DNA of 64,000 nt. Source: Novosphingobium profundi. GTDB taxonomy: Bacteria > Pseudomonadota > Alphaproteobacteria > Sphingomonadales > Sphingomonadaceae. Every line of letters begins with the position of its first letter. Position 1 is the first letter of the stretch. A model generated the notes under the pieces. The model did not search any database, was not told the DNA's origin, and worked only from the letters and a program-made list of their open reading frames with translations. Below, piece by piece: positions 1 to 64,000 of the stretch. The position numbers and the translations under genes are program-made. The stretch spans positions 434,001-498,000 of the forward strand of contig NZ_JAIVLF010000004.1 of NCBI RefSeq assembly GCF_020524485.1, written 5' to 3'.

Positions 1-110
1 CGCGCGCGGCCTGTCACGCCAGCTTCAGACCTGCAGCACCACGCTGACCGTTTCCTGGGCCGTGATCGAACGCCCTTCCCCGCACGGCGACACGCAGCGC
101 GGGAACGTTG

Positions 111-986
111 TCACGATGGGCCAAGCGGTTCGTCAAGCTCGTCGAGTTCCGGCTCCGGCACGCTCCCTGGACCTTGCCGCCTGACATTGGCGTAGACGAA
201 CAGGCCATAGGGCAGCAGCGCCAGGTAGCCAATGGTGAGCACGGCCAACGTGGGCCAGGGCTCGACCAGAAGCGCGGCCATCGCCAGCCCGACCAGGGCC
301 AGGACGAAAAGACGTACGCCGGGCGCTGGACGCAGGCGCGACCAGCTGAGCGTCGGAATATTCGAGATCATCAGGAAGGCGGCCAGCACCATCCACACGC
401 TGACGCCGATGGGATTGGCAAAGTCGCGCTCTCCGCTCGCGATCCACAGGCACAGCGGCAGGAAGCCGAGTACGGCACCAAGCGGCGCCGGGACCCCGGT
501 CAGGAAGCCTGCCGCCTTGTGCGGCTGATCATCGAGATCAAGACGCGCATTGAAACGCGCAAGACGCAGCACACAGCAGATCGCAAAGGCCAGCGCCGCC
601 ATCCAGCCCAGGCTGGGCAGCGCGTGGAGCGACCAGAGATAGACGATCAGCGCAGGCGCGACACCAAACGAGATGGCATCGGCCAGGCTGTCGAGCTCCG
701 CACCAAAGCGCGACTGCGCCTTGAGCAGGCGCGCCGCGCGGCCATCGATGCCATCGAGGACACCCGCCAGAAGGACGGCCTGGACCGACTTCTCGAAATC
801 ACCAGCAATCGCAAAACGAATGCCCGTGAGCCCTGAGCAGAGTGCGGCAGCGGTAATGGCATTGGGCACAAGCGCGCGCAGCGAAAGGCCGCGCGCCATG
901 CGCCGGGCACGCGATTCCGAAGCCCCATCCGGGCCCGGCGTGTCGTCCGATGGCGCAGAGGTCTGGGGAATCGCGTCCTCGCTCAC
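111..986 (-). CDS. pssA: CDP-diacylglycerol--serine O-phosphatidyltransferase
   Basis: Makes phosphatidylserine from CDP-diacylglycerol and L-serine at the inner membrane, the first committed step to phosphatidylethanolamine. The 291-residue protein carries the CDP-alcohol phosphatidyltransferase signature DG-x2-AR-x8-G-x3-D-x3-D around residues 79-102 (DGRAAR, then [10 protein letters not shown]), which holds the metal and the CDP group. Several hydrophobic segments follow, as expected of this integral membrane family, and the C-terminus is acidic and proline-rich. Its ATG overlaps the stop of the upstream psd gene by four bases, so the two are translationally coupled and supply consecutive enzymes of one pathway. 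The 110 bases between its stop and the window edge hold no convincing gene. Confidence 0.93.
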
Positions 987-1732
987 TGGCAGACACCCTC
1001 GATCATGGGGGCGGCACCGATTTCGCCAAGCACGGTTTCACCCGCAACGATGCGCTGGCCCATGAGCACCTTGGGCTCGGTCCCGGCGGGAAGGTAGACA
1101 TCGACACGGCTGCCGAAGCGAATAAGGCCAATGCGCTGGCCCGCGGCAATGATGTCGCCGGGCTTCACGAACGGCACGATGCGGCGTGCGACGAGCCCTG
1201 CAATCTGCGTGAAGCAGACCTGCTGGCCATCGCCGCGCTCGATCAGGATGTGCTGGCGCTCGTTCTCTTCGCTCGCCTTGTCGAGGTCGGCGTTCACGAA
1301 CTTGCCCGGAATGTAGATCACGCGGCGGACAGTGCCGCCAATCGGCGCGCGGTTGATGTGGACGTCAAAGACACTCATGAAGATCGAGACGCGCGTGAGC
1401 GGTGCGTCGGAGAGCGGCGGCATGCCGCTGCCATCGTCAACGGTCAGCTCGCGCGGCGGCGGGACCTTCTGGATCAGCGTTACCAGGCCGTCAGCCGGGG
1501 CCACGATCGCCCGCTCATCCTGCGGCGTGACGCGCAGCGGATCGCGGAAGAAGGCGAGCACGCACAAGGTCAGGACGGCGAGCGGCCATCCGAACCAGGG
1601 GCCGAACAGGACCCACACGCCCAGCGCAAGGACACCGGCAATGGCGCCGAACTTGCGCCCTTCGGGATGAATGGCCGGCCACTGCCACGAGGCATCGCCA
1701 CGACCCTGATTATCGAGAATATCTGAGGACAT
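983..1732 (-). CDS. psd: phosphatidylserine decarboxylase proenzyme
   Basis: Decarboxylates phosphatidylserine to phosphatidylethanolamine. The proenzyme cleaves itself to create a pyruvoyl cofactor. At 249 residues it is the short archaeal/alphaproteobacterial type: the cleavage-site serine lies in RFGSR near residue 207 instead of the LGST of the long type. There is one or two N-terminal membrane segments ([21 protein letters not shown]), the FFRDP motif, and FDVHINRAP, which contains the conserved histidine. It is the first gene of a two-gene unit with pssA, with a 4-bp stop/start overlap. The ATG at 1732 is preceded by a purine-rich stretch. Confidence 0.93.
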
Positions 1733-1972
1733 CGGTTTCCTCTAGTGAGTGGCGTTCAAGACCGCAATGCCGCCACGCACGGGAAGTTCCGCAAAGCGTG
1801 CGCAAAGCTGTGTCCTGCATGCCAGCGCGAACCGCTGATCGGGCCCTGCCACTCGCCGCTTGTACTCATCTGGAAGAAAGGGCTGATAAAGGCATCCGCG
1901 CCATGGGTTCAGCCGCCACCCGATCCGCCTTGGCGGATCCCTTCATCATCGCGATTTCGAGAGAAGGGCTGG

Positions 1973-2058
1973 TGGTGGACAGGGCTGGATTCGAACCAAC
2001 GTACGCTTGCGCGGGCAGATTTACAGTCTGCTGCCTTTAACCACTCGGCCACCTGTCC
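1973..2058 (-). tRNA. tRNA-Tyr (GTA)
   Basis: The 86-nt class II tRNA includes an encoded CCA. The acceptor stem GGACAGG (2058-2052) pairs fully with CCUGUCC (1983-1977), with A as discriminator. The anticodon loop reads ACTGTAAAT, giving anticodon GTA, and there is the long variable arm typical of tRNA-Tyr. The T-arm contains GGTTCGAATCC. It lies between psd and rlmB with no obvious partner gene. Confidence 0.96.
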
Positions 2059-2233
2059 ACACCAGTCATCTGGCTGAGATTTTCCTTTCGGATCATCTCG
2101 TTGGTCGAGAGCGTTTAGTGCCGCCCCCGTTGCCGAGGACCGGCCCAATGCCGAACTCGGCCTTGCCTGTCAATGGGTCGAATGGCAGGAGCGGCACATA
2201 ATTTGAATTTTTTTGAAAAAAGGATCACACGAG

Positions 2234-3022
2234 ATGAGCAAGCGCGGACAGGGGAAAGCCCTGCGCGGCCGGGCCGGACGCATGAAAAACGGCCGGGGAT
2301 CGGGGCGCGCGAGCAGCGGCATGGTCCGCCTGTGGGGTCGCCACGCGGTCGAGGCGGCTCTCAAGAATCCGAATCGCCAGCACCGCAAACTTTGGGCGAC
2401 TCGCGAAGGCGTCGAATCACTTGATGGCGAATTGCCTGTCGATTTCACCGTCGAATGGGCCGAGGCACCCGACCTTGCCCGACTCGTTGCACGCGATGCC
2501 CCACACCAGGGCCTCGTCCTGGAATGCGAGCCGCTCGACGATCTTTTCCTCGCCGACGTCCTCGACAACGATCCCGCACGCCCGGTGCTCGTCCTCGACC
2601 AGGTGACCGATCCGCACAACGTCGGCGCGATCCTGCGTTCGGCGGCCGCCTTCAACGCCTGCTGCATCGTCACCCAGGACCGCCACGCGCCGCCCGAATC
2701 GGGAACGCTGGCAAAATCGGCCTCGGGTGCGCTCGAAATCGTGCCGTGGATCCGGGTTGTGAACCTCGCGCGCGCGCTCGAAGAGATCGCCGAGGCGGGA
2801 TACTGGCGCATCGGCCTTGATGGCGAAGCCGAATCGACGCTGGCCGAAGCCCTGCCCGCGGGCCCGGTATGCCTCGTCCTTGGCGCCGAGGGCGATGGCA
2901 TGCGCCACAACATCGTCCAGCACTGCGATGCGATCGCCAAGCTGCCGATCTCCTCGGACATGGAGAGCCTCAACGTCAGCAACGCGGGCGCGATCGCTCT
3001 CTATGCAGCCGCAACGCGCTGA
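2234..3022 (+). CDS. rlmB: 23S rRNA 2'-O-methyltransferase RlmB (SpoU/TrmH family)
   Basis: SPOUT-class enzyme that methylates the ribose of a guanosine in 23S rRNA (G2251 in E. coli). The 262-residue protein has a basic N-terminal tail (about 35 residues, rich in R/G/K), then the substrate-binding domain beginning LWGRHAVEAAL, and the SpoU knot domain with DQVTDPHNVGAILRSA, LVLGAEGDGM and the C-terminal ESLNVSNAGAIALY that forms the AdoMet-binding knot. I chose the ATG at 2234 because an AAAAGGA ribosome site lies 9 bases upstream. A TTG at 2213 would add seven residues. It could be a related tRNA/rRNA TrmH paralogue, but the N-terminal domain fits RlmB. Confidence 0.88.
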   Translation: MSKRGQGKALRGRAGRMKNGRGSGRASSGMVRLWGRHAVEAALKNPNRQHRKLWATREGVESLDGELPVDFTVEWAEAPDLARLVARDAPHQGLVLECEPLDDLFLADVLDNDPARPVLVLDQVTDPHNVGAILRSAAAFNACCIVTQDRHAPPESGTLAKSASGALEIVPWIRVVNLARALEEIAEAGYWRIGLDGEAESTLAEALPAGPVCLVLGAEGDGMRHNIVQHCDAIAKLPISSDMESLNVSNAGAIALYAAATR

Positions 3023-3056
3023 GGCGCCTAGCCAATACGCATCGGAAACGTTCGTC

Positions 3057-3890
3057 ATGCACTTCCCCTTCCCCCGTGCCCATCAGGCACGTCGTGCGCT
3101 CGCGGTCCTGACCGCGGGCGCCGCCGCCCTCCTCGTGGCCGCGTGTTTCTTTGCCCCGGGGCGCTTCTCCTCGCGCCTGGACGTCCACGCCGACCACAGC
3201 TTCGCCTTCCGCTACACGGGCGAACTTATCATGATCCCGCTGAAGGAAGAGGCCGACAAGGCCGCCCAGCCCTTTGAGGCCGAAGACTGCTACGACGAGG
3301 ACAGCTTCGAGGAACGCGCCTGCACCAAGGACGAAATCGCCCAGCATAAAGAAGAGTGGGCCGCCAAGAAGGGGTCGAATGCCGATGCGGCGCGTGCGCT
3401 TCTGGGCGGTATCGACCCGAGTGATCCCGAAGCGGGCCACGAGCTTGCCCGCAAGCTCAGCCGCCGCCAGGGCTGGAACAAGGTGGCGTACAAGGGCGGC
3501 GGCGTGTTCGACGTCGACTACACCGTCTCGGGCCATCTCGACCACGATTTCGTCTTCCCGACCTTCGAGGGCTTCCCGATGGCCAACGCCTTCGTGCAGA
3601 TCACTCCGCGCAAGGATGGCTCGGTACGCATCAACGCGCCGACCTTCGGCCCCGATGCCACGAGTTCGCCTGCAGCGGGCCTGATCCCGGGCAATCTGTC
3701 CGGCCCGTCCAAGGACGGTGGTCCGGCGGAATTGGCCGATGGCACTTTCACCATCCACACCGATGGCACGATCCTCGCCAACAACACCGACGAGGGCCCT
3801 TCCACCGACGGCGCGATGCAGGTGCTGACCTGGGCGGTCAATCCGCGCATCCCGGCCGCCCCGACCGCGCTCCTGCAACTGGAGCCCTGA
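3057..3890 (+). CDS. predicted lipoprotein of unknown function
   Basis: A 277-residue secreted protein. The N-terminus has basic residues, a hydrophobic run and the lipobox LVAAC near residue 31, so it is probably a lipoprotein anchored on the periplasmic side of a membrane. The mature part is acidic and rich in Asp/Glu/Lys in its first half, with two further cysteines (DCYDEDSFEERAC). The second half has beta-like segments and a repeated 'DGTFTIHTDGTILANN' pattern. I do not recognise a family. It follows rlmB by 34 bases on the same strand and ends at a strong bidirectional terminator. Starts further upstream would run into rlmB and lose the signal sequence. Confidence 0.7.
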   Translation: MHFPFPRAHQARRALAVLTAGAAALLVAACFFAPGRFSSRLDVHADHSFAFRYTGELIMIPLKEEADKAAQPFEAEDCYDEDSFEERACTKDEIAQHKEEWAAKKGSNADAARALLGGIDPSDPEAGHELARKLSRRQGWNKVAYKGGGVFDVDYTVSGHLDHDFVFPTFEGFPMANAFVQITPRKDGSVRINAPTFGPDATSSPAAGLIPGNLSGPSKDGGPAELADGTFTIHTDGTILANNTDEGPSTDGAMQVLTWAVNPRIPAAPTALLQLEP

Positions 3891-3972
3891 GGGCATCAAC
3901 TCAGGGCCGGCACCACCGGCGTCGGCCCTGACAACTTCACCTTCCGACCTCCTCACCGCAGACGCCCACAAA

Positions 3973-4012
3973 AAAAACGCCGCTTTCCACACATGGGGAA
4001 AGCGGCGTTTTT
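3973..4012. terminator. bidirectional intrinsic terminator
   Basis: A 16-bp perfect inverted repeat (3973-3988 with 3997-4012) with an 8-nt loop. The stem is GC-rich in the middle and has A and T runs at its outer ends, so it works on both strands. It sits between the convergent lipoprotein gene (+) and hupB (-). Confidence 0.85.
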
Positions 4013-4057
4013 GCGTTCACAAGGCCCGTGAGGCGTTACGGGCCCTTGAAGGACGTC

Positions 4058-4330
4058 TTAGTTGACGGCGTCCTTGAGGCCCTTGCCGGCCTTGAACTTG
4101 GGCTGCGACGAAGCCGCGATTTCCATCGGCTCGCCGGTGCGCGGGTTGCGGCCGGTCGAGGCCTTGCGCTTGGCGACCGAGAAGGTGCCGAAGCCGACGA
4201 GGCGCACTTCGTCGCCCTTCTTCAGCGCGCCGGTGATGGCGTCGAACACGCCTTCGACGGCCTTGGTCGCATCGTTGCGGGTCAGACCGCTGGTTTCCGC
4301 GACAGCGCTGATGAGATCGTTCTTGTTCAT
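4058..4330 (-). CDS. hupB: DNA-binding protein HU
   Basis: Small dimeric nucleoid protein that bends DNA. The 90 residues match the usual HU length. The sequence starts MNKNDLISAVAE, has GFGTFSV, and carries the beta-arm signature GRNPRTGEPMEI that inserts in the DNA minor groove. It is monocistronic: it ends at the bidirectional terminator at 3973-4012 and has its own promoter region upstream. A G-rich ribosome site (GGTAGGGGG) precedes the ATG. Confidence 0.95.
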   Translation of the reverse strand: MNKNDLISAVAETSGLTRNDATKAVEGVFDAITGALKKGDEVRLVGFGTFSVAKRKASTGRNPRTGEPMEIAASSQPKFKAGKGLKDAVN

Positions 4331-4398
4331 TATACCCCCTACCTTTCAGTGGAACAGGATGTGATGGGAAGCTGGATTCGCCTCGTAAGAGGAGACGG

Positions 4399-4427
4399 AA
4401 TTGAGCGGTTTTTGGTCACGCTGTCAA
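4399..4427 (-). promoter_or_regulatory. candidate sigma-70 promoter of hupB
   Basis: Reading the minus strand, a perfect TTGACA (-35, 4427-4422) is followed after 17 bases by TCAATT (-10, 4404-4399), about 70 bases before the hupB ATG. The -35 is consensus and the -10 is weak. The rest of the 4331-4616 gap holds no gene that I can support. Confidence 0.45.
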
Positions 4428-4616
4428 AGCCTAAACCGGGCAAAAAAGCGCGGTTTATCGTGTTTTTCCGCCATTTTAGACGCAGAAGCACGTTGTGCAG
4501 TGCAGCATGGACTTGCACCACGGCACGGCATGCAAATTCACCGGATTTGCGCGATGAACCCTGCACAGCCGTGACTGCATAGGTTTGCAAGTTGTCCAAG
4601 CGCCTGCGCCGGGGAC

Positions 4617-4645
4617 AAAAAAGGCGGCTCGCATGCGAACCGCCT
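4617..4645 (-). terminator. intrinsic terminator of the ffh-rplS cluster
   Basis: On the minus strand a hairpin (AGGCGG-x-TCG paired with CGA-x-CCGCCT, one mismatch) is followed by six T residues. It lies about 40 bases past the rplS stop and ends the ffh-rpsP-rimM-trmD-rplS transcript. Confidence 0.85.
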
Positions 4646-4687
4646 GATTGCCGTCCCAAGCCAAAGCCGTGGACGAATGTGGCCGAA

Positions 4688-5056
4688 TTAACCTTCGGCG
4701 CGCACGTCGCGACGCTCGGCGATGCGGGCGCGCTTACCGGTACGACCACGCAGGTAGTACAGCTTGGCACGACGCACGATACCGCGGCGAACGACGGTGA
4801 TGCTGTCGATGTTGGGCGAGTAGAGCGGGAAAACGCGCTCCACACCTTCACCGAAGCTCATCTTGCGAACGGTGAAGTTCGAACCCATGCCGCGGTTCGA
4901 ACGCGCGATCACGACGCCTTCGAAGTTCTGGACGCGGGTACGGGTGCCTTCGACAACCTTCACGCCAACCTTGACGGTGTCACCGGCGCGGAAGGTCGGG
5001 ATTTCCTTGGCGGCCTTGGCAATTTCCTCGGCCTCGATCTGCTGAATCAGGTTCAT
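4688..5056 (-). CDS. rplS: 50S ribosomal protein L19
   Basis: Structural protein at the 30S/50S interface. The 122 residues begin [12 protein letters not shown] and contain [32 protein letters not shown], and the C-terminal [18 protein letters not shown] typical of L19. It is the last gene of the ffh-rpsP-rimM-trmD-rplS cluster, four bases after trmD, and is followed by an intrinsic terminator. Confidence 0.97.
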
Positions 5057-5060
5057 GAAC

Positions 5061-5798
5061 CTAGTCCTTCGTCTTTTTGCCGCGCATCAGAGGCAGACGG
5101 TCCCGAACGTCGACATGACGTTCCCAAAGGTCCGGCCTGCGTGACCGTGTATGATCTTCCGCCTGGGTCTTACGCCAGGCTGCGATCTTCGCATGATCCC
5201 CCGATCGCAGCACTTCAGGGATCGTGCGTCCTTCCCATTCAACGGGTCGGGTATAGTGCGGGTACTCGAGAAGGCCGTCCTCGAACGATTCCTCGGTACC
5301 GCTGGAAGCCGCGCCCATTACGCCGGGAAGCAGGCGAATGCAAGCGTCCAGTACCATGAGAGCCGCGCATTCGCCGCCCGAAAGGACGATGTCGCCGACC
5401 GAGATCTCCTCGACCTCGCGGCCTTCGAAGATGCGCTCGTCAAAGCCCTCAAAACGGCCACACAGGATGATCGCGCCGGGGCCTGCCGCAAGCTCGCGAA
5501 TGCGCTCCTGCGAGATCGGCGTGCCACGCGGCGTCATCGCCAGCACGGGTGCGCCCGGGTTGGAGGCCCGGGCATGATCGATCGCGCTCGCCAGCACATC
5601 GACCTTGAGCACCATGCCCGCGCCGCCGCCTGCGGGCGTATCATCGACCGTGCGATGCCTGTCGGTCGCGAAGTCGCGGATCTGAACCGCATCCATCGAC
5701 CAGTCCCCGCGCTCGAGCGCACGGCCCGCCAGGCTGATGCCCAGGGGCCCCGGAAACATGTCGGGATAGAGTGTGAGAACGGTCGCCGCGAAGGTCAC
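5061..5798 (-). CDS. trmD: tRNA (guanine37-N1)-methyltransferase TrmD
   Basis: SPOUT methyltransferase that makes m1G37 next to the anticodon and so prevents +1 frameshifting. The protein has 245 residues. The N-terminus reads [14 protein letters not shown]. The AdoMet knot contains [12 protein letters not shown] and the sequence [15 protein letters not shown]. The conserved linker region has [17 protein letters not shown], including the catalytic Asp region, and the tail [10 protein letters not shown] binds tRNA. It lies 4 bases before rplS and 79 bases after rimM. Confidence 0.96.
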
Positions 5799-5877
5799 GA
5801 GAGCACGCCTTCCTATTCCAAGATACGCACGTAGCCGCTTACGGCCATGCCCGGCCAGCGGCGGATTGCCGCCGGGG

Positions 5878-6387
5878 TCAGTCCTCGGCGAACGCGGCCG
5901 TTACCACCAGCTTCTCGGCGTCCCACATAGGCACCGCGGCCTCGGTCATGGGCACCATGAAACGCTGGATGCGGCCCTTCTCGTCGCGCTCGGCACGCTC
6001 GATCTCGAGCACGTCGCCTGCGCCGAAATTCTCGACCGCAATGACCCGGCCAAGGGCCTCACCCGTGTCGGAGACGGCGGGAAGACCGATCAGGTCGGCG
6101 TGGTAATATTCGCCATCCGCCAGCTCGGGCATCTCGGCGCGCGGAACGGTAAGGACAGTGCCGCGCAGCTTTTCAGCGGCGGTACGGTCGGTCACTTCCT
6201 CGAAACGGGCGATAGCCCCGCCCTTGCCGTCGTCCTTGAGCTTCTTGAGCGTCAGGGCCGAATCGTTGAAGGCGCGGTAGCGCTTGAGCGCCGCCACGCC
6301 TTCTCCGAACAGCTTGAGGCGGACTTCACCCGTCACCCCGTGCGCGCCGGTGACGGCGGCCAGAGTGACGGACGTGTCGTGTGCCAT
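5878..6387 (-). CDS. rimM: ribosome maturation factor RimM
   Basis: Assists late maturation of the 30S subunit by binding ribosomal protein S19. The 169-residue protein has the N-terminal beta-barrel domain ([20 protein letters not shown]) and the C-terminal PRC-barrel ([31 protein letters not shown]). It sits in the usual place between rpsP (18 bases upstream) and trmD. It ends slightly short of many homologues but contains both domains. Confidence 0.94.
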
Positions 6388-6405
6388 ATGCCGTGTCCCG
6401 ATGGC

Positions 6406-6831
6406 TTACGCCTCGGTCGATTCCTCGGTGGCTTCGGCAGCCGGAGCTTCCTCGGCGGGCGCGGCCGAAGCGGCAGCAGCAGCCTCAGCGGCTTCGCGAG
6501 CCTTCTCGGCCTTTTCCTCGGCGCGTTCCTTGGCCTTGTCGCCCGGCTCACCCTTCTGCGGGTTGTTGGTAGCCTTGCGCTCCTTGATGCCAGCCTTGTC
6601 GAACATGCGTGCGACGCGGTCGGTCGGCTGCGCGCCGACGGAGAGCCAGTACGAAGCGCGCTCGCCGTTGATCTTCACGCGGTTTTCATCGTCCTTGGCG
6701 AGGAGCGGGTTGTAGGTGCCGATCTGCTCCAGGTACTTGCCGTCGCGCGGTGCGGTCGCGTTGGCGACGACGATCTTGTAGTAGGGACGCTTCTTCGCAC
6801 CACCGCGCGACAGACGGATCGAAACTGCCAT
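6406..6831 (-). CDS. rpsP: 30S ribosomal protein S16
   Basis: Small-subunit protein needed for 30S assembly. The first 80 or so residues are canonical ([20 protein letters not shown], then [11 protein letters not shown], and [15 protein letters not shown]). The 141-residue length comes from an Ala/Glu/Lys-rich tail of about 55 residues that E. coli S16 lacks but many alphaproteobacterial S16 proteins have. It lies between ffh (38 bases) and rimM (18 bases). Confidence 0.96.
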
Positions 6832-6869
6832 GAGATTACCTTTCTTCTAAATCTTACAAATGTTTGGAA

Positions 6870-8339
6870 TTATTTCTTCAGAAACTTGCTGAGGTCCGGT
6901 CCACCGGCGCTGCCCGGTCCGCCGAGCCCGGGCAAACCGCCCTTGGCGCCGCCGCCCAGACCCTGGCCGCCCAGCCCCGGCATCGCGGCATCAAGACCGC
7001 CCTTGCCGAACATCGCGGCCAGCCCCTTGAGGCCGCCCATCTTCTTGATCTGCTTCATGGCCTTGGACATCTCCTGGTGCATCTTGAGCACCTTGTTGAC
7101 GTCCTGGACCTGGGTACCCGAGCCGTTGGCGACGCGGATCTTGCGCTTGGCGTTGAGAAGCGCGGGGTTGGCCCGCTCCTTCTTGGTCATGGAGCCGATG
7201 ATCGCCTCCATGCGCAGCAGCACCTTGTCGTCCATGTTCGACGCGGCCATCGCGGCCTTGGCCTTCTTCATGCCGGGCATCATGCCCGCCAGCATGCCGA
7301 GGCCGCCCATGCTCTGCATCTGGCGAAGCTGGGTGCGCAGGTCGTTGAGGTCGAACTTGCCCTGCTCCATGCGCTTGGCGAGTTCTTCGGCCTCCTCGAC
7401 CTTGACCGCTTCGGCGGCCTTCTCGACCATCGAGACGATGTCGCCCATGCCGAGGATACGGTTGGCAACGCGGCTCGGGTGGAAGACCTCGATCGCGTCC
7501 ATCTTCTCGCCGGTACCGGCGAACTTGATGGGCTTGCCGGTGACGGCACGCATCGAAAGCGCCGCACCGCCGCGCGCATCGCCGTCCATGCGGGTCAGCA
7601 CGACACCGGTGAGATCGACTTCGCCCGCAAAGCTCTGCGCGACGTTGACCGCGTCCTGACCCGTCAGCGAGTCGACGACGAGCAGCGTCTCGCGCGGGGT
7701 CGCGATCCCGGCGACCGCCTTCATCTCGTCCATCAGCTGCTGGTCGACGTGGAGACGGCCCGCGGTGTCGAGCATCAGGACGTCCACGGCCTGCAACTTG
7801 GCGGCCTGCATCGCGCGGGTGGCGATTTCGGTCGGCTGCTGGCCGGCAATGATGGGAAGCGTGGCAACGCCGGTCTGCTCACCCAGGACCTTGAGCTGTT
7901 CCTGGGCGGCCGGACGGTTCACGTCCAGCGAGGCCATCATGACCTTCTTGCCCTGCTTGTCCTTGAGGAGCTTGGAAATCTTCGCCGTGCTGGTGGTCTT
8001 GCCCGAGCCCTGCAGACCAACCATCATGATGACGACGGGCGGGCTGGCGGCAAGATCCAGTTCGGGCGTCACATCACCGCCCAGGGTCTCGATCAATTCG
8101 TCATTGACGATCTTGACGACCTGCTGGCCGGGCGTAACCGAGCGCAGGACCGACTGGCCAATGGCCTTTTCGGTGACGCGATCGACGAAGCGGCGCACGA
8201 CGGGAAGAGCAACGTCGGCCTCGAGCAGCGCGATGCGCACCTCGCGCATGGCGTCGCGGACATCCTGCTCCTTGAGCGCGCCGCGGCCACGCAGCTTGTC
8301 GAACACACCGCCGAGACGATCGGAAAGGCTGTCGAACAT
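6870..8339 (-). CDS. ffh: signal recognition particle GTPase Ffh
   Basis: Protein part of SRP, which delivers nascent membrane proteins to FtsY and the translocon. The 489-residue protein starts MFDSLSDRLGGVFDKL. It has the N domain, then the G domain with the P-loop GLQGSGKTTS (about residue 108), DVNRPAAQEQL, DTAGR and TRMDGDARGGAAL, then the methionine-rich M domain (MQSMGGLGMLAGMMPGMKK) that binds signal peptides and 4.5S RNA. The C-terminal 40 residues are a Gly-rich repeat. I chose the ATG at 8339 because the conserved N domain begins there; longer readings add non-homologous sequence that crosses tRNA-Ala. It is the first gene of the cluster that runs to rplS. Confidence 0.96.
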   Translation of the reverse strand: MFDSLSDRLGGVFDKLRGRGALKEQDVRDAMREVRIALLEADVALPVVRRFVDRVTEKAIGQSVLRSVTPGQQVVKIVNDELIETLGGDVTPELDLAASPPVVIMMVGLQGSGKTTSTAKISKLLKDKQGKKVMMASLDVNRPAAQEQLKVLGEQTGVATLPIIAGQQPTEIATRAMQAAKLQAVDVLMLDTAGRLHVDQQLMDEMKAVAGIATPRETLLVVDSLTGQDAVNVAQSFAGEVDLTGVVLTRMDGDARGGAALSMRAVTGKPIKFAGTGEKMDAIEVFHPSRVANRILGMGDIVSMVEKAAEAVKVEEAEELAKRMEQGKFDLNDLRTQLRQMQSMGGLGMLAGMMPGMKKAKAAMAASNMDDKVLLRMEAIIGSMTKKERANPALLNAKRKIRVANGSGTQVQDVNKVLKMHQEMSKAMKQIKKMGGLKGLAAMFGKGGLDAAMPGLGGQGLGGGAKGGLPGLGGPGSAGGPDLSKFLKK

Positions 8340-8397
8340 GACCTTGCTCCTCTTTGACAGACCACGCCTTGCAAAGCGACGAGACCCATCGAACGCC

Positions 8398-8481
8398 AAA
8401 AACGCCGGTGGGCGAAACCTCGCCGACCGACGCATGCGGGATAGTACGCGAAAAACGCCGGTGGACGAAACCTCGTCAACC
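8398..8481 (-). repeat. two direct copies of a 31-bp terminator-like hairpin unit
   Basis: Copies lie at 8398-8428 and 8451-8481 and are identical at 28 of 31 positions. Each contains a small hairpin: GGCGA-AACC-TCGCC in one and GACGA-AACC-TCGTC in the other, so two of the three differences compensate each other. Read on the minus strand, each hairpin is followed by GGCGTTTTT. They lie 75-160 bases downstream of tRNA-Ala and upstream of ffh. They may therefore be tandem terminators of the tRNA transcript, or a small dispersed repeat. Confidence 0.55.
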
Positions 8482-8556
8482 AGCGTGGTACGCACATCGC
8501 GCGAAACTGATACAACAGAAGCCGCCCTCTTGCGAGAAGCGGCATCTGGTGGGAAA

Positions 8557-8632
<76 letters not shown>

Positions 8633-8915
8633 GTGCCATTTCGAAAAACCGGTCTGGGAAGGCCGGTTTGTGTTACCGTTTGGAGCGTCGCCCCGTCCGG
8701 TGAAGCGCCATCTAGGGTAGGTCGGTCGGACTGGCAAGAACTTTTTTCAAAAAAATGAAATTTTTCTGCTCAGGCCAGAATTTGAGCCAATTCCAAGCCC
8801 TTGCCTGGCCATTGGCTCCCAACCTTGGCGCGCCGGGTGACCGGCGCCTGCCGGCCGATGCCCCTTGATACGTGGCATCGGCCCAGCTCCCGGGAGGCGC
8901 CCCGGGGAACGCGCC

Positions 8916-9239
8916 TTACTCGTCGCGCTCGTCGTCGTCGTCGCCGCCGCTCGAGATGCCCAGGTCGTCGTCGCCGCCCAGGTCCACATCGTTGTCGGGC
9001 GAATCGCCGTCGTCATCGATGTCCAGATCGTCATCGGCCAGGTCGTTATCCTGCTCCTCGACCTTTTCCTTCTTTTCCGTTTCCTCATAGGGGATCGGCT
9101 GCTTGGACTTGAGCACCGGCTCGGGCGTCCAGGTGTGGCCGCATTCGATGCAGGTCACCGGGTCGTCCTTGCCCAGGTCGTAGAAACGGGTGCCGCATTT
9201 CGGGCAGCCGTGCTTGGCGCCCCATTCAGGTTTGGCCAT
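8916..9239 (-). CDS. TIGR02300-family zinc-ribbon protein
   Basis: A 107-residue protein found mainly in alphaproteobacteria, function unknown. The N-terminal half is a zinc ribbon: KHGCPKCGTRFYDLGKD, then CIECGH about 20 residues later (a CxxC pair at each end). The C-terminal half, about 45 residues, is extremely acidic and Asp-rich (runs such as DDDLDIDDDGD), and probably disordered. It starts at the ATG at 9239, where the zinc ribbon begins. It is divergent from aroA, 243 bases away. Confidence 0.85.
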   Translation of the reverse strand: MAKPEWGAKHGCPKCGTRFYDLGKDDPVTCIECGHTWTPEPVLKSKQPIPYEETEKKEKVEEQDNDLADDDLDIDDDGDSPDNDVDLGGDDDLGISSGGDDDDERDE

Positions 9240-9482
9240 GAAATGTCCTCGTCTTGGGCGACCCGCGAAGACACGGGCGCTGGAAAAATCCGTTATATGA
9301 TGGAAAGGCCCCGCTTCAAGATCAAGCACCCACGCACGAACCGGTACGAAGTCTGGCAGGCAGGGCGCACGATCAGGCATTGAAGCCACATCAGGGCGCG
9401 CGCCTTGCCATGGGCCGCTGCCGCTGTCAAAAGCCGCCGCGATTTTCCGCCCTTCGCCTAGCCCAGAAAGACGCCCTGCCCC

Positions 9483-10835
9483 GTGACTTCCTCTGCCCAC
9501 GACGCCGCCTCTGCCACCCCGCGCCGCTTCACCGCGCAAGGCCCGCTCAAAGGGCGCATTCGCGTGCCCGGCGACAAGTCCATCAGCCACCGCTCGATCA
9601 TGCTGGGTGCGCTCGCGGTGGGTGAAACCAAGGTCACCGGCCTTCTCGAAGGCGAGGACGTGCTGGCAACGGCCGCGGCGATGCGCGCGATGGGCGCGCG
9701 CGTGGAGCGCACGGGCGAAGGCGCCTGGACGGTCAATGGTGTGGGCGTGGGCGCGCTCCTGCAACCTCAGGGCCCGCTCGACATGGGCAATTCGGGAACC
9801 TCGACCCGGCTTCTCATGGGGCTTGTCGCCAGCCACCCGATCAACGTCAGCTTCACGGGCGATGATTCGCTCTCCAAGCGCCCGATGAACCGGGTGATCA
9901 CCCCCCTCTCGCAGATGGGCGCCAGCTTCGAGGCAAGCGAAGGCGGACGGCTCCCCCTCATCGTGCGCGGCGCAAGCCCCTCCGTGCCGATCACCTACAC
10001 GCTGCCCGTCGCCTCCGCGCAGGTGAAGAGCGCGATCCTGCTGGCGGGCCTCAACACGCCCGGCAAGACCACCGTGATCGAGCCCGTCCCCACCCGCGAC
10101 CATTCCGAGCGCATGCTCAAGGGCTTCGGCGCCGAACTTGAGGTGGAGACGCAGGCCGACGGCACGCGCATCATCACCCTCACCGGCGAAGCGGAACTGA
10201 AGCCCCAGACCATCGAGGTTCCGGGCGACCCGTCCTCGGCGGCCTTCTTCCTTGTCGCCGCGCTCATCACGCCGGGCAGTGATGTCGTGATCGAGAACGT
10301 GGGCCTCAACCCCACGCGCGCCGGCCTTGTCGACGTCCTCATCGCGATGGGCGGCCAGATCGAGAAGCTCGACGAACGCGACGTCGGCGGCGAGCCGGTC
10401 GCCGACCTTCACGTGCGCCACTCCGCACTCAAGGGCATCGTGGTCGATCCGGCCGTAGCGCCCAGCATGATCGACGAGTTCCCCGCCCTCTTCGTCGCTG
10501 CATCGCTGGCGGAGGGCGTAACGACAACGAGCGGGCTCGATGAACTGCGCGTCAAGGAATCGGACCGGCTCGCAGTCATGGCGAGCGCCCTCACCGCCGC
10601 TGGCGCCACCCTGGAAGAGCGCGAGGACGGCCTTGTCATCACCGGCACCGGCGGCAAGCCCCTTCCCGGCACCCGCGCGGGCGTCGAGATCGCCACGCAC
10701 CTTGACCACCGCATTGCCATGTCGATGGCCGTGGCGGGCCTGGCGAGCCAGGAGGGCGTGCTCGTCGACGACACCCGCCCCATCGCCACCAGCTTCCCCG
10801 TATTCGAATCGATGCTCGAAGGACTTGTCGCATGA
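9483..10835 (+). CDS. aroA: 3-phosphoshikimate 1-carboxyvinyltransferase (EPSP synthase)
   Basis: Transfers the enolpyruvyl group of PEP to shikimate-3-phosphate, the sixth step of the shikimate pathway. The 450-residue protein begins with GTG. It has the class II-like framework known from the Agrobacterium CP4 enzyme: [12 protein letters not shown] (about 21-32), [37 protein letters not shown], and [13 protein letters not shown] near the C-terminus. At the loop that controls glyphosate binding it reads GNSGT, with Gly where CP4 has Ala100. Its stop overlaps the start of cmk by four bases, a common pairing. Confidence 0.95.
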
Positions 10836-11455
10836 TCATCGCCGTCGACGGCCCCACCGCCTCGGGCAAGGGCACCATCGCCAAGGCGCTCGCCGCGCAC
10901 TACAGCCTGCCGCATCTCGACACGGGCCTGCTCTACCGCGCGGTCGGGCGGCAGTGCGCGAAGAACGGGGGCAATCCCGACAACGCCGAGGACGCGCTGG
11001 CCGCCTGTGCGTTTCCCGACGACCTGCTGGCCGACCCGGAACTTCGCTCGGAGGTAACCGGGGGCCTGGCCAGCCGCGTTTCGATTCATCCCTCCGTGCG
11101 CCAGGCGCTCTACGAACGCCAGCGCAGCTTTGCCACGCAGCCGGGCGGCGCGGTCCTTGACGGGCGCGACATCGCCAGCGTCATCGCGCCCGAGGCCGAG
11201 GCCAAGCTCTTCGTGACCGCCAGCGTCGAGGCCCGCGCACAGCGCCGTTTCCTGGAAATGCAGGAGCAGAACCGCGACGTCGCGCTGAAGGACATCGCCG
11301 CCGACCTTGCCGCGCGCGACGAACGCGACCGGAGCCGCAAGGACGCTCCGCTGGTGATTGCCGCGGGCGCCGTCGAGATCGATACCTCGGACCTTCGCCG
11401 CGAGGAAGCCATCGCAGCCGCCATTGCCGCGGTCGAGGCCTTCCTCGCCGGATAA
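10832..11455 (+). CDS. cmk: cytidylate kinase
   Basis: Phosphorylates CMP and dCMP with ATP to supply CDP/dCDP. The 207 residues show the P-loop [12 protein letters not shown] at the N-terminus, [12 protein letters not shown] for substrate, [20 protein letters not shown], and the LID-region [14 protein letters not shown]. It is translationally coupled to aroA through an ATGA overlap and ends at a strong hairpin. Confidence 0.95.
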
Positions 11456-11477
11456 CGCCAGGCTTGGCACGCACACA

Positions 11478-11522
11478 ATGAAGAAAGGGCCGCAAGCGCT
11501 ACGCTTGCGGCCCTTTCTTCAT
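11478..11522. terminator. very strong bidirectional terminator hairpin
   Basis: A perfect 21-bp inverted repeat (11478-11498 with 11502-11522) around a 3-base centre, lying between the convergent cmk (+) and alcohol dehydrogenase (-) genes. Poly-T runs are short (TTTCTTC), but the stem is exceptionally long. Confidence 0.8.
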
Positions 11523-11543
11523 GCATCGCCATCAATCGCCGTG

Positions 11544-12572
11544 TCAGGGCACCAGCACCGCGCGCCCCGGCACCTTGCCCTCGCGCAGACGCTCATAGAC
11601 CTTGGCGGCCTCATCAAGATCGTGCGTCTCGATATCCGCCTTGATCTGCCCGCTGCGAGCCAGCGCAATCACTTCCATCAGTTCCGCGCGCGTGCCCCAG
11701 TAGGGCACCATGACCTGTGTACCGTAGGGCAAGGACGTCGCATTGTAGCGCACCGTGCCCCCCGCCAGGCCAACCACCGTGAGGCGACTGTCGCGCCCGA
11801 TCAGCGAGCTTGCCAGATCGATCGTCGGCTGCGCCCCGACGAAGTCGAGCGCCACGGTGACGCCCCGACCACCGACAAGATCACGAATTTCCTCCTCGGC
11901 GCCTTTCGAACCCGAATTGACGACCACATCCGCGCCCAGCTTGCGCGCCGTCTCCAGCTTGTCCGAGCTGATGTCGGCCGCCACGATGCGCGACGAACAG
12001 GTCGCCTTCAGGATCTGGAGAGCCATTTGGCCGAGCCCGCCGATCCCAGTGACCAGCACCGTCGCATCGGGCGTCAATTTCGCCTGTGCAGCCCTGATCG
12101 CATGGTAGGGTGTGAGAGCGGCATCGCTGAGCGGCGCGGCCTGCGCCGGATCGAGATCGCCCAGCGGCACCAAGAGGCGCGGATCAGGGACGATCATGTA
12201 TTCGGCCATGCCCCCGTCGGAACCCAGACCGCCACCGAAGGTCGGCAGGCTCGCGTGGTTCTCACAGTAGTTTTCGGCCGACGTCTGGCAGTGGTGGCAC
12301 GAACCGCACCCCCAGGGCCCGTAGACGGCAACGGCATCGCCCTCCTTCCAGCCCGTGACGCCCTGCCCCAGGGCCTCGATCCAGCCTGCGTTCTCGTGGC
12401 CCAGCGTGAAGGGCCCCTGAAACGGCACCTCGCCATCGAGCACGTGGAGGTCGGAGTGGCAGACACCCGCACCGCCGATCCGCAGGAGGACTTCCCCGGG
12501 CCCCGGCTCGGGCTTTGCGATATCGACGATTTCCGGCGGACGGCCGCCTTCGATGAAGCGCACGGCTTTCAT
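11544..12572 (-). CDS. zinc-dependent alcohol dehydrogenase (medium-chain)
   Basis: NAD(P)-dependent oxidoreductase of the MDR superfamily, 342 residues. The catalytic zinc ligands are in GVCHSDLHV (Cys38 region) and GHENAG. The structural zinc loop is CGSCHHCQTSAENYC, with four cysteines. The nucleotide-binding Rossmann motif is VTGIGGLGQMA. A well-placed AGGAGAA ribosome site precedes the ATG. It resembles AdhP-like and arylalkyl alcohol dehydrogenases, and the substrate cannot be read from the sequence. It is transcribed away from rpsA and stands alone between two strong signals. Confidence 0.88.
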   Translation of the reverse strand: MKAVRFIEGGRPPEIVDIAKPEPGPGEVLLRIGGAGVCHSDLHVLDGEVPFQGPFTLGHENAGWIEALGQGVTGWKEGDAVAVYGPWGCGSCHHCQTSAENYCENHASLPTFGGGLGSDGGMAEYMIVPDPRLLVPLGDLDPAQAAPLSDAALTPYHAIRAAQAKLTPDATVLVTGIGGLGQMALQILKATCSSRIVAADISSDKLETARKLGADVVVNSGSKGAEEEIRDLVGGRGVTVALDFVGAQPTIDLASSLIGRDSRLTVVGLAGGTVRYNATSLPYGTQVMVPYWGTRAELMEVIALARSGQIKADIETHDLDEAAKVYERLREGKVPGRAVLVP

Positions 12573-12923
12573 GGCAATTCTCCTGCTCGTATCGAGTTCT
12601 CAACTATTCAACGACTTAAGCCTGATCGCGTTCCGGTGAATTGACAGCCATCAAGTGAATCCGAGCTGCGAGCCAGCTCGAACAGGAATTTTGCGCCCTC
12701 CCCCGTATACCCCGCCATTTCCCTTGCATTTCTCGCGCCACGGGCGTAGGGCGCGCCGGTTCGAGGGGCCGTTCATTCGGCTCCAAGAGCGCTGTGCAGG
12801 TATCCGGCCTGCATGGCAGTTCGGCCCTTTTGGCCCGTCGATGCAATGGTGCGGATGGCGGAGAAAGACCGGCGGAAACAACCGCCTGGCCGGAAAAACG
12901 TACAATCTGAGGATAACCTCTTA
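12573..12923. other. intergenic region between the divergent adh and rpsA genes
   Basis: This 351-base stretch contains the rpsA leader and, on the other strand, the adh upstream region. A TTGACA at 12639-12644 could be a -35 element, but I cannot find a convincing -10. The long leader may carry feedback control by S1, as in other bacteria, but no structure is clear. One short reading frame crosses it into rpsA and looks like chance. Confidence 0.4.
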
Positions 12924-14630
12924 ATGGCTACTTCTGCCAATCCGACCCGCGACGATTTCGCGGCGATGCTCGACGAGCAGCTCGGTGGCGTGGCTGACGA
13001 CGGCTTCGAAGGCCGCGTCGTCAAGGGCACGATCACCGCAATCGAGAACGACAAGGCCGTCATCGACGTAGGCCTCAAGAGCGAAGGCCGCGTGCCGCTG
13101 CGCGAATTCGCGCGCGGTGAAGACGAGCACGGCCTCAAGGTCGGCGACGAAGTCGAAGTCTACGTCGACCGCGTCGAGAACGCCGACGGCGAAGCGATGC
13201 TGTCGCGCGACCGCGCCCGCCGCGAAGCGGCCTGGGACAAGCTCGAGAACGAATTCGGTGAAGGCAAGCGCGTCGAAGGCGTGATCTTCGGCCGCGTCAA
13301 GGGCGGCTTCACCGTCGACCTCGACGGCGCCGTGGCATTCCTTCCCGGCTCGCAGGTCGACATCCGCCCCGTGCGCGACGTCACCCCGCTGATGGACGTG
13401 CCCCAGCCCTTCCAGATCCTCAAGATGGACCGTCGCCGTGGCAACATCGTCGTGTCGCGCCGCGCCGTCCTCGAAGAGACCCGCGCCGAACAGCGCAGCG
13501 AGCTCATCGACAAGCTGAGCGAAGGCCAGGTCATCGACGGCGTCGTCAAGAACATCACCGACTACGGTGCGTTCGTTGACCTCGGCGGCATCGACGGCCT
13601 GCTCCATGTCACCGACATGAGCTACAAGCGCGTCAACCACCCGAGCGAAGTGATCGCCATCGGCGACACCGTCACCGTCCAGATCATCCGCATCAACCAG
13701 GACACCCAGCGCATCAGCCTCGGTATGAAGCAGCTGGAAAGCGATCCCTGGGAAGGCGCAGCGGTCAAGTACCCGGTCGGCGCGAAGCTCTCGGGCACGG
13801 TCACCAACATCACCGAATACGGCGCCTTCGTGGAGCTGGAGCCGGGCATCGAAGGCCTGGTCCACGTTTCGGAAATGTCCTGGACCAAGAAGAACGTCCA
13901 CCCGGGCAAGATCGTTTCGACCTCGCAGGAAGTCGAAGTCATGGTTCTCGAGGTCGACTCCGACAAGCGTCGTATCTCGCTCGGCCTCAAGCAGGCTCAG
14001 CAGAACCCCTGGGAAGGCTTTGCAGAGCGTCACCCGGTTGGCTCGACCGTCGAAGGCGAAGTCAAGAACGCGACCGAGTTCGGTCTGTTCATCGGCCTCG
14101 ATGGCGACGTCGACGGCATGGTTCACATGTCCGACATCGCATGGGGCATCTCGGGTGAAGACGCCCTGGCCCTGCACCGCAAGGGTGAGGTCGTCCAGGC
14201 CGTGGTTCTCGACGTCGACGTCGACAAGGAACGCATCAGCCTTGGCATGAAGCAGCTTGAGCGTGGCGCTCCGGCCGCTGGCGGCACGGTCACCGGTGGC
14301 AGCTCGCTGCGCCGTGGTGAAACCGTCACCGTCACCGTCCTCGAAGTCCGCGACGGCGGTCTCGAAGTCCAGGCTGGCGAAGACGGCGCGACCGGCTTCA
14401 TCAAGCGTTCGGACCTCGGCCGTGACCGTGACGAGCAGCGCCCCGACCGCTTCCAGGTCGGCCAGAAGCTCGACGCCATGGTCACCGGTTTCGACCGTTC
14501 CAAGAAGCCGAACTTCTCGGTCAAGGCCCGTCAGCTGGCCGAAGAGAAGGAAGCGGTGGAGCAGTACGGTTCGTCGGACTCGGGCGCTTCGCTCGGCGAC
14601 ATCCTCGGCGAAGCTCTGAAGGCCCGTTAA
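12924..14630 (+). CDS. rpsA: 30S ribosomal protein S1
   Basis: Largest small-subunit protein. It binds mRNA leaders and helps the ribosome load structured messages. The 568-residue protein has six S1 (OB-fold) repeats. Typical repeat cores are visible: VVKNITDYGAFVDLGGIDG, VTNITEYGAFVELEPGIEG and VKNATEFGLFIGLDGDVDG. The last repeat, from about residue 470, is more divergent, as usual in S1. The ATG at 12924 follows GAGGATAA. The gene is followed by an intrinsic terminator and appears monocistronic; cmk, its common neighbour, is 1.5 kb upstream with adh between. Confidence 0.97.
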   Translation: MATSANPTRDDFAAMLDEQLGGVADDGFEGRVVKGTITAIENDKAVIDVGLKSEGRVPLREFARGEDEHGLKVGDEVEVYVDRVENADGEAMLSRDRARREAAWDKLENEFGEGKRVEGVIFGRVKGGFTVDLDGAVAFLPGSQVDIRPVRDVTPLMDVPQPFQILKMDRRRGNIVVSRRAVLEETRAEQRSELIDKLSEGQVIDGVVKNITDYGAFVDLGGIDGLLHVTDMSYKRVNHPSEVIAIGDTVTVQIIRINQDTQRISLGMKQLESDPWEGAAVKYPVGAKLSGTVTNITEYGAFVELEPGIEGLVHVSEMSWTKKNVHPGKIVSTSQEVEVMVLEVDSDKRRISLGLKQAQQNPWEGFAERHPVGSTVEGEVKNATEFGLFIGLDGDVDGMVHMSDIAWGISGEDALALHRKGEVVQAVVLDVDVDKERISLGMKQLERGAPAAGGTVTGGSSLRRGETVTVTVLEVRDGGLEVQAGEDGATGFIKRSDLGRDRDEQRPDRFQVGQKLDAMVTGFDRSKKPNFSVKARQLAEEKEAVEQYGSSDSGASLGDILGEALKAR

Positions 14631-14668
14631 TCGGACCTTTCAGCCTCACCGAAGCTGAAATCACCAAG

Positions 14669-14699
14669 AGCCCGTCCGGAGCAATCCGGGCGGGCTTTT
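14669..14699 (+). terminator. intrinsic terminator of rpsA
   Basis: A 12-bp stem (AGCCCGTCCGGA with TCCGGGCGGGCT, one G-T pair) around a GCAA tetraloop, followed by TTTTGCTTTT, 38 bases after the rpsA stop. Confidence 0.88.
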
Positions 14700-14851
14700 G
14701 CTTTTCGCATGGGAGGTTAACCTGCCCGGCATGACCCGAGCCGCCACATCCCCGAAGCCTGAGACCGGCTCCGCGAAGCATCCGCAAACACGGTTCACAC
14801 GTGCGCACCGGCCATTTGCGTTACCGCCCCGGCTAGCCTAACGCAGGCCCC

Positions 14852-15220
14852 ATGAGCCTTTCCCGCAAGAGCCCGCTCGGCACTCTCCTCCAGGCCCGGC
14901 GCGACCGCGTTGGCGCCCTCTTCGTCGCCCTCGCCATCATCACCGCTTTCCTGCCGCCAACCGCCTTTGCGCTGGTCGCCGGGCTTGAAGCGCTCGCGCT
15001 CGTCCTCGCCTTGCGCACGGCCCGCGCCATGGCGCCCGAGGAGCGCGCGCCCATGTCGATCCTCGGGCACATCTCGGCTGTCGCGGCCGGCTCGCTCGTC
15101 TGCGTGTTCTTCATCAGCCGCTACGTGCATTACATCAGCTTCCAGACCCAGGCGGTTGCCTCCGTCCTCCTGATCGGCGCGCTCGCCTTCCTGCTGCTGC
15201 TACGCCGCCCGGTGCACTGA
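14852..15220 (+). CDS. small integral membrane protein of unknown function
   Basis: The 122-residue protein has a short basic N-terminus (SLSRKSPLGTLLQARRDR) and four hydrophobic stretches of 17-22 residues (for example ALFVALAIITAFLPPTAFAL and ISAVAAGSLVCVFFISRYV), ending with a basic tail RRPVH. It is probably a four-helix inner-membrane protein. I recognise no family. It is 83 bases upstream of gloB on the same strand and downstream of the rpsA terminator. Confidence 0.65.
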   Translation: MSLSRKSPLGTLLQARRDRVGALFVALAIITAFLPPTAFALVAGLEALALVLALRTARAMAPEERAPMSILGHISAVAAGSLVCVFFISRYVHYISFQTQAVASVLLIGALAFLLLLRRPVH

Positions 15221-15303
15221 GATCAGGCCACCAGCTCCCGACTTCCTTTGACACTTGGGACCCTTTGCCTAGACTCACAGCCACGCAAGGAGAGAGGAGC
15301 GCC

Positions 15304-16074
15304 ATGCTCGAAGTTCACCAGTTTCCGTGCCTGAACGACAATTACGGCTACCTGCTGCACGACAGCGCCTACGGCGAAACGGTGTGCATCGACACGCCCG
15401 ATGCCGAGGAATACTTGAAACAGGCTGGCCAGAAGGGCTGGCAGATCACCCAGATCTGGAACACCCACTGGCACCCCGACCACGCGGGCGGAAACCTAGC
15501 GATCAAGGCCGCCACCAATTGCACGATCACCGCGCCCGAAGGCGATGCGGGCAAGATCGAGGGCGTCGACCGAATGGTGAAGCAGGGCGACAACGTCAAG
15601 ATTGGCGACCGTGAGGGCAAGGTGCTGGACGTGGGCGGCCATACGCTGGGCCACTGCGCTTACTGGCTTGCCGGCGCGCGAATGGCCTTCGTGGGCGACA
15701 GCCTCTTCGCGCTGGGCTGCGGGCGTATGTTCGAAGGAACGCCCGAACAGTTCTGGACCAGCCTCAAGCGGATCAAGGCGCTTCCGGACGACACGCTGAT
15801 CTACTGCGCCCACGAATACACCGAAGCGAATCTCAAGTTCGCGCGTCACGCCGATCCCGACAACGCCGAGCTTGCCGCCTATGGCGAGGACATCGCCCGT
15901 TGGCGCGCCGATGGCCTCCCGACCGTGCCGACCAAGCTCCAGCGCGAACTCGCGACCAACCCCTTCCTGCGCGCCGACGATGCCGACCTTTCGGCCCGCT
16001 GGGCCCCCGAAGGCCACATGGGCGACCCGGTCGCGACCTTTGCCGCCCTGCGCGCCGCCAAGGACAACTTCTGA
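15304..16074 (+). CDS. gloB: hydroxyacylglutathione hydrolase (glyoxalase II)
   Basis: Hydrolyses S-D-lactoylglutathione to D-lactate and glutathione, the second step of methylglyoxal detoxification. The 256-residue protein has the metallo-beta-lactamase motif THWHPDHAGG (about residue 54), the metal ligands GHTLGHC and FVGDSLF, the bridging Asp, and YCAHEYT with the later histidine. The C-terminal helical domain binds glutathione. The start at 15304 follows the very good ribosome site AAGGAGAGAGGAG. It stands alone. Confidence 0.94.
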   Translation: MLEVHQFPCLNDNYGYLLHDSAYGETVCIDTPDAEEYLKQAGQKGWQITQIWNTHWHPDHAGGNLAIKAATNCTITAPEGDAGKIEGVDRMVKQGDNVKIGDREGKVLDVGGHTLGHCAYWLAGARMAFVGDSLFALGCGRMFEGTPEQFWTSLKRIKALPDDTLIYCAHEYTEANLKFARHADPDNAELAAYGEDIARWRADGLPTVPTKLQRELATNPFLRADDADLSARWAPEGHMGDPVATFAALRAAKDNF

Positions 16075-16078
16075 GCCC

Positions 16079-16111
16079 GGGCGGGCGGGCCCTTACGCAG
16101 GCCGCCCGCCC
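16079..16111. terminator. GC-rich hairpin between convergent genes
   Basis: A perfect 10-bp stem GGGCGGGCGG/CCGCCCGCCC with a 13-nt loop lies between gloB (+) and the next gene (-). There is no T run on either side, so it is either an RNA 3'-end stabiliser or a weak terminator. Confidence 0.45.
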
Positions 16112-16120
16112 AAGCCTGCC

Positions 16121-16939
16121 TCAGCCGACCGTGAAGTCAAAGATGCGCGCGCTCATCGCGCCGCCCGCACCGGCTCCTGCCAACGCGTAGAGGAAACCGT
16201 ATTCCCCCTTCTCCAGCGGCTCGGACACATCGATGAGATAGACCCCCGGTCGCACCTGCGAGAAGGTGAAGGCGATCCGGTCCTTGTCCATGACCCCCGT
16301 CTTGATCCCGCCGATGTTCTGGCTGCCAACGCGCGCCTCTCGGCGTCCGTCCTTCTGCTTGAGGCGTGTCAGCACGAGCTCGGATGGAGAGGCCACCGCT
16401 GTATTGAGACCACTCGACCATGCCGAGGCACCGCCCTGCTGAGGCTCATCGGCAAAGAAGACGAATCGCGGCTGGCGCTCGACCGCGATTCGCGAAGTCT
16501 CATTCTGGATCGTCGTCTTGATACTTGCCGAAGCGATGCCACCCGTCAGTGCAAAGCCGATGATCCCGCCGGTTTTGGCCTGGGTCGTAACCGTCGCCTC
16601 CATCTTTTCCATCCGGTTGCCGTAATAGGCATAGAGACCGGCCGGGTGCGGAACCTGCGGATCAGGCGAGGTCAGCGAAGGCTTGATCTCGGCAACGTAG
16701 CGGTTGCTGATGGCCGCAGCGATAACAGCCGAAGACACCCCTTCCTTCTTGAGTGCCAGCATATCATCGGTCGAGACATCAAAGTCGACCTTGTCCGCTT
16801 CGATCTTCGCGACAATCGCCGCATCGCCAAGTCCGACACGGCTCAGTTCAAGAAGCGTGTCGCGGCTGAGCGGATCGGCCAGCACGGGTCCGCACCACAG
16901 GATGGCGCACATGGCCGCGCCAACACCAAAAGTCTTCAT
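16121..16939 (-). CDS. secreted protein of unknown function
   Basis: A 272-residue protein with a cleavable signal peptide (MKTFGVGAAMCAILWCGPVLA). Directly after the signal is a short helical module, LSRVGLGDAAIVAKIEAD, then FDVSTDDMLALKKEGVSSAVI. This pattern resembles helical modules I associate with secreted proteins and SHOCT-like segments. The C-terminal part, from residue 120, is beta-rich with a Gly/Ala segment (GGIIGFALTGGIASASI) and ends in a hydrophobic YGFLYALAGAGAGGAMSARIF. No enzyme motif is visible. The ATG at 16939 has AAAGGGGGGAAC upstream. It is divergent from the MetE-like gene and has its own upstream region. Confidence 0.68.
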   Translation of the reverse strand: MKTFGVGAAMCAILWCGPVLADPLSRDTLLELSRVGLGDAAIVAKIEADKVDFDVSTDDMLALKKEGVSSAVIAAAISNRYVAEIKPSLTSPDPQVPHPAGLYAYYGNRMEKMEATVTTQAKTGGIIGFALTGGIASASIKTTIQNETSRIAVERQPRFVFFADEPQQGGASAWSSGLNTAVASPSELVLTRLKQKDGRREARVGSQNIGGIKTGVMDKDRIAFTFSQVRPGVYLIDVSEPLEKGEYGFLYALAGAGAGGAMSARIFDFTVG

Positions 16940-17060
16940 GTTCCCCCCTTTTGCAGAGCTGCACGATACAGCCATGCCGCTTTAACGGGGCAAGGTGTAA
17001 ATAAACTGGAAATGGTGCAGTTTCAGTGACCTTCTCTCAGCGTGGCGCAGCACAAATCAC

Positions 17061-17080
17061 ATATAAAGAACTCTTTATAT
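17061..17080. promoter_or_regulatory. 20-bp palindromic operator candidate ahead of the MetE-like gene
   Basis: The sequence is ATATAAAGA-AC-TCTTTATAT: two perfect 9-bp half-sites around a 2-bp centre, in an otherwise GC-rich genome. It lies just upstream of a possible promoter (17086-17114). Size and AT-rich half-sites fit an ArsR-type winged-helix repressor, the family that controls methionine genes (SahR-type) in many Proteobacteria. The regulator itself is not in the window. Confidence 0.55.
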
Positions 17081-17085
17081 CCACC

Positions 17086-17114
17086 TTGACGGTGCTGCGC
17101 CGCTGCGCTCTAAG
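17086..17114 (+). promoter_or_regulatory. candidate sigma-70 promoter of the MetE-like gene
   Basis: TTGACG (17086-17091), 17-bp spacer, then TCTAAG (17109-17114). The palindrome at 17061-17080 ends five bases before the -35 box, so a bound repressor would block RNA polymerase. The predicted leader is about 220 nt. Confidence 0.4.
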
Positions 17115-17122
17115 GCAGGTGT

Positions 17123-17183
17123 CGCGGTTCGTGGCGCTGCAGTGCAGCATGCCCGGTTCGCGACCACGACACCACGAACCGCG
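17123..17183 (+). other. inverted repeat in the leader of the MetE-like gene
   Basis: A perfect 12-bp inverted repeat, CGCGGTTCGTGG (17123-17134) with CCACGAACCGCG (17172-17183), encloses 37 nt. The enclosed part holds another dyad (GCTGCA-G-TGCAGC) and a GGTTCGCGACC element. It would form a branched RNA structure just after the predicted transcription start. It does not match a riboswitch I know. Confidence 0.35.
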
Positions 17184-17343
17184 CCGGGACATAAGGAGCC
17201 CTGCGGACGCGGAACAAGGCTGGCCTTCCCCTGCGTAGCCCCTTCTTCCGACCCTCCGCACACGCCCCTGCCCGCCGGACCCAGAACAGGCGTGTGGCCC
17301 CTCGCCGCACGCACAACGGACCAGCAAGAAGGGTCATACGTCC

Positions 17344-18438
17344 ATGTCCAAACCCCGCTTTCGCGCCGACCACGTCGGTAGCCTGCTTCGCCCCGAGCCC
17401 GTCGCCAAGGCCCGTACCGAGGGTGCCGACGCGGCAACCCTGCGCGCCGCCGAAGACGCGACCATCCCCGACCTGATCAAGATGCAGGAAGAGGTCGGCC
17501 TCAAGGTTGTCACCGATGGCGAAGCGCGCCGCGCGTTCTGGCACTTCGACTTCATGGGCATGCTCGATGGCCTGGAACTGCGCACGCGCGACGAGGGCGT
17601 GCAGTTCCACGGCGTTAAGATCCCGCCGGTCCGCCCGACCATCACCGACACCCTCGGCTTCCCCGCCGACCACCCGATGCTCGAGCACTTCACCTTCGTG
17701 AAGGACCACACCACGGTCTGCCCGAAGATCTCGATCCCTGGTCCCTCGGCCGTGCATTTCCGCACCGATCCCTCGGACGTCCTGCCCGAGAAGTACCGCG
17801 ACCAGAAGGTGCTGATGGCGGACATCGCCGCCACCTACAAGGCCGCGGTCGAGGCCTACTACGCCGCAGGCTGCCGCTACCTGCAGATGGACGACATCTT
17901 CTTTGCCTACCTCGGCGACCCCAAGCAGCGCGAACAGCGCCTGGCGATGGGCCAGGATCCCGACCAGCTCATCACCGACTACGCCTGGATGCTGAACGAG
18001 GCGATCAAGGACCGTCCCTCCGACATGACCATCGGCATGCACATGTGCCGCGGCAACTTCCGTTCGACCTACGCCGCGACCGGCGGCTACGACGCGGCGG
18101 CCGATGCCATCTTCAACGGCACCGATGTCGACATCTACTTCATGGAATACGACACCGACCGTGCCGGTGGCCTGGAGCCGCTCGCGCTCCTGCCCAAGGG
18201 CGACAAGCGCATCATGGCCGGTTTCATCACCACCAAGACGCCCGAACTGGAATCGATCGACGACATCAAGCGCCAGTTCGAAGCGGCCAGCAAGTTCGTC
18301 GACATCGACCAGCTCGGCATCGCGCCGCAGTGCGGCTTCTCCTCGACCGAGCACGGCAACTCGCTGACCGTCGATGACCAGCGCCGCAAGCTGGAACTCG
18401 TAGTCAACGTGGCCCAGGACATCTGGGGCGAAGCCTGA
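17344..18438 (+). CDS. cobalamin-independent methionine synthase-type methyltransferase (core-MetE/YxjG family)
   Basis: The 364-residue protein corresponds to the C-terminal catalytic barrel of MetE and lacks the N-terminal half. It opens with RADHVGSLLRPEPV, as in YxjG/YxjH-type proteins. Zinc and substrate residues appear in YLQMDDIFFAYL, GMHMCRGNFRS (His/Cys ligands) and APQCGFSSTEHGN (third ligand Cys). It probably transfers a methyl group to homocysteine, but the methyl donor of these short proteins is not folate-polyglutamate in every case. An AT-rich palindrome and a structured leader precede it, suggesting control by methionine-cycle metabolites. It ends at a bidirectional terminator shared with the ATP synthase operon. 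Confidence 0.82.
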   Translation: MSKPRFRADHVGSLLRPEPVAKARTEGADAATLRAAEDATIPDLIKMQEEVGLKVVTDGEARRAFWHFDFMGMLDGLELRTRDEGVQFHGVKIPPVRPTITDTLGFPADHPMLEHFTFVKDHTTVCPKISIPGPSAVHFRTDPSDVLPEKYRDQKVLMADIAATYKAAVEAYYAAGCRYLQMDDIFFAYLGDPKQREQRLAMGQDPDQLITDYAWMLNEAIKDRPSDMTIGMHMCRGNFRSTYAATGGYDAAADAIFNGTDVDIYFMEYDTDRAGGLEPLALLPKGDKRIMAGFITTKTPELESIDDIKRQFEAASKFVDIDQLGIAPQCGFSSTEHGNSLTVDDQRRKLELVVNVAQDIWGEA

Positions 18439-18517
18439 TCCAACGCGTACGGTGCGCCGGTCTTCGGACTGGCGCACCGCACATCATCCAGGCGCTCGGG
18501 CCTATCTCCCGCGCAAC

Positions 18518-18551
18518 AAAAAAGCCCCCGCCAAACGGCAGGGGCTTTTTT
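18518..18551. terminator. bidirectional intrinsic terminator
   Basis: A hairpin AGCCCCCGCC/GGCAGGGGCT (one mismatch) has six A on one side and six T on the other. It separates the MetE-like gene (+) from the end of the atp operon (-) and can stop both. Confidence 0.88.
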
Positions 18552-18594
18552 CGTGTTCGGATTGTCGCAGGGTCTACCGGGAGCCCCTGAACAA

Positions 18595-19176
18595 TCAGAT
18601 CCCGGAGATCGCCTGGTTGACGAGAACCTTGTCGGCATCGGCCGAGTGGTTTCCGGCAATGAGACCACGCGCAGCCGCGGTAGCCGCATCGGCAGCAACA
18701 GCGCGAAGGTCAGCAACGGCCGCAAGCTGGGCAGCACCGATCTTGTCTTCGGCCATCTTCTCGCGGCGGGCAATGACGTCCGCCGTGTCGGTTTCGGCCT
18801 TGGCAACGATGGCAACCGCTTCCTTGCGGGCATGCTCGAGCATCTCGGCGGCGTCCTTCTCGGCACCGGCGATCTTGTCGGCATACTCCTTGCGCAGGGC
18901 TTCCGCCTCGGCGCGCAGGGTCTTGGCTTCCTCGAGCTGGGCCTTGATGTCCGCGATGCGCGAATCAAGACCGCGGCCGATTGCCTTGGGAACGCCCTTC
19001 CACAGCGCGATGCCCAGAAGCACCAGCATCGAGGCGCTGACGACCATGGCCGGCGGGGCAACGCCCAGCAGCATCGGCTCGGCGTGGTGCTCGACACCCG
19101 CGTGGGTCTCGGCAGCCGCTTCGACGTGCGCGCCTTCGTTTTCCAGGGAGGACTGGACGGCAGGGGTATCAGCCAT
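18595..19176 (-). CDS. atpF: ATP synthase F0 subunit b
   Basis: Peripheral stalk subunit that links F0 to F1. The 193-residue protein has an extended His/Glu/Ala-rich N-terminal tail of about 40 residues, one membrane helix (AMVVSASMLVLLGIALW), then a long charged, Ala-rich helix forming the right-handed stalk (about residues 70-190). It is the last gene of the F0 operon. Its start overlaps the end of atpF' by eight bases. As in other photosynthetic or alphaproteobacterial lineages, b and b' are separate proteins. Confidence 0.9.
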   Translation of the reverse strand: MADTPAVQSSLENEGAHVEAAAETHAGVEHHAEPMLLGVAPPAMVVSASMLVLLGIALWKGVPKAIGRGLDSRIADIKAQLEEAKTLRAEAEALRKEYADKIAGAEKDAAEMLEHARKEAVAIVAKAETDTADVIARREKMAEDKIGAAQLAAVADLRAVAADAATAAARGLIAGNHSADADKVLVNQAISGI

Positions 19177-19663
19177 GGACCAGGTTCTCCTTCACGGCGG
19201 CGCGGACCTGGCCCTCGTCGAGCGAGAGACCGGCAACGCGGCCGATGATGTCACGGGCAGCTTCGGCTGCAACCGTTTCGATTTCGTCTGCCGCGGCCTT
19301 GCGGGCGGCAGCGATGCCAGCCTCGGCTTCGGCGATCTTGCCGTCGATCGTGACCTGGGCGGCGGCGAGGCGCTGCTCGGTTTCGGTCGCGGCCGTGGCA
19401 CGGGCCTCGGCGATCAGGGCGTGGGCCTTGGCGCGGTTGGCGTTTTCACGCTCCCGCCAGGATTCCTCTTCGGCATCCGCCTGCTTGCGCGCGCGTTCGG
19501 CGGCAAGGAGGTCGTCGGCAATCTGGGTGTCGCGCTTCGCAACCGTGTCCATGACCTTCGGAACCATGCCCCGTCCGATGACGAAGAAGGTGAAACCGAA
19601 GAACACCAGCATCCAGAAGATCTGGCTGGAATAGGTTGCGGCAAGCTGTTCGATCTGAGGCAT
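19169..19663 (-). CDS. atpG: ATP synthase F0 subunit b'
   Basis: Second stalk subunit, pairing with b as a heterodimer. The 164-residue protein starts MPQIEQLAATYSSQIFWML. It has a single N-terminal membrane helix (FWMLVFFGFTFFVIGRGMVP), then a long helical Ala/Glu/Arg-rich stalk. It follows atpE by 111 bases and overlaps atpF. The gene is called atpF' or atpG in different genomes; the latter name is also used for the gamma subunit. Confidence 0.9.
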   Translation of the reverse strand: MPQIEQLAATYSSQIFWMLVFFGFTFFVIGRGMVPKVMDTVAKRDTQIADDLLAAERARKQADAEEESWRERENANRAKAHALIAEARATAATETEQRLAAAQVTIDGKIAEAEAGIAAARKAAADEIETVAAEAARDIIGRVAGLSLDEGQVRAAVKENLVHG

Positions 19664-19774
19664 GGGTCAGCCCTGTGGTCGAGGTGGCCGGAAAAAGTGT
19701 TCCGCGATCCGGCTGCCCTACCAAAGGGTCAGGGCAGCCGGATGCGGATCAGTGTGGTCTGGATCAGTCCGCGA

Positions 19775-20002
19775 TTACGCGGCGAAGATCAGCAGAGCCG
19801 CGATAACGAACGAGAGAAGACCGAGAAGCTCGGCACCGGCGAAGCCGATGAAGAGACGGCCCTGCTGCGCGTCGGCAGCACCCGGGTTGCGCAGCGCGCC
19901 TTCGAGGAACTTGGCGAACACGTTGCCCACGCCGATCGAGGCGAGACCAGCACCGATAGCGGCGAAACCTGCACCAAGCAGCTTTGCAGCTTCTGCGTCC
20001 AT
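19775..20002 (-). CDS. atpE: ATP synthase F0 subunit c
   Basis: Forms the rotating proteolipid ring. The 75-residue hairpin has two membrane helices with the loop RNPGAADAQQ between them. The ion-binding carboxylate is Glu58 in FAGAELLGLL. The Gly-rich first helix (GAGFAAIGAGLASIGVG) is typical. The sodium-coordinating set found in Na+-type c subunits is not evident, so proton coupling is likely. It lies between atpB and atpF'. Confidence 0.95.
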   Translation of the reverse strand: MDAEAAKLLGAGFAAIGAGLASIGVGNVFAKFLEGALRNPGAADAQQGRLFIGFAGAELLGLLSFVIAALLIFAA

Positions 20003-20054
20003 TTCAAAAACTCCCTTTGGTATGCCCGAATGTTTGAGGCGGTAAAACTTGAGA

Positions 20055-20840
20055 TCAGTGAAGATTCTCGGCGTCGTTGAGATAGACGCAGGTGAGAAGA
20101 GCGAAAACGTAAGCCTGGATGCCGGCGACGAGCAGCTCGAGAGCGCAGATGCCGATCATCAGGATGAAGCTGGGCAGGCCGGCAATGGCGAAGAGGCCAA
20201 TGTTGGCGTTGCCCGAGTCGATCACGAAGCTGGAGAGCACTTCGAGCAGAACGTGGCCAGCCATCATCGCAACGAAGAGACGCAGGCCAAGGCTGAACGG
20301 ACGCACCAGGAACGAGACGAGTTCGACGAAGAAGATCGGAACCACCATCGCAGCAGGCGTACCGTGCGGCACGAACAGCGAGAAGAAGTGCAGCTTGTGC
20401 TTCGCAAAGCCAACGATCAGCACGATCGCGAAGGACATGATCGCCAGAACACCGGTCGCCGAGAAGTGGCTGGTGAACGTGAAGGCGTGCAGGCCCAGGA
20501 CGCCGATCGGAAGAAGACCGAGGACGTTGGCGAACAGAATGAACATGAAGAGCGAGAAGATGTACGGGACATACTTCTTGCCGTTGGGGCCGACATTGGC
20601 GGCCAGCATGCCGTCCACGAACCCGGTGAAGGTTTCCACCGCCATCTGCCAGCGACCGGGAACGAGCTGACGCTTCGAGCCCCCCGCCACGAAGATGAGA
20701 AGCGCCACGGTGGCGATCGCCATCCAGAGCGCACTGTTCGTAAAGGCGATATTATACCCCGCGATGGACCAGTGACCTGAGCCGAACAACGGCTCGATGG
20801 TGAACTGGTGCATCGGATCGACCTTCGCTTCGGCTGCCAC
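20055..20840 (-). CDS. atpB: ATP synthase F0 subunit a
   Basis: Static proton-channel subunit that works against the c ring. The protein has 261 residues. The conserved helix with the essential arginine reads RPFSLGLRLFVAMMAGHV, and the C-terminal helix has ICALELLVAGIQAYVFALLTC. Several hydrophobic segments of normal length are present. I chose the GTG at 20840 (AAEAKVDPMHQF...), which sits just after AGGGA and matches the N-terminus usual for the order. An internal ATG at codon 10 is the alternative. It follows atpZ by 72 bases. Confidence 0.93.
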   Translation of the reverse strand: MAAEAKVDPMHQFTIEPLFGSGHWSIAGYNIAFTNSALWMAIATVALLIFVAGGSKRQLVPGRWQMAVETFTGFVDGMLAANVGPNGKKYVPYIFSLFMFILFANVLGLLPIGVLGLHAFTFTSHFSATGVLAIMSFAIVLIVGFAKHKLHFFSLFVPHGTPAAMVVPIFFVELVSFLVRPFSLGLRLFVAMMAGHVLLEVLSSFVIDSGNANIGLFAIAGLPSFILMIGICALELLVAGIQAYVFALLTCVYLNDAENLH

Positions 20841-20912
20841 GCGAATATCCCTGTCGCCTGTGAACGGCAGCGCCCTTGTCTGACCTCCTTGCCCCATCGA
20901 AAAATGGAGAGA

Positions 20913-21233
20913 TCAGTCCGGGCGCCGGTTCGTAATCCGGATAATGTTCCTGAAGGCAATGAATATTCCGAAGAACATCATCCCCAACAGACCCCAGGGG
21001 CTTGTACCTGCGAAATGGTCAATGAGCCACCCCAGGAACAGGCCACCTGCAATTCCCCCCAGCAGCTCCGAAAGAACGCGGTTTCCGATGCGGTAATTCT
21101 CATCGGCTTCCACGCCTGCTTTCGGCTGGTTGCGCACTTCCTCGCGCTCGCGGAGGTCCTTCAACCTCTCGTCGAGCGCCCGGATGCGCGCATCCTCGCC
21201 AACAGGGCCTTGGACGGGGTCCTTATCGCTCAT
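20913..21233 (-). CDS. atpI: AtpZ/AtpI-type F0F1 assembly protein
   Basis: The 106-residue protein starts the F0 operon, the position of AtpI/AtpZ, which helps assemble the c ring or handle Mg2+ entry. The N-terminal half is charged (ALDERLKDLREREEVRN). Then come two membrane helices (LLGGIAGGLFLGWLIDHFA and WGLLGMMFFGIFIAFRNI). The ATG at 21233 has AAAGGAGCTAAGGAC ahead. A TTG seven codons upstream would overlap this ribosome site and is less likely. Confidence 0.88.
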   Translation of the reverse strand: MSDKDPVQGPVGEDARIRALDERLKDLREREEVRNQPKAGVEADENYRIGNRVLSELLGGIAGGLFLGWLIDHFAGTSPWGLLGMMFFGIFIAFRNIIRITNRRPD

Positions 21234-21301
21234 GTCCTTAGCTCCTTTTATCAATCAGGAACGAGTGACGCGTTCGACAGTTGCCCGTCTTGGGCGCCGA
21301 C

Positions 21302-21330
21302 CCCTTAGGGTGGGGCTTTTCCCGAGTCAA
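21302..21330 (-). promoter_or_regulatory. candidate sigma-70 promoter of the atp operon
   Basis: On the minus strand, TTGACT (21330-21325), 17-bp spacer, TAAGGG (21307-21302), about 70 bases before the atpI start. The -35 is near consensus; the -10 is weak. The rest of the gap up to 21478 shows nothing else. Confidence 0.4.
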
Positions 21331-21478
21331 CCATGGCAGCCACATGACGAACCACCGATCTGCACAGGCTGGCCCGTCACGACCCTGCACTGCGAATTGG
21401 AAGTTAGCGATAACCTAATTCACCAGCCCCGTAAAAGTGCGGCATCGAGCATCAAAATAGAATTGTCCTACAAAAGCG

Positions 21479-21513
21479 AAAGGCCCTCTCCCGTTTTTCA
21501 GGAGAGAGCCTTT
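21479..21513 (-). terminator. hairpin terminator after ydbL
   Basis: A 13-bp stem AAAGGCCCTCTCC/GGAGAGAGCCTTT with one mismatch and a 9-nt loop, 50 bases past the ydbL stop. On the minus strand it is followed by TTTCGCTTTTG. It closes the ydbH-ynbE-ydbL unit and separates it from the atp promoter. Confidence 0.75.
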
Positions 21514-21561
21514 GCATAAGACCTAAGTCGAAGAGAAGAAATTCTATGGGTTCCGCCGTAT

Positions 21562-21963
21562 TCAGGGGCACTTGGGATCGCGTTCGGGCGCACCCGACCC
21601 GCGCGTCTTCCAACTTCCGTCCAAACCCTCGTACTTCTCGCCAGGCGAGGTTTCCGCGATAAGGCGGCAAGCCGTGGTGAACGCGTATTCGTCGATCGTG
21701 CTCGACAGGCTGGCGGCCTTCGAGGTGTAGATCGCACGGCGCTTGTTGTTGATATCCCGCACCATCGAGCGCACGTCCGCGCTCTGGCTGCCGACCACGC
21801 CGAGATAGCCGTTGCGCTGCTCGCCAACCTGGCCTTGCGCCTTGGCCGCGGCATAGGCCTCGCCGCGCGCCTGGGCACCAGCCGGTGCGGCCATGCCCAG
21901 ACCCGCCAGCATGGCAAGGGCCAGCGTCGCTGCGGCCACGGGTTTCTCGATAAGGCTGCGCAT
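21562..21963 (-). CDS. ydbL: YdbL-family periplasmic protein (DUF1318)
   Basis: A 133-residue secreted protein with a signal peptide (AAATLALAMLAGLGMAAPAGAQA). The mature part has the DUF1318 pattern: ARGEAYAAAKAQGQVGEQRNGYLGVV followed closely by VRSMVRDINNKRRAIY, in which short-side-chain residues and the INxKR motif are typical. In E. coli YdbL keeps the small lipoprotein YnbE from multimerising while it docks with YdbH. The start overlaps the ynbE stop by one base (TGATG), so the two are translated together. The C-terminal 30 residues, ending DPKCP with a second Cys, go beyond the short E. coli protein. Confidence 0.82.
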   Translation of the reverse strand: MRSLIEKPVAAATLALAMLAGLGMAAPAGAQARGEAYAAAKAQGQVGEQRNGYLGVVGSQSADVRSMVRDINNKRRAIYTSKAASLSSTIDEYAFTTACRLIAETSPGEKYEGLDGSWKTRGSGAPERDPKCP

Positions 21964-22148
21964 CAGAAGATCTCCGGATTTTCCTCAATGGTGTTCGCGG
22001 CATCGGCGGCCAATCGGTAGATAACCTCCTGGCGGATATTGATGTTGAGCTCGATCACGATGGGCTTGTCGGGTGCGGACACATTCACGCAGCCCCCCAG
22101 CATCGGTATCACGCCCAGCCCCAGTCCTGCCAGTGCCATCGCCCGCAT
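21963..22148 (-). CDS. ynbE: YnbE-family outer-membrane lipoprotein
   Basis: From the ATG at 22148 the protein has 61 residues, the same size as E. coli YnbE. It carries a lipoprotein signal with lipobox LGGC, followed by the family core DKPIVIELNINIRQEVIY. In E. coli YnbE sits in the outer membrane, forms beta-strand stacks and joins the C-terminus of YdbH to make an intermembrane lipid bridge. An earlier ATG at 22247 overlaps the ydbH stop (ATGA) and would add 33 residues ahead of the signal sequence. The GAGG in front of 22148 and the family size favour the short form. Confidence 0.82.
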   Translation of the reverse strand: MRAMALAGLGLGVIPMLGGCVNVSAPDKPIVIELNINIRQEVIYRLAADAANTIEENPEIF

Positions 22149-22243
22149 CACGGACCTCACTCCCTTGCCCTGCTTCAGGTTCGCCCGGCGAACCGTGCGC
22201 GTTCCTTTTGCAGCGAAGGGCGGTGTGGTCAAATTACACGTAA

Positions 22244-25200
22244 TCATGGAGTGTCCTCGCTGACTGGAGGCTGAATGGAGATGAACGGAGCGACAGCGCC
22301 CTCTTCGGCCTTGGATGTCCCATCCCTGGCGACAAGGCCGAGCTCGCGCGGATCGACCACGTAGTTCGAATCGTAGAGCGAGCGCATGTTGCCGAAGAGC
22401 TGGAAGAACGGTGCCTGGATGTTGACGATGAAGCGCACCGGGAGCTTCGCGATCTGGCGGGTCAGGAAATTGCGCTTGGCCCCGGTTCCCTGGCTGATCC
22501 CGGCAAAGCGCAACTGGGTGATGATTTCACCGGAAAGCGAGCCGTTGAGCGTCACCTCCATCGTCTTGTAATCAATCGACTTGAGCGCATCGAACGCAAA
22601 GTTGCCCATGGTCGAGAGATCTTCGTAACTGAGCGCCCCGACATAGGCGACATTGCCGCCCGGCTCGCGCGCGACGAGGCTACCGTTCTCGATCCGCGCG
22701 CCGTTCTGGTCGTAGACGATCGGCAACTGGCCATCGAAGACGCCGCTCGCCGAGATGTTGTCGAGTTCCATGTGCCGCACGAGGCTGGCTGCGTTCAGGC
22801 CCTTGACGTTCAGCGTGTAGCGCCGGGTCTCGAGCGCGCCGACCGTCATCGTGGTGGGCGCGAGCGTCAGCTCTCCGTCCATGAACGGCCACTTCGCGCC
22901 GTTCACGACAAGGCGATAATCGGGCTGCATCTCGAAGGAAATTGCCCCGTTGGTGACCTCGATACCCGGATTGATCGAGGCGACGGCAAGGCGCTGGTCG
23001 GGAGCCGTGACCATGCCGAGCAGGTCGGTGAAGACAACCTCGCCCGACAACCCCTCGACAGGCCCAAAGGGCGCTGCAAAATCAAGGCCGTCGCTGGCAA
23101 AGCGACCGCGACTGGTAATGGCATCGCCCTTCCAGTCGATCCGCCCCGTTCCCGTCACCGTGCCTTCGACGAGCGAGACAAGGCCGCGCAGGTTGGTCGA
23201 CAGCTGTTCGGGCTGAAGATTGTCACCAAAGGTCAGCCCATCAACCGCGAGATCGGCATGCCCGTGCAAGGTGCCCAGATCATGGACGATGTCCACACGG
23301 CCCACGGCACGATCCGATTGCGGTTCGCGCAACCGGGCCGAGGCAGAAATCACGTTGTCGGCGAGCTCCAGCGAAGCGCCGCGCGCCACCATCGGCTCGA
23401 AGCGGGCGTCCTTCTGCCTGTCGACAAGCACGAACTGCGAATCGTCGAGCCGCAGCACGCCCCCGGCATAGCTCCAGTTCCCGGCGACCTCGTGCAGATC
23501 GAGCGGCACGGCCGCGAGCGCGACGTCCGCATTCTCAAAGGTGCCCGCGACATCTCCAGAGAGATCGGCCGTCAGGTTGGCAATGGCAAAACGCGAGGGC
23601 GCCGCCTCAGGCCCCAACGCCACGGCGATATCGCTTGCCGCAAGCGTTCCGGGATAGGCGAGACCAACCGGACCGGTCGCCAGCCGCACTTCGGATTCGC
23701 CGAGATGACCGGAAAGTTCAAGCCCAGGAGCCCCCGCTGCAAACGTGAAACCGCCACGGTCATAGCGCGCCATCGACCCACCCTTGGGAGGGCATAGCGA
23801 AAGGCGGTTCGCATCGAGCGTGAGATTCGCCATGGAGAGTGCGTCGAAAGTGACCGTGGTGCACGAGGACCAGAGCGCAAGATCGCCATTGCCCTTCCAG
23901 CGCCCCGAGACCGGCACGCGCAAGTTGCGGACGGCCCCGCCCGGCAGCGCCCCGCCCAGCCGTACTTCGCCCGTCATCTCCAGATCGCCATTGGCGCGCT
24001 GGCGCAGGACCATCTCGGGGATCGCGACATGGTCCTCGCCCGCGCGGTAATCGGCCATCTGCACGTGGAAGGCCGTCTCGCCCGAATCGCGCGTTTCCAT
24101 GCGCCCGTTGAGGCGCGGCAACCCGCGGCCAGATGTCATGAAGTTGCCCGAGACACGCGGCGCACCATCGGCCAACAGCATCTGCATGCGCGAGAGTTCG
24201 AGCAGGCTTTCGCCGCTGCGCGCCCGCACCCGTGCCTGGGGCACGACCACGCTGCGTCCGCGTGCATTGCTGCGCGCGATGAGCCGCGCTTCGAGCGTGC
24301 TCCCGCGCAGCTGGCGAGCAAGATTGACGCGAATCTGGTCCGCAAGCCCGGCGACCAGGGAACCTTGCGTGCTGCGCGCCAGATCCTGAAGCGCCGACGC
24401 CAGACCGGAACCGGGCCGCAGATTCTCACCTGCAAGGTCGGTCTCGAGCGAGAGCGTCTCGAAACCCGCGCTCGCCCGTGCCGTACCGCTGAGTTCAAGC
24501 CGGGAAAGATGGAGCGGCGCGCCGCCCGGGTCCTTTGCGGCCAGATCATAGCGCGCATTGAGACTGCCGCCCCGGTAGGTGACCTGCGCCGAACCTTCGA
24601 GCGCTGCGGCGCCAGCATCGGCCATGCGCAACCGCTGCGCGGAGAGGTCCAGCGAGGCGCGGCCGCCATCCAGCGTGTCGTCGAGTTCAAGGTCGAGGTC
24701 GAGCCCGGCTTTCGCGAGCGATGCCCCCTGCCCTTCACAGGTAAGATCCTCGAGCCGCAAGGGCCCTTTCAGACGCGGTCGCCCCGCCGCCACGGACAGC
24801 TTGCCGTAAAGGCTCGCCGAACCGCTGGAGCAGCCCGCATAGGCCAGCGCAGGCGCCTTTGCGGCAAGTTCCCCCTCGAAGCCACCGCGCAACGCGCCCT
24901 GGCCTTCGAGGCTGATCCCCACGCGCCCCGCATCGGTCACGAGCAACGCGCCGCCATCCTTCACGGCCAGATCGAAATCGGGAAGCTGCGTCGGCTCCGT
25001 GCTTTGCGGATCAGCAAAGAGGACCTTGTCGAGCGAGCCGAAGCTGACGCTGCCGTTCTTCACCCGGCCATAGAGACGCGGGCGCACAAGGGTGATGCGG
25101 CCAAGGCCCGGCAATCCGAAGTGCAGCCGCGTGGCCACACGCACCTCTGCGATCGTCAGATCGGGATGCGCTGGATCGCCGATCACGACGTTGCGCACGA

Positions 25201-25459
25201 TCTGCTCGTCGGGCCCGATCTGGACGATGTCGTAAGTGGCTGGGAGCCCCAGCGCGGAAAGTTCGCTCTGGACAAGATTGTCGGCGATATCTTCCCGCGC
25301 GGTCCAGACGCCACCAAGCACCATGGCCCCGGCGACACCGACACCCAAAGCGATTCGCCGGCGTCGCCCCCGGCGCGCAGCGACAGGCCGCGCCGCTTCC
25401 TCAGCGACGCGCTCTTCTTCGTTACTTTCCAGGGACTCGTCTTGCGCCATGCGCTCCAT
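22244..25459 (-). CDS. ydbH: YdbH-like AsmA-family intermembrane transport protein
   Basis: A 1071-residue protein with one N-terminal membrane helix (RRRIALGVGVAGAMVLGG, about residues 33-55). Then there is a long beta-rich periplasmic part with many repeated hydrophobic strands, as in AsmA/TamB/YhdP proteins that form a lipid-conducting groove from inner to outer membrane. The C-terminal domain has the DUF3971/dicarboxylate-family-like block TLAPTTMTVGALETRRYTL, GVFDGQLPIVYDQNGARIENG and LDNISASGVFD. It is followed by ynbE and ydbL on the same strand, as in E. coli, which strongly supports the assignment. The start at 25459 or 25450 is uncertain by three codons. It is divergent from radC, only 44 bases apart. 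Confidence 0.85.
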   Translation of the reverse strand: MERMAQDESLESNEEERVAEEAARPVAARRGRRRRIALGVGVAGAMVLGGVWTAREDIADNLVQSELSALGLPATYDIVQIGPDEQIVRNVVIGDPAHPDLTIAEVRVATRLHFGLPGLGRITLVRPRLYGRVKNGSVSFGSLDKVLFADPQSTEPTQLPDFDLAVKDGGALLVTDAGRVGISLEGQGALRGGFEGELAAKAPALAYAGCSSGSASLYGKLSVAAGRPRLKGPLRLEDLTCEGQGASLAKAGLDLDLELDDTLDGGRASLDLSAQRLRMADAGAAALEGSAQVTYRGGSLNARYDLAAKDPGGAPLHLSRLELSGTARASAGFETLSLETDLAGENLRPGSGLASALQDLARSTQGSLVAGLADQIRVNLARQLRGSTLEARLIARSNARGRSVVVPQARVRARSGESLLELSRMQMLLADGAPRVSGNFMTSGRGLPRLNGRMETRDSGETAFHVQMADYRAGEDHVAIPEMVLRQRANGDLEMTGEVRLGGALPGGAVRNLRVPVSGRWKGNGDLALWSSCTTVTFDALSMANLTLDANRLSLCPPKGGSMARYDRGGFTFAAGAPGLELSGHLGESEVRLATGPVGLAYPGTLAASDIAVALGPEAAPSRFAIANLTADLSGDVAGTFENADVALAAVPLDLHEVAGNWSYAGGVLRLDDSQFVLVDRQKDARFEPMVARGASLELADNVISASARLREPQSDRAVGRVDIVHDLGTLHGHADLAVDGLTFGDNLQPEQLSTNLRGLVSLVEGTVTGTGRIDWKGDAITSRGRFASDGLDFAAPFGPVEGLSGEVVFTDLLGMVTAPDQRLAVASINPGIEVTNGAISFEMQPDYRLVVNGAKWPFMDGELTLAPTTMTVGALETRRYTLNVKGLNAASLVRHMELDNISASGVFDGQLPIVYDQNGARIENGSLVAREPGGNVAYVGALSYEDLSTMGNFAFDALKSIDYKTMEVTLNGSLSGEIITQLRFAGISQGTGAKRNFLTRQIAKLPVRFIVNIQAPFFQLFGNMRSLYDSNYVVDPRELGLVARDGTSKAEEGAVAPFISIQPPVSEDTP

Positions 25460-25503
25460 CACTTGCGCTGTGCGCGCCGGAAAGGCAATTGTCAGAGCCA
25501 ACG

Positions 25504-26274
25504 ATGGCAGACGATACCCCCCTCTTTCCTGAACGGACCGAAAGCCAGCCCGCGCGCGCCGAGACGAAGGTTGCGCACGACAGAGCGAAGGCGAAAGACG
25601 CAGGGAGTGACACCTCGGGCCACCGCACGCGTCTCCGCCAGCGCCTGCTGGGCGGCGGAGACGAGGCGCTGGCCGACCACGAAGTGATTGAATTGCTTCT
25701 GATGCAAGCCGTTCCCCGGCGCGACATGAAGCCGCTTGCCCGCAGTCTTCTTGGCCGTTTCGGCACGCTGGCAGGCGTCCTTCAGGCCGACCCTCGCACG
25801 CTGGCCCTGCACCCCGGCATGGGCGAGGCAACCGCTGCGGCGCTGCGCATCGTCACCGTCGCGGCAACCCGGCTCGCGCGCCAGAAAGTGCGCGAGACCC
25901 CGGTGATAGGCTCCTGGCAGGCGCTGATCGATTACCTCACCATCGACATGGCGCACCTCACGCTGGAGCGCGTGCGCGTGCTTTATCTCAACACCAAGAA
26001 CATGCTCATCCTCGACGACCTGGTGGGCGAAGGATCGATCGACGAGGCCGCGATCCACCCGCGCGAGGTCATCCGCCGCGCCCTCGACATCGGGGCCAGT
26101 GCCCTCATCCTGGTGCATAATCATCCGTCCGGCTCGCCCGAGCCCAGCCGCGCCGACATCGACATCACGACGCGCATTGCCGAGGCCGGACGCCTGCTTG
26201 GTATCACCGTCCACGACCATATCGTGATCGGCCGCGAGGGGCATGTATCACTGCGCGCCAAAGGCCTGATCTAG
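25504..26274 (+). CDS. radC: RadC-family JAB-domain protein
   Basis: A 256-residue member of the RadC family, historically called a DNA repair protein, though the role is unsettled. The N-terminal 45 residues are charged and Ala-rich. Then comes a helix-hairpin-helix region (ALHPGMGEATAAALRI), followed by the JAB/MPN metal-binding motif HNHPSGSPEPSRADIDIT, with an upstream glutamate in NTKNMLILDD. It starts 44 bases from ydbH on the other strand. A TTG at 25489 would add five residues and has a GGAAAG site; ATG at 25504 is the conservative choice. Confidence 0.88.
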   Translation: MADDTPLFPERTESQPARAETKVAHDRAKAKDAGSDTSGHRTRLRQRLLGGGDEALADHEVIELLLMQAVPRRDMKPLARSLLGRFGTLAGVLQADPRTLALHPGMGEATAAALRIVTVAATRLARQKVRETPVIGSWQALIDYLTIDMAHLTLERVRVLYLNTKNMLILDDLVGEGSIDEAAIHPREVIRRALDIGASALILVHNHPSGSPEPSRADIDITTRIAEAGRLLGITVHDHIVIGREGHVSLRAKGLI

Positions 26275-26500
26275 AAGGCGGCTTGCACGCGCCACTGTTC
26301 CTGGCAGGTGGGCAAGGCGGCGGACATCCGACAGGCGGAAGGAACTGCAAAATGACTAGGGCACCCGCACATGCGCGGCCACCAGTGCCAGCACGAAACG
26401 GGGCCCAACTTTTTCTAATGCCCCCTCAATTAAATCAACTTTTTTAGTAGTAAACAAAGCCTTTGCGCGCTGCACAATTGTCGCTAGACCCTTGCACGAA

Positions 26501-26518
26501 GCGCTGGGTTCCCAGCGC
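26501..26518. promoter_or_regulatory. inverted repeat ahead of the SLC13 transporter
   Basis: A perfect 8-bp inverted repeat, GCGCTGGG-TT-CCCAGCGC, lies 18 bases before the transporter start. Upstream, 26407-26460 is unusually AT-rich for this genome and probably holds the promoter. The repeat may be an operator or a 5' leader hairpin. Confidence 0.3.
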
Positions 26519-26535
26519 AATCGATAGGGGAATGG

Positions 26536-28332
26536 ATGCATTTCGGTCTGGATCTGGCTTCACCGCTCGTCATGGCGCCGTTGCTTGTTCTCCTCTTCCT
26601 TGCCTTTGCCTTCGAGCTCGCCGCGCCCGAAGTCGTGGCGCTGGGCCTTGTCGCGGTGCTGCTCCTGCTGGGCATCATCGCGACCGATGACGTGCTCGAG
26701 GCGATGGGCAACCCCGCCCCGCTGACGATCGTGAGCATGTTCATCATGTCCTCGGCGCTGGTGCGAACAGGTGCGCTCGACTTCTTCTCGTCCTGCATCA
26801 CGGGCCTTGGCCGCACACACCCCTTCTTGTGCATGTGCGTATTCCTCGGCCTGATCGCCACGATCTCGGCGTTCACCAACAACACGCCGCTGGTGATGAT
26901 GATGATCCCGGTGGGCATGACGATTGCCCGCGAACTCGACATTCCCGCCTCGCGCGTGCTCATGCCGATTTCCTTTGCGGCCGTTCTGGGCGGCACCGTC
27001 ACCCTGCTCGGCACCTCGACCAACATCCTGGTCGATGGCGTCGCGCGCCGCGCTGGCATCGAGCCCTTCGGCCTCTTCGAGATCGCGCCGGTCGGCATTA
27101 TCGTCGCCACCATCGGCGTCATCTGGCTCGCTGTGTCGAACAAGCTGCTCCCCGAACGCCAGACCGTGGCAAGCCTGGGCAATGGCAGCGACAACAAGCG
27201 CTTCGTCGTCTCGATCTTCATCGAGGCAGGATCGCCCTATATCGGCCAGCCCCCCAAGACCATCGACCTGCTCTCGCGCAGCGAACGCCGCCTTGTCGAC
27301 GTGCTGCGCGGCGACCAGTCGCTGCGCCGCAACTTTGCCGCACAGACGTTGGAGGAAGGCGACATTCTGGTCCTGCGCACATCTGCAAGCGACCTCATGT
27401 CCCTGAAGGAAGCCGGGCGCATCTCGATGACCGCCGCGTCCACCACCGACCCGCACCTCGTCCAGCTCTCGACGCGCAACTCGGTCATGGCCGAGACGCT
27501 CCTGGCTCCAGGCGCCGAGATTATCGGGCATACCCTGTTCGAGCTGCGCCTGCGCCGCCGCTACGGCGTCTACCCGATCGCACTTCACCGCAAGGGCACG
27601 AACCTTGAGGACCGCTTCGAGCGCGTCCCTCTCGAAGTGGGCGATACACTCCTGATCGAAGGCGCGCCCGAAGATCTGCGCCGCCTCGTCGAGGACCAGC
27701 AGCTCGTCAACATCGCCGAGCCGACCTCGCGCGGCTTTCGCCGCAACAAGGCCTGGATCGCGATTGCGACAATGCTGGGTGTAGTGGTCGGCGCTGCGTT
27801 CGACCTCATGCCGCTCGCGGGCCTCGCCGTCATGGGTGTCGCCGTGGTTCTTGCGGGGCGCTGCGTCGAACCCGAGGAAGCCTTCCGCTCGGTCGACTGG
27901 CGCATCATCGCGCTGATCGTGGCCATGCTCTCGATCGGCACGGGGCTGGAACGCTCAGGGTTGGTTGAAACCATCGTCGGCTGGGCCACGCCCTGGCTCG
28001 GCAGCCTGGGTCCGATTGCCGCTCTTGCTGCAATCTATTTCCTCAGCCTGTTCCTGACCGAACTTGTCACCAACAACGCGGTGGCCGTCGTCGTGACCCC
28101 CATCGGGATCACGCTGGCCCAGGCGCTGCATGTCGACCCGCGCCCCTTCGTGGTCGCGGTCATGTTTGCCGCCTCGGCGAGCTTCCTCACGCCCATCGGC
28201 TACCAGACCAACACCCTCGTCTACAGCGCGGGCGGGTACAAGTTCACCGACTTCTACAAGTACGGTTTTCCGCTCACGATCCTGGTGTCCATCACGACGC
28301 TGATTGTGATCCCGATGATCTGGCCCTTCTGA
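26536..28332 (+). CDS. SLC13/DASS-family anion transporter with two RCK_C domains
   Basis: A 598-residue inner-membrane carrier. The two halves of the membrane domain carry matching anion-binding motifs, ISAFTNNTPLVMMMIPV near residue 115 and LVTNNAVAVVVTPIGI near residue 515. Ligand-loop motifs are GTSTNILVDG and TPIGYQTNTLVYSAGGY. Between them lie two soluble TrkA-C/RCK_C domains (about residues 205-300 and 300-400; e.g. LEEGDILVLRTSASDLM and LEVGDTLLIEGAPEDLRRL). This arrangement is known for transporters of dicarboxylates, sulfate and related anions. The substrate cannot be told. Confidence 0.88.
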   Translation: MHFGLDLASPLVMAPLLVLLFLAFAFELAAPEVVALGLVAVLLLLGIIATDDVLEAMGNPAPLTIVSMFIMSSALVRTGALDFFSSCITGLGRTHPFLCMCVFLGLIATISAFTNNTPLVMMMIPVGMTIARELDIPASRVLMPISFAAVLGGTVTLLGTSTNILVDGVARRAGIEPFGLFEIAPVGIIVATIGVIWLAVSNKLLPERQTVASLGNGSDNKRFVVSIFIEAGSPYIGQPPKTIDLLSRSERRLVDVLRGDQSLRRNFAAQTLEEGDILVLRTSASDLMSLKEAGRISMTAASTTDPHLVQLSTRNSVMAETLLAPGAEIIGHTLFELRLRRRYGVYPIALHRKGTNLEDRFERVPLEVGDTLLIEGAPEDLRRLVEDQQLVNIAEPTSRGFRRNKAWIAIATMLGVVVGAAFDLMPLAGLAVMGVAVVLAGRCVEPEEAFRSVDWRIIALIVAMLSIGTGLERSGLVETIVGWATPWLGSLGPIAALAAIYFLSLFLTELVTNNAVAVVVTPIGITLAQALHVDPRPFVVAVMFAASASFLTPIGYQTNTLVYSAGGYKFTDFYKYGFPLTILVSITTLIVIPMIWPF

Positions 28333-28347
28333 TCCCGAGGAACTGGA

Positions 28348-29370
28348 TCAGGGCGCCGGGCTCTCCAGTGCCTGGATCAGGCGAGGTTCGAACTCGTCCG
28401 GCGCCTCGACCTGGGGCGAATGGCCGCGCCCTTCGAACCAGACGATGCGCGCATCGGGCATGCGCGCCGCAGCATCCTCGACCACCTCGGGAATGGGCCT
28501 CAGCCGCACCTTCACCGCATCGGGGGCCTGCCCCTTGCCGAAGGTCGTCGTGTCGAGCCGGCCGATCATCAGCGTGACGGGCACCTTCAGGTTGCCGAAC
28601 TCGTGCGAGACCGGCTGGGTCAGGATCATCTCGGCGGTCTTGGCCTGTGCAATCTCGACTTTGTCGTCGTCTTCGGTCGCATACTGCCCGGCGAGCATGT
28701 CTACCCAGCGGTCGTAATCCGCACGCCATTCGCCGTGGTAGTAGGTCCGCAGCTGATAGCCCTTGATCGAGGCACGGTCCTTGGCGCGTTCAGCCGCGAT
28801 CAGCTTGTCGAGCGGCACATAGGGCACCCCCTGCTCCATCCGGTCGACAAGCCCCAACGGATTGATCAGCAGCAGCCGCGACGTGTCGTCCGGGAACATC
28901 AGCGCATAGCGCAAGGCCAGCATCCCGCCTGTCGAATGCGCCAGCATGATCGGCTTCTCCACACCCTGCGCCTCCAGCAGGCGGTGCGTGGCATCGGCCA
29001 TCAGCGCGAGCGTGTACTGCGCGCTCGCCGGTTTCGAGGACTTGCAGAAGCCCAGCTGGTCGGGAACGATCACCCGGTATCCCGCCGCCAGGAGCGCGCG
29101 CGCCGTGCTCTCCCAGGTCGCCGCACAGAAGTTCTTGCCGTGGAGGAGCACCACACTCTGCCCGTTGGGCTGCTTCGGCGCGACGTCCATGAAGGTCATC
29201 TGCGCGTCCTCATCCCCCACGCGCACGGCGAAGCGCTTTTCCGGCCAGGGATAGGCGAACCGCTCCAGGTTGCTGCCCAAGGGCGCCACGTCCTGTGCGG
29301 CGGCTCCGTTCGCGCTCAAGATACTCAGAGCAAGGGCGGCGGTAGCGGGTACAAGACGGCGTAGGGGCAC
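28348..29370 (-). CDS. secreted alpha/beta hydrolase
   Basis: A 340-residue alpha/beta-fold hydrolase with a signal peptide (RLVPATAALALSILSANGAAAQ). Catalytic triad candidates are Ser in LAHSTGGMLA (an AHSxG variant of GxSxG), Asp in MIGRLDTTT and His in GRGHSPQVEAPDEF. The oxyanion-hole motif is LLHGKNFCAATW. I chose the GTG at 29370 because it follows TTGGAGAAATTTC and begins just before the signal peptide; the ATG further upstream adds unrelated sequence. Substrate unknown. It is convergent with the transporter and divergent from purB. Confidence 0.8.
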   Translation of the reverse strand: MPLRRLVPATAALALSILSANGAAAQDVAPLGSNLERFAYPWPEKRFAVRVGDEDAQMTFMDVAPKQPNGQSVVLLHGKNFCAATWESTARALLAAGYRVIVPDQLGFCKSSKPASAQYTLALMADATHRLLEAQGVEKPIMLAHSTGGMLALRYALMFPDDTSRLLLINPLGLVDRMEQGVPYVPLDKLIAAERAKDRASIKGYQLRTYYHGEWRADYDRWVDMLAGQYATEDDDKVEIAQAKTAEMILTQPVSHEFGNLKVPVTLMIGRLDTTTFGKGQAPDAVKVRLRPIPEVVEDAAARMPDARIVWFEGRGHSPQVEAPDEFEPRLIQALESPAP

Positions 29371-29534
29371 GAAATTTCTCCAACCGGGGATGCGGGTTCC
29401 TAGACCAAGCGCGCAAGGGCACGGAAGGCTCCTGCCAAAAAAGTCACCCCGCTCATCGGGTAGCCTTGCGCCTTGCACTTGCCTTTCGCCCGAAGCGGCC
29501 CTAGCGGACGCCGCGTCAGCCAAAGGAGTCTTGC

Positions 29535-30848
<1,314 letters not shown>

Positions 30849-30988
30849 GACGCGCAGCACGCAGCGCCGATGCCGCAGGGCCGATGATCCGGGGCCTTCC
30901 CTTACCCCGCTTTCGGCCTTAGCATCGGCGCTTCGCCGCGCCCGGGCACCCGCCCGGGCCTGGCACGGCACGAACATCGGGAGCCTGC

Positions 30989-31345
30989 ATGAAAGCCGTC
31001 CGCACCATCGCCTGGATCGTGACCACGGCCATCCTGGTCGCCTTCATCGCCATGAACTGGACCAAGGTCCCGGTGAACTTCTGGCCCTTGGACGATGGCA
31101 ACTACATCCATTTCGACTGGCCGGTTGGCTTTGTTGCGCTGTTCTTCTTCCTGCTCGGCATGGTGCCGGTGTGGCTGTACTTCCGGGCCGTGCGCTGGCG
31201 CCTCAACCGCCGCATCGCCAGCCTCGAGAACGCGCTCCACGCCAGTTCGATGCCTTCGCTCGCCGAGGAACCCACGGCCAGCGCCGCCACCTCCCCCCGG
31301 CCTGACACGACATCGCAAACGACACCCCTGACCCCGGATACCTGA
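30989..31345 (+). CDS. lapA: LapA-domain membrane protein
   Basis: A 118-residue protein with two N-terminal membrane helices (TIAWIVTTAILVAFIAMNW and GFVALFFFLLGMVPVWLYF), the LapA motif NWTKVPVNFW and a short charged helix after them (RAVRWRLNRRIASLENAL). The Ser/Thr/Pro-rich tail is probably disordered. In E. coli LapA helps LapB regulate LpxC; here the tail lacks an obvious LapB partner and none is adjacent. It is 4 bases upstream of pyrF, the same pairing as in E. coli pgpB-lapA-lapB-pyrF. Confidence 0.78.
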   Translation: MKAVRTIAWIVTTAILVAFIAMNWTKVPVNFWPLDDGNYIHFDWPVGFVALFFFLLGMVPVWLYFRAVRWRLNRRIASLENALHASSMPSLAEEPTASAATSPRPDTTSQTTPLTPDT

Positions 31346-31349
31346 GCCC

Positions 31350-32027
31350 ATGAGCAACAATCCCGTCTACCTCGCACTCGACGTCCCCCGCCTCGACGCC
31401 GCCGAAGCGCTGGCCCGCAAGGTCAAGGACCACGTCGGCGGGATCAAGCTCGGCCTCGAATTCTTCTGCGCCCATGGCCATCACGGCGTGCGCGAGATCC
31501 AGAAGGTGGGCCTGCCCATCTTCCTCGACCTCAAGCTCCACGACATCCCCAACACGGTCGCCGCCGCGATGCAGGCGATCAACACGCTGAACCCGGCGGT
31601 GGTGACGATCCACGCCGCGGGCGGACGCGCGATGATGGAAGATGCCAAGGCAGCAGCCGGCGAGAACACCAAGGTCGTGGCCGTCACCGTCCTGACCAGC
31701 CTCGACAACGACGACCTCTCGGCCATCGGCATCACGGCCGATCCGATGGAACAGGCGCTGCGCCTGGCCGAACTGTCGCAGGCCGCCGGGCTCGATGGCA
31801 TCGTGTGCTCGGGCCACGAAGTCGGCGCGATCCACAAGCAGTGGAAGGACGGCTACTTCGTCGTCCCTGGCCTGCGCCTGCCCGACAGCAAGCTCGCCGA
31901 CCAGAAGCGCATCGTCTCCCCGCGCGAGGCGCGCGACAACGGCGCAAGCCTGCTCGTCGTCGGCCGCCCGATCCGCGGCGCGGAAGACCCGCTGGCCGCC
32001 GCCAAGGCCATCGAAGAGACGCTGTAA
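31350..32027 (+). CDS. pyrF: orotidine-5'-phosphate decarboxylase
   Basis: Last step of UMP synthesis. The 225-residue TIM barrel has the catalytic motif FLDLKLHDIPNTV (Asp-Lys-Asp network) and GIVCSGHEVGAI, VVPGLRL, and VVGRPIRGAEDP near the C-terminus for phosphate binding. The spacing to lapA is four bases, so they form one unit. Confidence 0.97.
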   Translation: MSNNPVYLALDVPRLDAAEALARKVKDHVGGIKLGLEFFCAHGHHGVREIQKVGLPIFLDLKLHDIPNTVAAAMQAINTLNPAVVTIHAAGGRAMMEDAKAAAGENTKVVAVTVLTSLDNDDLSAIGITADPMEQALRLAELSQAAGLDGIVCSGHEVGAIHKQWKDGYFVVPGLRLPDSKLADQKRIVSPREARDNGASLLVVGRPIRGAEDPLAAAKAIEETL

Positions 32028-32235
32028 TTCCAAGATCGGCGACTTCACCGTTCGCACGTAAAGCAGCGCGCACAAGGTGAGGTCGCCCGTTCCGGGAGCC
32101 CGAGGGCAATGGCCCTCGAAACCCTCTTCTTCATCTTTCAAACCAGCGCCGCGCACCTTCCATTCATCGTCACGAAACATCCCCTCGTCCAAGTCGTTGG
32201 ACAAGCTCTGAGAGGATGATGGAGTGCACACGACG

Positions 32236-32988
32236 ATGAAATCGAAGCTTCTTTGGGCCGCTGCGGCCGCGACACTGGTGACGCTTCCCGCGCTGGCGCA
32301 GGCGCAGCAGGCCCAGGCCCCTGCAATCGCGGCGAACCACACGCTCCTGAGTGTAAACGCGGAAGGCTCCTCCAACCGCGAGCCCGACATGGCCAACTTT
32401 CGCGCGGGCGTCACCACGCAAGGCGCCAGCGCCAGCACCGCCCTTGCCGAGAACTCGCAGCGCATGACCGCTGTCTTTGCCGCACTCAAGCGCGCAGGGA
32501 TCGCCGAGAAGGACATCCAGACCAGCAATCTGAACGTGAGCCCGGTCTACTCGCAGCCCGCCCGCCGCCCGGACGGCAGCTATGACGCGAACGAGCGCAC
32601 AATCACCGGCTACCAGGTCAACAACACCGTCCTGGTGCGCCAGCGCAAGCTCGACAATTACGGCGCAGTGATCGACGCGCTCGTCTCGGCGGGCGCGAAC
32701 GAGGTCAATGGCCCCGACTTTGGCCTCTCCTCGCCCGAGGCGGCGCAGGACGAAGCGCGCACCGCCGCCATAAAGGCCGCGCGCGAACGCGCCGAACTCT
32801 ACGCCAGCGCGGCGGGCCTGCGTGTCGTGCGGATCGTCTCGATCAGCGAGGCGGGCGGGTATGCACCCCAGATCCGGGCCAAAAGCGACATGATCCGGGT
32901 CTCCGCAGCCCCGCCGCCTGCTCCGGTCGCGGCGGGCGAACTCGACATCACCGCCCAGGTCTCGGTCCAGTTCGAACTGGCCCCGTGA
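32236..32988 (+). CDS. SIMPL-domain periplasmic protein
   Basis: A 250-residue secreted protein with signal peptide (KLLWAAAAATLVTLPALAQAQ). The mature part is a SIMPL (DUF541) domain: LSVNAEGSSNREPDMA, VFAALKRAGIAEKDIQTSNLNVSPVY in separate short blocks, YQVNNTVLVRQRKLDN and the C-terminal VSVQFEL. Members of this family (for example YggE-like) are implicated in stress tolerance; the molecular role is unknown. A GTG at 32224 is an alternative start adding four residues. It is convergent with the next lipoprotein gene. Confidence 0.83.
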   Translation: MKSKLLWAAAAATLVTLPALAQAQQAQAPAIAANHTLLSVNAEGSSNREPDMANFRAGVTTQGASASTALAENSQRMTAVFAALKRAGIAEKDIQTSNLNVSPVYSQPARRPDGSYDANERTITGYQVNNTVLVRQRKLDNYGAVIDALVSAGANEVNGPDFGLSSPEAAQDEARTAAIKAARERAELYASAAGLRVVRIVSISEAGGYAPQIRAKSDMIRVSAAPPPAPVAAGELDITAQVSVQFELAP

Positions 32989-33001
32989 GAGGCCCTGCTG
33001 C

Positions 33002-33424
33002 TCAGTTGAGCATCATGTCCTGCGAATCGATGGCGTAGTTCACCAGGGTAACCGCGTCCTCGTCGCCCTTGCGGTAGGTGAAGCGCTCGGTCCCGGTGCC
33101 TTTCTCGAACGTGGTCTGGTAGGTCGCGGTGAGATAGGTGCCGGAGGTCGAGGCGTTGGTGTTCCAGCCCACCTGCTTGGTCTCCTTCACGGCCCCCAGC
33201 TTGGTGTGGACCGCGCCGAGCAGCTTCTCGAACGCGGCCTTGTCGCTGGCGCTACGCAGTTCCGGATCGGCGCGCGTCCAGATACGGGCGTAGTTTGCCG
33301 CATCGAGATCGCCGTGGAACCGCGCGATGGCCGCGTCCGCCTTCTCGAAGGACTCCTTGATCCCGCAGCCGCCAAGCATTGCAGCGGCGGCAAATGGGAC
33401 TAGAAGGCGCGCGATACGGTTCAT
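33002..33424 (-). CDS. small predicted lipoprotein
   Basis: A 140-residue protein with the lipobox LGGCG after a hydrophobic stretch (LLVPFAAAAM), so it is a lipoprotein. The mature part has a small alpha/beta look with an Asp/Ala-rich helical start (ESFEKADAAIARFHGDL) and strands such as TYLTATYQTTFEKGTG, resembling DUF4019/DUF3887-type stress proteins. This is only an impression. It ends 13 bases after the SIMPL gene (convergent). Confidence 0.66.
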   Translation of the reverse strand: MNRIARLLVPFAAAAMLGGCGIKESFEKADAAIARFHGDLDAANYARIWTRADPELRSASDKAAFEKLLGAVHTKLGAVKETKQVGWNTNASTSGTYLTATYQTTFEKGTGTERFTYRKGDEDAVTLVNYAIDSQDMMLN

Positions 33425-33493
33425 TGCGAAGAGATCCTTGTTGCAACTGGCAGGGGGTAAAGAGCCGAGATCACTCTAGCCAGCGGACAGGCC

Positions 33494-34132
33494 ATGCCAA
33501 CACCGGCGATCAAGATTTGCGGTATCTCCACAAGCGACGCGCTCGACGCCGCGATCCGTGCGCACGCGGACTACGCCGGCTTCGTGTTCTTCGAAAAGAG
33601 CCCGCGCCATGTGACGAGCGCACAGGCCGCCGCGCTCTCGCAGCGGGCACAGGGCCGCATCGCGCGGGTCGGGCTTTTCGTCGATGCCGACGATGCGACC
33701 ATCGGCGAGGCACTGGCCGCAGCCCAACTCGACGTGCTCCAGCTTCATGGCTCCGAAACGCCCGAGCGCTGCGCGCAGCTGCGTGCGCGCCACGGCGTGG
33801 AGGTGTGGAAGGCGCTGCCCGTCGCGACGGCAGAGGACGCGGCAAAGGCGCATGGCTATGCCCAGGCCATCGACCGCGTGCTGTTCGATGCCAAGACGCC
33901 CAAGGGGACGCTGCCGGGCGGCATGGGCCTGAAATTCGACTGGCGGCTGGTGGCCAACTGGAAGGGCCCTGTCGCCTGGGGACTTGCCGGAGGCTTGACC
34001 CCCGACAACGCCGCCGAGGCTCTTGCCCGTACAGGCGCGCCGCTCCTCGACACCTCCTCGGGCGTCGAGAGCGCACCGGGCATCAAGGATGTCGACAAGA
34101 TCGCGGCGTTCTGCCGGGCCGCGCGCGCCTGA
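33494..34132 (+). CDS. trpF: phosphoribosylanthranilate isomerase
   Basis: Third step from anthranilate to tryptophan. The 212-residue TIM barrel has KICGISTSDAL with the catalytic Cys at the start, LQLHGSETP, VLFDAKTPKG with the catalytic Asp, and LLDTSSGVESAPGIKD binding phosphate. It lies 1.4 kb upstream of trpB on the same strand, with two OMP genes on the other strand between them. Confidence 0.95.
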   Translation: MPTPAIKICGISTSDALDAAIRAHADYAGFVFFEKSPRHVTSAQAAALSQRAQGRIARVGLFVDADDATIGEALAAAQLDVLQLHGSETPERCAQLRARHGVEVWKALPVATAEDAAKAHGYAQAIDRVLFDAKTPKGTLPGGMGLKFDWRLVANWKGPVAWGLAGGLTPDNAAEALARTGAPLLDTSSGVESAPGIKDVDKIAAFCRAARA

Positions 34133-34136
34133 TCGC

Positions 34137-34604
34137 TCAGAACATGATGCCGAGCCCGGCGATGAGGATTTCCTTGTCACCTTCATGCTCGGTTGCGAGG
34201 TGCTTGTACTCCCCCTTGAGGTAGAGCCGCTCGCCGATTTCCTGCTCCCAGCCCCCGCTGAAGCCCCAGGCCGCTTCGCAATGGGGGCAATCCTTGGACT
34301 GGTAGTTCAGGCCGACGAAGGCCTTGCCCCGCTCGGTCACCTCCAGACCGGCGCGCACGCCGATGCCCAGCGCCACGTGGCGCTCCCTGACCATCTCCTT
34401 GTCGAGGCTGGCCTCGAGCCCCACGAAGATGGTCTCGGTAAGGTCCCAGTCATAGCCCGCCGCGAGGCCAAAGATCGCCGCGTCTTCCTCGGGGCCAAAA
34501 CTGATACCGCCGATAGCTTCGGCATAGGCCTCATCCGCCCGCGCCGGACTGGCAAGACCCGCCACTGCCAGAGCCAGAAGCCCTCCCCATGCCCTGCGCC
34601 GCAT
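34137..34604 (-). CDS. outer-membrane beta-barrel protein A with CxxC
   Basis: A 155-residue secreted protein with a signal peptide (GLLALAVAGLASPARA). The mature part alternates hydrophobic and polar residues in beta-strand fashion (YDWDLTETIFVGLEA) and ends with Phe, the usual C-terminal signature for the BAM complex. A CPHC motif sits in the loop after NYQSKD. It is clearly related to the protein encoded at 34822-35289: same length, same AAGYD-x-DLT, QSK-x-C-x2-C, EYKH and final GLGIMF/GVGVKF. The start follows GAGGAGGCG. It is convergent with trpF, five bases apart. Confidence 0.76.
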   Translation of the reverse strand: MRRRAWGGLLALAVAGLASPARADEAYAEAIGGISFGPEEDAAIFGLAAGYDWDLTETIFVGLEASLDKEMVRERHVALGIGVRAGLEVTERGKAFVGLNYQSKDCPHCEAAWGFSGGWEQEIGERLYLKGEYKHLATEHEGDKEILIAGLGIMF

Positions 34605-34741
34605 CGCCTCTTCCTTTCCCGTCAGGGCCAGGTGCACAGGCGTGCGCCGGGCCCAAGTGAAAGGAGAGGCTATCATCCTGAAGAGCGCCGCGAACTCAGG
34701 TATTTCCCGCGCAGATCAAGGGGCAGATGCGGAAGAGCGCA

Positions 34742-34786
34742 CACGAAAAAGGGCGCCCCGCAGACCTGCGAAGCGCCCCTTTCGTG
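34742..34786 (-). terminator. hairpin terminator behind OMP B
   Basis: The inverted repeat CACGAAAaaGGGCGC with GCGCCCCTTTCGTG has one unpaired base and an inner CGCA/TGCG stem, 36 bases past the stop of the 34822-35289 gene. On the minus strand it is followed by a C/T-rich tract, CCCTTTTTCGTG within the stem. Confidence 0.7.
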
Positions 34787-34821
34787 CCCGGGTTGCGACC
34801 CTCAGGCTATGGGTATGGCGA

Positions 34822-35289
34822 TCAGAACTTCACGCCAACGCCGACCAGGCCCACGTCTGCGTCGGGGGTGTTGTCGCCGATCAGCATGTGCTTGTACTCG
34901 GCCTTCGCGTAGAAGTTCTTGTTGAGCGACTGCTGCACGCCGCCGCCCAGGTTGACCGAGCTGTTGCAGTAGCGGCAGGGCTTCGACTGCCATGCGGCCG
35001 AACCGAAGATCTTCGTGCCTTCGAACAGCTTCACACCGGCACGGCCACCGGCGCCCCATGCGACGCGGGTGTGGTCGGTCAGGATCTTGTCGGCCGAACC
35101 TTCGACGCCGATGAAGACGTTCTTGGTCAGGTCGTAGTCGTAGCCAGCAGCGACACCGGCGATGGCTTCGTCACCGCTATCGTTCCAGATGATGCCGGTG
35201 CGGCCTTCGACGCGGATCTCGTCCGCCATGGCAGGCGTGGCGACGGCAGCAACCGCAGCAGCGGCGAGCGAAACAAGTGCAATACGCAT
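34822..35289 (-). CDS. outer-membrane beta-barrel protein B with CxxC
   Basis: A 155-residue protein with signal peptide (LVSLAAAAVAAVATPAMA) and a mature barrel-like domain ending in Phe. It carries CRYC after QSKP, at the same place as CPHC in its neighbour, and shares AAGYD, DLT, EYKH and the terminal strand. It is a porin-family (OMP_b-brl) type protein. The start at 35289 precedes the signal peptide with a purine-rich segment ahead. It has its own terminator and is transcribed divergently from trpB, so the regulation of the two may be linked. Confidence 0.78.
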   Translation of the reverse strand: MRIALVSLAAAAVAAVATPAMADEIRVEGRTGIIWNDSGDEAIAGVAAGYDYDLTKNVFIGVEGSADKILTDHTRVAWGAGGRAGVKLFEGTKIFGSAAWQSKPCRYCNSSVNLGGGVQQSLNKNFYAKAEYKHMLIGDNTPDADVGLVGVGVKF

Positions 35290-35462
35290 AAAAACAGACT
35301 CCAGTTGTACCCCCGACCCTCGGCGGGGGGTGTCCCTCTTGCGGGGCAGGAGCGCCGCTGCGCCTTCCAACCTGTCGGTCAGATGAACGAAATATTCCTT
35401 TCTGTCCTCAAGACGTCACAATTCTGCGGCATAGAGACACATTATTGCATTGAATGTGCTGG

Positions 35463-35483
35463 CAATTGCACTCCTTGCAATTG
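35463..35483. promoter_or_regulatory. inverted repeat between OMP B and trpB
   Basis: A perfect 8-bp inverted repeat, CAATTGCA-CTCCT-TGCAATTG, lies in the 267-base gap between the divergent OMP B and trpB genes. Further TTGCA-like sequences lie just upstream. The half-sites are AT-rich against this genome, so it may be an operator for either gene. No regulator is nearby. Confidence 0.35.
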
Positions 35484-35556
35484 AAAACGCGGCAGTTCAC
35501 CCCAGCGCGCGATCCCGCTGGACAGGCCCGCGCGGCTCTGCCAATCCGCCCCCACT

Positions 35557-36834
35557 ATGACTGACCAAACGCCTGTGAACCGCCCCGCGAGCCCTCTGGC
35601 AGCCGACCAGGTGAACTCGTGGCGCGCCCTGCCCGATGCCTCCGGCCACTTCGGCCAGTTCGGCGGTCGCTACGTCGCCGAAACGCTCATGCCGCTCATC
35701 CTCGATCTCGAGAAGGAGTACCGCAAGGCGCAGGACGATCCCGCGTTCTGGTCGGAATTCGATTCGCTGATGAAGGACTTCGTCGGCCGCCCCAGCCCGC
35801 TCTACTACGCACCGCGCATGACCGAGCACTGGCGCGAAAAGGCGCCCGCTGGAAAGGGCCCGAAAATCTACTTCAAGCGCGAGGAGCTGAACCACACCGG
35901 CGCGCACAAGATCAACAACTGCATCGGCCAGATCCTGCTCGCAATGCGCATGGGCAAGACCAAGATCATTGCCGAGACCGGCGCGGGCCAGCACGGCGTT
36001 GCGACCGCGACCGTGGCGGCGCGCTTCGGCCTGCCCTGCACGATCTTCATGGGCGCGACCGACGTGGAGCGCCAGAAGCCCAACGTCTTCCGCATGAAGC
36101 TGCTGGGCGCCGAAGTCGTCCCCGTGACGAGCGGCGCCATGACGCTGAAGGACGCGATGAACGATGCGCTGCGCCACTGGGTCGCAAACGTGCACGACAC
36201 CTTCTACATCATCGGCACCGCTGCGGGCCCGCACCCCTATCCCGAACTGGTGCGCGACTTCCAGTCGATCATCGGCAAGGAAACCCGCGAGCAGATGCTG
36301 GAGAAGGAAGGGCGCCTGCCCGACCGTCTCGTGGCGGCCGTGGGCGGGGGCTCGAACGCGATCGGCCTGTTTCACCCGTTCCTCGATGATCCGGACGTCC
36401 AGATGACCGGCATCGAGGCAGGTGGCCACGGTGTTGGCACCGACAAGCACGCCGCTTCGCTGACGGGCGGCAAGCCCGGCATCCTGCACGGCAACAAGAC
36501 CTATTTGCTCCAGGACGAGGACGGGCAGATCACCGAGGCGCACTCGATCTCGGCCGGTCTCGACTATCCCGGCCTTGGCCCCGAGCATTCCTGGCTGCAC
36601 GAATCGGGCCGGGTCGACTACGTGCCGATCACCGATGGCGAGGCGCTCGAAGCCTTCCAGCTGTGCTGCGCACTCGAGGGCATCATCCCCGCGCTCGAAA
36701 GCGCCCACGCGCTGGCTGCCCTGCCCCAGCTGACCGCTGAGATGGACGAGGACCAGCTCCTTGTCGTCAATGTCTCGGGCCGCGGCGACAAGGACATCTT
36801 CACGGTGGCCGAGGCGCTGGACGTCGAACTGTGA
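35557..36834 (+). CDS. trpB: tryptophan synthase beta chain
   Basis: Condenses indole with L-serine to tryptophan, using PLP. The 425-residue protein carries the PLP lysine in [20 protein letters not shown], the phosphate-binding GGGSNAIG and [16 protein letters not shown]. The family core begins about residue 30 ([11 protein letters not shown]). The last 4 bases form a GTGA overlap with the next small gene. With trpA it makes an alpha-beta-beta-alpha complex that channels indole. Confidence 0.96.
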
Positions 36835-37079
36835 CCAAGGGTTGGCAGCGGCCTCTGGTCGACGCCCTGATCCTGTGGATGGCGGTCTTTCCCGCCATCT
36901 TCGTCTTCGCCGAACTGGTCCAGCGCCGCTCGATCGACCTCTCGTCCTCGCGCTACTACTGGGCCTTCGCCTTCAGGGGCACCTGGCTGAACATCGGCAT
37001 CAGCCTGGGCTATCTCGGCATTTTCGTATTCCTGACTGCCGGTATCCTTCGCATGACCCGAAAGAGCCTGTTTACCTGA
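36831..37079 (+). CDS. small membrane protein inside the trpB-trpA operon
   Basis: An 82-residue protein starting with GTG that overlaps the trpB stop (GTGA) and ends one base into the trpA start (TGATG). It has two hydrophobic helices ([19 protein letters not shown] and [20 protein letters not shown]) separated by a polar loop ([14 protein letters not shown]) and ends in a basic tail (RMTRKSLFT). I do not recognise the family. The tight overlaps on both sides suggest that it is translated with the tryptophan synthase subunits, but the function is open. Confidence 0.72.
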
Positions 37080-37855
37080 TGACCCGCTTCGAAAACGCCT
37101 TCGCCAAGGGCCCGGCCCTCGTCACCTTCATCACCGGCGGCGATGGGGACACCGCCGCCAACCTCGACGCGCTCGTTGCGGGCGGCGCCGACGTGATCGA
37201 GCTGGGCATGCCCTTCACCGATCCCATGGCCGATGGCGATGCCATCCAGCAGGCCAATATCCGCGCGCTTGGCAAGGGCACGCGGACCAAGGACATCTTC
37301 GACTTGGCGACCGGCTTCCGCCAGCGCCACCCGGACGTGCCGCTGGTGCTGATGGGCTATGCCAACCCGATGATCGCACGCGGGGCCGACTGGTTTGCCG
37401 CCGAATGCGCCAAGGCGGGCGTTGACGGCGTGATCTGCGTCGACATTCCGCCCGAAGAGGACGCTGAGCTCGGCCCGGCGCTGCGCGCTGCAGGCATCTC
37501 GCTGATCCGCCTGGCCACCCCCACCACCGACGCTTCGCGGCTTCCCGCCGTTCTCGAAGGCTCCTCGGGCTTCCTCTACTACGTCTCGGTCGCCGGGATC
37601 ACCGGCACGCAGACAGCCGCCCAGACCTCGATCGAGGACGCCGTGGGCAGGCTCAAGGCCGCCAGCGACATTCCCGTCGCGGTCGGTTTCGGCGTGCGCA
37701 CGCCCGAACAGGCGAGCGCCATCGCGAAGGTCGCAGACGGCGTCGTCGTGGGCTCGGCCTTCGTCGATCTCGTCAAGGAGCATGGCGACAAGGCCGCCGG
37801 GCCTTTGCGCGAACTCACCTCGGCGCTGGCCGAGGCCGTCCACTCCGCGCGCTGA
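37079..37855 (+). CDS. trpA: tryptophan synthase alpha chain
   Basis: Cleaves indole-3-glycerol phosphate to indole and glyceraldehyde-3-phosphate. The 258-residue TIM barrel has FITGGDGDTAANL, the catalytic Glu in IELGMPFTDPMADG (the Glu and Asp pair), VPLVLMGYANPM, VDGVICVDIPPEE, YYVSVAGITGT and VGFGVRTPEQA. The ATG overlaps the preceding stop by one base (TGATG). It is followed by folC after 27 bases; accD, which often sits here in alphaproteobacteria, is absent. Confidence 0.96.
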   Translation: MTRFENAFAKGPALVTFITGGDGDTAANLDALVAGGADVIELGMPFTDPMADGDAIQQANIRALGKGTRTKDIFDLATGFRQRHPDVPLVLMGYANPMIARGADWFAAECAKAGVDGVICVDIPPEEDAELGPALRAAGISLIRLATPTTDASRLPAVLEGSSGFLYYVSVAGITGTQTAAQTSIEDAVGRLKAASDIPVAVGFGVRTPEQASAIAKVADGVVVGSAFVDLVKEHGDKAAGPLRELTSALAEAVHSAR

Positions 37856-37882
37856 GCGCCTCGAAGGCACGCCCGAACAGCC

Positions 37883-39220
37883 ATGTCCCGCCCCAACGAC
37901 TTCGCGGTCTCGGAAGCCCCGGCCGTCCAGACCCAGCTTGATCGTCTTGCCGCGCTGTCGGTCCCGCAGGGCCGTATCGGGCTCGACGTCATCAAGGACC
38001 TGTGCGCGCACCTCGGCCATCCCGAGCGCGCGCTGCCGCCGGTCTTCCACGTCGCGGGCACCAACGGCAAGGGGTCGACCTGCGCGTTCCTGCGCGCCGC
38101 GCTTGAGGCGGCGGGCAAGACCGTCCACGTCTTCACCAGCCCGCACCTGGTGCGCTTCAACGAGCGCATTCGCGTTGCGGGCACGCTGATCTCGGACGAG
38201 CCGCTCGCCGAATTGCTCGCCGAAGTGTTCGACGTGGCCGAGACCCACGGCATCGGTGCCAGCTTCTTCGAGATTTCGACAGCGGCCGCCTTCCTGGCCT
38301 TCTCGCGCGTGCCTGCGGACGCCTGCATCTTCGAGGTGGGCCTGGGCGGACGGCTCGATGCCACCAATGTCATTCCCGATCCCCTCGTCTGCGGCATCGC
38401 GGCGCTCGGCATCGACCATGAGCAGTTCCTGCTTTCGCCGAGCGAAGGCACCCCGGACGATCCTTTCGCGCGCATTGCCTTCGAGAAAGCAGGCATCGCC
38501 AAGGCGGGCGCCGCCCTCGTCACGCTGAGCTACGGCCCTGGCATGAACGAGACCGTGGAGGCCCAGGCCGAGCGCGCCGGGACCTACGTCGTGCGCGCAG
38601 GCTCGGACTGGTCGACCGCGCCCGAACCGGACGGCTTCTCCTACCAGGATCACAAGGGCCTGCTGCACCTGCCGCGCCCACGCCTCTCCGGGCCGCACCA
38701 GACGATCAATGCAGGCCTTGCCGTTGCCATGCTGCGCCACCAGGACGCGATTGCCATCCCCGACGCCGCGCTCGCCGCCGCGATGGACTGGGCGCGTTGG
38801 CCCGCGCGCCTGCAACGGCTCGAGGCAGGCCCCCTGACGCAGCTTCTTCCGGAAAGTACGCCGTGCTGGCTCGATGGCGGTCACAATCCCGATGCGGGCA
38901 ACGCGCTTGCCCAGCATTTCCGGGAGCCGCGCCCGTACGTGCACCTCGTCATCGGCATGCTCGCGAACAAGGACCCGCACGCGTTGATCCGCCCGCTCGC
39001 CGCCCAGCTCGCCAGTGTGACCGTGGTACCGGTTCCCGGCCACGAGTGGCACGCAGCGGGTGATTTCGACTACGCCCTCGCCCCCGAGGCGAAGAGCGCT
39101 GAAGGCGTGCGTGCGGCCCTTGAAGGGCTCGACCTGAAGGACGGCGAAGTCGTCCTTATCGGCGGCTCGCTCTACCTTGCAGGCACCGTACTGGCCGCGA
39201 ACCACCAGCTTCCCGACTGA
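37883..39220 (+). CDS. folC: bifunctional folylpolyglutamate/dihydrofolate synthase
   Basis: Adds glutamate to dihydropteroate and/or folates. The 445-residue Mur-ligase-type ATPase has the P-loop VAGTNGKGSTCAFL, the substrate loop TSPHLVRFNERIRV, FEVGLGGRLDATN and the C-terminal ligase domain with LDGGHNPDAGNALA. Its length and motifs are typical. It is the last gene of the trpB-x-trpA-folC unit. Confidence 0.94.
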   Translation: MSRPNDFAVSEAPAVQTQLDRLAALSVPQGRIGLDVIKDLCAHLGHPERALPPVFHVAGTNGKGSTCAFLRAALEAAGKTVHVFTSPHLVRFNERIRVAGTLISDEPLAELLAEVFDVAETHGIGASFFEISTAAAFLAFSRVPADACIFEVGLGGRLDATNVIPDPLVCGIAALGIDHEQFLLSPSEGTPDDPFARIAFEKAGIAKAGAALVTLSYGPGMNETVEAQAERAGTYVVRAGSDWSTAPEPDGFSYQDHKGLLHLPRPRLSGPHQTINAGLAVAMLRHQDAIAIPDAALAAAMDWARWPARLQRLEAGPLTQLLPESTPCWLDGGHNPDAGNALAQHFREPRPYVHLVIGMLANKDPHALIRPLAAQLASVTVVPVPGHEWHAAGDFDYALAPEAKSAEGVRAALEGLDLKDGEVVLIGGSLYLAGTVLAANHQLPD

Positions 39221-39242
39221 GCGGCCGGGAAGGCCCGCGCGC

Positions 39243-40571
39243 TCACTCGCGCGCGTCGCCCTCGCCCACTTCGCCGGCCGTACCCATGGCATCGTCGACA
39301 AGACCGGTCGCCATCATCACCGCGAAGATCGCGATGCCAGGAAGGGCTGCGACGGTGGTCGCCAGGTAGAAGTTCACATAACCCATCGCCTCGATCAGCG
39401 CACCCGCCGTGGTGCCGGTAAGGAAGCGCCCGACGACGCTCGCCCCGGCCGAGATCAGCGCATACTGCGCTGCCGTGAAGCGCAGGTCGCACAGCGCCGA
39501 GAAGTAGGCCACCACGACCACGCCGCCATAGCCGCTCGCAAAGTTCTCGAACCCGATGGCGAGCGCCATGCCCAGGTTCGAGTGGCCCGCGGCGGCCAGC
39601 ATAGCAAAGCTGAGGTTGGAGACCGCCATCAGCACCAACGCAATCAGCACCGAACGCTTGAGGCCCATGCGCGCGTAGATCACGCCGCCCACGAACACAC
39701 CTATGATGAGCGCCCAGAACCCGATCCCCACGTCATAGAGTGCGATCTCGTCATTGGAGAAACCAAGATCGTCAAACAGCAGGCGAAAGGTCAGGTTGGC
39801 CAGCGTATCACCGATCTTGTGGACGAGAATGAAAGCGAGGACGAGGAATGCGCCCTTACGCTGGAAGAACTCCGCGAACGGACCCGCGATCGAGGCCCAG
39901 ATCTCGCCCATGCCCTTCTTGTCACGCACGACCTGGTGACGCTGGGGCTCACCCACGATGAGCGCGGTCAGCATCGCGGGCAGCGCGAAGACCGCGCAGA
40001 CCGCATAGGCCAGGTGCCAGTCCGAACGCGCCGCAACGACCAGCGCCAGCGAGGCGGCGAGCCCCGAACCGATGCGCCAGCCATACTGGCTCATCCCCGA
40101 GCCGGTCCCCAGCTGGTAAGGCTTCAAGGTCTCGATACGGTAGGCATCGATCACGATGTCGAAGGTTGCCCCTGCAAGCCCCATGAGGACCGCGGCCAGC
40201 GCGGTCGCGGCAATGTCCGCCTTCGGGTCGACCAGCGCGAGGTTGAGGTTAGCCGCCATGACAAGCAGGCCGACGACCAGCATCCAGGAGACGCGCTGGC
40301 CCAGACGTCCGATCACGGGCAGCGAAACCCCGTCGATCACCCAGGCCCACAGCGGCTTCAGGTTGTAGACGAAGAAGGCCAGAGCGAAGGTCGTGATCGT
40401 CGATTTCTCGATCCCGTCCTGAGCAAGGCGGGTTGTCAGCGTCGCCGCCAGGAGCGCGAAGGGATAGCCCGAGGACACCCCCAGCATGAAGGCCGCGACG
40501 GACTCCTTTTCCATGTAGGGCCGGACCGAATTCCATAGGCCGCGTCGTTGGTTAGTCGTCTGCGCGGTCAC
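39243..40571 (-). CDS. AmpG-like MFS permease
   Basis: A 442-residue membrane protein with about 12 hydrophobic helices. The N-terminal region LGVSSGYPFALLAATLTTRLAQDGIEKS, as separate blocks, resembles AmpG muropeptide permease, as does LKPLWAWVIDGVSLPVIGRLGQR (the DGV-x-P loop). AmpG imports cell-wall anhydromuropeptides for recycling. The exact substrate is inferred. It is convergent with folC and divergent from the rRNA pseudouridine synthase. Confidence 0.8.
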   Translation of the reverse strand: MTAQTTNQRRGLWNSVRPYMEKESVAAFMLGVSSGYPFALLAATLTTRLAQDGIEKSTITTFALAFFVYNLKPLWAWVIDGVSLPVIGRLGQRVSWMLVVGLLVMAANLNLALVDPKADIAATALAAVLMGLAGATFDIVIDAYRIETLKPYQLGTGSGMSQYGWRIGSGLAASLALVVAARSDWHLAYAVCAVFALPAMLTALIVGEPQRHQVVRDKKGMGEIWASIAGPFAEFFQRKGAFLVLAFILVHKIGDTLANLTFRLLFDDLGFSNDEIALYDVGIGFWALIIGVFVGGVIYARMGLKRSVLIALVLMAVSNLSFAMLAAAGHSNLGMALAIGFENFASGYGGVVVVAYFSALCDLRFTAAQYALISAGASVVGRFLTGTTAGALIEAMGYVNFYLATTVAALPGIAIFAVMMATGLVDDAMGTAGEVGEGDARE

Positions 40572-40636
40572 ATTCGATCCTTTTCGTCATGATCATGCGC
40601 GCAACTTAACGACGCGCCGCGTGAAGGGAAGGCTGG

Positions 40637-41668
40637 ATGAAGCCGCGATCAACAGGTATGGGGCGGCGGATGTCCAAACCACCTCGCAAATCCGGCGGTT
40701 CCTCGTACGGATCCGATTCGCGCGGATCCGATTCGCGCCGCTCCGAAGGCCGCGGCCCTGCGCGCGGCCCATCGCGTGGCCCCCGTTCGGGTGGCCGCTC
40801 CTCCGACGAGCCTCGCCGCGACGGCCCTTTCAACGAACGCAAGGGCGGCGCCGGATCGCGCCCGCGCAGCTTCGGCAAGCCCAAGCCCGCTGGCCCCACG
40901 CCCAAGGACCCGAACCTGCCCGCCCGCGAAGGCGACCGCATCGCCAAGCTGCTCGCCCGAGCCGGGGTTGCCAGCCGCCGCGAGGCCGAGCGCATGATCG
41001 CCGAAGGGCGCGTGAAACTGAACGATGAGCTGGTCGAGACCCCCTCGACCGTGCTGACCTCGCTTGCAGGCGTCACCGTCGATGGCAACCCGGTGAAGGA
41101 AGCGGACGCCACGCGCCTCTTCGCTTTCCACAAGCCCGCAGGCCTCATCACCGCCGAGCGCGACCCGGCCGGTCGCCCGACGATCTACGCCGCGCTGCGC
41201 AACGCCCTTCCCAAGGATGCGGGCCGCGTGATGCCGGTCGGCCGTCTCGACTTCAACACCGAGGGCCTGCTGCTGCTCACCAACGATGGCGAGTTCAAGC
41301 GCGCGCTGGAACTGCCCTCGACCGGCGTTCCGCGCACCTACCGCGCCCGCGCCTTCGGCGACATCACCCAGGAGCAGCTCGAAAGTCTCATCGAGGGCGT
41401 CGAGATCGATGGCGTGCGCTACGGCAAGATCGACGCCAACATGGAGCGCGGCGCCGGACGCAACCGCTGGATCGAGATGACGCTCACCGAGGGCAAGAAC
41501 CGCGAAGTGCGCCGCGTCCTCGAACACTTCGGCCTCAAGGTCAGCCGCCTCATCCGCATCGGCTACGGCCCCTTTGCTCTGGATGAGCTGCCCAAGGGCG
41601 CCGCCGTCGAGATCGACGCGAAAGTGCTCGACCGCTTCCGCGGCGATATCGACCGCGCGAAGGGCTGA
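40637..41668 (+). CDS. rluB: 23S/16S rRNA pseudouridine synthase (RluB/RsuA family)
   Basis: A 343-residue pseudouridine synthase. The N-terminal about 90 residues are Arg/Ser/Gly/Pro-rich and disordered, with a 15-nt tandem duplication coding GSDSR twice. The S4 RNA-binding domain (GDRIAKLLARAGVASRREAERMI region) is followed by the catalytic domain with GRLDFNTEGLLLLTNDGE, whose Asp makes the nucleophile. RluB, RluE, RluF and RsuA cannot be told apart here with certainty. An internal ATG at 40670 is an alternative start. Confidence 0.86.
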   Translation: MKPRSTGMGRRMSKPPRKSGGSSYGSDSRGSDSRRSEGRGPARGPSRGPRSGGRSSDEPRRDGPFNERKGGAGSRPRSFGKPKPAGPTPKDPNLPAREGDRIAKLLARAGVASRREAERMIAEGRVKLNDELVETPSTVLTSLAGVTVDGNPVKEADATRLFAFHKPAGLITAERDPAGRPTIYAALRNALPKDAGRVMPVGRLDFNTEGLLLLTNDGEFKRALELPSTGVPRTYRARAFGDITQEQLESLIEGVEIDGVRYGKIDANMERGAGRNRWIEMTLTEGKNREVRRVLEHFGLKVSRLIRIGYGPFALDELPKGAAVEIDAKVLDRFRGDIDRAKG

Positions 41669-41681
41669 GGGAGACCACGAG

Positions 41682-42251
41682 ATGAAGGGACCGGCCACCC
41701 GGACCGGCCTGCGCATCGTCGCGGGCGAATGGCGCGGGCGCAAGCTCGCCACCCCTGAGGGTGACACCACCCGCCCCACCGCCGACCGCACGCGCGAGAC
41801 GCTGTTCTCGATGCTGGCGAGCCGCCTTGGCACCTTCGAGGGCCTCAAGGTGGCCGACCTCTTTGCAGGCTCGGGTGCTCTGGGCCTCGAAGCGCTTTCG
41901 CGCGGGGCGGCGCATTGCCTTTTCGTGGATCAGGACGCCGCGGCGATCCGCGCGATCCGGCGCAATATCGCAAACCTCAAGGCCCAGGACCGCAGCGACG
42001 TGCGCCCGGTCTCCGCGCTTTCGCTCGGAACGGCGAAGGAGGCTCTCGATCTCGTCCTGCTCGACCCGCCCTACGACACCGGCGCGGGAGCGGTGGCAGC
42101 CGACAAGCTGGCGCGTCTGGGCTGGATCAACGAGGCGACCTGGGTCTCGATCGAGACCGCCCGGGATGAAAGCGTCTCGGTGCGCGGCTTCGACGTCGAG
42201 GCGACCCGCGATGTTGGCAAGGCCCGCCTTCACATCTTGCGCAAGGTCTGA
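41682..42251 (+). CDS. rsmD: 16S rRNA (guanine966-N2)-methyltransferase RsmD
   Basis: AdoMet-dependent methyltransferase for 16S rRNA. The 189-residue protein has IVAGEWRGRKL, RPTADRTRETLFSML, the AdoMet motif DLFAGSGALGLEALSRGA and the catalytic LLDPPYD (D/NPPY) motif. The start at 41682 follows GGGAGACCACGAG. It lies 13 bases behind rluB, so the two form a small rRNA-modification unit ended by a bidirectional terminator. Confidence 0.93.
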   Translation: MKGPATRTGLRIVAGEWRGRKLATPEGDTTRPTADRTRETLFSMLASRLGTFEGLKVADLFAGSGALGLEALSRGAAHCLFVDQDAAAIRAIRRNIANLKAQDRSDVRPVSALSLGTAKEALDLVLLDPPYDTGAGAVAADKLARLGWINEATWVSIETARDESVSVRGFDVEATRDVGKARLHILRKV

Positions 42252-42282
42252 GGAACAGGCTGCAACACACTTGCCTGAAACG

Positions 42283-42315
42283 AAAAAGGGCGCCGAAAGT
42301 CCCGGCGCCCTTTTT
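42283..42315. terminator. bidirectional intrinsic terminator
   Basis: A perfect 12-bp stem (AAAAAGGGCGCC with GGCGCCCTTTTT) around a 9-nt loop, with A and T ends. It lies between rsmD (+) and a small hypothetical gene (-). Confidence 0.88.
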
Positions 42316-42336
42316 GCTGGAGTTACCTTGGAGGGA

Positions 42337-42606
42337 TCAGGAAGCCGGCGTCTCCAACCCCTTGTCCTCGGGATAGTGGTCGAGCGGGCGGTTGCCGAAG
42401 TTGAGGCCGGCCTCACGTGGATTAATGCAGCCGTCGGTCGCCTCACCGCGGCATACCTCGTAAACCTTGCCCTCGACCCGGACCTTCGCCGCCATTCCGC
42501 GCGCGTCCTTCTCGACGACCTCAGGGGATGCCGAAGCGCTCTGCGCCTGGGCGCAAAGGGGCAGTACCGCAGCCGCAGCTGCGCAAGCAATAAGACCTTT
42601 CTTCAT
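42337..42606 (-). CDS. small secreted protein of unknown function
   Basis: An 89-residue protein with signal peptide (GLIACAAAAAVLPLCAQAQ). The mature 65-residue part has two cysteines in EVCRGEATDGCINP, about eight residues apart, and ends with a Pro/Asp-rich tail. I do not recognise a family. A small basic start (MKKG) and a purine-rich ribosome site precede it. It is divergent from uvrD and the LexA box. Confidence 0.6.
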   Translation of the reverse strand: MKKGLIACAAAAAVLPLCAQAQSASASPEVVEKDARGMAAKVRVEGKVYEVCRGEATDGCINPREAGLNFGNRPLDHYPEDKGLETPAS

Positions 42607-42768
42607 AATCTTACTCCCATTACTTAAAGCCCCCTGTGCGCAGCCCGCAGCCGCCTTCCGACGCTGGCGGACCGCCGCACATCCCGGGGCCGATCACTCC
42701 ATTTCGACGCATTGGCCAGTGGAATTGTTCCAGGACGGCGACGAAGCGACCTTGCACCGGGTTAATCC

Positions 42769-42783
42769 GTTCCCTAGTTGTTC
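42769..42783. promoter_or_regulatory. LexA (SOS) box ahead of uvrD
   Basis: GTTC-CCTAGTT-GTTC is an exact match to the alphaproteobacterial LexA motif GTTC-N7-GTTC and lies five bases before the uvrD start codon. A possible promoter TTGCAC-17-TAGTTG overlaps it, so a bound LexA would block transcription. uvrD is a known SOS gene in many bacteria. Confidence 0.75.
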
Positions 42784-42787
42784 ACGG

Positions 42788-45109
42788 GTGACCGAGAGCC
42801 ATTCCCCCCTGCCCGCCGCGCCCGCTCATCCTGCAGGCGCCGACGCGTCCAATCCCCTCATCGCCGGACTGAACGAGCCCCAGCGCGACGCCGTCCTGAC
42901 GACCGAAGGGCCGGTGCTGATGCTGGCCGGTGCAGGCACGGGCAAGACCTCTGCCCTCACCCGGCGCCTTGCCTATCTCGTTCAGAGCCGCCTCGCCTGG
43001 CCGAGCGAGATCCTGTGCGTCACCTTCACCAACAAGGCCGCGCGCGAGATGCGCGAGCGCGTCGGGCAACTCGTCGGACCGGCCGTCGAAGGCATGCCCT
43101 GGCTCGGCACCTTCCACGCCATCGCGGCCAAGATGCTGCGCCGCCACGCCGAACTGGTGGGCCTGGAATCGAACTACACGATTATCGACACCGACGACCA
43201 GCTGCGCCTCCTCAAGCAGCTGATCCAGGCCGAGGGGATCGACGAGAAGCGCTGGCCCGCCAAGCAACTGGCCGGGTGCATCGACCGCTGGAAGAACCGT
43301 GGCCTCAACCCGCGCGACCTCGATGCGCGCGAGAATGAGGCCTACGCCGAGGGCAAGGGCCAGCATTTCTACCATATGTATCAGGAGCGCCTGAAGGCGG
43401 TGAACGCCTGCGACTTCGGCGATCTTCTGCTCCACATGCTCAACATCCTGCGCGAGCACCGCGACGTGCTCGAGCAGTACCAGCAGCGCTTCAAGTACGT
43501 CATGGTGGACGAGTACCAGGACACCAACCAGGTCCAGTACCTGTGGCTGCGCCTTATCGCCCAGCACCGCCGCAACATCTGCGTGGTGGGTGACGACGAC
43601 CAGTCGATCTATTCCTGGCGCGGGGCCGAAGTCGCCAATATCCTGCGCTTTGAAAAGGACTTTCCGGGCGCCAAGGTCATCCGGCTCGAACAGAACTACC
43701 GCTCCACCCCGCAGATCCTTGCTGCCGCTTCGGGCCTCATCGACGAGAACACGCAGCGCCTCGGCAAGACGCTCTGGACCGAGCGCCATGGCGGCGACAA
43801 GCTCCACGTGGTCGGCGTCTGGGACGCGCCGGAGGAAGCACGCCGGGTGGGCGACAAGATCGAGCGCCTCGAACGCGAAGGCGCCCCGCTCGACCAGATC
43901 GCGATCCTCGTGCGCGCGCAGTACCAGACCCGCGAGTTTGAGGACCGCTTCATCTCGATTGGGATGAAGTACCGCATAGTCGGGGGCTTCCGCTTCTACG
44001 AACGCGCGGAAATCCGCGACGCGCTTGCCTATCTGCGCGTCATTGCCCAGCCCGCCGACGACCTCGCGTTTGAGCGCATCTACAACACGCCCAAGCGAGG
44101 ACTTGGCGCAAAGGCCCTGGAAAAGCTGCACCTGCTGGCGCGCCGCCGCGGCATCCCGCTCGCCAAGGCCGCGCTTGAAATCTGCGACACCGACGAATTG
44201 CCCGCGCGCACGCGCAACACGCTGCTCTCGCTGATGCGCGATTTCGCGCGCTGGCGCGACATGGCGAAGGAAGATGGCCCCGCCGACCTCATCCGCACCG
44301 CGCTCGACGAGAGTGGCTACACCGACGCCCTCCAGGCCGAACGCACGCCCGAGGCCAGCGGACGTCTTGAAAACCTGGTCGAACTCGCTCGCGCGATGGA
44401 GGAGTACGACAGCCTCGGCGATTTCCTCGAACACGTCAGCCTCGTCATGGACAACGATGCGCGCGACGACGAGGAGAAGGTCACCATCATGACCATGCAC
44501 GCGGCCAAGGGTCTGGAATTCGACAACGTGTTCCTGCCCGGCTGGGAGGACGGCGTGTTCCCCTCGCAGCGCTCGCTGGACGAAGGCGGGCTGGCCAGTC
44601 TCGAGGAAGAGCGCCGCCTCGCCTACGTCGCGATCACCCGCGCGCGCCGCAAGTGCACCATCCTCCACGCAGCGAACCGGCGCATCTACGGCCAATGGAC
44701 CAGTTCGATCCCCTCGCGCTTCATCGCCGAACTGCCCGAGGACCAGATCGAAAGCGAAACCACGCTCTCGGGCGGCGCCTCGCTCTGGCGCGCGCAGTGG
44801 TCCGAACACGCCGATCCCTTCGCCGACGTCGCCCGCTCCCAGCCGGGCCGTACGGTCACGCGCGGGCCAGGCTGGCAGCGCGCCGCCCAGCGCGAGTTCG
44901 AGACCGCCCCCAAGCGGGTCAAGGAAACCACCCGCAGCGCGGCGAGCTTCGCCTCCAAGCCGCGCACCGACATCGAAGTGGGCGCGCGCGTGTTTCACGA
45001 GAAGTTCGGCTATGGCACCGTCGCTTCGCAGGAAGGCAACAAGCTGGAGATCGAGTTCGAGAAGTCGGGCTCCAAACGGGTCCTCGACAGTTTCGTAAAA
45101 CCCGCCTGA
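42788..45109 (+). CDS. uvrD: UvrD/PcrA-type DNA helicase
   Basis: SF1 helicase for nucleotide-excision and mismatch repair. The 773-residue protein has the Q motif (LNEPQRDAVL), Walker A AGAGTGKT at 47-54, TFTNKAAREM, the Walker B VDEYQDTNQVQY, QSIYSWRGAE, LEQNYRST, TMHAAKGLEFDNVF and AYVAITRARRK. The C-terminal region after residue 650 has a conserved tail domain (VGARVFHEKFGYGTVAS). I chose the GTG at 42788, directly after the LexA box, because the conserved Q motif begins only 27 residues in; longer forms would cross the LexA box. It ends at a strong bidirectional terminator. Confidence 0.93.
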   Translation: MTESHSPLPAAPAHPAGADASNPLIAGLNEPQRDAVLTTEGPVLMLAGAGTGKTSALTRRLAYLVQSRLAWPSEILCVTFTNKAAREMRERVGQLVGPAVEGMPWLGTFHAIAAKMLRRHAELVGLESNYTIIDTDDQLRLLKQLIQAEGIDEKRWPAKQLAGCIDRWKNRGLNPRDLDARENEAYAEGKGQHFYHMYQERLKAVNACDFGDLLLHMLNILREHRDVLEQYQQRFKYVMVDEYQDTNQVQYLWLRLIAQHRRNICVVGDDDQSIYSWRGAEVANILRFEKDFPGAKVIRLEQNYRSTPQILAAASGLIDENTQRLGKTLWTERHGGDKLHVVGVWDAPEEARRVGDKIERLEREGAPLDQIAILVRAQYQTREFEDRFISIGMKYRIVGGFRFYERAEIRDALAYLRVIAQPADDLAFERIYNTPKRGLGAKALEKLHLLARRRGIPLAKAALEICDTDELPARTRNTLLSLMRDFARWRDMAKEDGPADLIRTALDESGYTDALQAERTPEASGRLENLVELARAMEEYDSLGDFLEHVSLVMDNDARDDEEKVTIMTMHAAKGLEFDNVFLPGWEDGVFPSQRSLDEGGLASLEEERRLAYVAITRARRKCTILHAANRRIYGQWTSSIPSRFIAELPEDQIESETTLSGGASLWRAQWSEHADPFADVARSQPGRTVTRGPGWQRAAQREFETAPKRVKETTRSAASFASKPRTDIEVGARVFHEKFGYGTVASQEGNKLEIEFEKSGSKRVLDSFVKPA

Positions 45110-45120
45110 AAGCTATTCAA

Positions 45121-45154
45121 AAAGGGCCGGAAGGTATCTCCCTTCCGGCCCTTT
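45121..45154. terminator. bidirectional intrinsic terminator
   Basis: A perfect 14-bp stem AAAGGGCCGGAAGG/CCTTCCGGCCCTTT with a 6-nt loop, between uvrD (+) and the carboxylesterase (-). Confidence 0.87.
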
Positions 45155-45167
45155 CTCTATCTGTTCG

Positions 45168-46589
45168 TCACATCTCCGTGGCGTCGATCTTGTCCTGCCA
45201 GGGGTCCTCGCGGAAGTGGACCTTGCCATCAGTCGCGAAGTCCATGATCTGGCCGTCTGCCTCGGCGTAAGGCTTCCAGGCCGGAAGCCCCCACCCCGTG
45301 CTGGGCGCGCCGGTCTTGGCGAAGTTGACGAGATAGCTGCTCATCGCATCACCCATCGCGTTGTCACGCACGCTTGTCTCGTCGCCATACTTGGCCTTCT
45401 GCGTGTCGAAGAAAAAGGGGATGTCGGTGGCGTGCTGGGCGCCGGGCGCGGCGACCGAATCGGCGACGTAGGAGAAGCGGTACTCGTAGACCGGCACACC
45501 CTGATCGCCGATCGCCTTGGCAAGCTTGCGCGCGCCTGCGACCATCTGCCCCTCGACACCGCCGATGTCGGCGGCCGTCGCGCCGATCATCACCGGGACA
45601 TGCGCAAAGTCGCCGTTCTCGAAATGGGTACGCTGGGGCGCAGCGGTGACGCCGTCAACGACGGGCAGCGTGTAGGTGACGGGCCCTTCCTGCGGTGCAA
45701 AGAGCGCCATGAGGTTGAGGCCATCGACCACTTCCTCGCCCGAGAGCGCGCGCAGTTTATCCAGCGCGGCGGGGCCTGTGCCGGTGATGCCCTTCTTCTT
45801 TGCAAAGGCCAGGCCTGCCTCGTGCGCGGTTTCCATGCTCGACTTGGTAAAGCCCTCGCCATTGCCGCCCGACATGACCACCGCCTTGTCGAACAGGCCC
45901 TTCGCTGCGGGAAGCGTCAGCAGGTTGTCGACCGAGTTGCCGCCCGCACTTTCGCCCGCAATCGTCACGTTGTCCGGGTCACCGCCGAAGGCCGCGATGT
46001 TGCGCTTCACCCATTCGAGCGCGGCGACCTGGTCCATGTAACCGTAATTGACGAGCTTGCCGTCGTCGGGATCGGCCTTGGTCAGCGCGGGGTGTGCGAA
46101 GAAGCCGAAGCGCCCGATCCGGTAGTTGAAGCTGAAGACGAGGACGCCCTTCTTCGCGAGTTCCGCCCCCGAATAGGTCGCTGGCGAAGCGCCGCCGTTG
46201 ATGAAGCCGCCGCCATAGATCCACACCAGGACGGGCAGCTTGCCTTGCGCCTTCTCCGGGCGCCAGACATTGGCGTAGAGACAATCCTCCGCAGGCGGCG
46301 TGCCGAGCGGTGCGGCATCGCCACCAAAGGGCTTCTGCATACAATCCGAGGCATAGCTTTTGGCCGCGCGCACGCCCGACCAGGCCTTGGCCGGCTGCGG
46401 CGCGCGCCAGCGCAGTTCGCCCGTCGGCGGGGCGGCGAAAGGAATACCCTTCCAGCTCAGGACCCCGTCCTGTGCGACACCCGCCAGAGTACCTGTTTCG
46501 ACCTTGGCCGTGGGAGCACTGTCCTGCGCGCTGGCTGCAACGCTCAGCCCCGCGAGCACCAGAGCGGACATAACCATCGGAATTTTCAT
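45168..46589 (-). CDS. secreted type B carboxylesterase
   Basis: A 473-residue serine esterase of the carboxylesterase/lipase (COesterase) family with a signal peptide (VMSALVLAGLSVAASAQ). Family blocks are FAAPPTGELRWRAPQP, EDCLYANVWRP, YGGGFINGGAS (oxyanion hole) and the nucleophile in TIAGESAGGNSV. The likely acid is in the middle region, and QHATDIPFFFD (conserved His) is near the C-terminus. It is divergent from the M20 gene, with 177 bases in between that may hold shared control. The substrate is unknown. Confidence 0.86.
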   Translation of the reverse strand: MKIPMVMSALVLAGLSVAASAQDSAPTAKVETGTLAGVAQDGVLSWKGIPFAAPPTGELRWRAPQPAKAWSGVRAAKSYASDCMQKPFGGDAAPLGTPPAEDCLYANVWRPEKAQGKLPVLVWIYGGGFINGGASPATYSGAELAKKGVLVFSFNYRIGRFGFFAHPALTKADPDDGKLVNYGYMDQVAALEWVKRNIAAFGGDPDNVTIAGESAGGNSVDNLLTLPAAKGLFDKAVVMSGGNGEGFTKSSMETAHEAGLAFAKKKGITGTGPAALDKLRALSGEEVVDGLNLMALFAPQEGPVTYTLPVVDGVTAAPQRTHFENGDFAHVPVMIGATAADIGGVEGQMVAGARKLAKAIGDQGVPVYEYRFSYVADSVAAPGAQHATDIPFFFDTQKAKYGDETSVRDNAMGDAMSSYLVNFAKTGAPSTGWGLPAWKPYAEADGQIMDFATDGKVHFREDPWQDKIDATEM

Positions 46590-46766
46590 CAGTAACCCTT
46601 CCATTCGAACGCACGTCGACGCGTCCGTTCGTTGCTATCGCACCTGCCAGAGTGGAGTTCCCGCGCCAGGAGGCAAGCGCAAAAAAGCGCGCTGTCCATG
46701 GACCGACTTGCAAGCCCGCCGTCATCTGCGCATCCTGCTCGCACACGTCCGGAGGGGAGGACCGCC

Positions 46767-48308
46767 ATGAACACCACGACCGCCACCACGCCGTCGCTCG
46801 ATCGCCGCCGCCTGCTGGGCGCATCGCTGATGCTGCCCGCGCTCGGCGCACTAGGTCTTCCGGCGCGCGCGCTCGCCGCCGACACGCCGCAAGGGGCAAT
46901 CCTGCGCCAGCTTGAGGCGGGCCGCGAAACCGACATCGCCCGGCTGCGCGAATGGATCGCCCTGCCCTCGATCGCGGCGGAGAACCGCAACATGCCCGAA
47001 GGCGCGCAGATGATGGCGCGCCTTGCCCGCGAGGCCGGATTCGAAAGCGTCGAGGTCGTTCCGACCGATGGATTTCCAGGCGTCTTCGGGGTCATGGACA
47101 ACGGCGCCGAGACAACGCTGGGGCTCTACTTCATGTACGATGTGAAGCAGTTCGACCCGGCCGAGTGGTCCTCGCCGCCGCTTGAGGGGCACATCATCGC
47201 CAAGCCCGGGTGGGGCCAGGCGCTGGTCGGGCGCGGAGCGATCAACCAGAAGGGCCCACAGGCAACGCTGCTGGCCGGGCTGCACGCGATGCGCCGGGCC
47301 GGGATCACGCCGCCTGTAAACCTCGTCCTCGTCGCGGAAGGGGAAGAGGAAATCGGCTCGCCCCACTTCAAGCAGCTCGCGACCCACCCCAAGGTCCTTC
47401 CTGCCCTGAAGAAGTGCGCCGGGATCTTCATTCCCGCCTGCTGGCAGGGGCCCGATGGCGAAGTCTCGATCAACCTCGGCGCCAAGGGCGTGGTCGAACT
47501 CGAACTCATCGCAAGCGGCGAGGCCTGGGGCCGTGGCCCGGTCGGCGACATTCATTCCAGCAACAAGGCCAGCGTCGATTCGCCGGTCTGGCGCCTCGTC
47601 CAGGCGCTGCAGACGCTCGTGACGCCGGATGGGAATACCGCCGCCATCGACGGCTGGTTCGAAAACGTGCGCCCGCTTACGGCGCGCGAGAAGGAACTGA
47701 TCGCCATCTCGGCGGCGAACACCGACGAAGCCAAGGTCAAGGCGATGATGGGGGTCACCCACTGGATCGACGACCTGCCCTTCGAGGCCGCAATCGCGCG
47801 CCAGGCCAGTCAGCCCACGGTCAACATCGAGGGGCTCGTCGCGGGCTACACCGGCCCGGGCGGCAAGACGATCCTGCCCGGGCGCGCGACCGCCAAGCTG
47901 GACCTGCGCCTGGTCCCGAACCAGACCCGCGCCGAAGCCGAGCGCAAGCTGCGCGCGCACCTCGACGCCCATGGTTTTCCCGATGTCGAGATGAAGGTGA
48001 CCGGGGGCTACGATCCCACCGAAGTCGCCGAAGATGCCCGCCTGATCCGCGCGCAGAAAGAGGTTTATGCGGCGATGGGCGTGAAGGCGAACCTGTTCCC
48101 GCGCCTCGCCGGATCCTGGCCGGGCGCCGTGTTTACCGCGCCGCCGGTTTCCATTCCCGCGACACAGTTCGGCATCGGCCATGGCAGCGGTGCACATGCC
48201 CCTGACGAATATTTCGTGATCGATTCGACCAACCCCAAGGTCGCCGGGATGTCCCGTGCGAGCCTAGGTTTCATCGAGCTGATGTACCAGCTGGCGCGCA
48301 CCACGTAA
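46767..48308 (+). CDS. exported M20-family peptidase-like protein with altered metal ligands
   Basis: A 513-residue exported protein with a twin-arginine-type signal (LDRRRLLGASLMLPALGALG). It aligns in its core with M20 dipeptidases: FDPAEWSSPPLEG, GRGAINQKGP, VLVAEGEEEIGSPHF (catalytic and metal Glu present), GDIHSS and GAHAPDEYF near the C-terminus. However, the expected first metal His-x-Asp (usually GHYDV) is FMYDV here, the bridging Asp in GRGxxDDKG is Asn/Gln (INQKG), and a third expected Asp is replaced in FIPACWQ. It may therefore be a pseudo-enzyme or use a different site. The start at 46767 is preceded by GGAGGGGAGG. Confidence 0.78.
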   Translation: MNTTTATTPSLDRRRLLGASLMLPALGALGLPARALAADTPQGAILRQLEAGRETDIARLREWIALPSIAAENRNMPEGAQMMARLAREAGFESVEVVPTDGFPGVFGVMDNGAETTLGLYFMYDVKQFDPAEWSSPPLEGHIIAKPGWGQALVGRGAINQKGPQATLLAGLHAMRRAGITPPVNLVLVAEGEEEIGSPHFKQLATHPKVLPALKKCAGIFIPACWQGPDGEVSINLGAKGVVELELIASGEAWGRGPVGDIHSSNKASVDSPVWRLVQALQTLVTPDGNTAAIDGWFENVRPLTAREKELIAISAANTDEAKVKAMMGVTHWIDDLPFEAAIARQASQPTVNIEGLVAGYTGPGGKTILPGRATAKLDLRLVPNQTRAEAERKLRAHLDAHGFPDVEMKVTGGYDPTEVAEDARLIRAQKEVYAAMGVKANLFPRLAGSWPGAVFTAPPVSIPATQFGIGHGSGAHAPDEYFVIDSTNPKVAGMSRASLGFIELMYQLARTT

Positions 48309-48333
48309 GGCGCGCGCCAGACAGGCGCTCGTT

Positions 48334-49767
48334 TCAGGAAACCGCGGAAACCGCGAGGAAGTCCGGGATCGGACCGTTCCAGTCGCCCGCCGCTTCGAGC
48401 ACGGGGGCTGCCACCGCGGGTTCGACCCGGCGACGCGGCGCGCGGCGCTTGGGAGCGGGGGCCGGGCTCTCGGCCTCGACCGTCTCCTCCGCCACGGGGG
48501 CCGGAGCGGGCTTCGCCGCTGCCTTAGGAGCAGGCTTCGCCTTGGCCGGAGCCGCAGCGGTCTTGGTGGCCGTCTTCGAGCGGCTGGCGCGCTTGCGCGG
48601 CGCGGGAGCAGCTTCGGCCTCTTCAGCGGCAGGAGCCGCCTCTGCGCTGTCCGCAGCCTCACCGAACAGCGGGATCGTCCCACCTGTCAGCTTCTCGACG
48701 TTCTCCACCGCTTCGGCATCGTCCGGGGTCACGAGCGTGAAGGCCCGGCCCGAAGCGCCGCCTCGGCCGGTACGGCCAATGCGGTGGACGTAGTCGTCCG
48801 GATGCCAGGGCGTGTCGTAGTTGAAGACGTGGCTCACGCCCTTCACGTCGAGACCGCGCGCGGCAACGTCGGAAGCGACGAGAATGTTGATCTCACCCGA
48901 CTTGAAGCAGTCGAGCTCGGCGATGCGCGAGGACTGGTCCATGTCGCCATGGATCTCGCCAGCGGCAAAACCGTTCTGCTTCAAGTTCTTGGCCAGTTCG
49001 CGCACGGTCGTCTTGCGGTTGCAGAAGATGATCGCGGTCGACACGTTGTCGGTGCGCAGGATCTCGCGCAGCGTCTCACGCTTCTTGCGCGCAGTAACCG
49101 GCACCTTGAACTGGGCGATGTTGGTGTTGGTCGAAGCCGGACGGGCGACTTCGATGTACTTGGGGTTCTCGAGGAAGCGGTCAGCCAGCTTCTTGATAAC
49201 CGGCGGCATCGTTGCCGAGAACAGCAGCGTCTGGCGGTTGGTCGGCAGCTTCGAGCAGATCGTCTCGATGTCCGGGATGAAGCCCATGTCGAGCATGCGG
49301 TCGGCTTCGTCGATGACCAGCAGTTCACAGCCTGTGAGCAGGATCTTGCCCCGCTCGAACAGGTCCATCAGGCGGCCCGGCGTCGCGATCAGGACGTCCA
49401 CGCCTTCCTGCAGCGCCTTGACCTGTTCGCCCATCTGGACGCCGCCGATCAGCAGCGCCATGCGCAGGTCGTGGTTCTTGCCGTACTTGACGAAGTTATC
49501 CGCCACCTGCGCGGCGAGTTCGCGCGTCGGCTCCAGGATCAGCGAGCGCGGCATCAGCGCACGGCGGCGGCCATGCGCGAGCACGTCGATCATCGGGAGA
49601 ACGAAACTGGCGGTCTTGCCGGTGCCGGTCTGTGCGATCCCGATGAGATCCTTCATCATGAGGACCGGGGGGATCGCCTGCGCCTGAATTGGGGTCGGTT
49701 CGCTGTAGCCCGCGGCTTCCACCGCTTGCAGCAATTCGTCAGACAGGCCGAGGTCGGCAAAGCTCAT
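48334..49767 (-). CDS. DEAD-box RNA helicase
   Basis: A 477-residue ATP-dependent RNA helicase. The motifs in order are Q (PTPIQAQAIP), I (AQTGTGKT), Ia (PTRELAAQ), II (VIDEADRMLDMGF), III (SATMP), the C-terminal helicase motifs, and VI (HRIGRTGRGG). The C-terminal about 95 residues are a low-complexity Ala/Pro/Lys tail that probably binds RNA or partners. It resembles RhlE-like helicases of ribosome assembly and cold response. It is convergent with the M20 gene and stands alone. Confidence 0.88.
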   Translation of the reverse strand: MSFADLGLSDELLQAVEAAGYSEPTPIQAQAIPPVLMMKDLIGIAQTGTGKTASFVLPMIDVLAHGRRRALMPRSLILEPTRELAAQVADNFVKYGKNHDLRMALLIGGVQMGEQVKALQEGVDVLIATPGRLMDLFERGKILLTGCELLVIDEADRMLDMGFIPDIETICSKLPTNRQTLLFSATMPPVIKKLADRFLENPKYIEVARPASTNTNIAQFKVPVTARKKRETLREILRTDNVSTAIIFCNRKTTVRELAKNLKQNGFAAGEIHGDMDQSSRIAELDCFKSGEINILVASDVAARGLDVKGVSHVFNYDTPWHPDDYVHRIGRTGRGGASGRAFTLVTPDDAEAVENVEKLTGGTIPLFGEAADSAEAAPAAEEAEAAPAPRKRASRSKTATKTAAAPAKAKPAPKAAAKPAPAPVAEETVEAESPAPAPKRRAPRRRVEPAVAAPVLEAAGDWNGPIPDFLAVSAVS

Positions 49768-49921
49768 ATACGCTCAGGTTTCCGGATAAGGGGATGCGGG
49801 ACAACATGTGTTCTTGGCAATGCACCGGCCGCTTGGGACCCGCGCATTACGATTGCGGGCCCCTAGTCCGATTGGTGCACAAAAGTCAAGGAAATCCGCA
49901 GAACTCGCGGACGAATAGCCG

Positions 49922-50512
49922 TCAGTCCCGAATCCGGACAAGTTCACGCATGCGGGTCAGACTGCATTTGGTGCCGCTGCGCGATTGCAGCTTGTCACGC
50001 TTGACGCAGACCTTTCCGTCTTCGTTGCCCGCAAGATAGAAGCCCGAATAGAAGTCCATCGCGCGGCACGAATGATCAAGTTCCGCGCTCACCACGCGCC
50101 GGTCGCGCATGAAGAAGATCAGGCGGTTGCCGCGTTCGGGCTGAACCCCCGCGATCCCGGCCGCCGCAACGCACTTGCTCATTGGGCGCTCCTCGTAGCG
50201 CGGTGCGCCCGGCCCGCCGGGCATGGCGATCCCGCGCATGTCGGGAGGAAGCGGCGCCCGGCCTCGGGGGGAAATGCGGATCGTCATGCGCCGCTCGATG
50301 CGCACCTGCCAGGCGGGCTCCGGTTGCGCGCTGCGCATCTGTTCTTCAGGAAAGGCAAGAGCCCCCGGCGCCTCATCCAGAGCCACCGTCTCGGGCCAGA
50401 GCTGGTTGCGCGCGGTGTCATGCCCCCACGCCCCACCGTCCCGCGGCTGCAAGGCCGAGGACGCCGGCGCAAGAAACGCCAGCGGTATCAGCAGGACGGA
50501 TGTGAAACTCAT
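49922..50512 (-). CDS. secreted protein of unknown function
   Basis: A 196-residue protein with a signal peptide (LLIPLAFLAPASSA). The mature N-terminal half is Pro/Arg-rich. The C-terminal half has four cysteines (KCVAAAG, HSCRAMDF, KVCVKRD and TKCSLTRM) that could form two disulfides, and ends RELVRIRD. It could be a small beta-fold envelope protein; no family is recognised. A GTG eight codons upstream is possible. It is divergent from the FAD-linked dehydrogenase, 149 bases away. Confidence 0.6.
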   Translation of the reverse strand: MSFTSVLLIPLAFLAPASSALQPRDGGAWGHDTARNQLWPETVALDEAPGALAFPEEQMRSAQPEPAWQVRIERRMTIRISPRGRAPLPPDMRGIAMPGGPGAPRYEERPMSKCVAAAGIAGVQPERGNRLIFFMRDRRVVSAELDHSCRAMDFYSGFYLAGNEDGKVCVKRDKLQSRSGTKCSLTRMRELVRIRD

Positions 50513-50661
50513 TGCAGACCCATTTCCCCGACGCACGGTGATGCCGCAAGCCGATCCCTAGCGCAACAGCTTGAACGCCTGCTGAACCTTGCGCCCGGGA
50601 ACCACGCACGCCTGCAAGAAGGGATGAAAGTGCCAGGGGGCTGTGCCATAGACCCGCGCAG

Positions 50662-52098
50662 ATGAGCACCTTCGACACCTTCCTGACCGAGGCTAACGCC
50701 CTGCTTGGCCCGCGCGGCCTGACCCGCGATACAGACCTGACCGCGCCCTGGACCACCGACTGGCGCGGCCGCTTTCACGGCGCCTGCCTCGCCCTCGCCT
50801 CGCCGGCCGACACCGCGCAGCTGAGCGCGCTCGTGAAGCTGTGCGCGGCGCATGGTGTGGCGCTCGTCCCTCAGGGCGGCAACAGCGGCATGTCGGGAGG
50901 CGCCACGCCCTCCCCCGAGGGCAATCAACTCCTTGTCTCGCTGCGCCGGATGAATACGATGGGCGCCATCGATGTAGCCGAGCAGCGGATCACCTGCGGA
51001 GCGGGCGTCGTGCTCCAGAGCCTGCACGAGGCGGCCGAGGCGCAAGGCTTGCGCTTTCCCCTGACGCTGGGCGGCAAGGGCTCGGCCACGGTCGGCGGGC
51101 TTATCTCGACCAACGCGGGCGGCACGCAGGTGCTGCGCCATGGCTCGATGCGCGCCATGGTGCTGGGCATCGAGGCGGTACTGGCGAGCGGCGAGGTCTA
51201 TTCGGCGCTGACGCCGCTGCGCAAGGACAACCGGGGCTTCGACCTCAAGCAGCTTTTCATCGGCGCGGAAGGCACGCTGGGCATTGTCACCGCCGCCACG
51301 CTCCAGCTTGTGCCTGCCATCGGCGAGCGGGTGGTGATCTGGGCGGCCGCGCCCTCGCTCGGCGCCGCGCGCCAACTGCTCCATCACTGCGAGGACGCGC
51401 TCCCGGGCGCGGTCGAGGGCTTCGAGGTGCTGCCCCAGCCCTGCCTCGACCACGTACTCGAATACCTTCCCGAGGCCCGCGCACCGTTGGCGACACGCGC
51501 GCCCTGGCATGTGCTCATCGAAGCTGTCGCACCGCGCGATGCGCCCGCAGGATCGGGTGCGGGCTTGCGCGACCAGTGCGAAGCCACGCTGGCCAGCGTG
51601 CTCGAGGACGGGGTGATCGCCGATGCCACGATCGCGGCCAACGAGGCTCAGGCCGAGGCATTCTGGACCTTGCGCGAATCCGTCTCGCCCGCCGAGCGCG
51701 CGCAAGGGCCCGCCGTCCAGCACGACATCTCGGTGCCCGTGGCGGACATGCCCCGCTTCATCGAGACAGTCAGCCCCCAGCTCGAAGCCGAGTGGCCGGG
51801 CACACGCGCGGTGGCCTTCGGGCACCTGGGCGATGGAAATGTCCACTTCCACATGATTGCCCCCAAAGGCGTCGATGCCGCCACCTGGTATGCGGGCGAG
51901 GCCAAGGCCATCAGCGCGCGCGTCCATGATCTGGTCACGCAGTGGAACGGCTCGATCTCGGCCGAGCACGGGATCGGCCAGCTCAAGCGCGACGAACTGG
52001 CCCGGCTGGCCGACCCGGTGGCACTGGGGCTGCTGCGCGCGGTCAAGTCCGCACTCGATCCGCAAGGTCTCCTCAACCCGGGTAAGTTGATGAACTGA
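50662..52098 (+). CDS. FAD-linked D-2-hydroxyacid dehydrogenase (GlcD/D2HGDH type)
   Basis: A 478-residue flavoprotein. The FAD-binding PCMH domain holds PQGGNSGMSGGATP and the diphosphate-binding GGLISTNAGGTQVLRHG and IGAEGTLGIVT. The C-terminal FAD-oxidase domain has FGHLGDGNVHFH and AEHGIGQLKRDEL with the metal-binding histidines, and ends LNPGKLMN. This pattern fits D-2-hydroxyglutarate or D-lactate dehydrogenases; the substrate cannot be settled. It is upstream of sapC on the same strand, 106 bases apart. Confidence 0.87.
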   Translation: MSTFDTFLTEANALLGPRGLTRDTDLTAPWTTDWRGRFHGACLALASPADTAQLSALVKLCAAHGVALVPQGGNSGMSGGATPSPEGNQLLVSLRRMNTMGAIDVAEQRITCGAGVVLQSLHEAAEAQGLRFPLTLGGKGSATVGGLISTNAGGTQVLRHGSMRAMVLGIEAVLASGEVYSALTPLRKDNRGFDLKQLFIGAEGTLGIVTAATLQLVPAIGERVVIWAAAPSLGAARQLLHHCEDALPGAVEGFEVLPQPCLDHVLEYLPEARAPLATRAPWHVLIEAVAPRDAPAGSGAGLRDQCEATLASVLEDGVIADATIAANEAQAEAFWTLRESVSPAERAQGPAVQHDISVPVADMPRFIETVSPQLEAEWPGTRAVAFGHLGDGNVHFHMIAPKGVDAATWYAGEAKAISARVHDLVTQWNGSISAEHGIGQLKRDELARLADPVALGLLRAVKSALDPQGLLNPGKLMN

Positions 52099-52204
52099 GT
52101 AGAAGTCCCCTAGTGGCGGGAACCCTCGGCTTGCACGGCCGCAATCAAGCCACTAAAGCCACGCGCTGATCTTTTTTGAAACCTCGATCGCGGAGAGTAT
52201 TGCA

Positions 52205-52990
52205 ATGGCCACTGCGCCACAGAATCCATCCCTTCCCTTGTTCTACAAGGATCTGGTGCCGCTCAATTCGCAGCAGCACGCAAGCTGGAAGACGCGTTCG
52301 ACCGACAAGGCCACCTGGCTGGCCGGGGTGAACTCGATTCCCCTGACCGTCGAAGAGTTCCCGCAGGCGCAGCGCCACTTCCCGATCATCTTCACCGGCA
52401 CCGACCAGCCGATCCCGCTCGCGCTGATGGGCATGAACGAGGGCGTGAACGTCTTCGTCGAGGACGACGGCACGGTTCCCAACCCGATCTACATCCCGGC
52501 CTATGCACGCCGCTACCCCTTCATGCTCGCCCGCCTGCGCCCGGACAGCGAAGAGCTCTCGCTCTGCGTCGATCCCAGCAGCGACCTCATCGGCGAGATC
52601 GAGGAAGGCGAGGCTCTGTTCGCCGACGGCGAGCCGACCGACACCACCAAGAACATGCTCAAGTTCTGCGAGAACTTCGAGATGGCGGGTTCGAAGACCG
52701 GCAACTTCATGGCCGAGCTCAAGAAGCACGACCTGCTCATGGACGGTGAGCTCAACATCGACATCGGCGGCGGGCAGCCCTTCAACTACCGCGGCTTCAA
52801 GATGGTCGACGAGAACAAGCTGCGCGAAGTGCGCGGCGACATCCTGCGCCAGTGGAACCAGAACGGCCTCCTCGCGCTGATCTACGCCCACCTCTTCTCG
52901 CTCGATCTGGTGCGCGACATCTTCGGCCGCCAGATGCAGCAGGGCAAGGGCCCGCAGGCACCCGCGCAGGCTCCCGCCGCGAATGCCTGA
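52205..52990 (+). CDS. sapC: SapC-family protein
   Basis: A 261-residue soluble protein of the SapC family, common in Sphingomonadales and near outer-membrane receptor or halogenase genes in other genomes, function unknown. The family pattern is visible: YKDLVPLNSQQHASWKTR near the N-terminus, the central PIYIPAYARRYPFML, and CVDPSSDLIGE. The Ala/Pro/Gln-rich tail of about 20 residues is low complexity. No receptor gene is next to it here. The gene is followed by a terminator and then by the candidate small RNA. Confidence 0.82.
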   Translation: MATAPQNPSLPLFYKDLVPLNSQQHASWKTRSTDKATWLAGVNSIPLTVEEFPQAQRHFPIIFTGTDQPIPLALMGMNEGVNVFVEDDGTVPNPIYIPAYARRYPFMLARLRPDSEELSLCVDPSSDLIGEIEEGEALFADGEPTDTTKNMLKFCENFEMAGSKTGNFMAELKKHDLLMDGELNIDIGGGQPFNYRGFKMVDENKLREVRGDILRQWNQNGLLALIYAHLFSLDLVRDIFGRQMQQGKGPQAPAQAPAANA

Positions 52991-53060
52991 CCGGGGCGCC
53001 TGACCAGGTACGCCTGATCTCAGGCACCTGCTTCGGGCCCTCGCCTGACCAGAAATGCCC

Positions 53061-53110
53061 GCGGCCCGGGTGGACGACGCAGACGCGAAGTCCGCCCGGG
53101 CCGCTGCTTT
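53061..53110 (+). terminator. intrinsic terminator after sapC
   Basis: A 14-bp stem (GCGGCCCGGGTGGA with TCCGCCCGGGCCGC, one G-T pair) and a 16-nt loop, followed by TGCTTTTG, 70 bases past the sapC stop. Confidence 0.75.
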
Positions 53111-53219
53111 TGAAGGTTACCAGCCGCTTCATGACAAAAATGTCACAATTGGATTTGATAATCCGACCACGTGATTTTTTAACTGGACATGATGCGCAAT
53201 TTTTGCGTCGAAGAATCGC

Positions 53220-53247
53220 TTGAACTCGGCACAAGGTTCGCTATGTT
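53220..53247 (+). promoter_or_regulatory. promoter of the candidate small RNA
   Basis: TTGAAC (53220-53225), 16-bp spacer, TATGTT (53242-53247). Transcription should begin about 53253, exactly at the foot of the first hairpin of the predicted RNA. Confidence 0.55.
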
Positions 53248-53252
53248 GGAGC

Positions 53253-53357
53253 CAGCCTGATCGGCGCTACCCTCATGGCCCGATCGGCTGGTGCACTCGA
53301 TGTGCACCTCCTCCCTGAACCTTGGCCACCTCGCGCGTCGCGCGGGGTGGTTTTTTT
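53253..53357 (+). ncRNA. candidate trans-acting small RNA with anti-Shine-Dalgarno motif
   Basis: About 105 nt between sapC and the convergent amidohydrolase gene, with no open reading frame of note. Three hairpins follow each other: (1) CCAGCC-x-GATCGG with CCGATCGGCTGG (53252-53291); (2) GGTGCAC-TCGAT-GTGCACC (53290-53308); (3) CCACC-TCGCGC-GTC-GCGCGG-GGTGG, followed by seven T (53326-53357). Between 2 and 3 is an unpaired CCTCCTCCC (53307-53315), complementary to ribosome-binding sites. Hairpin-exposed CCUCCUCCC is a mark of alphaproteobacterial sRNA families such as suhB/alpha-r14 and the CcsR RNAs, so it may belong with those. Confidence 0.62.
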
Positions 53358-53392
53358 AGGTCTGCACGCACGAGGCGCCAAACCTCCTGCGC

Positions 53393-54394
53393 CTACTGTG
53401 CGGCGAGCGGCCAGCCCTCGCCGCCGTCCTCGCCCCCACGCGGGTGCGCCAGCTCCATGACCGCCGCGGCCTGGACCCGAACCAGGCCCGCAAGCTCCTC
53501 CACCAGAACGTCGACACCCGCGCTCGGCGTGCGCATCTGCGCATCGAGATAGCACGTCCGGTCAATCTCGACCTGGAGCGCGTGGATGCCGCGACGGGGC
53601 GCGGCATGACGGTCGAGGACATAGCCCCCGGCATAGGGCCGATTATGCGCTGCAGCGCGCCCGCAACGGGCAAAATGAGCAAAGGTCGCGGCGATGACCG
53701 CGCCATGGCAACTCGCCCCGAAGCGATCCCCAATCACGATCTCGGCGCCGGTCTGGCCGGGCCGGACCTGGAGCGGGGGCATCGAATGCAGATCGACCAG
53801 CAGCGCCACACCCCAGCGCGCGCGAATTTCCACAAGGCGCTGCGCAAGCGCGGCGTGGTAGGGCGCATGGACCTGCGCGATCCGGGCCTCGACCTCCTCG
53901 CGGCGCAGCGAACGGCGCCACAGCTCACCAATACCTGGCAAGCGCCGGGGAATGAGACCAAGGCCGCTGCGCGCCCGCGGCGACAGGCTCCCGCGCGACG
54001 CACCCGAGCCCCCTTCGCCCGGCATGCGCTCGACCATGCCCCAGTCGACATCCTCGGGCGCACGGTTGAGGTCGATCATCGCCCGCGGCGCATGCGCCAG
54101 AAGCAGGTCGACACCGGTCGCCTCGGCCACCCCGCGCGCAAGGAGATCGACGAAGCGATCTTCCAGCCGCACACTCGCCTGCGCAGCTTCGCGCAGGTCC
54201 CCCAGCAGCGCCTCGGGATAGGCTCTCCCCGCGTGCGGCACGGCCAGCAGGATCGGCATCTCCCCTGCGCCTCCTCCATGCAGCGTGTACGCGGGCTGCG
54301 GCTGCGCATGCCCCGGCACACTGCCTCCCGAAAGCGCGAGGGACGGCGCGTCCGGGCCGGACAACGAATCTGGTGAATGGGGAGCAGGCGACAT
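53393..54394 (-). CDS. N-formylglutamate amidohydrolase
   Basis: A 333-residue enzyme of the N-formylglutamate amidohydrolase family (Hut pathway or related deformylation). The family features are AVPHAGRAYPEALL near residue 55, RLEDRFVDLL, HAPRAMIDLNRAP, VDLHSMPPLQ (metal-binding His), DRFGASCHG and YAGGYVLDRHA. The first 45 residues are Pro/Ser-rich. I chose the ATG at 54394, the later of two. It is divergent from cpdR, a pairing seen in several alphaproteobacteria. Confidence 0.87.
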   Translation of the reverse strand: MSPAPHSPDSLSGPDAPSLALSGGSVPGHAQPQPAYTLHGGGAGEMPILLAVPHAGRAYPEALLGDLREAAQASVRLEDRFVDLLARGVAEATGVDLLLAHAPRAMIDLNRAPEDVDWGMVERMPGEGGSGASRGSLSPRARSGLGLIPRRLPGIGELWRRSLRREEVEARIAQVHAPYHAALAQRLVEIRARWGVALLVDLHSMPPLQVRPGQTGAEIVIGDRFGASCHGAVIAATFAHFARCGRAAAHNRPYAGGYVLDRHAAPRRGIHALQVEIDRTCYLDAQMRTPSAGVDVLVEELAGLVRVQAAAVMELAHPRGGEDGGEGWPLAAQ

Positions 54395-54688
54395 GGGGCG
54401 AACGCTGCCCCGTTCCCACGCCCCTGTCAAAGCCCCGGCGCACAGCCCACCTCGCGGCCTCGCCCCGACAGGGCCCCAAGCCCATTACGGGCAAGAAATT
54501 TAACCCCAACCGCGCTATGACGAGTCGCCCAGAGCACTTTTCCGCGTGATGGATTCACCTGATGATTCCGAATATGCGGAAAAAGCATAATCTGGAGCGG
54601 TTGGTCCGATTCCATCGGATCGGGAGGCCGCTTCACAGGACACCGCCTTGCGGTCGCACACGAACACCAGGTTGGAATAAAACAAGAG

Positions 54689-55063
54689 ATGATCCGCATC
54701 CTCCTAGCCGAAGACGATCAGGCCATGCGCACCTACCTCGCACGCGCCCTGGAAAATGCCGGGTACGACGTCGTCGCGGTCGACCGAGGCACGCAAGCGC
54801 TGCCCCACCTCGAAAGCGACAGCTTCGACCTGCTCCTCTCCGACATCGTCATGCCCGAGATGGACGGCATCGAACTGGCCCAGCGCTGCGCCAAGATCGC
54901 GCCCGCCACCAAGGTCATGTTCATTACCGGTTTTGCCGCCGTTTCGCTGCGCGCCAGCCGTGAAGCCCCGCAGGCCAAGGTGCTGTCCAAGCCCTTCCAC
55001 CTGCGCGATATCGTCTTGGAAGTGCAGCGAATGTTCGGTTTGAGCGAACACGCGCAGATCTGA
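54689..55063 (+). CDS. cpdR: response regulator CpdR
   Basis: A 124-residue single-domain receiver. The phosphoacceptor is Asp52 (LLSDIVMPEMDG), with the acidic pair Glu8-Asp9-Asp10 (LLAEDDQAM), Thr in MFITGF and Lys in VLSKPF. There is no output domain, as expected for CpdR, which in Caulobacter is dephosphorylated to activate ClpXP for timed degradation of cell-cycle proteins. The assignment rests on length, sequence flavour and the adjacent amidohydrolase, which is a conserved neighbour. CckA and ChpT are not in the window. Confidence 0.85.
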   Translation: MIRILLAEDDQAMRTYLARALENAGYDVVAVDRGTQALPHLESDSFDLLLSDIVMPEMDGIELAQRCAKIAPATKVMFITGFAAVSLRASREAPQAKVLSKPFHLRDIVLEVQRMFGLSEHAQI

Positions 55064-55086
55064 TTACATTTTTCTGAAAAAAGCCC

Positions 55087-55115
55087 TTGCCAAGAATCGG
55101 AAGCCGCTTTAGAGG
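55087..55115 (+). promoter_or_regulatory. candidate promoter of tRNA-Val
   Basis: TTGCCA (55087-55092), 17-bp spacer, TAGAGG (55110-55115), 46 bases before the tRNA. The -10 is weak. Confidence 0.3.
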
Positions 55116-55161
55116 GCCTCTCCACCGAGGGGGACAACTTCTCGGAACGCTCGAATGGAAT

Positions 55162-55236
55162 GGGCGTATAGCTCAGTGGTAGAGCACTATGTTGACATCG
55201 TAGGGGTCGCAAGTTCAATCCTTGCTACGCCCACCA
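55162..55236 (+). tRNA. tRNA-Val (GAC)
   Basis: A 75-nt tRNA with encoded CCA. The acceptor stem GGGCGTA pairs with TACGCCC, A is the discriminator, and the anticodon loop TTGACAT gives anticodon GAC. The D-arm has TAGCTCAGTGGTAGAGC and the T-arm AGTTCAATCC. It is followed by an intrinsic terminator. Confidence 0.96.
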
Positions 55237-55245
55237 TTCCGCAAG

Positions 55246-55278
55246 ACCCCGCCGGCTGAAAAGCCAGGCGGGGTTTTT
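55246..55278 (+). terminator. intrinsic terminator of tRNA-Val
   Basis: A 12-bp stem with one bulged base (ACCCCGCC-GGCT with AGCC-A-GGCGGGGT) closed by a GAAA tetraloop and followed by TTTTT, 10 bases after the tRNA. Confidence 0.88.
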
Positions 55279-55306
55279 GTTTGGGGCTTTGCACGCCCTT
55301 CCCCGC

Positions 55307-55756
55307 TCACCACACGCCGGCTTCGACGAGCATGGCCGCAAGGTCCTCGGGCCAGACCTGCTCCTCCAGCCGCTCCAGTTCGGCACGAGGACACCAGCGG
55401 TGCCCGGCTATGGCATCCTGCTCCAGGGCTGTGCGATGGAGCGCCGACAGGGCCGTACCGTCGCTGTGCACCAGGAAGTAGCGCTCCTCGCTCTCCACCG
55501 GCTCGCCTGTCGGCATGACGAAGTGCACCGTGCGCCGCGCCACCTCGCGCCCGGGATCGGTGATCACAAGGCCGGTCTCCTCGAACAGTTCGCGCGCGGC
55601 CGCCTGCGCGAAGTCCTCGCCCGGCTCGAGCCCGCCACCCGGCGTCGCCCAGAAATCGCCTCCGCGCAAAGCGCCTTCACGAAAGACAAAGCGCAGCAGC
55701 AAAACGCGCAACTGCGCGTCGAGTACAAGCAAGCGGGCGGCACGGCGGATTCGCAT
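55307..55756 (-). CDS. NUDIX hydrolase
   Basis: A 149-residue pyrophosphatase of the NUDIX superfamily. The Nudix box fits G-x5-E-x7-RE-U-xEE-x-GU: [10 protein letters not shown], then RELFEETGL. The N-terminal part reads [16 protein letters not shown] with DFWATPGGG before the box. The start at 55756 is the first ATG before the domain; longer frames are shadows in the divergent intergenic space. The substrate is not evident. Confidence 0.86.
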
Positions 55757-56035
55757 GGTGCGCGCAGCGATGCCCGAAGAGCCGCACCTGCGCAATCGCG
55801 CGCCGCGCCCGCCTTCCCGCCACTTCGCTGGCCCGCATCGCGCCCTTGGCAATGCGCACCCGGCCGCGATAGCCCAACGCCCGGTCTTTGCGCAGACCAA
55901 ATAATGCAAATCATTATCTTCAGCTTGCAAGGCGCTCCGGGACGCCCGGACAGACCCGCCTTGCTATACGGGCGCTCTCTGCCTAAGAGACGGCCCAATT
56001 CTCACCCACCTTCACCCCAGGGGAGCTTTTCTCGA

Positions 56036-57265
56036 ATGGCAAAAATCAAGGTAGTTAACCCCATCGTCGAAATGGACGGCGATGAGATGACCAAGATCAT
56101 CTGGGAGTGGATCCGCGAACGCCTGATCCTTCCCTACCTCGACATCGATCTGAAGTACTACGATCTCTCGGTCACCAAGCGTGACGAGACCGACGACCAG
56201 ATCACCGTCGACGCCGCCAACGCCACCAAGGAATACGGTGTCGCCGTCAAGTGCGCCACGATCACCCCGGACGAAGCCCGCGTCGAGGAATTCAGCCTCA
56301 AGAAGATGTGGCGTTCGCCCAACGGCACGATCCGCAACATTCTGGGCGGTGTTGTCTTCCGCGAGCCGATCGTCATCAGCAACGTCCCCCGCCTGGTTCC
56401 GGGCTGGACCGACCCCATCGTGGTCGGCCGTCACGCCTTCGGTGACCAGTACCGCGCCACCGACACGCTGATCCCGGGCCCGGGCAAGCTGCGTCTCGTG
56501 TTCGAAGGCGAAGACGGCCAGGTCATCGACAAGGAAGTGTTCGACTTCCCGGCTCCGGGCGTCGCCATGGCGATGTACAACCTCGACGAGTCGATCCGCG
56601 ACTTCGCACGCGCCTCGTTCAACTACGGCCTCAACCTCAAGTGGCCGGTGTTCCTGTCGACCAAGAACACGATCATGAAGGCCTACGACGGCCGCTTCAA
56701 GGATCTGTTCCAGGAAGTGTTCGACACCGAAGGCTTCGCCGAGAAGTTCAAGGAAGCCGGCATCACCTACGAGCACCGCCTGATCGACGACATGGTCGCC
56801 TCGGCGCTCAAGTGGTCGGGCAAGTTCGTTTGGGCCTGCAAGAACTACGACGGCGACGTGCAGTCGGACACCGTTGCGCAGGGCTTCGGCTCGCTGGGTC
56901 TCATGACCTCGGTTCTCATGGCGCCCGACGGCAAGACCGTTGAAGCCGAAGCTGCCCACGGCACCGTGACCCGTCACTACCGCCAGCACCAGCAGGGCAA
57001 GGCCACCTCGACCAACCCGATCGCGTCGATCTTCGCCTGGACCCGTGGCCTTTCCTACCGCGGCAAGTTCGACAACACCCCGGACGTCGTCGCCTTCGCC
57101 GAGACCCTTGAGCGCGTCTGCATCGAGACCGTCGAGAGCGGCAAGATGACCAAGGACCTCGCGCTCCTGATCGGTCCGGACCAGAGCTGGATGACCACCG
57201 AGCAGTTCTTCGAGGCGATCGTCGAGAACCTCGAGAAGGAAATGAAGGCCCAGGGCCTCGGCTAA
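56036..57265 (+). CDS. icd: NADP-dependent isocitrate dehydrogenase (dimeric)
   Basis: Oxidative decarboxylation of isocitrate to 2-oxoglutarate with NADP in the TCA cycle. The 409-residue protein is the dimeric, eukaryote-like type: [31 protein letters not shown] (substrate Ser/Asn/Arg), [32 protein letters not shown] (metal Asp) and [13 protein letters not shown] (NADP binding). The ATG at 56036 follows AGGGGAGC. Its 3' end has a GC-rich hairpin. Confidence 0.97.
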
Positions 57266-57299
57266 GCCGAACCCGGCTTCCTTCATCGGAACCGACACG

Positions 57300-57333
57300 C
57301 GGGGCGGGCTGGACATCCAGCCCGCCCCGTTTG
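57300..57333 (+). terminator. hairpin after icd
   Basis: A perfect 14-bp stem, CGGGGCGGGCTGGA with TCCAGCCCGCCCCG, followed only by TTTGCG, 35 bases past icd. It is a strong hairpin with a short T run. The rest of the gap to 57568 shows no gene that I can support and must hold the promoter of the next one. Confidence 0.7.
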
Positions 57334-57568
57334 CGTTGGGATGAGGCACATAGGCGGCCAATACGTTCACTATGGATCATAGTGGCTGCCCGATATCTTA
57401 AAAAAGTGTTATACACTTGGCTCGTACCCTGCCCTTCGGGATCGCAACGTTCGAATGGCAGCAGGGCGATAGATCCACGAAAACGTGGACAGAGAACAAT
57501 CCCTGTTGCCCGGATTGGAGACGCCTTGGTGCACGCTGGGGTGGAGAGAGAAAGAGGGCACGCCAGGT

Positions 57569-58450
57569 ATGGGCTACGTCTCAGCGGCCGAATTCGTGCG
57601 CAAGTTTGCGCGGTTTCGCGATGAAGCACACGATTCGCCGGTTTTCATCACCCATCACGGGCGCGAGACGCACGTGCTTTGCCCCATTGATCTGTGGAAC
57701 CGGATCGGCGGCGGCGAACCGGGCGAGAGCCCGAACCAGCGCAACGAATCGGCCAATTTCGCGCTGGCCGACTGGATCGACGACGGCATCATCGCCTGCG
57801 ACGAGAACATGCGCGTCGTCTACGCCAATCGCAATGCCCACGCCCTGACCAAGTCGCGGCCCGGCACGCTGATCGGCCCCACGCTGATCGAGGCCCTTCC
57901 CTGCATCAGCGGCAGCCTGCTCGAAGTCCAGGCCCGCCAGACGTTGGTGCACGGGCACCCGAACATGGCCGACATCCCTTCCCCCTTCGTCGAGAACGCC
58001 TGGCTGCGCTTCCAGACCTTCCCGCTCGAGGACCGCCTCGCCATCCGCCTCCACGACATCACCCAGGACGTCGAGCGCCACTTCAAGGCCAACGTCAAGG
58101 AAGCCATGATCGAGGCGCTCAACAAGCATGGCGGCGTGGCCTATGCCCGCGTCTCCGTGCGCGGCACCATCGACCGCGTCGATGCCCCTTTCTGCGAAAT
58201 GCTCGACCTGCCCGAGGAGCGTCTCATCGGCGTCGCCCTCACCGACCTAGTCGATCTGCCCGACAAGGTTGCCTTTCGCGAAACGCTCGAAGGCGTGCTG
58301 CGCGGCGGCGAGCCGGTCCGCCTGCACACCCATTTCCTGACCAATCGGGGCGAGACGATCCCGCTGTGCATGGCGCTGGTGAAGCTCGAAGGGGTCTACG
58401 GCAGCGAAGGGGCCATCGCCGTCTTGACCGACGAGAGCGACGCCGCCTGA
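57569..58450 (+). CDS. Phd-antitoxin-like N-terminus fused to PAS domains
   Basis: A 293-residue regulator. The first 48 residues follow the Phd/YefM antitoxin pattern: VSAAEFVRKFARFRDEAHDS, then PVFITHHGRETHVL, which is the DNA-binding dimerisation fold of prevent-host-death proteins. No toxin gene follows. Two PAS-like domains come next (about 68-170: LADWIDDGIIACDENMRVVY; and about 185-285: TIDRVDAPFCEMLDL, then VRLHTHFLTNRGETIPLCM). The result looks like a sensor-coupled DNA-binding protein without kinase or effector. It lies between icd and the TadE/TadG genes. The ATG at 57569 starts exactly at the conserved module. Confidence 0.72.
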   Translation: MGYVSAAEFVRKFARFRDEAHDSPVFITHHGRETHVLCPIDLWNRIGGGEPGESPNQRNESANFALADWIDDGIIACDENMRVVYANRNAHALTKSRPGTLIGPTLIEALPCISGSLLEVQARQTLVHGHPNMADIPSPFVENAWLRFQTFPLEDRLAIRLHDITQDVERHFKANVKEAMIEALNKHGGVAYARVSVRGTIDRVDAPFCEMLDLPEERLIGVALTDLVDLPDKVAFRETLEGVLRGGEPVRLHTHFLTNRGETIPLCMALVKLEGVYGSEGAIAVLTDESDAA

Positions 58451-58753
58451 GCCCGGAAGCGTGGAGGAAGAGCAGATAGTTTCAAGGGAGCCCTCCCCTT
58501 GCCTCTCAAATCGGCGCCTGCCCCCTTCCCGAGGACACAAAGGTAAACGGAAAATTGCAATAACCACCTGTCCAATACGAATGACGGCGGGCACAAACCT
58601 TTTCCTGAAATTAACCAGGCGCGCAAAGATCTGAAAAGCGGAGGAATTTCCCCAAGACCTCTCTGTGTAAAATGCGAAGCCTGGCCTTCCGAACCTTCAA
58701 ACCCTCCTTTGCATTCCGCGCGCATCCTGAACGTGGAGATAAGGAGAGAGACG
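58451..58753. other. intergenic region before the TadE gene
   Basis: These 303 bases hold no gene that I can support. A TAAAAT at 58668-58673 could be a -10 box for tadE, but no good -35 is visible. AGGAGAGAGACG is the ribosome site of the next gene. Confidence 0.4.
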
Positions 58754-59245
58754 ATGACCAAGGCTATCGGAGGAGCCATCTACCCACGTTACGCGCGGCC
58801 TCGCCGCATTCTGGCTCCCGTCGCGCGGCGCCTGGCGCGGATCCGGCGCCTGCCCACCCACACGGGCGGCGCGGTCCTGGTGGAGGCCGCGCTCGCCCTT
58901 CCCGTCCTCATCATGCTGCTTCTGGGCGTTGTGACCTACGGCGGCTGGTTCATGGCCGCCCATTCGCTACAGCAGGTCGCCAACGAGGCGGCCCGCGCTT
59001 CAGTCGCCGGGCTCGACGCGCTCGAACGGCGCCAGCTGGTCGACACCAGTGTTGCTGACAGCGTCCTGCACACCGGCACGCTAGACCCGGACCTGGTGAC
59101 CGTGCAGACCGGTCTCGACGGCCAGTATTACCGCGTCACCCTCGTCTACGATGTCAGCCAGGCCGAAATGTTCAGCAACTCCCTGGTGCCCCTGCCCGGC
59201 GACACGATCGCGCGCGCCTCCACCGTCCAGCTTGCCGGGATCTGA
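58754..59245 (+). CDS. TadE-like pilus assembly protein
   Basis: A 163-residue pseudopilin-like protein. After a basic N-terminus the TadE motif reads GGAVLVEAALALPVLIM, followed by a hydrophobic helix and LQQVANEAARASVAGL, the family hallmark. The C-terminal part is beta-rich. TadE proteins act with Flp pili (Tad system). The ATG at 58754 follows AGGAGAGAGACG. It is 11 bases upstream of a TadG-like gene. Confidence 0.84.
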   Translation: MTKAIGGAIYPRYARPRRILAPVARRLARIRRLPTHTGGAVLVEAALALPVLIMLLLGVVTYGGWFMAAHSLQQVANEAARASVAGLDALERRQLVDTSVADSVLHTGTLDPDLVTVQTGLDGQYYRVTLVYDVSQAEMFSNSLVPLPGDTIARASTVQLAGI

Positions 59246-59256
59246 GGAGTTGGCCC

Positions 59257-60909
59257 ATGAAAGCATTCACGACACGCCTTCTCCCCCTTCGCCGCGAGAA
59301 CGAGGGCGCGGTGACCGTCATGCTCGCCGGCTCGCTGCTCATGCTGATGGGGGTGGCAACGGTCGCTGTGGACCTGGGCGCGATCTACCTCGCTGAGCGC
59401 CGCCTTCAGGGCCTGGCCGATGCCGCCGCGATGGCCGCCGCACAGGAAAACGTCCTCGAAATGCGCCGCTCGGCGGTCCAGGGCCTCATCGACCAGAGCC
59501 GCGAGACCGACATCGAGATCGCCGAACTCGAAAGCGGCACCTATCGTCAGGACAAGATCGTGCCCCTGGACGAACGCTTCCAGCTTGGCGGGGAGGACAG
59601 CGCCGCGCGCGTCCACCTTGTCCAGACCGTCCCGCTCTTCTTCGGGCGTGCGCTCGGCTTCGAAACGGCCACGGTGCGCGCGCGCGCCACGGCCGCGCGG
59701 ATCGACATGGCCGCCTATTCACTGGGCTCGAGCCTTGCCACCGTGTCGGATGGCATTCCCAACGCGCTGCTCTCGGCGCTGATCGGCACCGAGCTCAACC
59801 TCTCGGTGCTCGATTCGCAGAACCTTGCCAGCGCCGACGTCGACCTCTTGGGATACGCCGAGGCCCTCAAGCTGCAGGTCAATGCGAACGAGGGCACCTA
59901 CGCCGAACTGTTCGACACGCCTGTACCGCTGGGCGATGCGCTGCGCGCGATCGGCTCGACCGCGTCCGACAGCGCCACGATCGCCCTCATCGACCGGATC
60001 GCAAACGAGGCCCCCTTCGTCGAGGTGCGCCTTGCCGACCTCCTCGATCTGGGCCCCTACGGCGCGCTTGACTACGATCCGGGCACGGCGGGGGTGGAGG
60101 TCGATGCCTTCTCGCTGGTGCGCATGCTGCTCGAACTCTCGCACGGCGACACGCTCGACATCGAACTGGACCTGGCCGCCACCGGGCTCTCCAGCGTCCA
60201 TGTGCGTCTCGTACGCGGCTATGGACTGGCGCATTCCCCCTGGCTGACGATCACCGGCGCGCGCGATTACGTCCTGCGCACGGCCCAGGCCCGGCTGCTC
60301 GTGTCCGCGCGCGTGGGCACGGGGAGCCCCTGGCTGCCCTCGGTCGAACTGCCCCTCTATACCGAACTTGCCCAGGCCGAGGCCACCCTCAACGATATCC
60401 AGTGCAGCGGCGATCCGGACAGCGACGGCGTGCGGCTCGGCGTGACGCCAGCCATCGGCACCATCGGCATCGGACGGCCCGATGCCCGGGACATGGGCGA
60501 CCTCTCGAGCGCAGTCACGCTTTCGCGCGCCACGCTTGTCAATGTGCCGCTGATTGCGCGCGTCACCGCGCTTTCGGAAGTGTCGCTGGGCGGCGCGACC
60601 GGCCCGCAGGAGGTCCTCTTCACCTTTGCCGACATTCGCGACAAGGTCACCAAGACGGTCTCGACGCAGGATCTCACCCAGTCGCTGGCGACCTCGCTGA
60701 TCGCGCAGACCGACCTCGAAGCCCAGACCCTGGGCCTCTCGCTCAGCCTGTCCTCTGTCACCAACATCGTCGGCAATAGCCTGGCCACGATTGCCCCGAC
60801 ACTCGATGCGACCGTGTTCTCTCTCACGCAGGCGCTCGGTGTCCGCCTCGGGGCAGCCGATGTCCAGGTCAACAAGGTCCGCTGCGGAGTGCCCACCGTC
60901 ATCGCCTGA
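59257..60909 (+). CDS. TadG-like pilus assembly/surface protein
   Basis: A 550-residue protein whose N-terminal about 60 residues match the TadG_N/TadE-like motif: EGAVTVMLAGSLLMLMG, then AVDLGAIYLAERRLQGLADAAAMA. The remainder is an extracellular, beta-rich, Asp/Leu/Ser-rich region without a VWA domain; two cysteines lie near the C-terminus (DIQCSGD and KVRCGVP). It forms a pair with the TadE gene and the unit ends at an intrinsic terminator. The secretin, the ATPase (CpaF-like), CpaB and the Flp pilin of a tad locus are absent from this window. Confidence 0.8.
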   Translation: MKAFTTRLLPLRRENEGAVTVMLAGSLLMLMGVATVAVDLGAIYLAERRLQGLADAAAMAAAQENVLEMRRSAVQGLIDQSRETDIEIAELESGTYRQDKIVPLDERFQLGGEDSAARVHLVQTVPLFFGRALGFETATVRARATAARIDMAAYSLGSSLATVSDGIPNALLSALIGTELNLSVLDSQNLASADVDLLGYAEALKLQVNANEGTYAELFDTPVPLGDALRAIGSTASDSATIALIDRIANEAPFVEVRLADLLDLGPYGALDYDPGTAGVEVDAFSLVRMLLELSHGDTLDIELDLAATGLSSVHVRLVRGYGLAHSPWLTITGARDYVLRTAQARLLVSARVGTGSPWLPSVELPLYTELAQAEATLNDIQCSGDPDSDGVRLGVTPAIGTIGIGRPDARDMGDLSSAVTLSRATLVNVPLIARVTALSEVSLGGATGPQEVLFTFADIRDKVTKTVSTQDLTQSLATSLIAQTDLEAQTLGLSLSLSSVTNIVGNSLATIAPTLDATVFSLTQALGVRLGAADVQVNKVRCGVPTVIA

Positions 60910-60965
60910 CGCATCCGGACCGACCCGCGGGAGAGCCTCCCCCCTTTCTCTCTCCCGACACCTAC

Positions 60966-61003
60966 CGGGCCCGCCGCCAGACCCTCGGCAGCGGGCCCGT
61001 TTT
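60966..61003 (+). terminator. intrinsic terminator of the TadE-TadG unit
   Basis: A 9-bp perfect stem CGGGCCCGC/GCGGGCCCG with a 3-bp extension, followed by TTTTCCTGTTT, 57 bases past the TadG-like stop. Confidence 0.83.
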
Positions 61004-61028
61004 CCTGTTTGTCTTGCGCCGCCCACAT

Positions 61029-61043
61029 GTTCACTATATGTTC
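61029..61043. promoter_or_regulatory. LexA (SOS) box ahead of the radical SAM gene
   Basis: GTTC-ACTATAT-GTTC is an exact match to the GTTC-N7-GTTC LexA motif, seven bases before the chosen ATG. A TATATG -10 element overlaps the box (with CTTGCG as a possible -35 upstream), so LexA would repress this promoter. Confidence 0.72.
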
Positions 61044-61049
61044 CAGGCT

Positions 61050-62120
61050 ATGGAACACGTGAAAGGAAGAGGATCGGTCAGCAACCAGGTCAGCGCGCGC
61101 TTTGGCCTTGCCCGCCACGAAGCCGATGGCGACTGGTGCGACGCGCGCACCGACATCGACGGCCCGCTGCCCCCGCTGCGCACCACCGTGACCGAGCTTC
61201 GCCCCAAGAGCATCGTCTCGTTCAATAAGTCGCCCGACATCCCTTTCGACCGCTCGATCAACGCCTACAATGGATGCGAACATGGCTGCATCTACTGCTT
61301 TGCCCGGCCCAGCCATGCCTACCACGACCTCTCACCGGGGCTGGACTTCGAAACCAGGCTCTTCGCCAAGCTCGACGCAGCCCGGTTGCTGCGCGAAACA
61401 CTGGCTCGCCGGAACTACCGCGTCGCGCCAATTGCCATGGGGACCAACACCGATCCCTACCAGCCGATCGAGCAGCGCTACCGCATTACCCGGGAAATTC
61501 TCGAGCTGTGCCTGGAGGTCGGCCACCCGGTCAGCCTTGTCACCAAGTCGGACCGCATCCTTGCCGACAGCGACGTTCTCGCCGAGATGGCGCGGCGCGA
61601 TCTCGTCAGCGTCGGGATTTCGGTCACCAGCCTAGATCCGCGTCTCTCGCGTCGGCTCGAACCGCGCACGGCCTCCCCCGCCAAGCGCTTTGCTGCGCTC
61701 GAGGCCCTGAATGCCCAAGCTATTCCCGCCCACGCGATGATCGCGCCGGTCATCCCCGCGATTACCGACCACGAACTGGAAAGCCTGGTCGAGGCGGCCG
61801 CAAAAGCCGGATCGCGCGGGGCCATGTGGATCATGCTGCGCCTGCCGCTTGAGGTTGCCCCGCTCTTTCGCGAATGGCTCGAGACCCATTTCCCCGACCG
61901 CGCGGGCAAGGTCATGGCGATTATCCGCGAAATGCGCGGCGGGCGCGACAACGATCCGCGTTTTGGCGAGCGCTTCCGCCCCCAGAGCCCCTGGGCCGAC
62001 CTCGTGCGCAGCCGCTTTCGCCTGGCCATGAAGCGCCACGGCCTTGGACCTCCCGGCGTCCACCTCGATTGCAGCCAGTTCCGCGCGCCCTCGCCCGACG
62101 GGCAACTCAGCTTGCTGTAA
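61050..62120 (+). CDS. PA0069-family radical SAM protein
   Basis: A 356-residue iron-sulfur protein of the spore-photoproduct-lyase-like radical SAM group. The [4Fe-4S] cluster motif is GCEHGCIYCFARPSH (C-x3-C-x2-C). Other family blocks are KGRGSVSNQ at the start, SIVSFNKSPDIPFDRSINAY in two parts, LVTKSDRI, VGISVTSLD and WIMLRLPLEVAPLF. I chose the ATG at 61050 because family members start a few residues before the GRG motif. A LexA box overlaps the promoter, which suggests a role in DNA damage. The activity is unproven. Confidence 0.86.
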   Translation: MEHVKGRGSVSNQVSARFGLARHEADGDWCDARTDIDGPLPPLRTTVTELRPKSIVSFNKSPDIPFDRSINAYNGCEHGCIYCFARPSHAYHDLSPGLDFETRLFAKLDAARLLRETLARRNYRVAPIAMGTNTDPYQPIEQRYRITREILELCLEVGHPVSLVTKSDRILADSDVLAEMARRDLVSVGISVTSLDPRLSRRLEPRTASPAKRFAALEALNAQAIPAHAMIAPVIPAITDHELESLVEAAAKAGSRGAMWIMLRLPLEVAPLFREWLETHFPDRAGKVMAIIREMRGGRDNDPRFGERFRPQSPWADLVRSRFRLAMKRHGLGPPGVHLDCSQFRAPSPDGQLSLL

Positions 62121-62235
62121 AGGCCTGGGCACGATCAGGAAGACACCGCCCATGAAATAATACACTTGCCTAATAGCGAAGGCCGTGCGTTCATAGCGCG
62201 CCTGCAATTCCCACCGTGCTCCCGGAGGAGAATTC

Positions 62236-62730
62236 ATGAACGCCGCTCTACTCGCGCTGGCCCTCGCCAGCCTCGCCCCCGCTGCAGGCGCGTCCTCGCC
62301 CCCCGTCCGCGACACGACCCTGGATACGACAAGCCGCACGCAGGCCTGCACCCCGGACTACCTCTCCACGACCGAGGCGGTCACCTACGCCTCCTACCTG
62401 GGCTCGAAAGCGGGCGTTGCCGGGATCTTCGAGATGCCCGTGCGCGCAGTAGGCGCACAAAGCGGCCACATCTACCTGAACTCCGAGCGCGACTACCGTG
62501 ACCGCAACTGTCTGACGGTCTCCATTCCCAAGGCAACCGCGCAGCGCATGTTCGGCAGCGATGATCCGGATGAGATTGCCAAACACCTGAAGGGACAGCG
62601 CATTTTCGTGAAAGGCATCGCCCGGCAGGTCCGCATCAATTTCATTGCGAACGGCCAGCCGACCGAGAAGTATTACTTCCAGGTCCATGTCTTGGCCGAC
62701 CAGCCCGAGCAGGTACGCCTGGCGGCCTGA
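62236..62730 (+). CDS. secreted protein of unknown function
   Basis: A 164-residue protein with a signal peptide (LLALALASLAPAAGASS). The mature part has a Thr/Ser-rich start, two cysteines (QACTPDYL and RNCLTVSI) and beta-like stretches: GIFEMPVRAVGAQSGHIYLN, KGQRIFVKGIARQVRINFI and YYFQVHVLA. This resembles small secreted OB-like folds. No family is recognised. A GGAGGAGAATTC ribosome site is placed well. Confidence 0.66.
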   Translation: MNAALLALALASLAPAAGASSPPVRDTTLDTTSRTQACTPDYLSTTEAVTYASYLGSKAGVAGIFEMPVRAVGAQSGHIYLNSERDYRDRNCLTVSIPKATAQRMFGSDDPDEIAKHLKGQRIFVKGIARQVRINFIANGQPTEKYYFQVHVLADQPEQVRLAA

Positions 62731-62860
62731 GGCACGGCAGGCTCCGGCCCCAAACCTTCCAACTCCCCGCTGAACGCGCGGTAATCTGCGGTTCATGGAA
62801 CCGGAGGCGCGTATCCTTGGTTATTCCCGGCAACACGAAACAACAACGGGATGCGAAACC

Positions 62861-63160
62861 ATGGCAGATGAATACGTGACCCAGGAGCGCCGCACGACCA
62901 CCGACGAACCGGCTGCGGCACAGCCTACCCACACCACCGTCATCCATGAGAGCAAGTCGTCCTCAGGCGGCAGTGGCCTTGTCATCGCGCTGATCCTGCT
63001 CGTCGCGGTTGTCGGCGGCTTCTACCTCTTCAGCCAGACCTCCTCGAGCGAGGTTGCGCGCGACAACGCCATTGCCGATGCGGCGCAGGATGTCGGCAAT
63101 GCGGCCTCGCAGATCGGCGATGCGGCCGAGAGCGCAGCCGAAGGCGCCACCAACAACTAA
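62861..63160 (+). CDS. small single-pass membrane protein
   Basis: A 99-residue protein: a polar N-terminus (ADEYVTQERRTTTDEP, then a PTHTTVIHE stretch), one membrane helix (LVIALILLVAVVGGFYLF) and an Ala/Asp-rich tail (ADAAQDVGNAASQIGDAAE) with an alternating pattern that suggests a short amphipathic helix. An earlier start would add 22 residues. Unknown function. It is convergent with dnaE. Confidence 0.62.
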   Translation: MADEYVTQERRTTTDEPAAAQPTHTTVIHESKSSSGGSGLVIALILLVAVVGGFYLFSQTSSSEVARDNAIADAAQDVGNAASQIGDAAESAAEGATNN

Positions 63161-63178
63161 GGCGCGCCCCTCACATGC

Positions 63179-63215
63179 AAAAGGCCCGGCATTCCATATG
63201 GAGTGCCGGGCCTTT
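63179..63215. terminator. bidirectional intrinsic terminator
   Basis: A 16-bp stem AAAGGCCCGGCATTCC/GGAGTGCCGGGCCTTT with a single G-T pair and an ATAT loop, between the small membrane protein gene (+) and dnaE (-). Confidence 0.86.
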
Positions 63216-63242
63216 ATGCGTGTTTCAAACGAAGCGCGGAAA

Positions 63243-64000
63243 TCAGGCCGCGCGGCGCACGCTCTCGGGGCCCTGACGGGCGATCAGCGAGATGTTCGAG
63301 AGCCCCTCGACACTGGCGAGCTGCTCGGCAAATTCGCCATCGAGCGCAAAATCGCGCCCCAGCCGCACCCGCTGGTCACGGCCATCGCCCAGCTTGAGCG
63401 TCGCCATAACCTCGCCTGTGCCCTTGCGCCCCGGACGCATGAGGAGCGCGAGTTCCTGCACCGCCTCGACCGTGCTGATGTCGAGGCGCAGGAGCATGCG
63501 CGCGCCTGCCGTCACTTCGGCCAGCGGACGACCGCTGCGCACAGTGACGCGCGGCGGCTCGTCCTCGCTCGGGCTGTCGAGTTCGACCTGAAGCAGCAGG
63601 CAGGCGTTCTCCTTGCCCCAGCCGACAAAGGCATCGACCATGTTCTCTTCAAAGCAGCAGGCCGAGAAGTTGCCCGAAGCGTCCGAGTAGTCGACCATGA
63701 CGAAGTCCTTGCCCCGCTTGGTCTTTCGCTTCTGCACGTTCTCGACCATCGCGGCCATGACGGCGCCGGTGCGCCCGCCCTCGCCGCCCCCGGCCATGAG
63801 GCTGGCATAAGTGCGCGCGCCGTTCGCCGAGGCGACCGCGCGGTACTGCTCGACCGGATGCGCGGCGAAGTAGAAGCCGAACACCTCGCGCTCCTTGGCC
63901 ATCTGGTCCATGCGGCTCCAGGGCTTGGCATCGACCAGGCGCAGGCCCTGCACGGCGTGGTCCTCGTCCCCGAAAAGACCGCCTTGCGTTGAATTGCGCT
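63243..64000 (-). CDS. dnaE: DNA polymerase III alpha subunit, C-terminal part (partial at window edge)
   Basis: The last about 252 residues of the replicative polymerase alpha subunit; the rest lies beyond the window. The segment starts RNSTQGGLFG and continues through KEREVFGFYFAAHPVEQY. It then has the OB-fold region (KTKRGKDFVMVDYSDASG and ACCFEE), and the C-terminal tau-binding part ends in SVRRAA. It reads through the window edge without a start codon. It is convergent with the small membrane protein gene. Confidence 0.9.
   Translation of the reverse strand, partial: RNSTQGGLFGDEDHAVQGLRLVDAKPWSRMDQMAKEREVFGFYFAAHPVEQYRAVASANGARTYASLMAGGGEGGRTGAVMAAMVENVQKRKTKRGKDFVMVDYSDASGNFSACCFEENMVDAFVGWGKENACLLLQVELDSPSEDEPPRVTVRSGRPLAEVTAGARMLLRLDISTVEAVQELALLMRPGRKGTGEVMATLKLGDGRDQRVRLGRDFALDGEFAEQLASVEGLSNISLIARQGPESVRRAA

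Follow-up and report, generated by a model that had tools for sequence, protein, structure and literature searches.

What is encoded in the short interval between a SapC-family gene and an N-formylglutamate amidohydrolase (FGase) gene of Novosphingobium profundi, and to which family of regulators does it belong? The interval lies in a 64,000-nt stretch of DNA (the window, to which all positions refer), and an original prediction had placed there a self-contained small RNA (sRNA) gene with an anti-Shine-Dalgarno (anti-SD) stretch, likened to the CcsR and suhB sRNAs. The upstream neighbour, which is conserved, is the SapC-family gene (PF07277; 52205–52990, plus strand). Downstream, the FGase gene is on the minus strand (longest ORF 53393–54430; PF05013 match at 53393–54331, E = 8.4e-63) and is thus convergent, tail to tail, with the sRNA. 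Past FGase lies another conserved neighbour, a single-domain response regulator gene (PF00072; 54689–55063, plus strand), which we take to be CpdR-like.

The predicted promoter (53220–53247, plus strand) has its letters where they were expected, with a −35 box TTGAAC at 53220–53225, a 16-nt spacer, and a −10 box TATGTT at 53242–53247. A simple consensus promoter scan did not list it. Of 127 distinct homologous regions, 95 had the pattern TTG-N15-18-TANNNT at the position of the promoter, compared with 0 of 140 control stretches further upstream. Starting 6 nt past the −10 box, a transcript of ~105 nt (53253–53357, plus strand) is predicted, ending at an intrinsic terminator (53324–53357) that consists of a hairpin at 53324–53352 and the expected run of seven T at 53351–53357. 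Only 35 nt lie between the last T of this run and the end of the FGase frame on the opposite strand (window positions 53357–53393), and therefore transcripts from both sides would meet at the terminator.

The fold of segment 53245–53360 had an energy of −64.4 kcal/mol (z = −6.2), and none of 200 shuffled sequences was equally stable. Folding from the predicted start at about 53253 gave three hairpins on the plus strand, at 53254–53289, 53290–53308 and 53324–53352, and left open CCCUCA (53270–53275) in the conserved C-rich loop of hairpin 1, UCGAU (53297–53301), UCCUCCCUGAACCUU (53309–53323) and the U tail. All three of the tandem hairpins originally described are therefore present, with the correction that in this fold GG at 53290–53291 belongs to hairpin 2 (GGTGCAC/GTGCACC, supported by fold and covariation) and not to hairpin 1. 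A similar adjustment applies to the C-rich motif CCTCCTCCC, which was read directly at 53307–53315 and had been called unpaired: an open C-rich stretch does exist, but the first two C close hairpin 2 and the free part, the anti-SD stretch and predicted seed, is 53309–53323. In the longer piece 53245–53360 the C-rich stretch was partly paired with GGAG at 53248–53251 and with the 3′ end, and its openness therefore hinges on the predicted transcript start.

Conservation was assessed using several sets of relatives. BLAST with a 151-base region found it in 37 of 61 genomes; one of these belongs to another family, and the other 36 are from the genus, which was represented by 37 genomes including the own one. 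A 29-mer gave at least 118 matches; the 80 inspected came mostly from Novosphingobium or Sphingomonadaceae/Sphingomonadales assemblies, and Qipengyuania, Tsuneonella, Pelagerythrobacter and Erythrobacter were also among the matches listed. The invariance of the CCTCCCTGAACCTTGG block in motif-based loci is by construction, because these loci were chosen by this block or by the 29-mer. BLAST-found loci were not selected for the block, and in 30 aligned BLAST-found loci of the genus the unpaired stretch 53309–53323 was near-invariant. Upstream of the core, CCCTCATGG occurred within 140 nt in 141 of 147 homologous loci, a count in which some genomes enter twice; in several other genera the loop carried a C-run such as CCCCCTTTC in its place. 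At one locus (L215 of G084) an FGase match was absent, and so, by pattern search, was the sRNA.

The stems were further evaluated by covariation in an alignment of 61 sequences, obtained from 64 picks thinned by similarity from 147 loci, minus four rows (the truncated L085, L148 and L163 and the overlong L117) and plus L157. In this alignment 95.2% of cells were paired under the consensus structure, versus 35–51% for slid structures, and double changes were present in 14 of 30 pairs. Doubly changed cells numbered 177 against a shuffled mean of 47, and none of 500 shuffles attained the observed value on any of five covariation measures. Most of the covariation resided in hairpin 1, with double changes in 9 of its 11 consensus pairs, and hairpin 3 was paired in 100% of cells. 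Covariation of the stems in relatives, which had been suggested as a check on the gene, was thus confirmed.

A covariance model built from the 61 aligned relatives (R1) matched 170 of 199 Sphingomonadaceae genomes and 86 of 96 genera, with a single match in each positive genome listed; in an order-wide sample one genome of the family (G281) had two. Such multi-genome counts are lower bounds, as filtering is stricter on large sets: genomes G039 and G060 were negative in the large-set search, yet their loci L061 and L060 were positive. Weak or no R1 matches were obtained in 37 Sphingomonadaceae genomes, part of which were resolved. Together, covariation, promoter conservation and wide single-copy presence back the original reading of the locus as an sRNA gene that is self-contained and carries an anti-SD stretch.

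The family of this RNA was addressed with Rfam models. As had been proposed, the suhB (mmgR) model RF00519 was searched, and it matched the window at 53286–53365 (plus strand) over its full length (model positions 1–77) with 35.9 bits and E = 4.9e-6 in a 301-base search. The gathering score of RF00519 is 41 bits and that of RF02344 (ar14) is 58.8 bits, and at the gathering threshold only three tRNAs were found in the window. The shortfall recurred at other R1 loci, since none of 39 scanned with RF00519 (20 plus 19 further) reached 41 bits and the best scored 39.1 bits; RF00519 did not match any of eight further R1-positive loci at E up to 0.1. A locus scanned alongside the 19 (L216) is a paralogue, with 54.6 bits. 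We took weak matches of R1 loci to other Rfam families, for example to isrB in L183 (32.2 bits versus 35), to be chance.

In the known alpha-r8 family (suhB RF00519/MmgR/SisA), the sRNA gene adjoins, and lies downstream of, the FGase gene in most species according to PMC12559287, and the window RNA occupies just this position. It also shares with alpha-r8 a hairpin followed by an unpaired CCUCCCU core before the Rho-independent terminator, a GAAC-TTGG block, a strong terminator and the full-length covariance-model match. It differs in scoring under the Rfam cut-off, in having the core CCUCCUCCCU instead of the exact unpaired 10-mer UUUCCUCCCU (8 of 10 letters shared), and in possessing a long 5′ hairpin with a conserved CCCUCAUGG loop; its predicted length is ~105 nt, and MmgR is reported to have 77 nt and Sphingopyxis SuhB 61 nt.

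The difference in the core is bridged by intermediates. Four loci (L223, L229, L230 and L233) carried the exact TTTCCTCCCT core at the FGase locus, where the UUUCCUCCCU core is joined to the downstream block of the window RNA, and L229 had the CCCTCATGG loop in addition. Moreover, R1 landed on the RF00519 place in all 18 R1-positive genomes of other families among G037–G060, the remaining 6 of these 24 genomes being without an R1 match in that search. Ten FGase-linked alpha-r8 RNAs of other families scored 28.5–42.9 bits with R1, and the three other RF00519 copies of the own genome 20.8 bits or none. Three other-family copies unlinked to FGase (L036–L038) also scored 28–31.7 bits, and R1 alone therefore cannot single out the FGase copy.

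The link to FGase was highly consistent. A convergent FGase gene was within 400 nt in 30 of 30 loci of the genus, in 110 of 118 listed 29-mer loci and in the 30 best family-model loci. Among the eight remaining 29-mer loci, six were without an FGase match (five of these with less than 200 nt of sequence left) and two had FGase 435 and 1,323 nt away. In other Sphingomonadales families, RF00519 copies were FGase-linked, within ~1.5 kb, in 10 of 14 loci. RF00519 copies over the cut-off in the genus were linked to FGase in 0 of 16 cases, and in 0 of 3 in the own genome. FGase synteny, reciprocal model matches and graded intermediates therefore identify the RNA as the positional orthologue of alpha-r8, and its score under the gathering cut-off makes it a diverged orthologue rather than a formal RF00519 member. 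The suhB link of the original prediction accordingly holds as homology but not as formal membership (35.9 versus 41 bits). We thus regard the RNA as a form, specific to this lineage, of an sRNA family already known; at the loci tested, the standard cut-off fails to pick it up. In full, we consider it probable that the FGase-linked RNA is the Sphingomonadaceae orthologue of alpha-r8 (suhB/MmgR/SisA), ~105 nt long, with its own promoter and intrinsic terminator, and that it most likely pairs in trans, assisted by Hfq, with ribosome sites.

Other origins were weighed against this reading. The CCUCCUCCC motif present in the FGase-linked RNA is the CcsR motif, and a C-rich motif is common to this RNA and the CcsR/alpha-r14 (NfeR1, 'cuckoo') group; membership in that group was supported by sub-threshold ar14 scores of 19.2 bits in the window and 31.5–32.8 bits in the relatives L195, L202 and L228. 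We regard such membership as unlikely: the window score is far under the 58.8-bit gathering score, E-values favour suhB over ar14 (4.9e-6 versus 0.12), and the FGase synteny indicates alpha-r8. Furthermore, Rhodobacter CcsR sRNAs are described in PMC10253847 as co-transcribed with a DUF1127 gene, and a Pfam scan of four neighbours (FGase, SapC, FAD oxidase and response regulator) found no such gene. On score and neighbourhood, membership in CcsR1–4/alpha-r14 was rejected, and the CcsR half of the proposed family link is not supported. An independent origin at the FGase locus, with convergence on an anti-SD motif producing the likeness to alpha-r8, would fit the score under the RF00519 cut-off and the distinct hairpin 2 and 5′ hairpin; the same-locus intermediates, which combine the exact alpha-r8 core with the hairpin, the GAACCTTGG block and the terminator, and the coincidence of R1 and RF00519 in other families make this very improbable.

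Two further readings deny the RNA a regulatory role in trans. The T7 hairpin sits between gene ends and could chiefly serve one of the two flanking genes, sapC or the convergent FGase gene, as a terminator or 3′ UTR element, but a conserved promoter lies directly before hairpin 1, and a terminator needs neither the near-invariant unpaired stretch nor the loop; in addition, relatives are reported as trans-acting sRNAs by experiment (PMC12559287 and PMC6563040). A terminator alone is thus a highly improbable explanation, and it was rejected on the conservation of promoter and seed. The ATG within the conserved loop 1 might start a small protein gene. Relative to the conserved block, however, this ATG was spread over all three frames (64, 30 and 16 of 110 regions), in agreement with the proposed absence of a protein frame, and the stems carry compensatory changes. 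The unconserved frame ruled out the coding reading, whose probability we consider negligible.

SuhB of Sphingopyxis granuli TFA, to which the original prediction had pointed, is a sphingomonad RNA of the same broad family; it is reported to be 61 nt long and to bind the thnR leader with Hfq, acting as an Hfq-dependent repressor of thnR translation (PMC6563040). The own genome contains three more RF00519 copies over the cut-off at other loci (46.5–48 bits), which are of TTTCAGGCATCCTCTCCC type. Sphingopyxis SuhB is probably the counterpart of these three TCCTCTCCC-type copies and not of the FGase-linked gene. AbcR1/2 (alpha-r15), a group with its own Rfam model, resemble the window RNA in architecture only, with three stem-loops and two C-rich open motifs; AbcR was absent among the six Rfam matches found in the window at E up to 10. 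AbcR1 and AbcR2 are given as 120 and 114 nt long, with two CU-rich unpaired anti-SD motifs, in PMC7143759.

Extra alpha-r8 copies (L001, L002, L003 and further paralogues) were seen in the genus, where a single genome can have as many as 7 RF00519 matches; many of the extra copies are of TTTCAGGCATCCTCTCCC type. Copies of this type share an upstream element like TTTCGCACTTGCACAA, and some paralogues are clustered a few hundred bases apart, for example near 182 kb of G007:C3.

How might the FGase-linked RNA act? We propose that its own promoter drives a ~105-nt sRNA that ends at the intrinsic terminator, and that the open UCCUCCCUGAACCUU, aided by loop 1, would pair in trans with G-rich ribosome-binding sites with the help of Hfq. 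Pairing would block translation of several mRNAs, probably including some TonB-dependent receptor (TBDR) genes. Precedents come from relatives. According to PMC12559287, the TBDR mRNA CCNA_03574 is a direct target of Caulobacter SisA, whose 10-mer acts immediately 5′ of the start codon to repress it, as shown by compensatory changes in a strain with Caulobacter Hfq; more TBDR mRNAs respond to SisA, and CrfA is its sponge. Sinorhizobium MmgR is described as restraining storage-granule build-up in PMC7143759. Since alpha-r8 relatives repress mRNAs, the FGase-linked RNA should, by analogy, cover ribosome sites. The analysis shows the gene, its structure and conservation, the orthology of the locus and a modest pairing bias to TBDR starts; that the RNA is expressed, binds Hfq and represses particular mRNAs is inferred.

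The own genome does encode Hfq. The gene is of tandem form (L305:1318–1959, G000:C8), with one 213-aa ORF encoding two Hfq domains. In the order-wide sample, two PF17209 matches were found in 33 of 35 Sphingomonadaceae genomes; outside the family, 77 genomes were PF17209-positive, and a second match was seen in just one of them, where the two were on separate contigs. The 37 family genomes selected because R1 was weak or missing included 35 with PF17209, and in 21 of these it matched only once. In the order sample, family genomes had two Hfq matches in 28 of 28 cases with R1 E ≤ 1e-10 and also in 5 of 7 cases with weak or no R1, and no claim of co-evolution of tandem Hfq and R1 is made, as shared ancestry may explain the co-occurrence. 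A double Hfq may already have been published for Novosphingobium.

Predicted pairing with TBDR starts was compared with that of other genes. Plug domains scoring over the cut-off numbered 93 in the own genome and 83 in a second one (G005). A first test with 42 TBDR starts showed no significant bias for the sRNA seeds (p = 0.11–0.25; 3 of 40 shuffled seeds did equally well). Adding 31 + 30 TBDR loci then brought the own-genome set to 94 plug matches, from which 91 distinct starts were obtained, and UCCUCCCUGAACCUU was first used at this stage, once the fold had shown the stretch to be open. Against 536 other genes, UCCUCCCUGAACCUU paired more strongly with the 91 TBDR starts (−10.14 versus −8.75 kcal/mol, p = 0.002). 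For the 86 TBDR starts passing an ad hoc, permissive 'signal-peptide-like' filter, which 385 of the 536 controls also passed, p was 0.0005, and 1 of 60 composition-shuffled seeds did as well. UCCUCCCUGAACCUU and AGGGGG were preset before the repeat in G005, where 70 of 83 plug matches were used; the bias recurred for 70 TBDR starts versus 284 others (p = 0.0019; 4 of 60 shuffled seeds as good). Loop 1 gave p = 0.047 in the own genome and 0.0066 in G005, and shuffles did equally well in 5 of 60 and 4 of 60 cases. A crude script called the gene starts; TBDR clusters partly guided the choice of the 40 own-genome stretches, and the 20 G005 stretches were evenly spaced on one contig.

The bias was not found for the 16S anti-SD tail (p = 0.39 in the own genome and 0.085 in G005) or for the paralogue seed (p = 0.15 and 0.21, respectively). 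The canonical alpha-r8 core, which is not the window RNA's own, gave p = 0.0098, and the CCCCCTTTCG loop of other genera, absent from the window RNA, showed an equally strong bias (p = 0.0009, and 0.0012 in G005). Because this foreign loop does equally well, the bias partly reflects G-rich TBDR sites as such. As a null result preceded the enlargement of the sample and the seeds tried numbered eight, the TBDR bias is suggestive only. TBDR mRNAs may thus be a target class of the FGase-linked RNA, with modest support from predicted pairing, for the class rather than for any single mRNA, and a bias that is not fully seed-specific.

The ribosome sites of TBDR genes were themselves unusual in being G-rich. 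In the own genome, AGGGGG occurred at 15 of 86 TBDR starts versus 3 of 536 other genes (p = 2.4e-11), and AGGAG was depleted (1 of 86 versus 68 of 536). The repeat in G005 was weaker, with AGGGGG at 6 of 70 versus 2 of 284 and AGGGG at 14 of 70 versus 10 of 284.

A wider scenario can be imagined, which we put forward as speculation with the odds against it: in Sphingomonadaceae the ancestral alpha-r8 may have acquired two seeds, loop 1 and the stretch between hairpins, and silence a greatly expanded TBDR set via G-rich ribosome sites (AGGGGG), with shorter multiplied copies taking other targets, in a lineage with mostly tandem double-domain Hfq. The FGase-linked RNA would offer a natural test of how an sRNA diverges once its family has multiplied. 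It is also a single-copy, deletable candidate for the control of nutrient uptake in bacteria with some 80–90 TonB-receptor genes.

For annotation, cut-off-based searches miss the FGase-linked family member in the Sphingomonadaceae genomes tested and mark extra copies elsewhere as suhB, and therefore a regulator with wide conservation in a bacterial family of metabolic importance can stay unannotated or be mistaken for a paralogue. A literature search found no description of the FGase-linked RNA in Novosphingobium; an earlier listing is possible in the papers on Sphingopyxis SuhB or on alpha-r8 phylogeny (Lagares 2016). One database record merits mention here: L074, labelled 'Actinobacteria bacterium 21-64-8', carries the sRNA together with sphingomonad-like FGase and SapC genes and is probably a mislabelled or mixed assembly.
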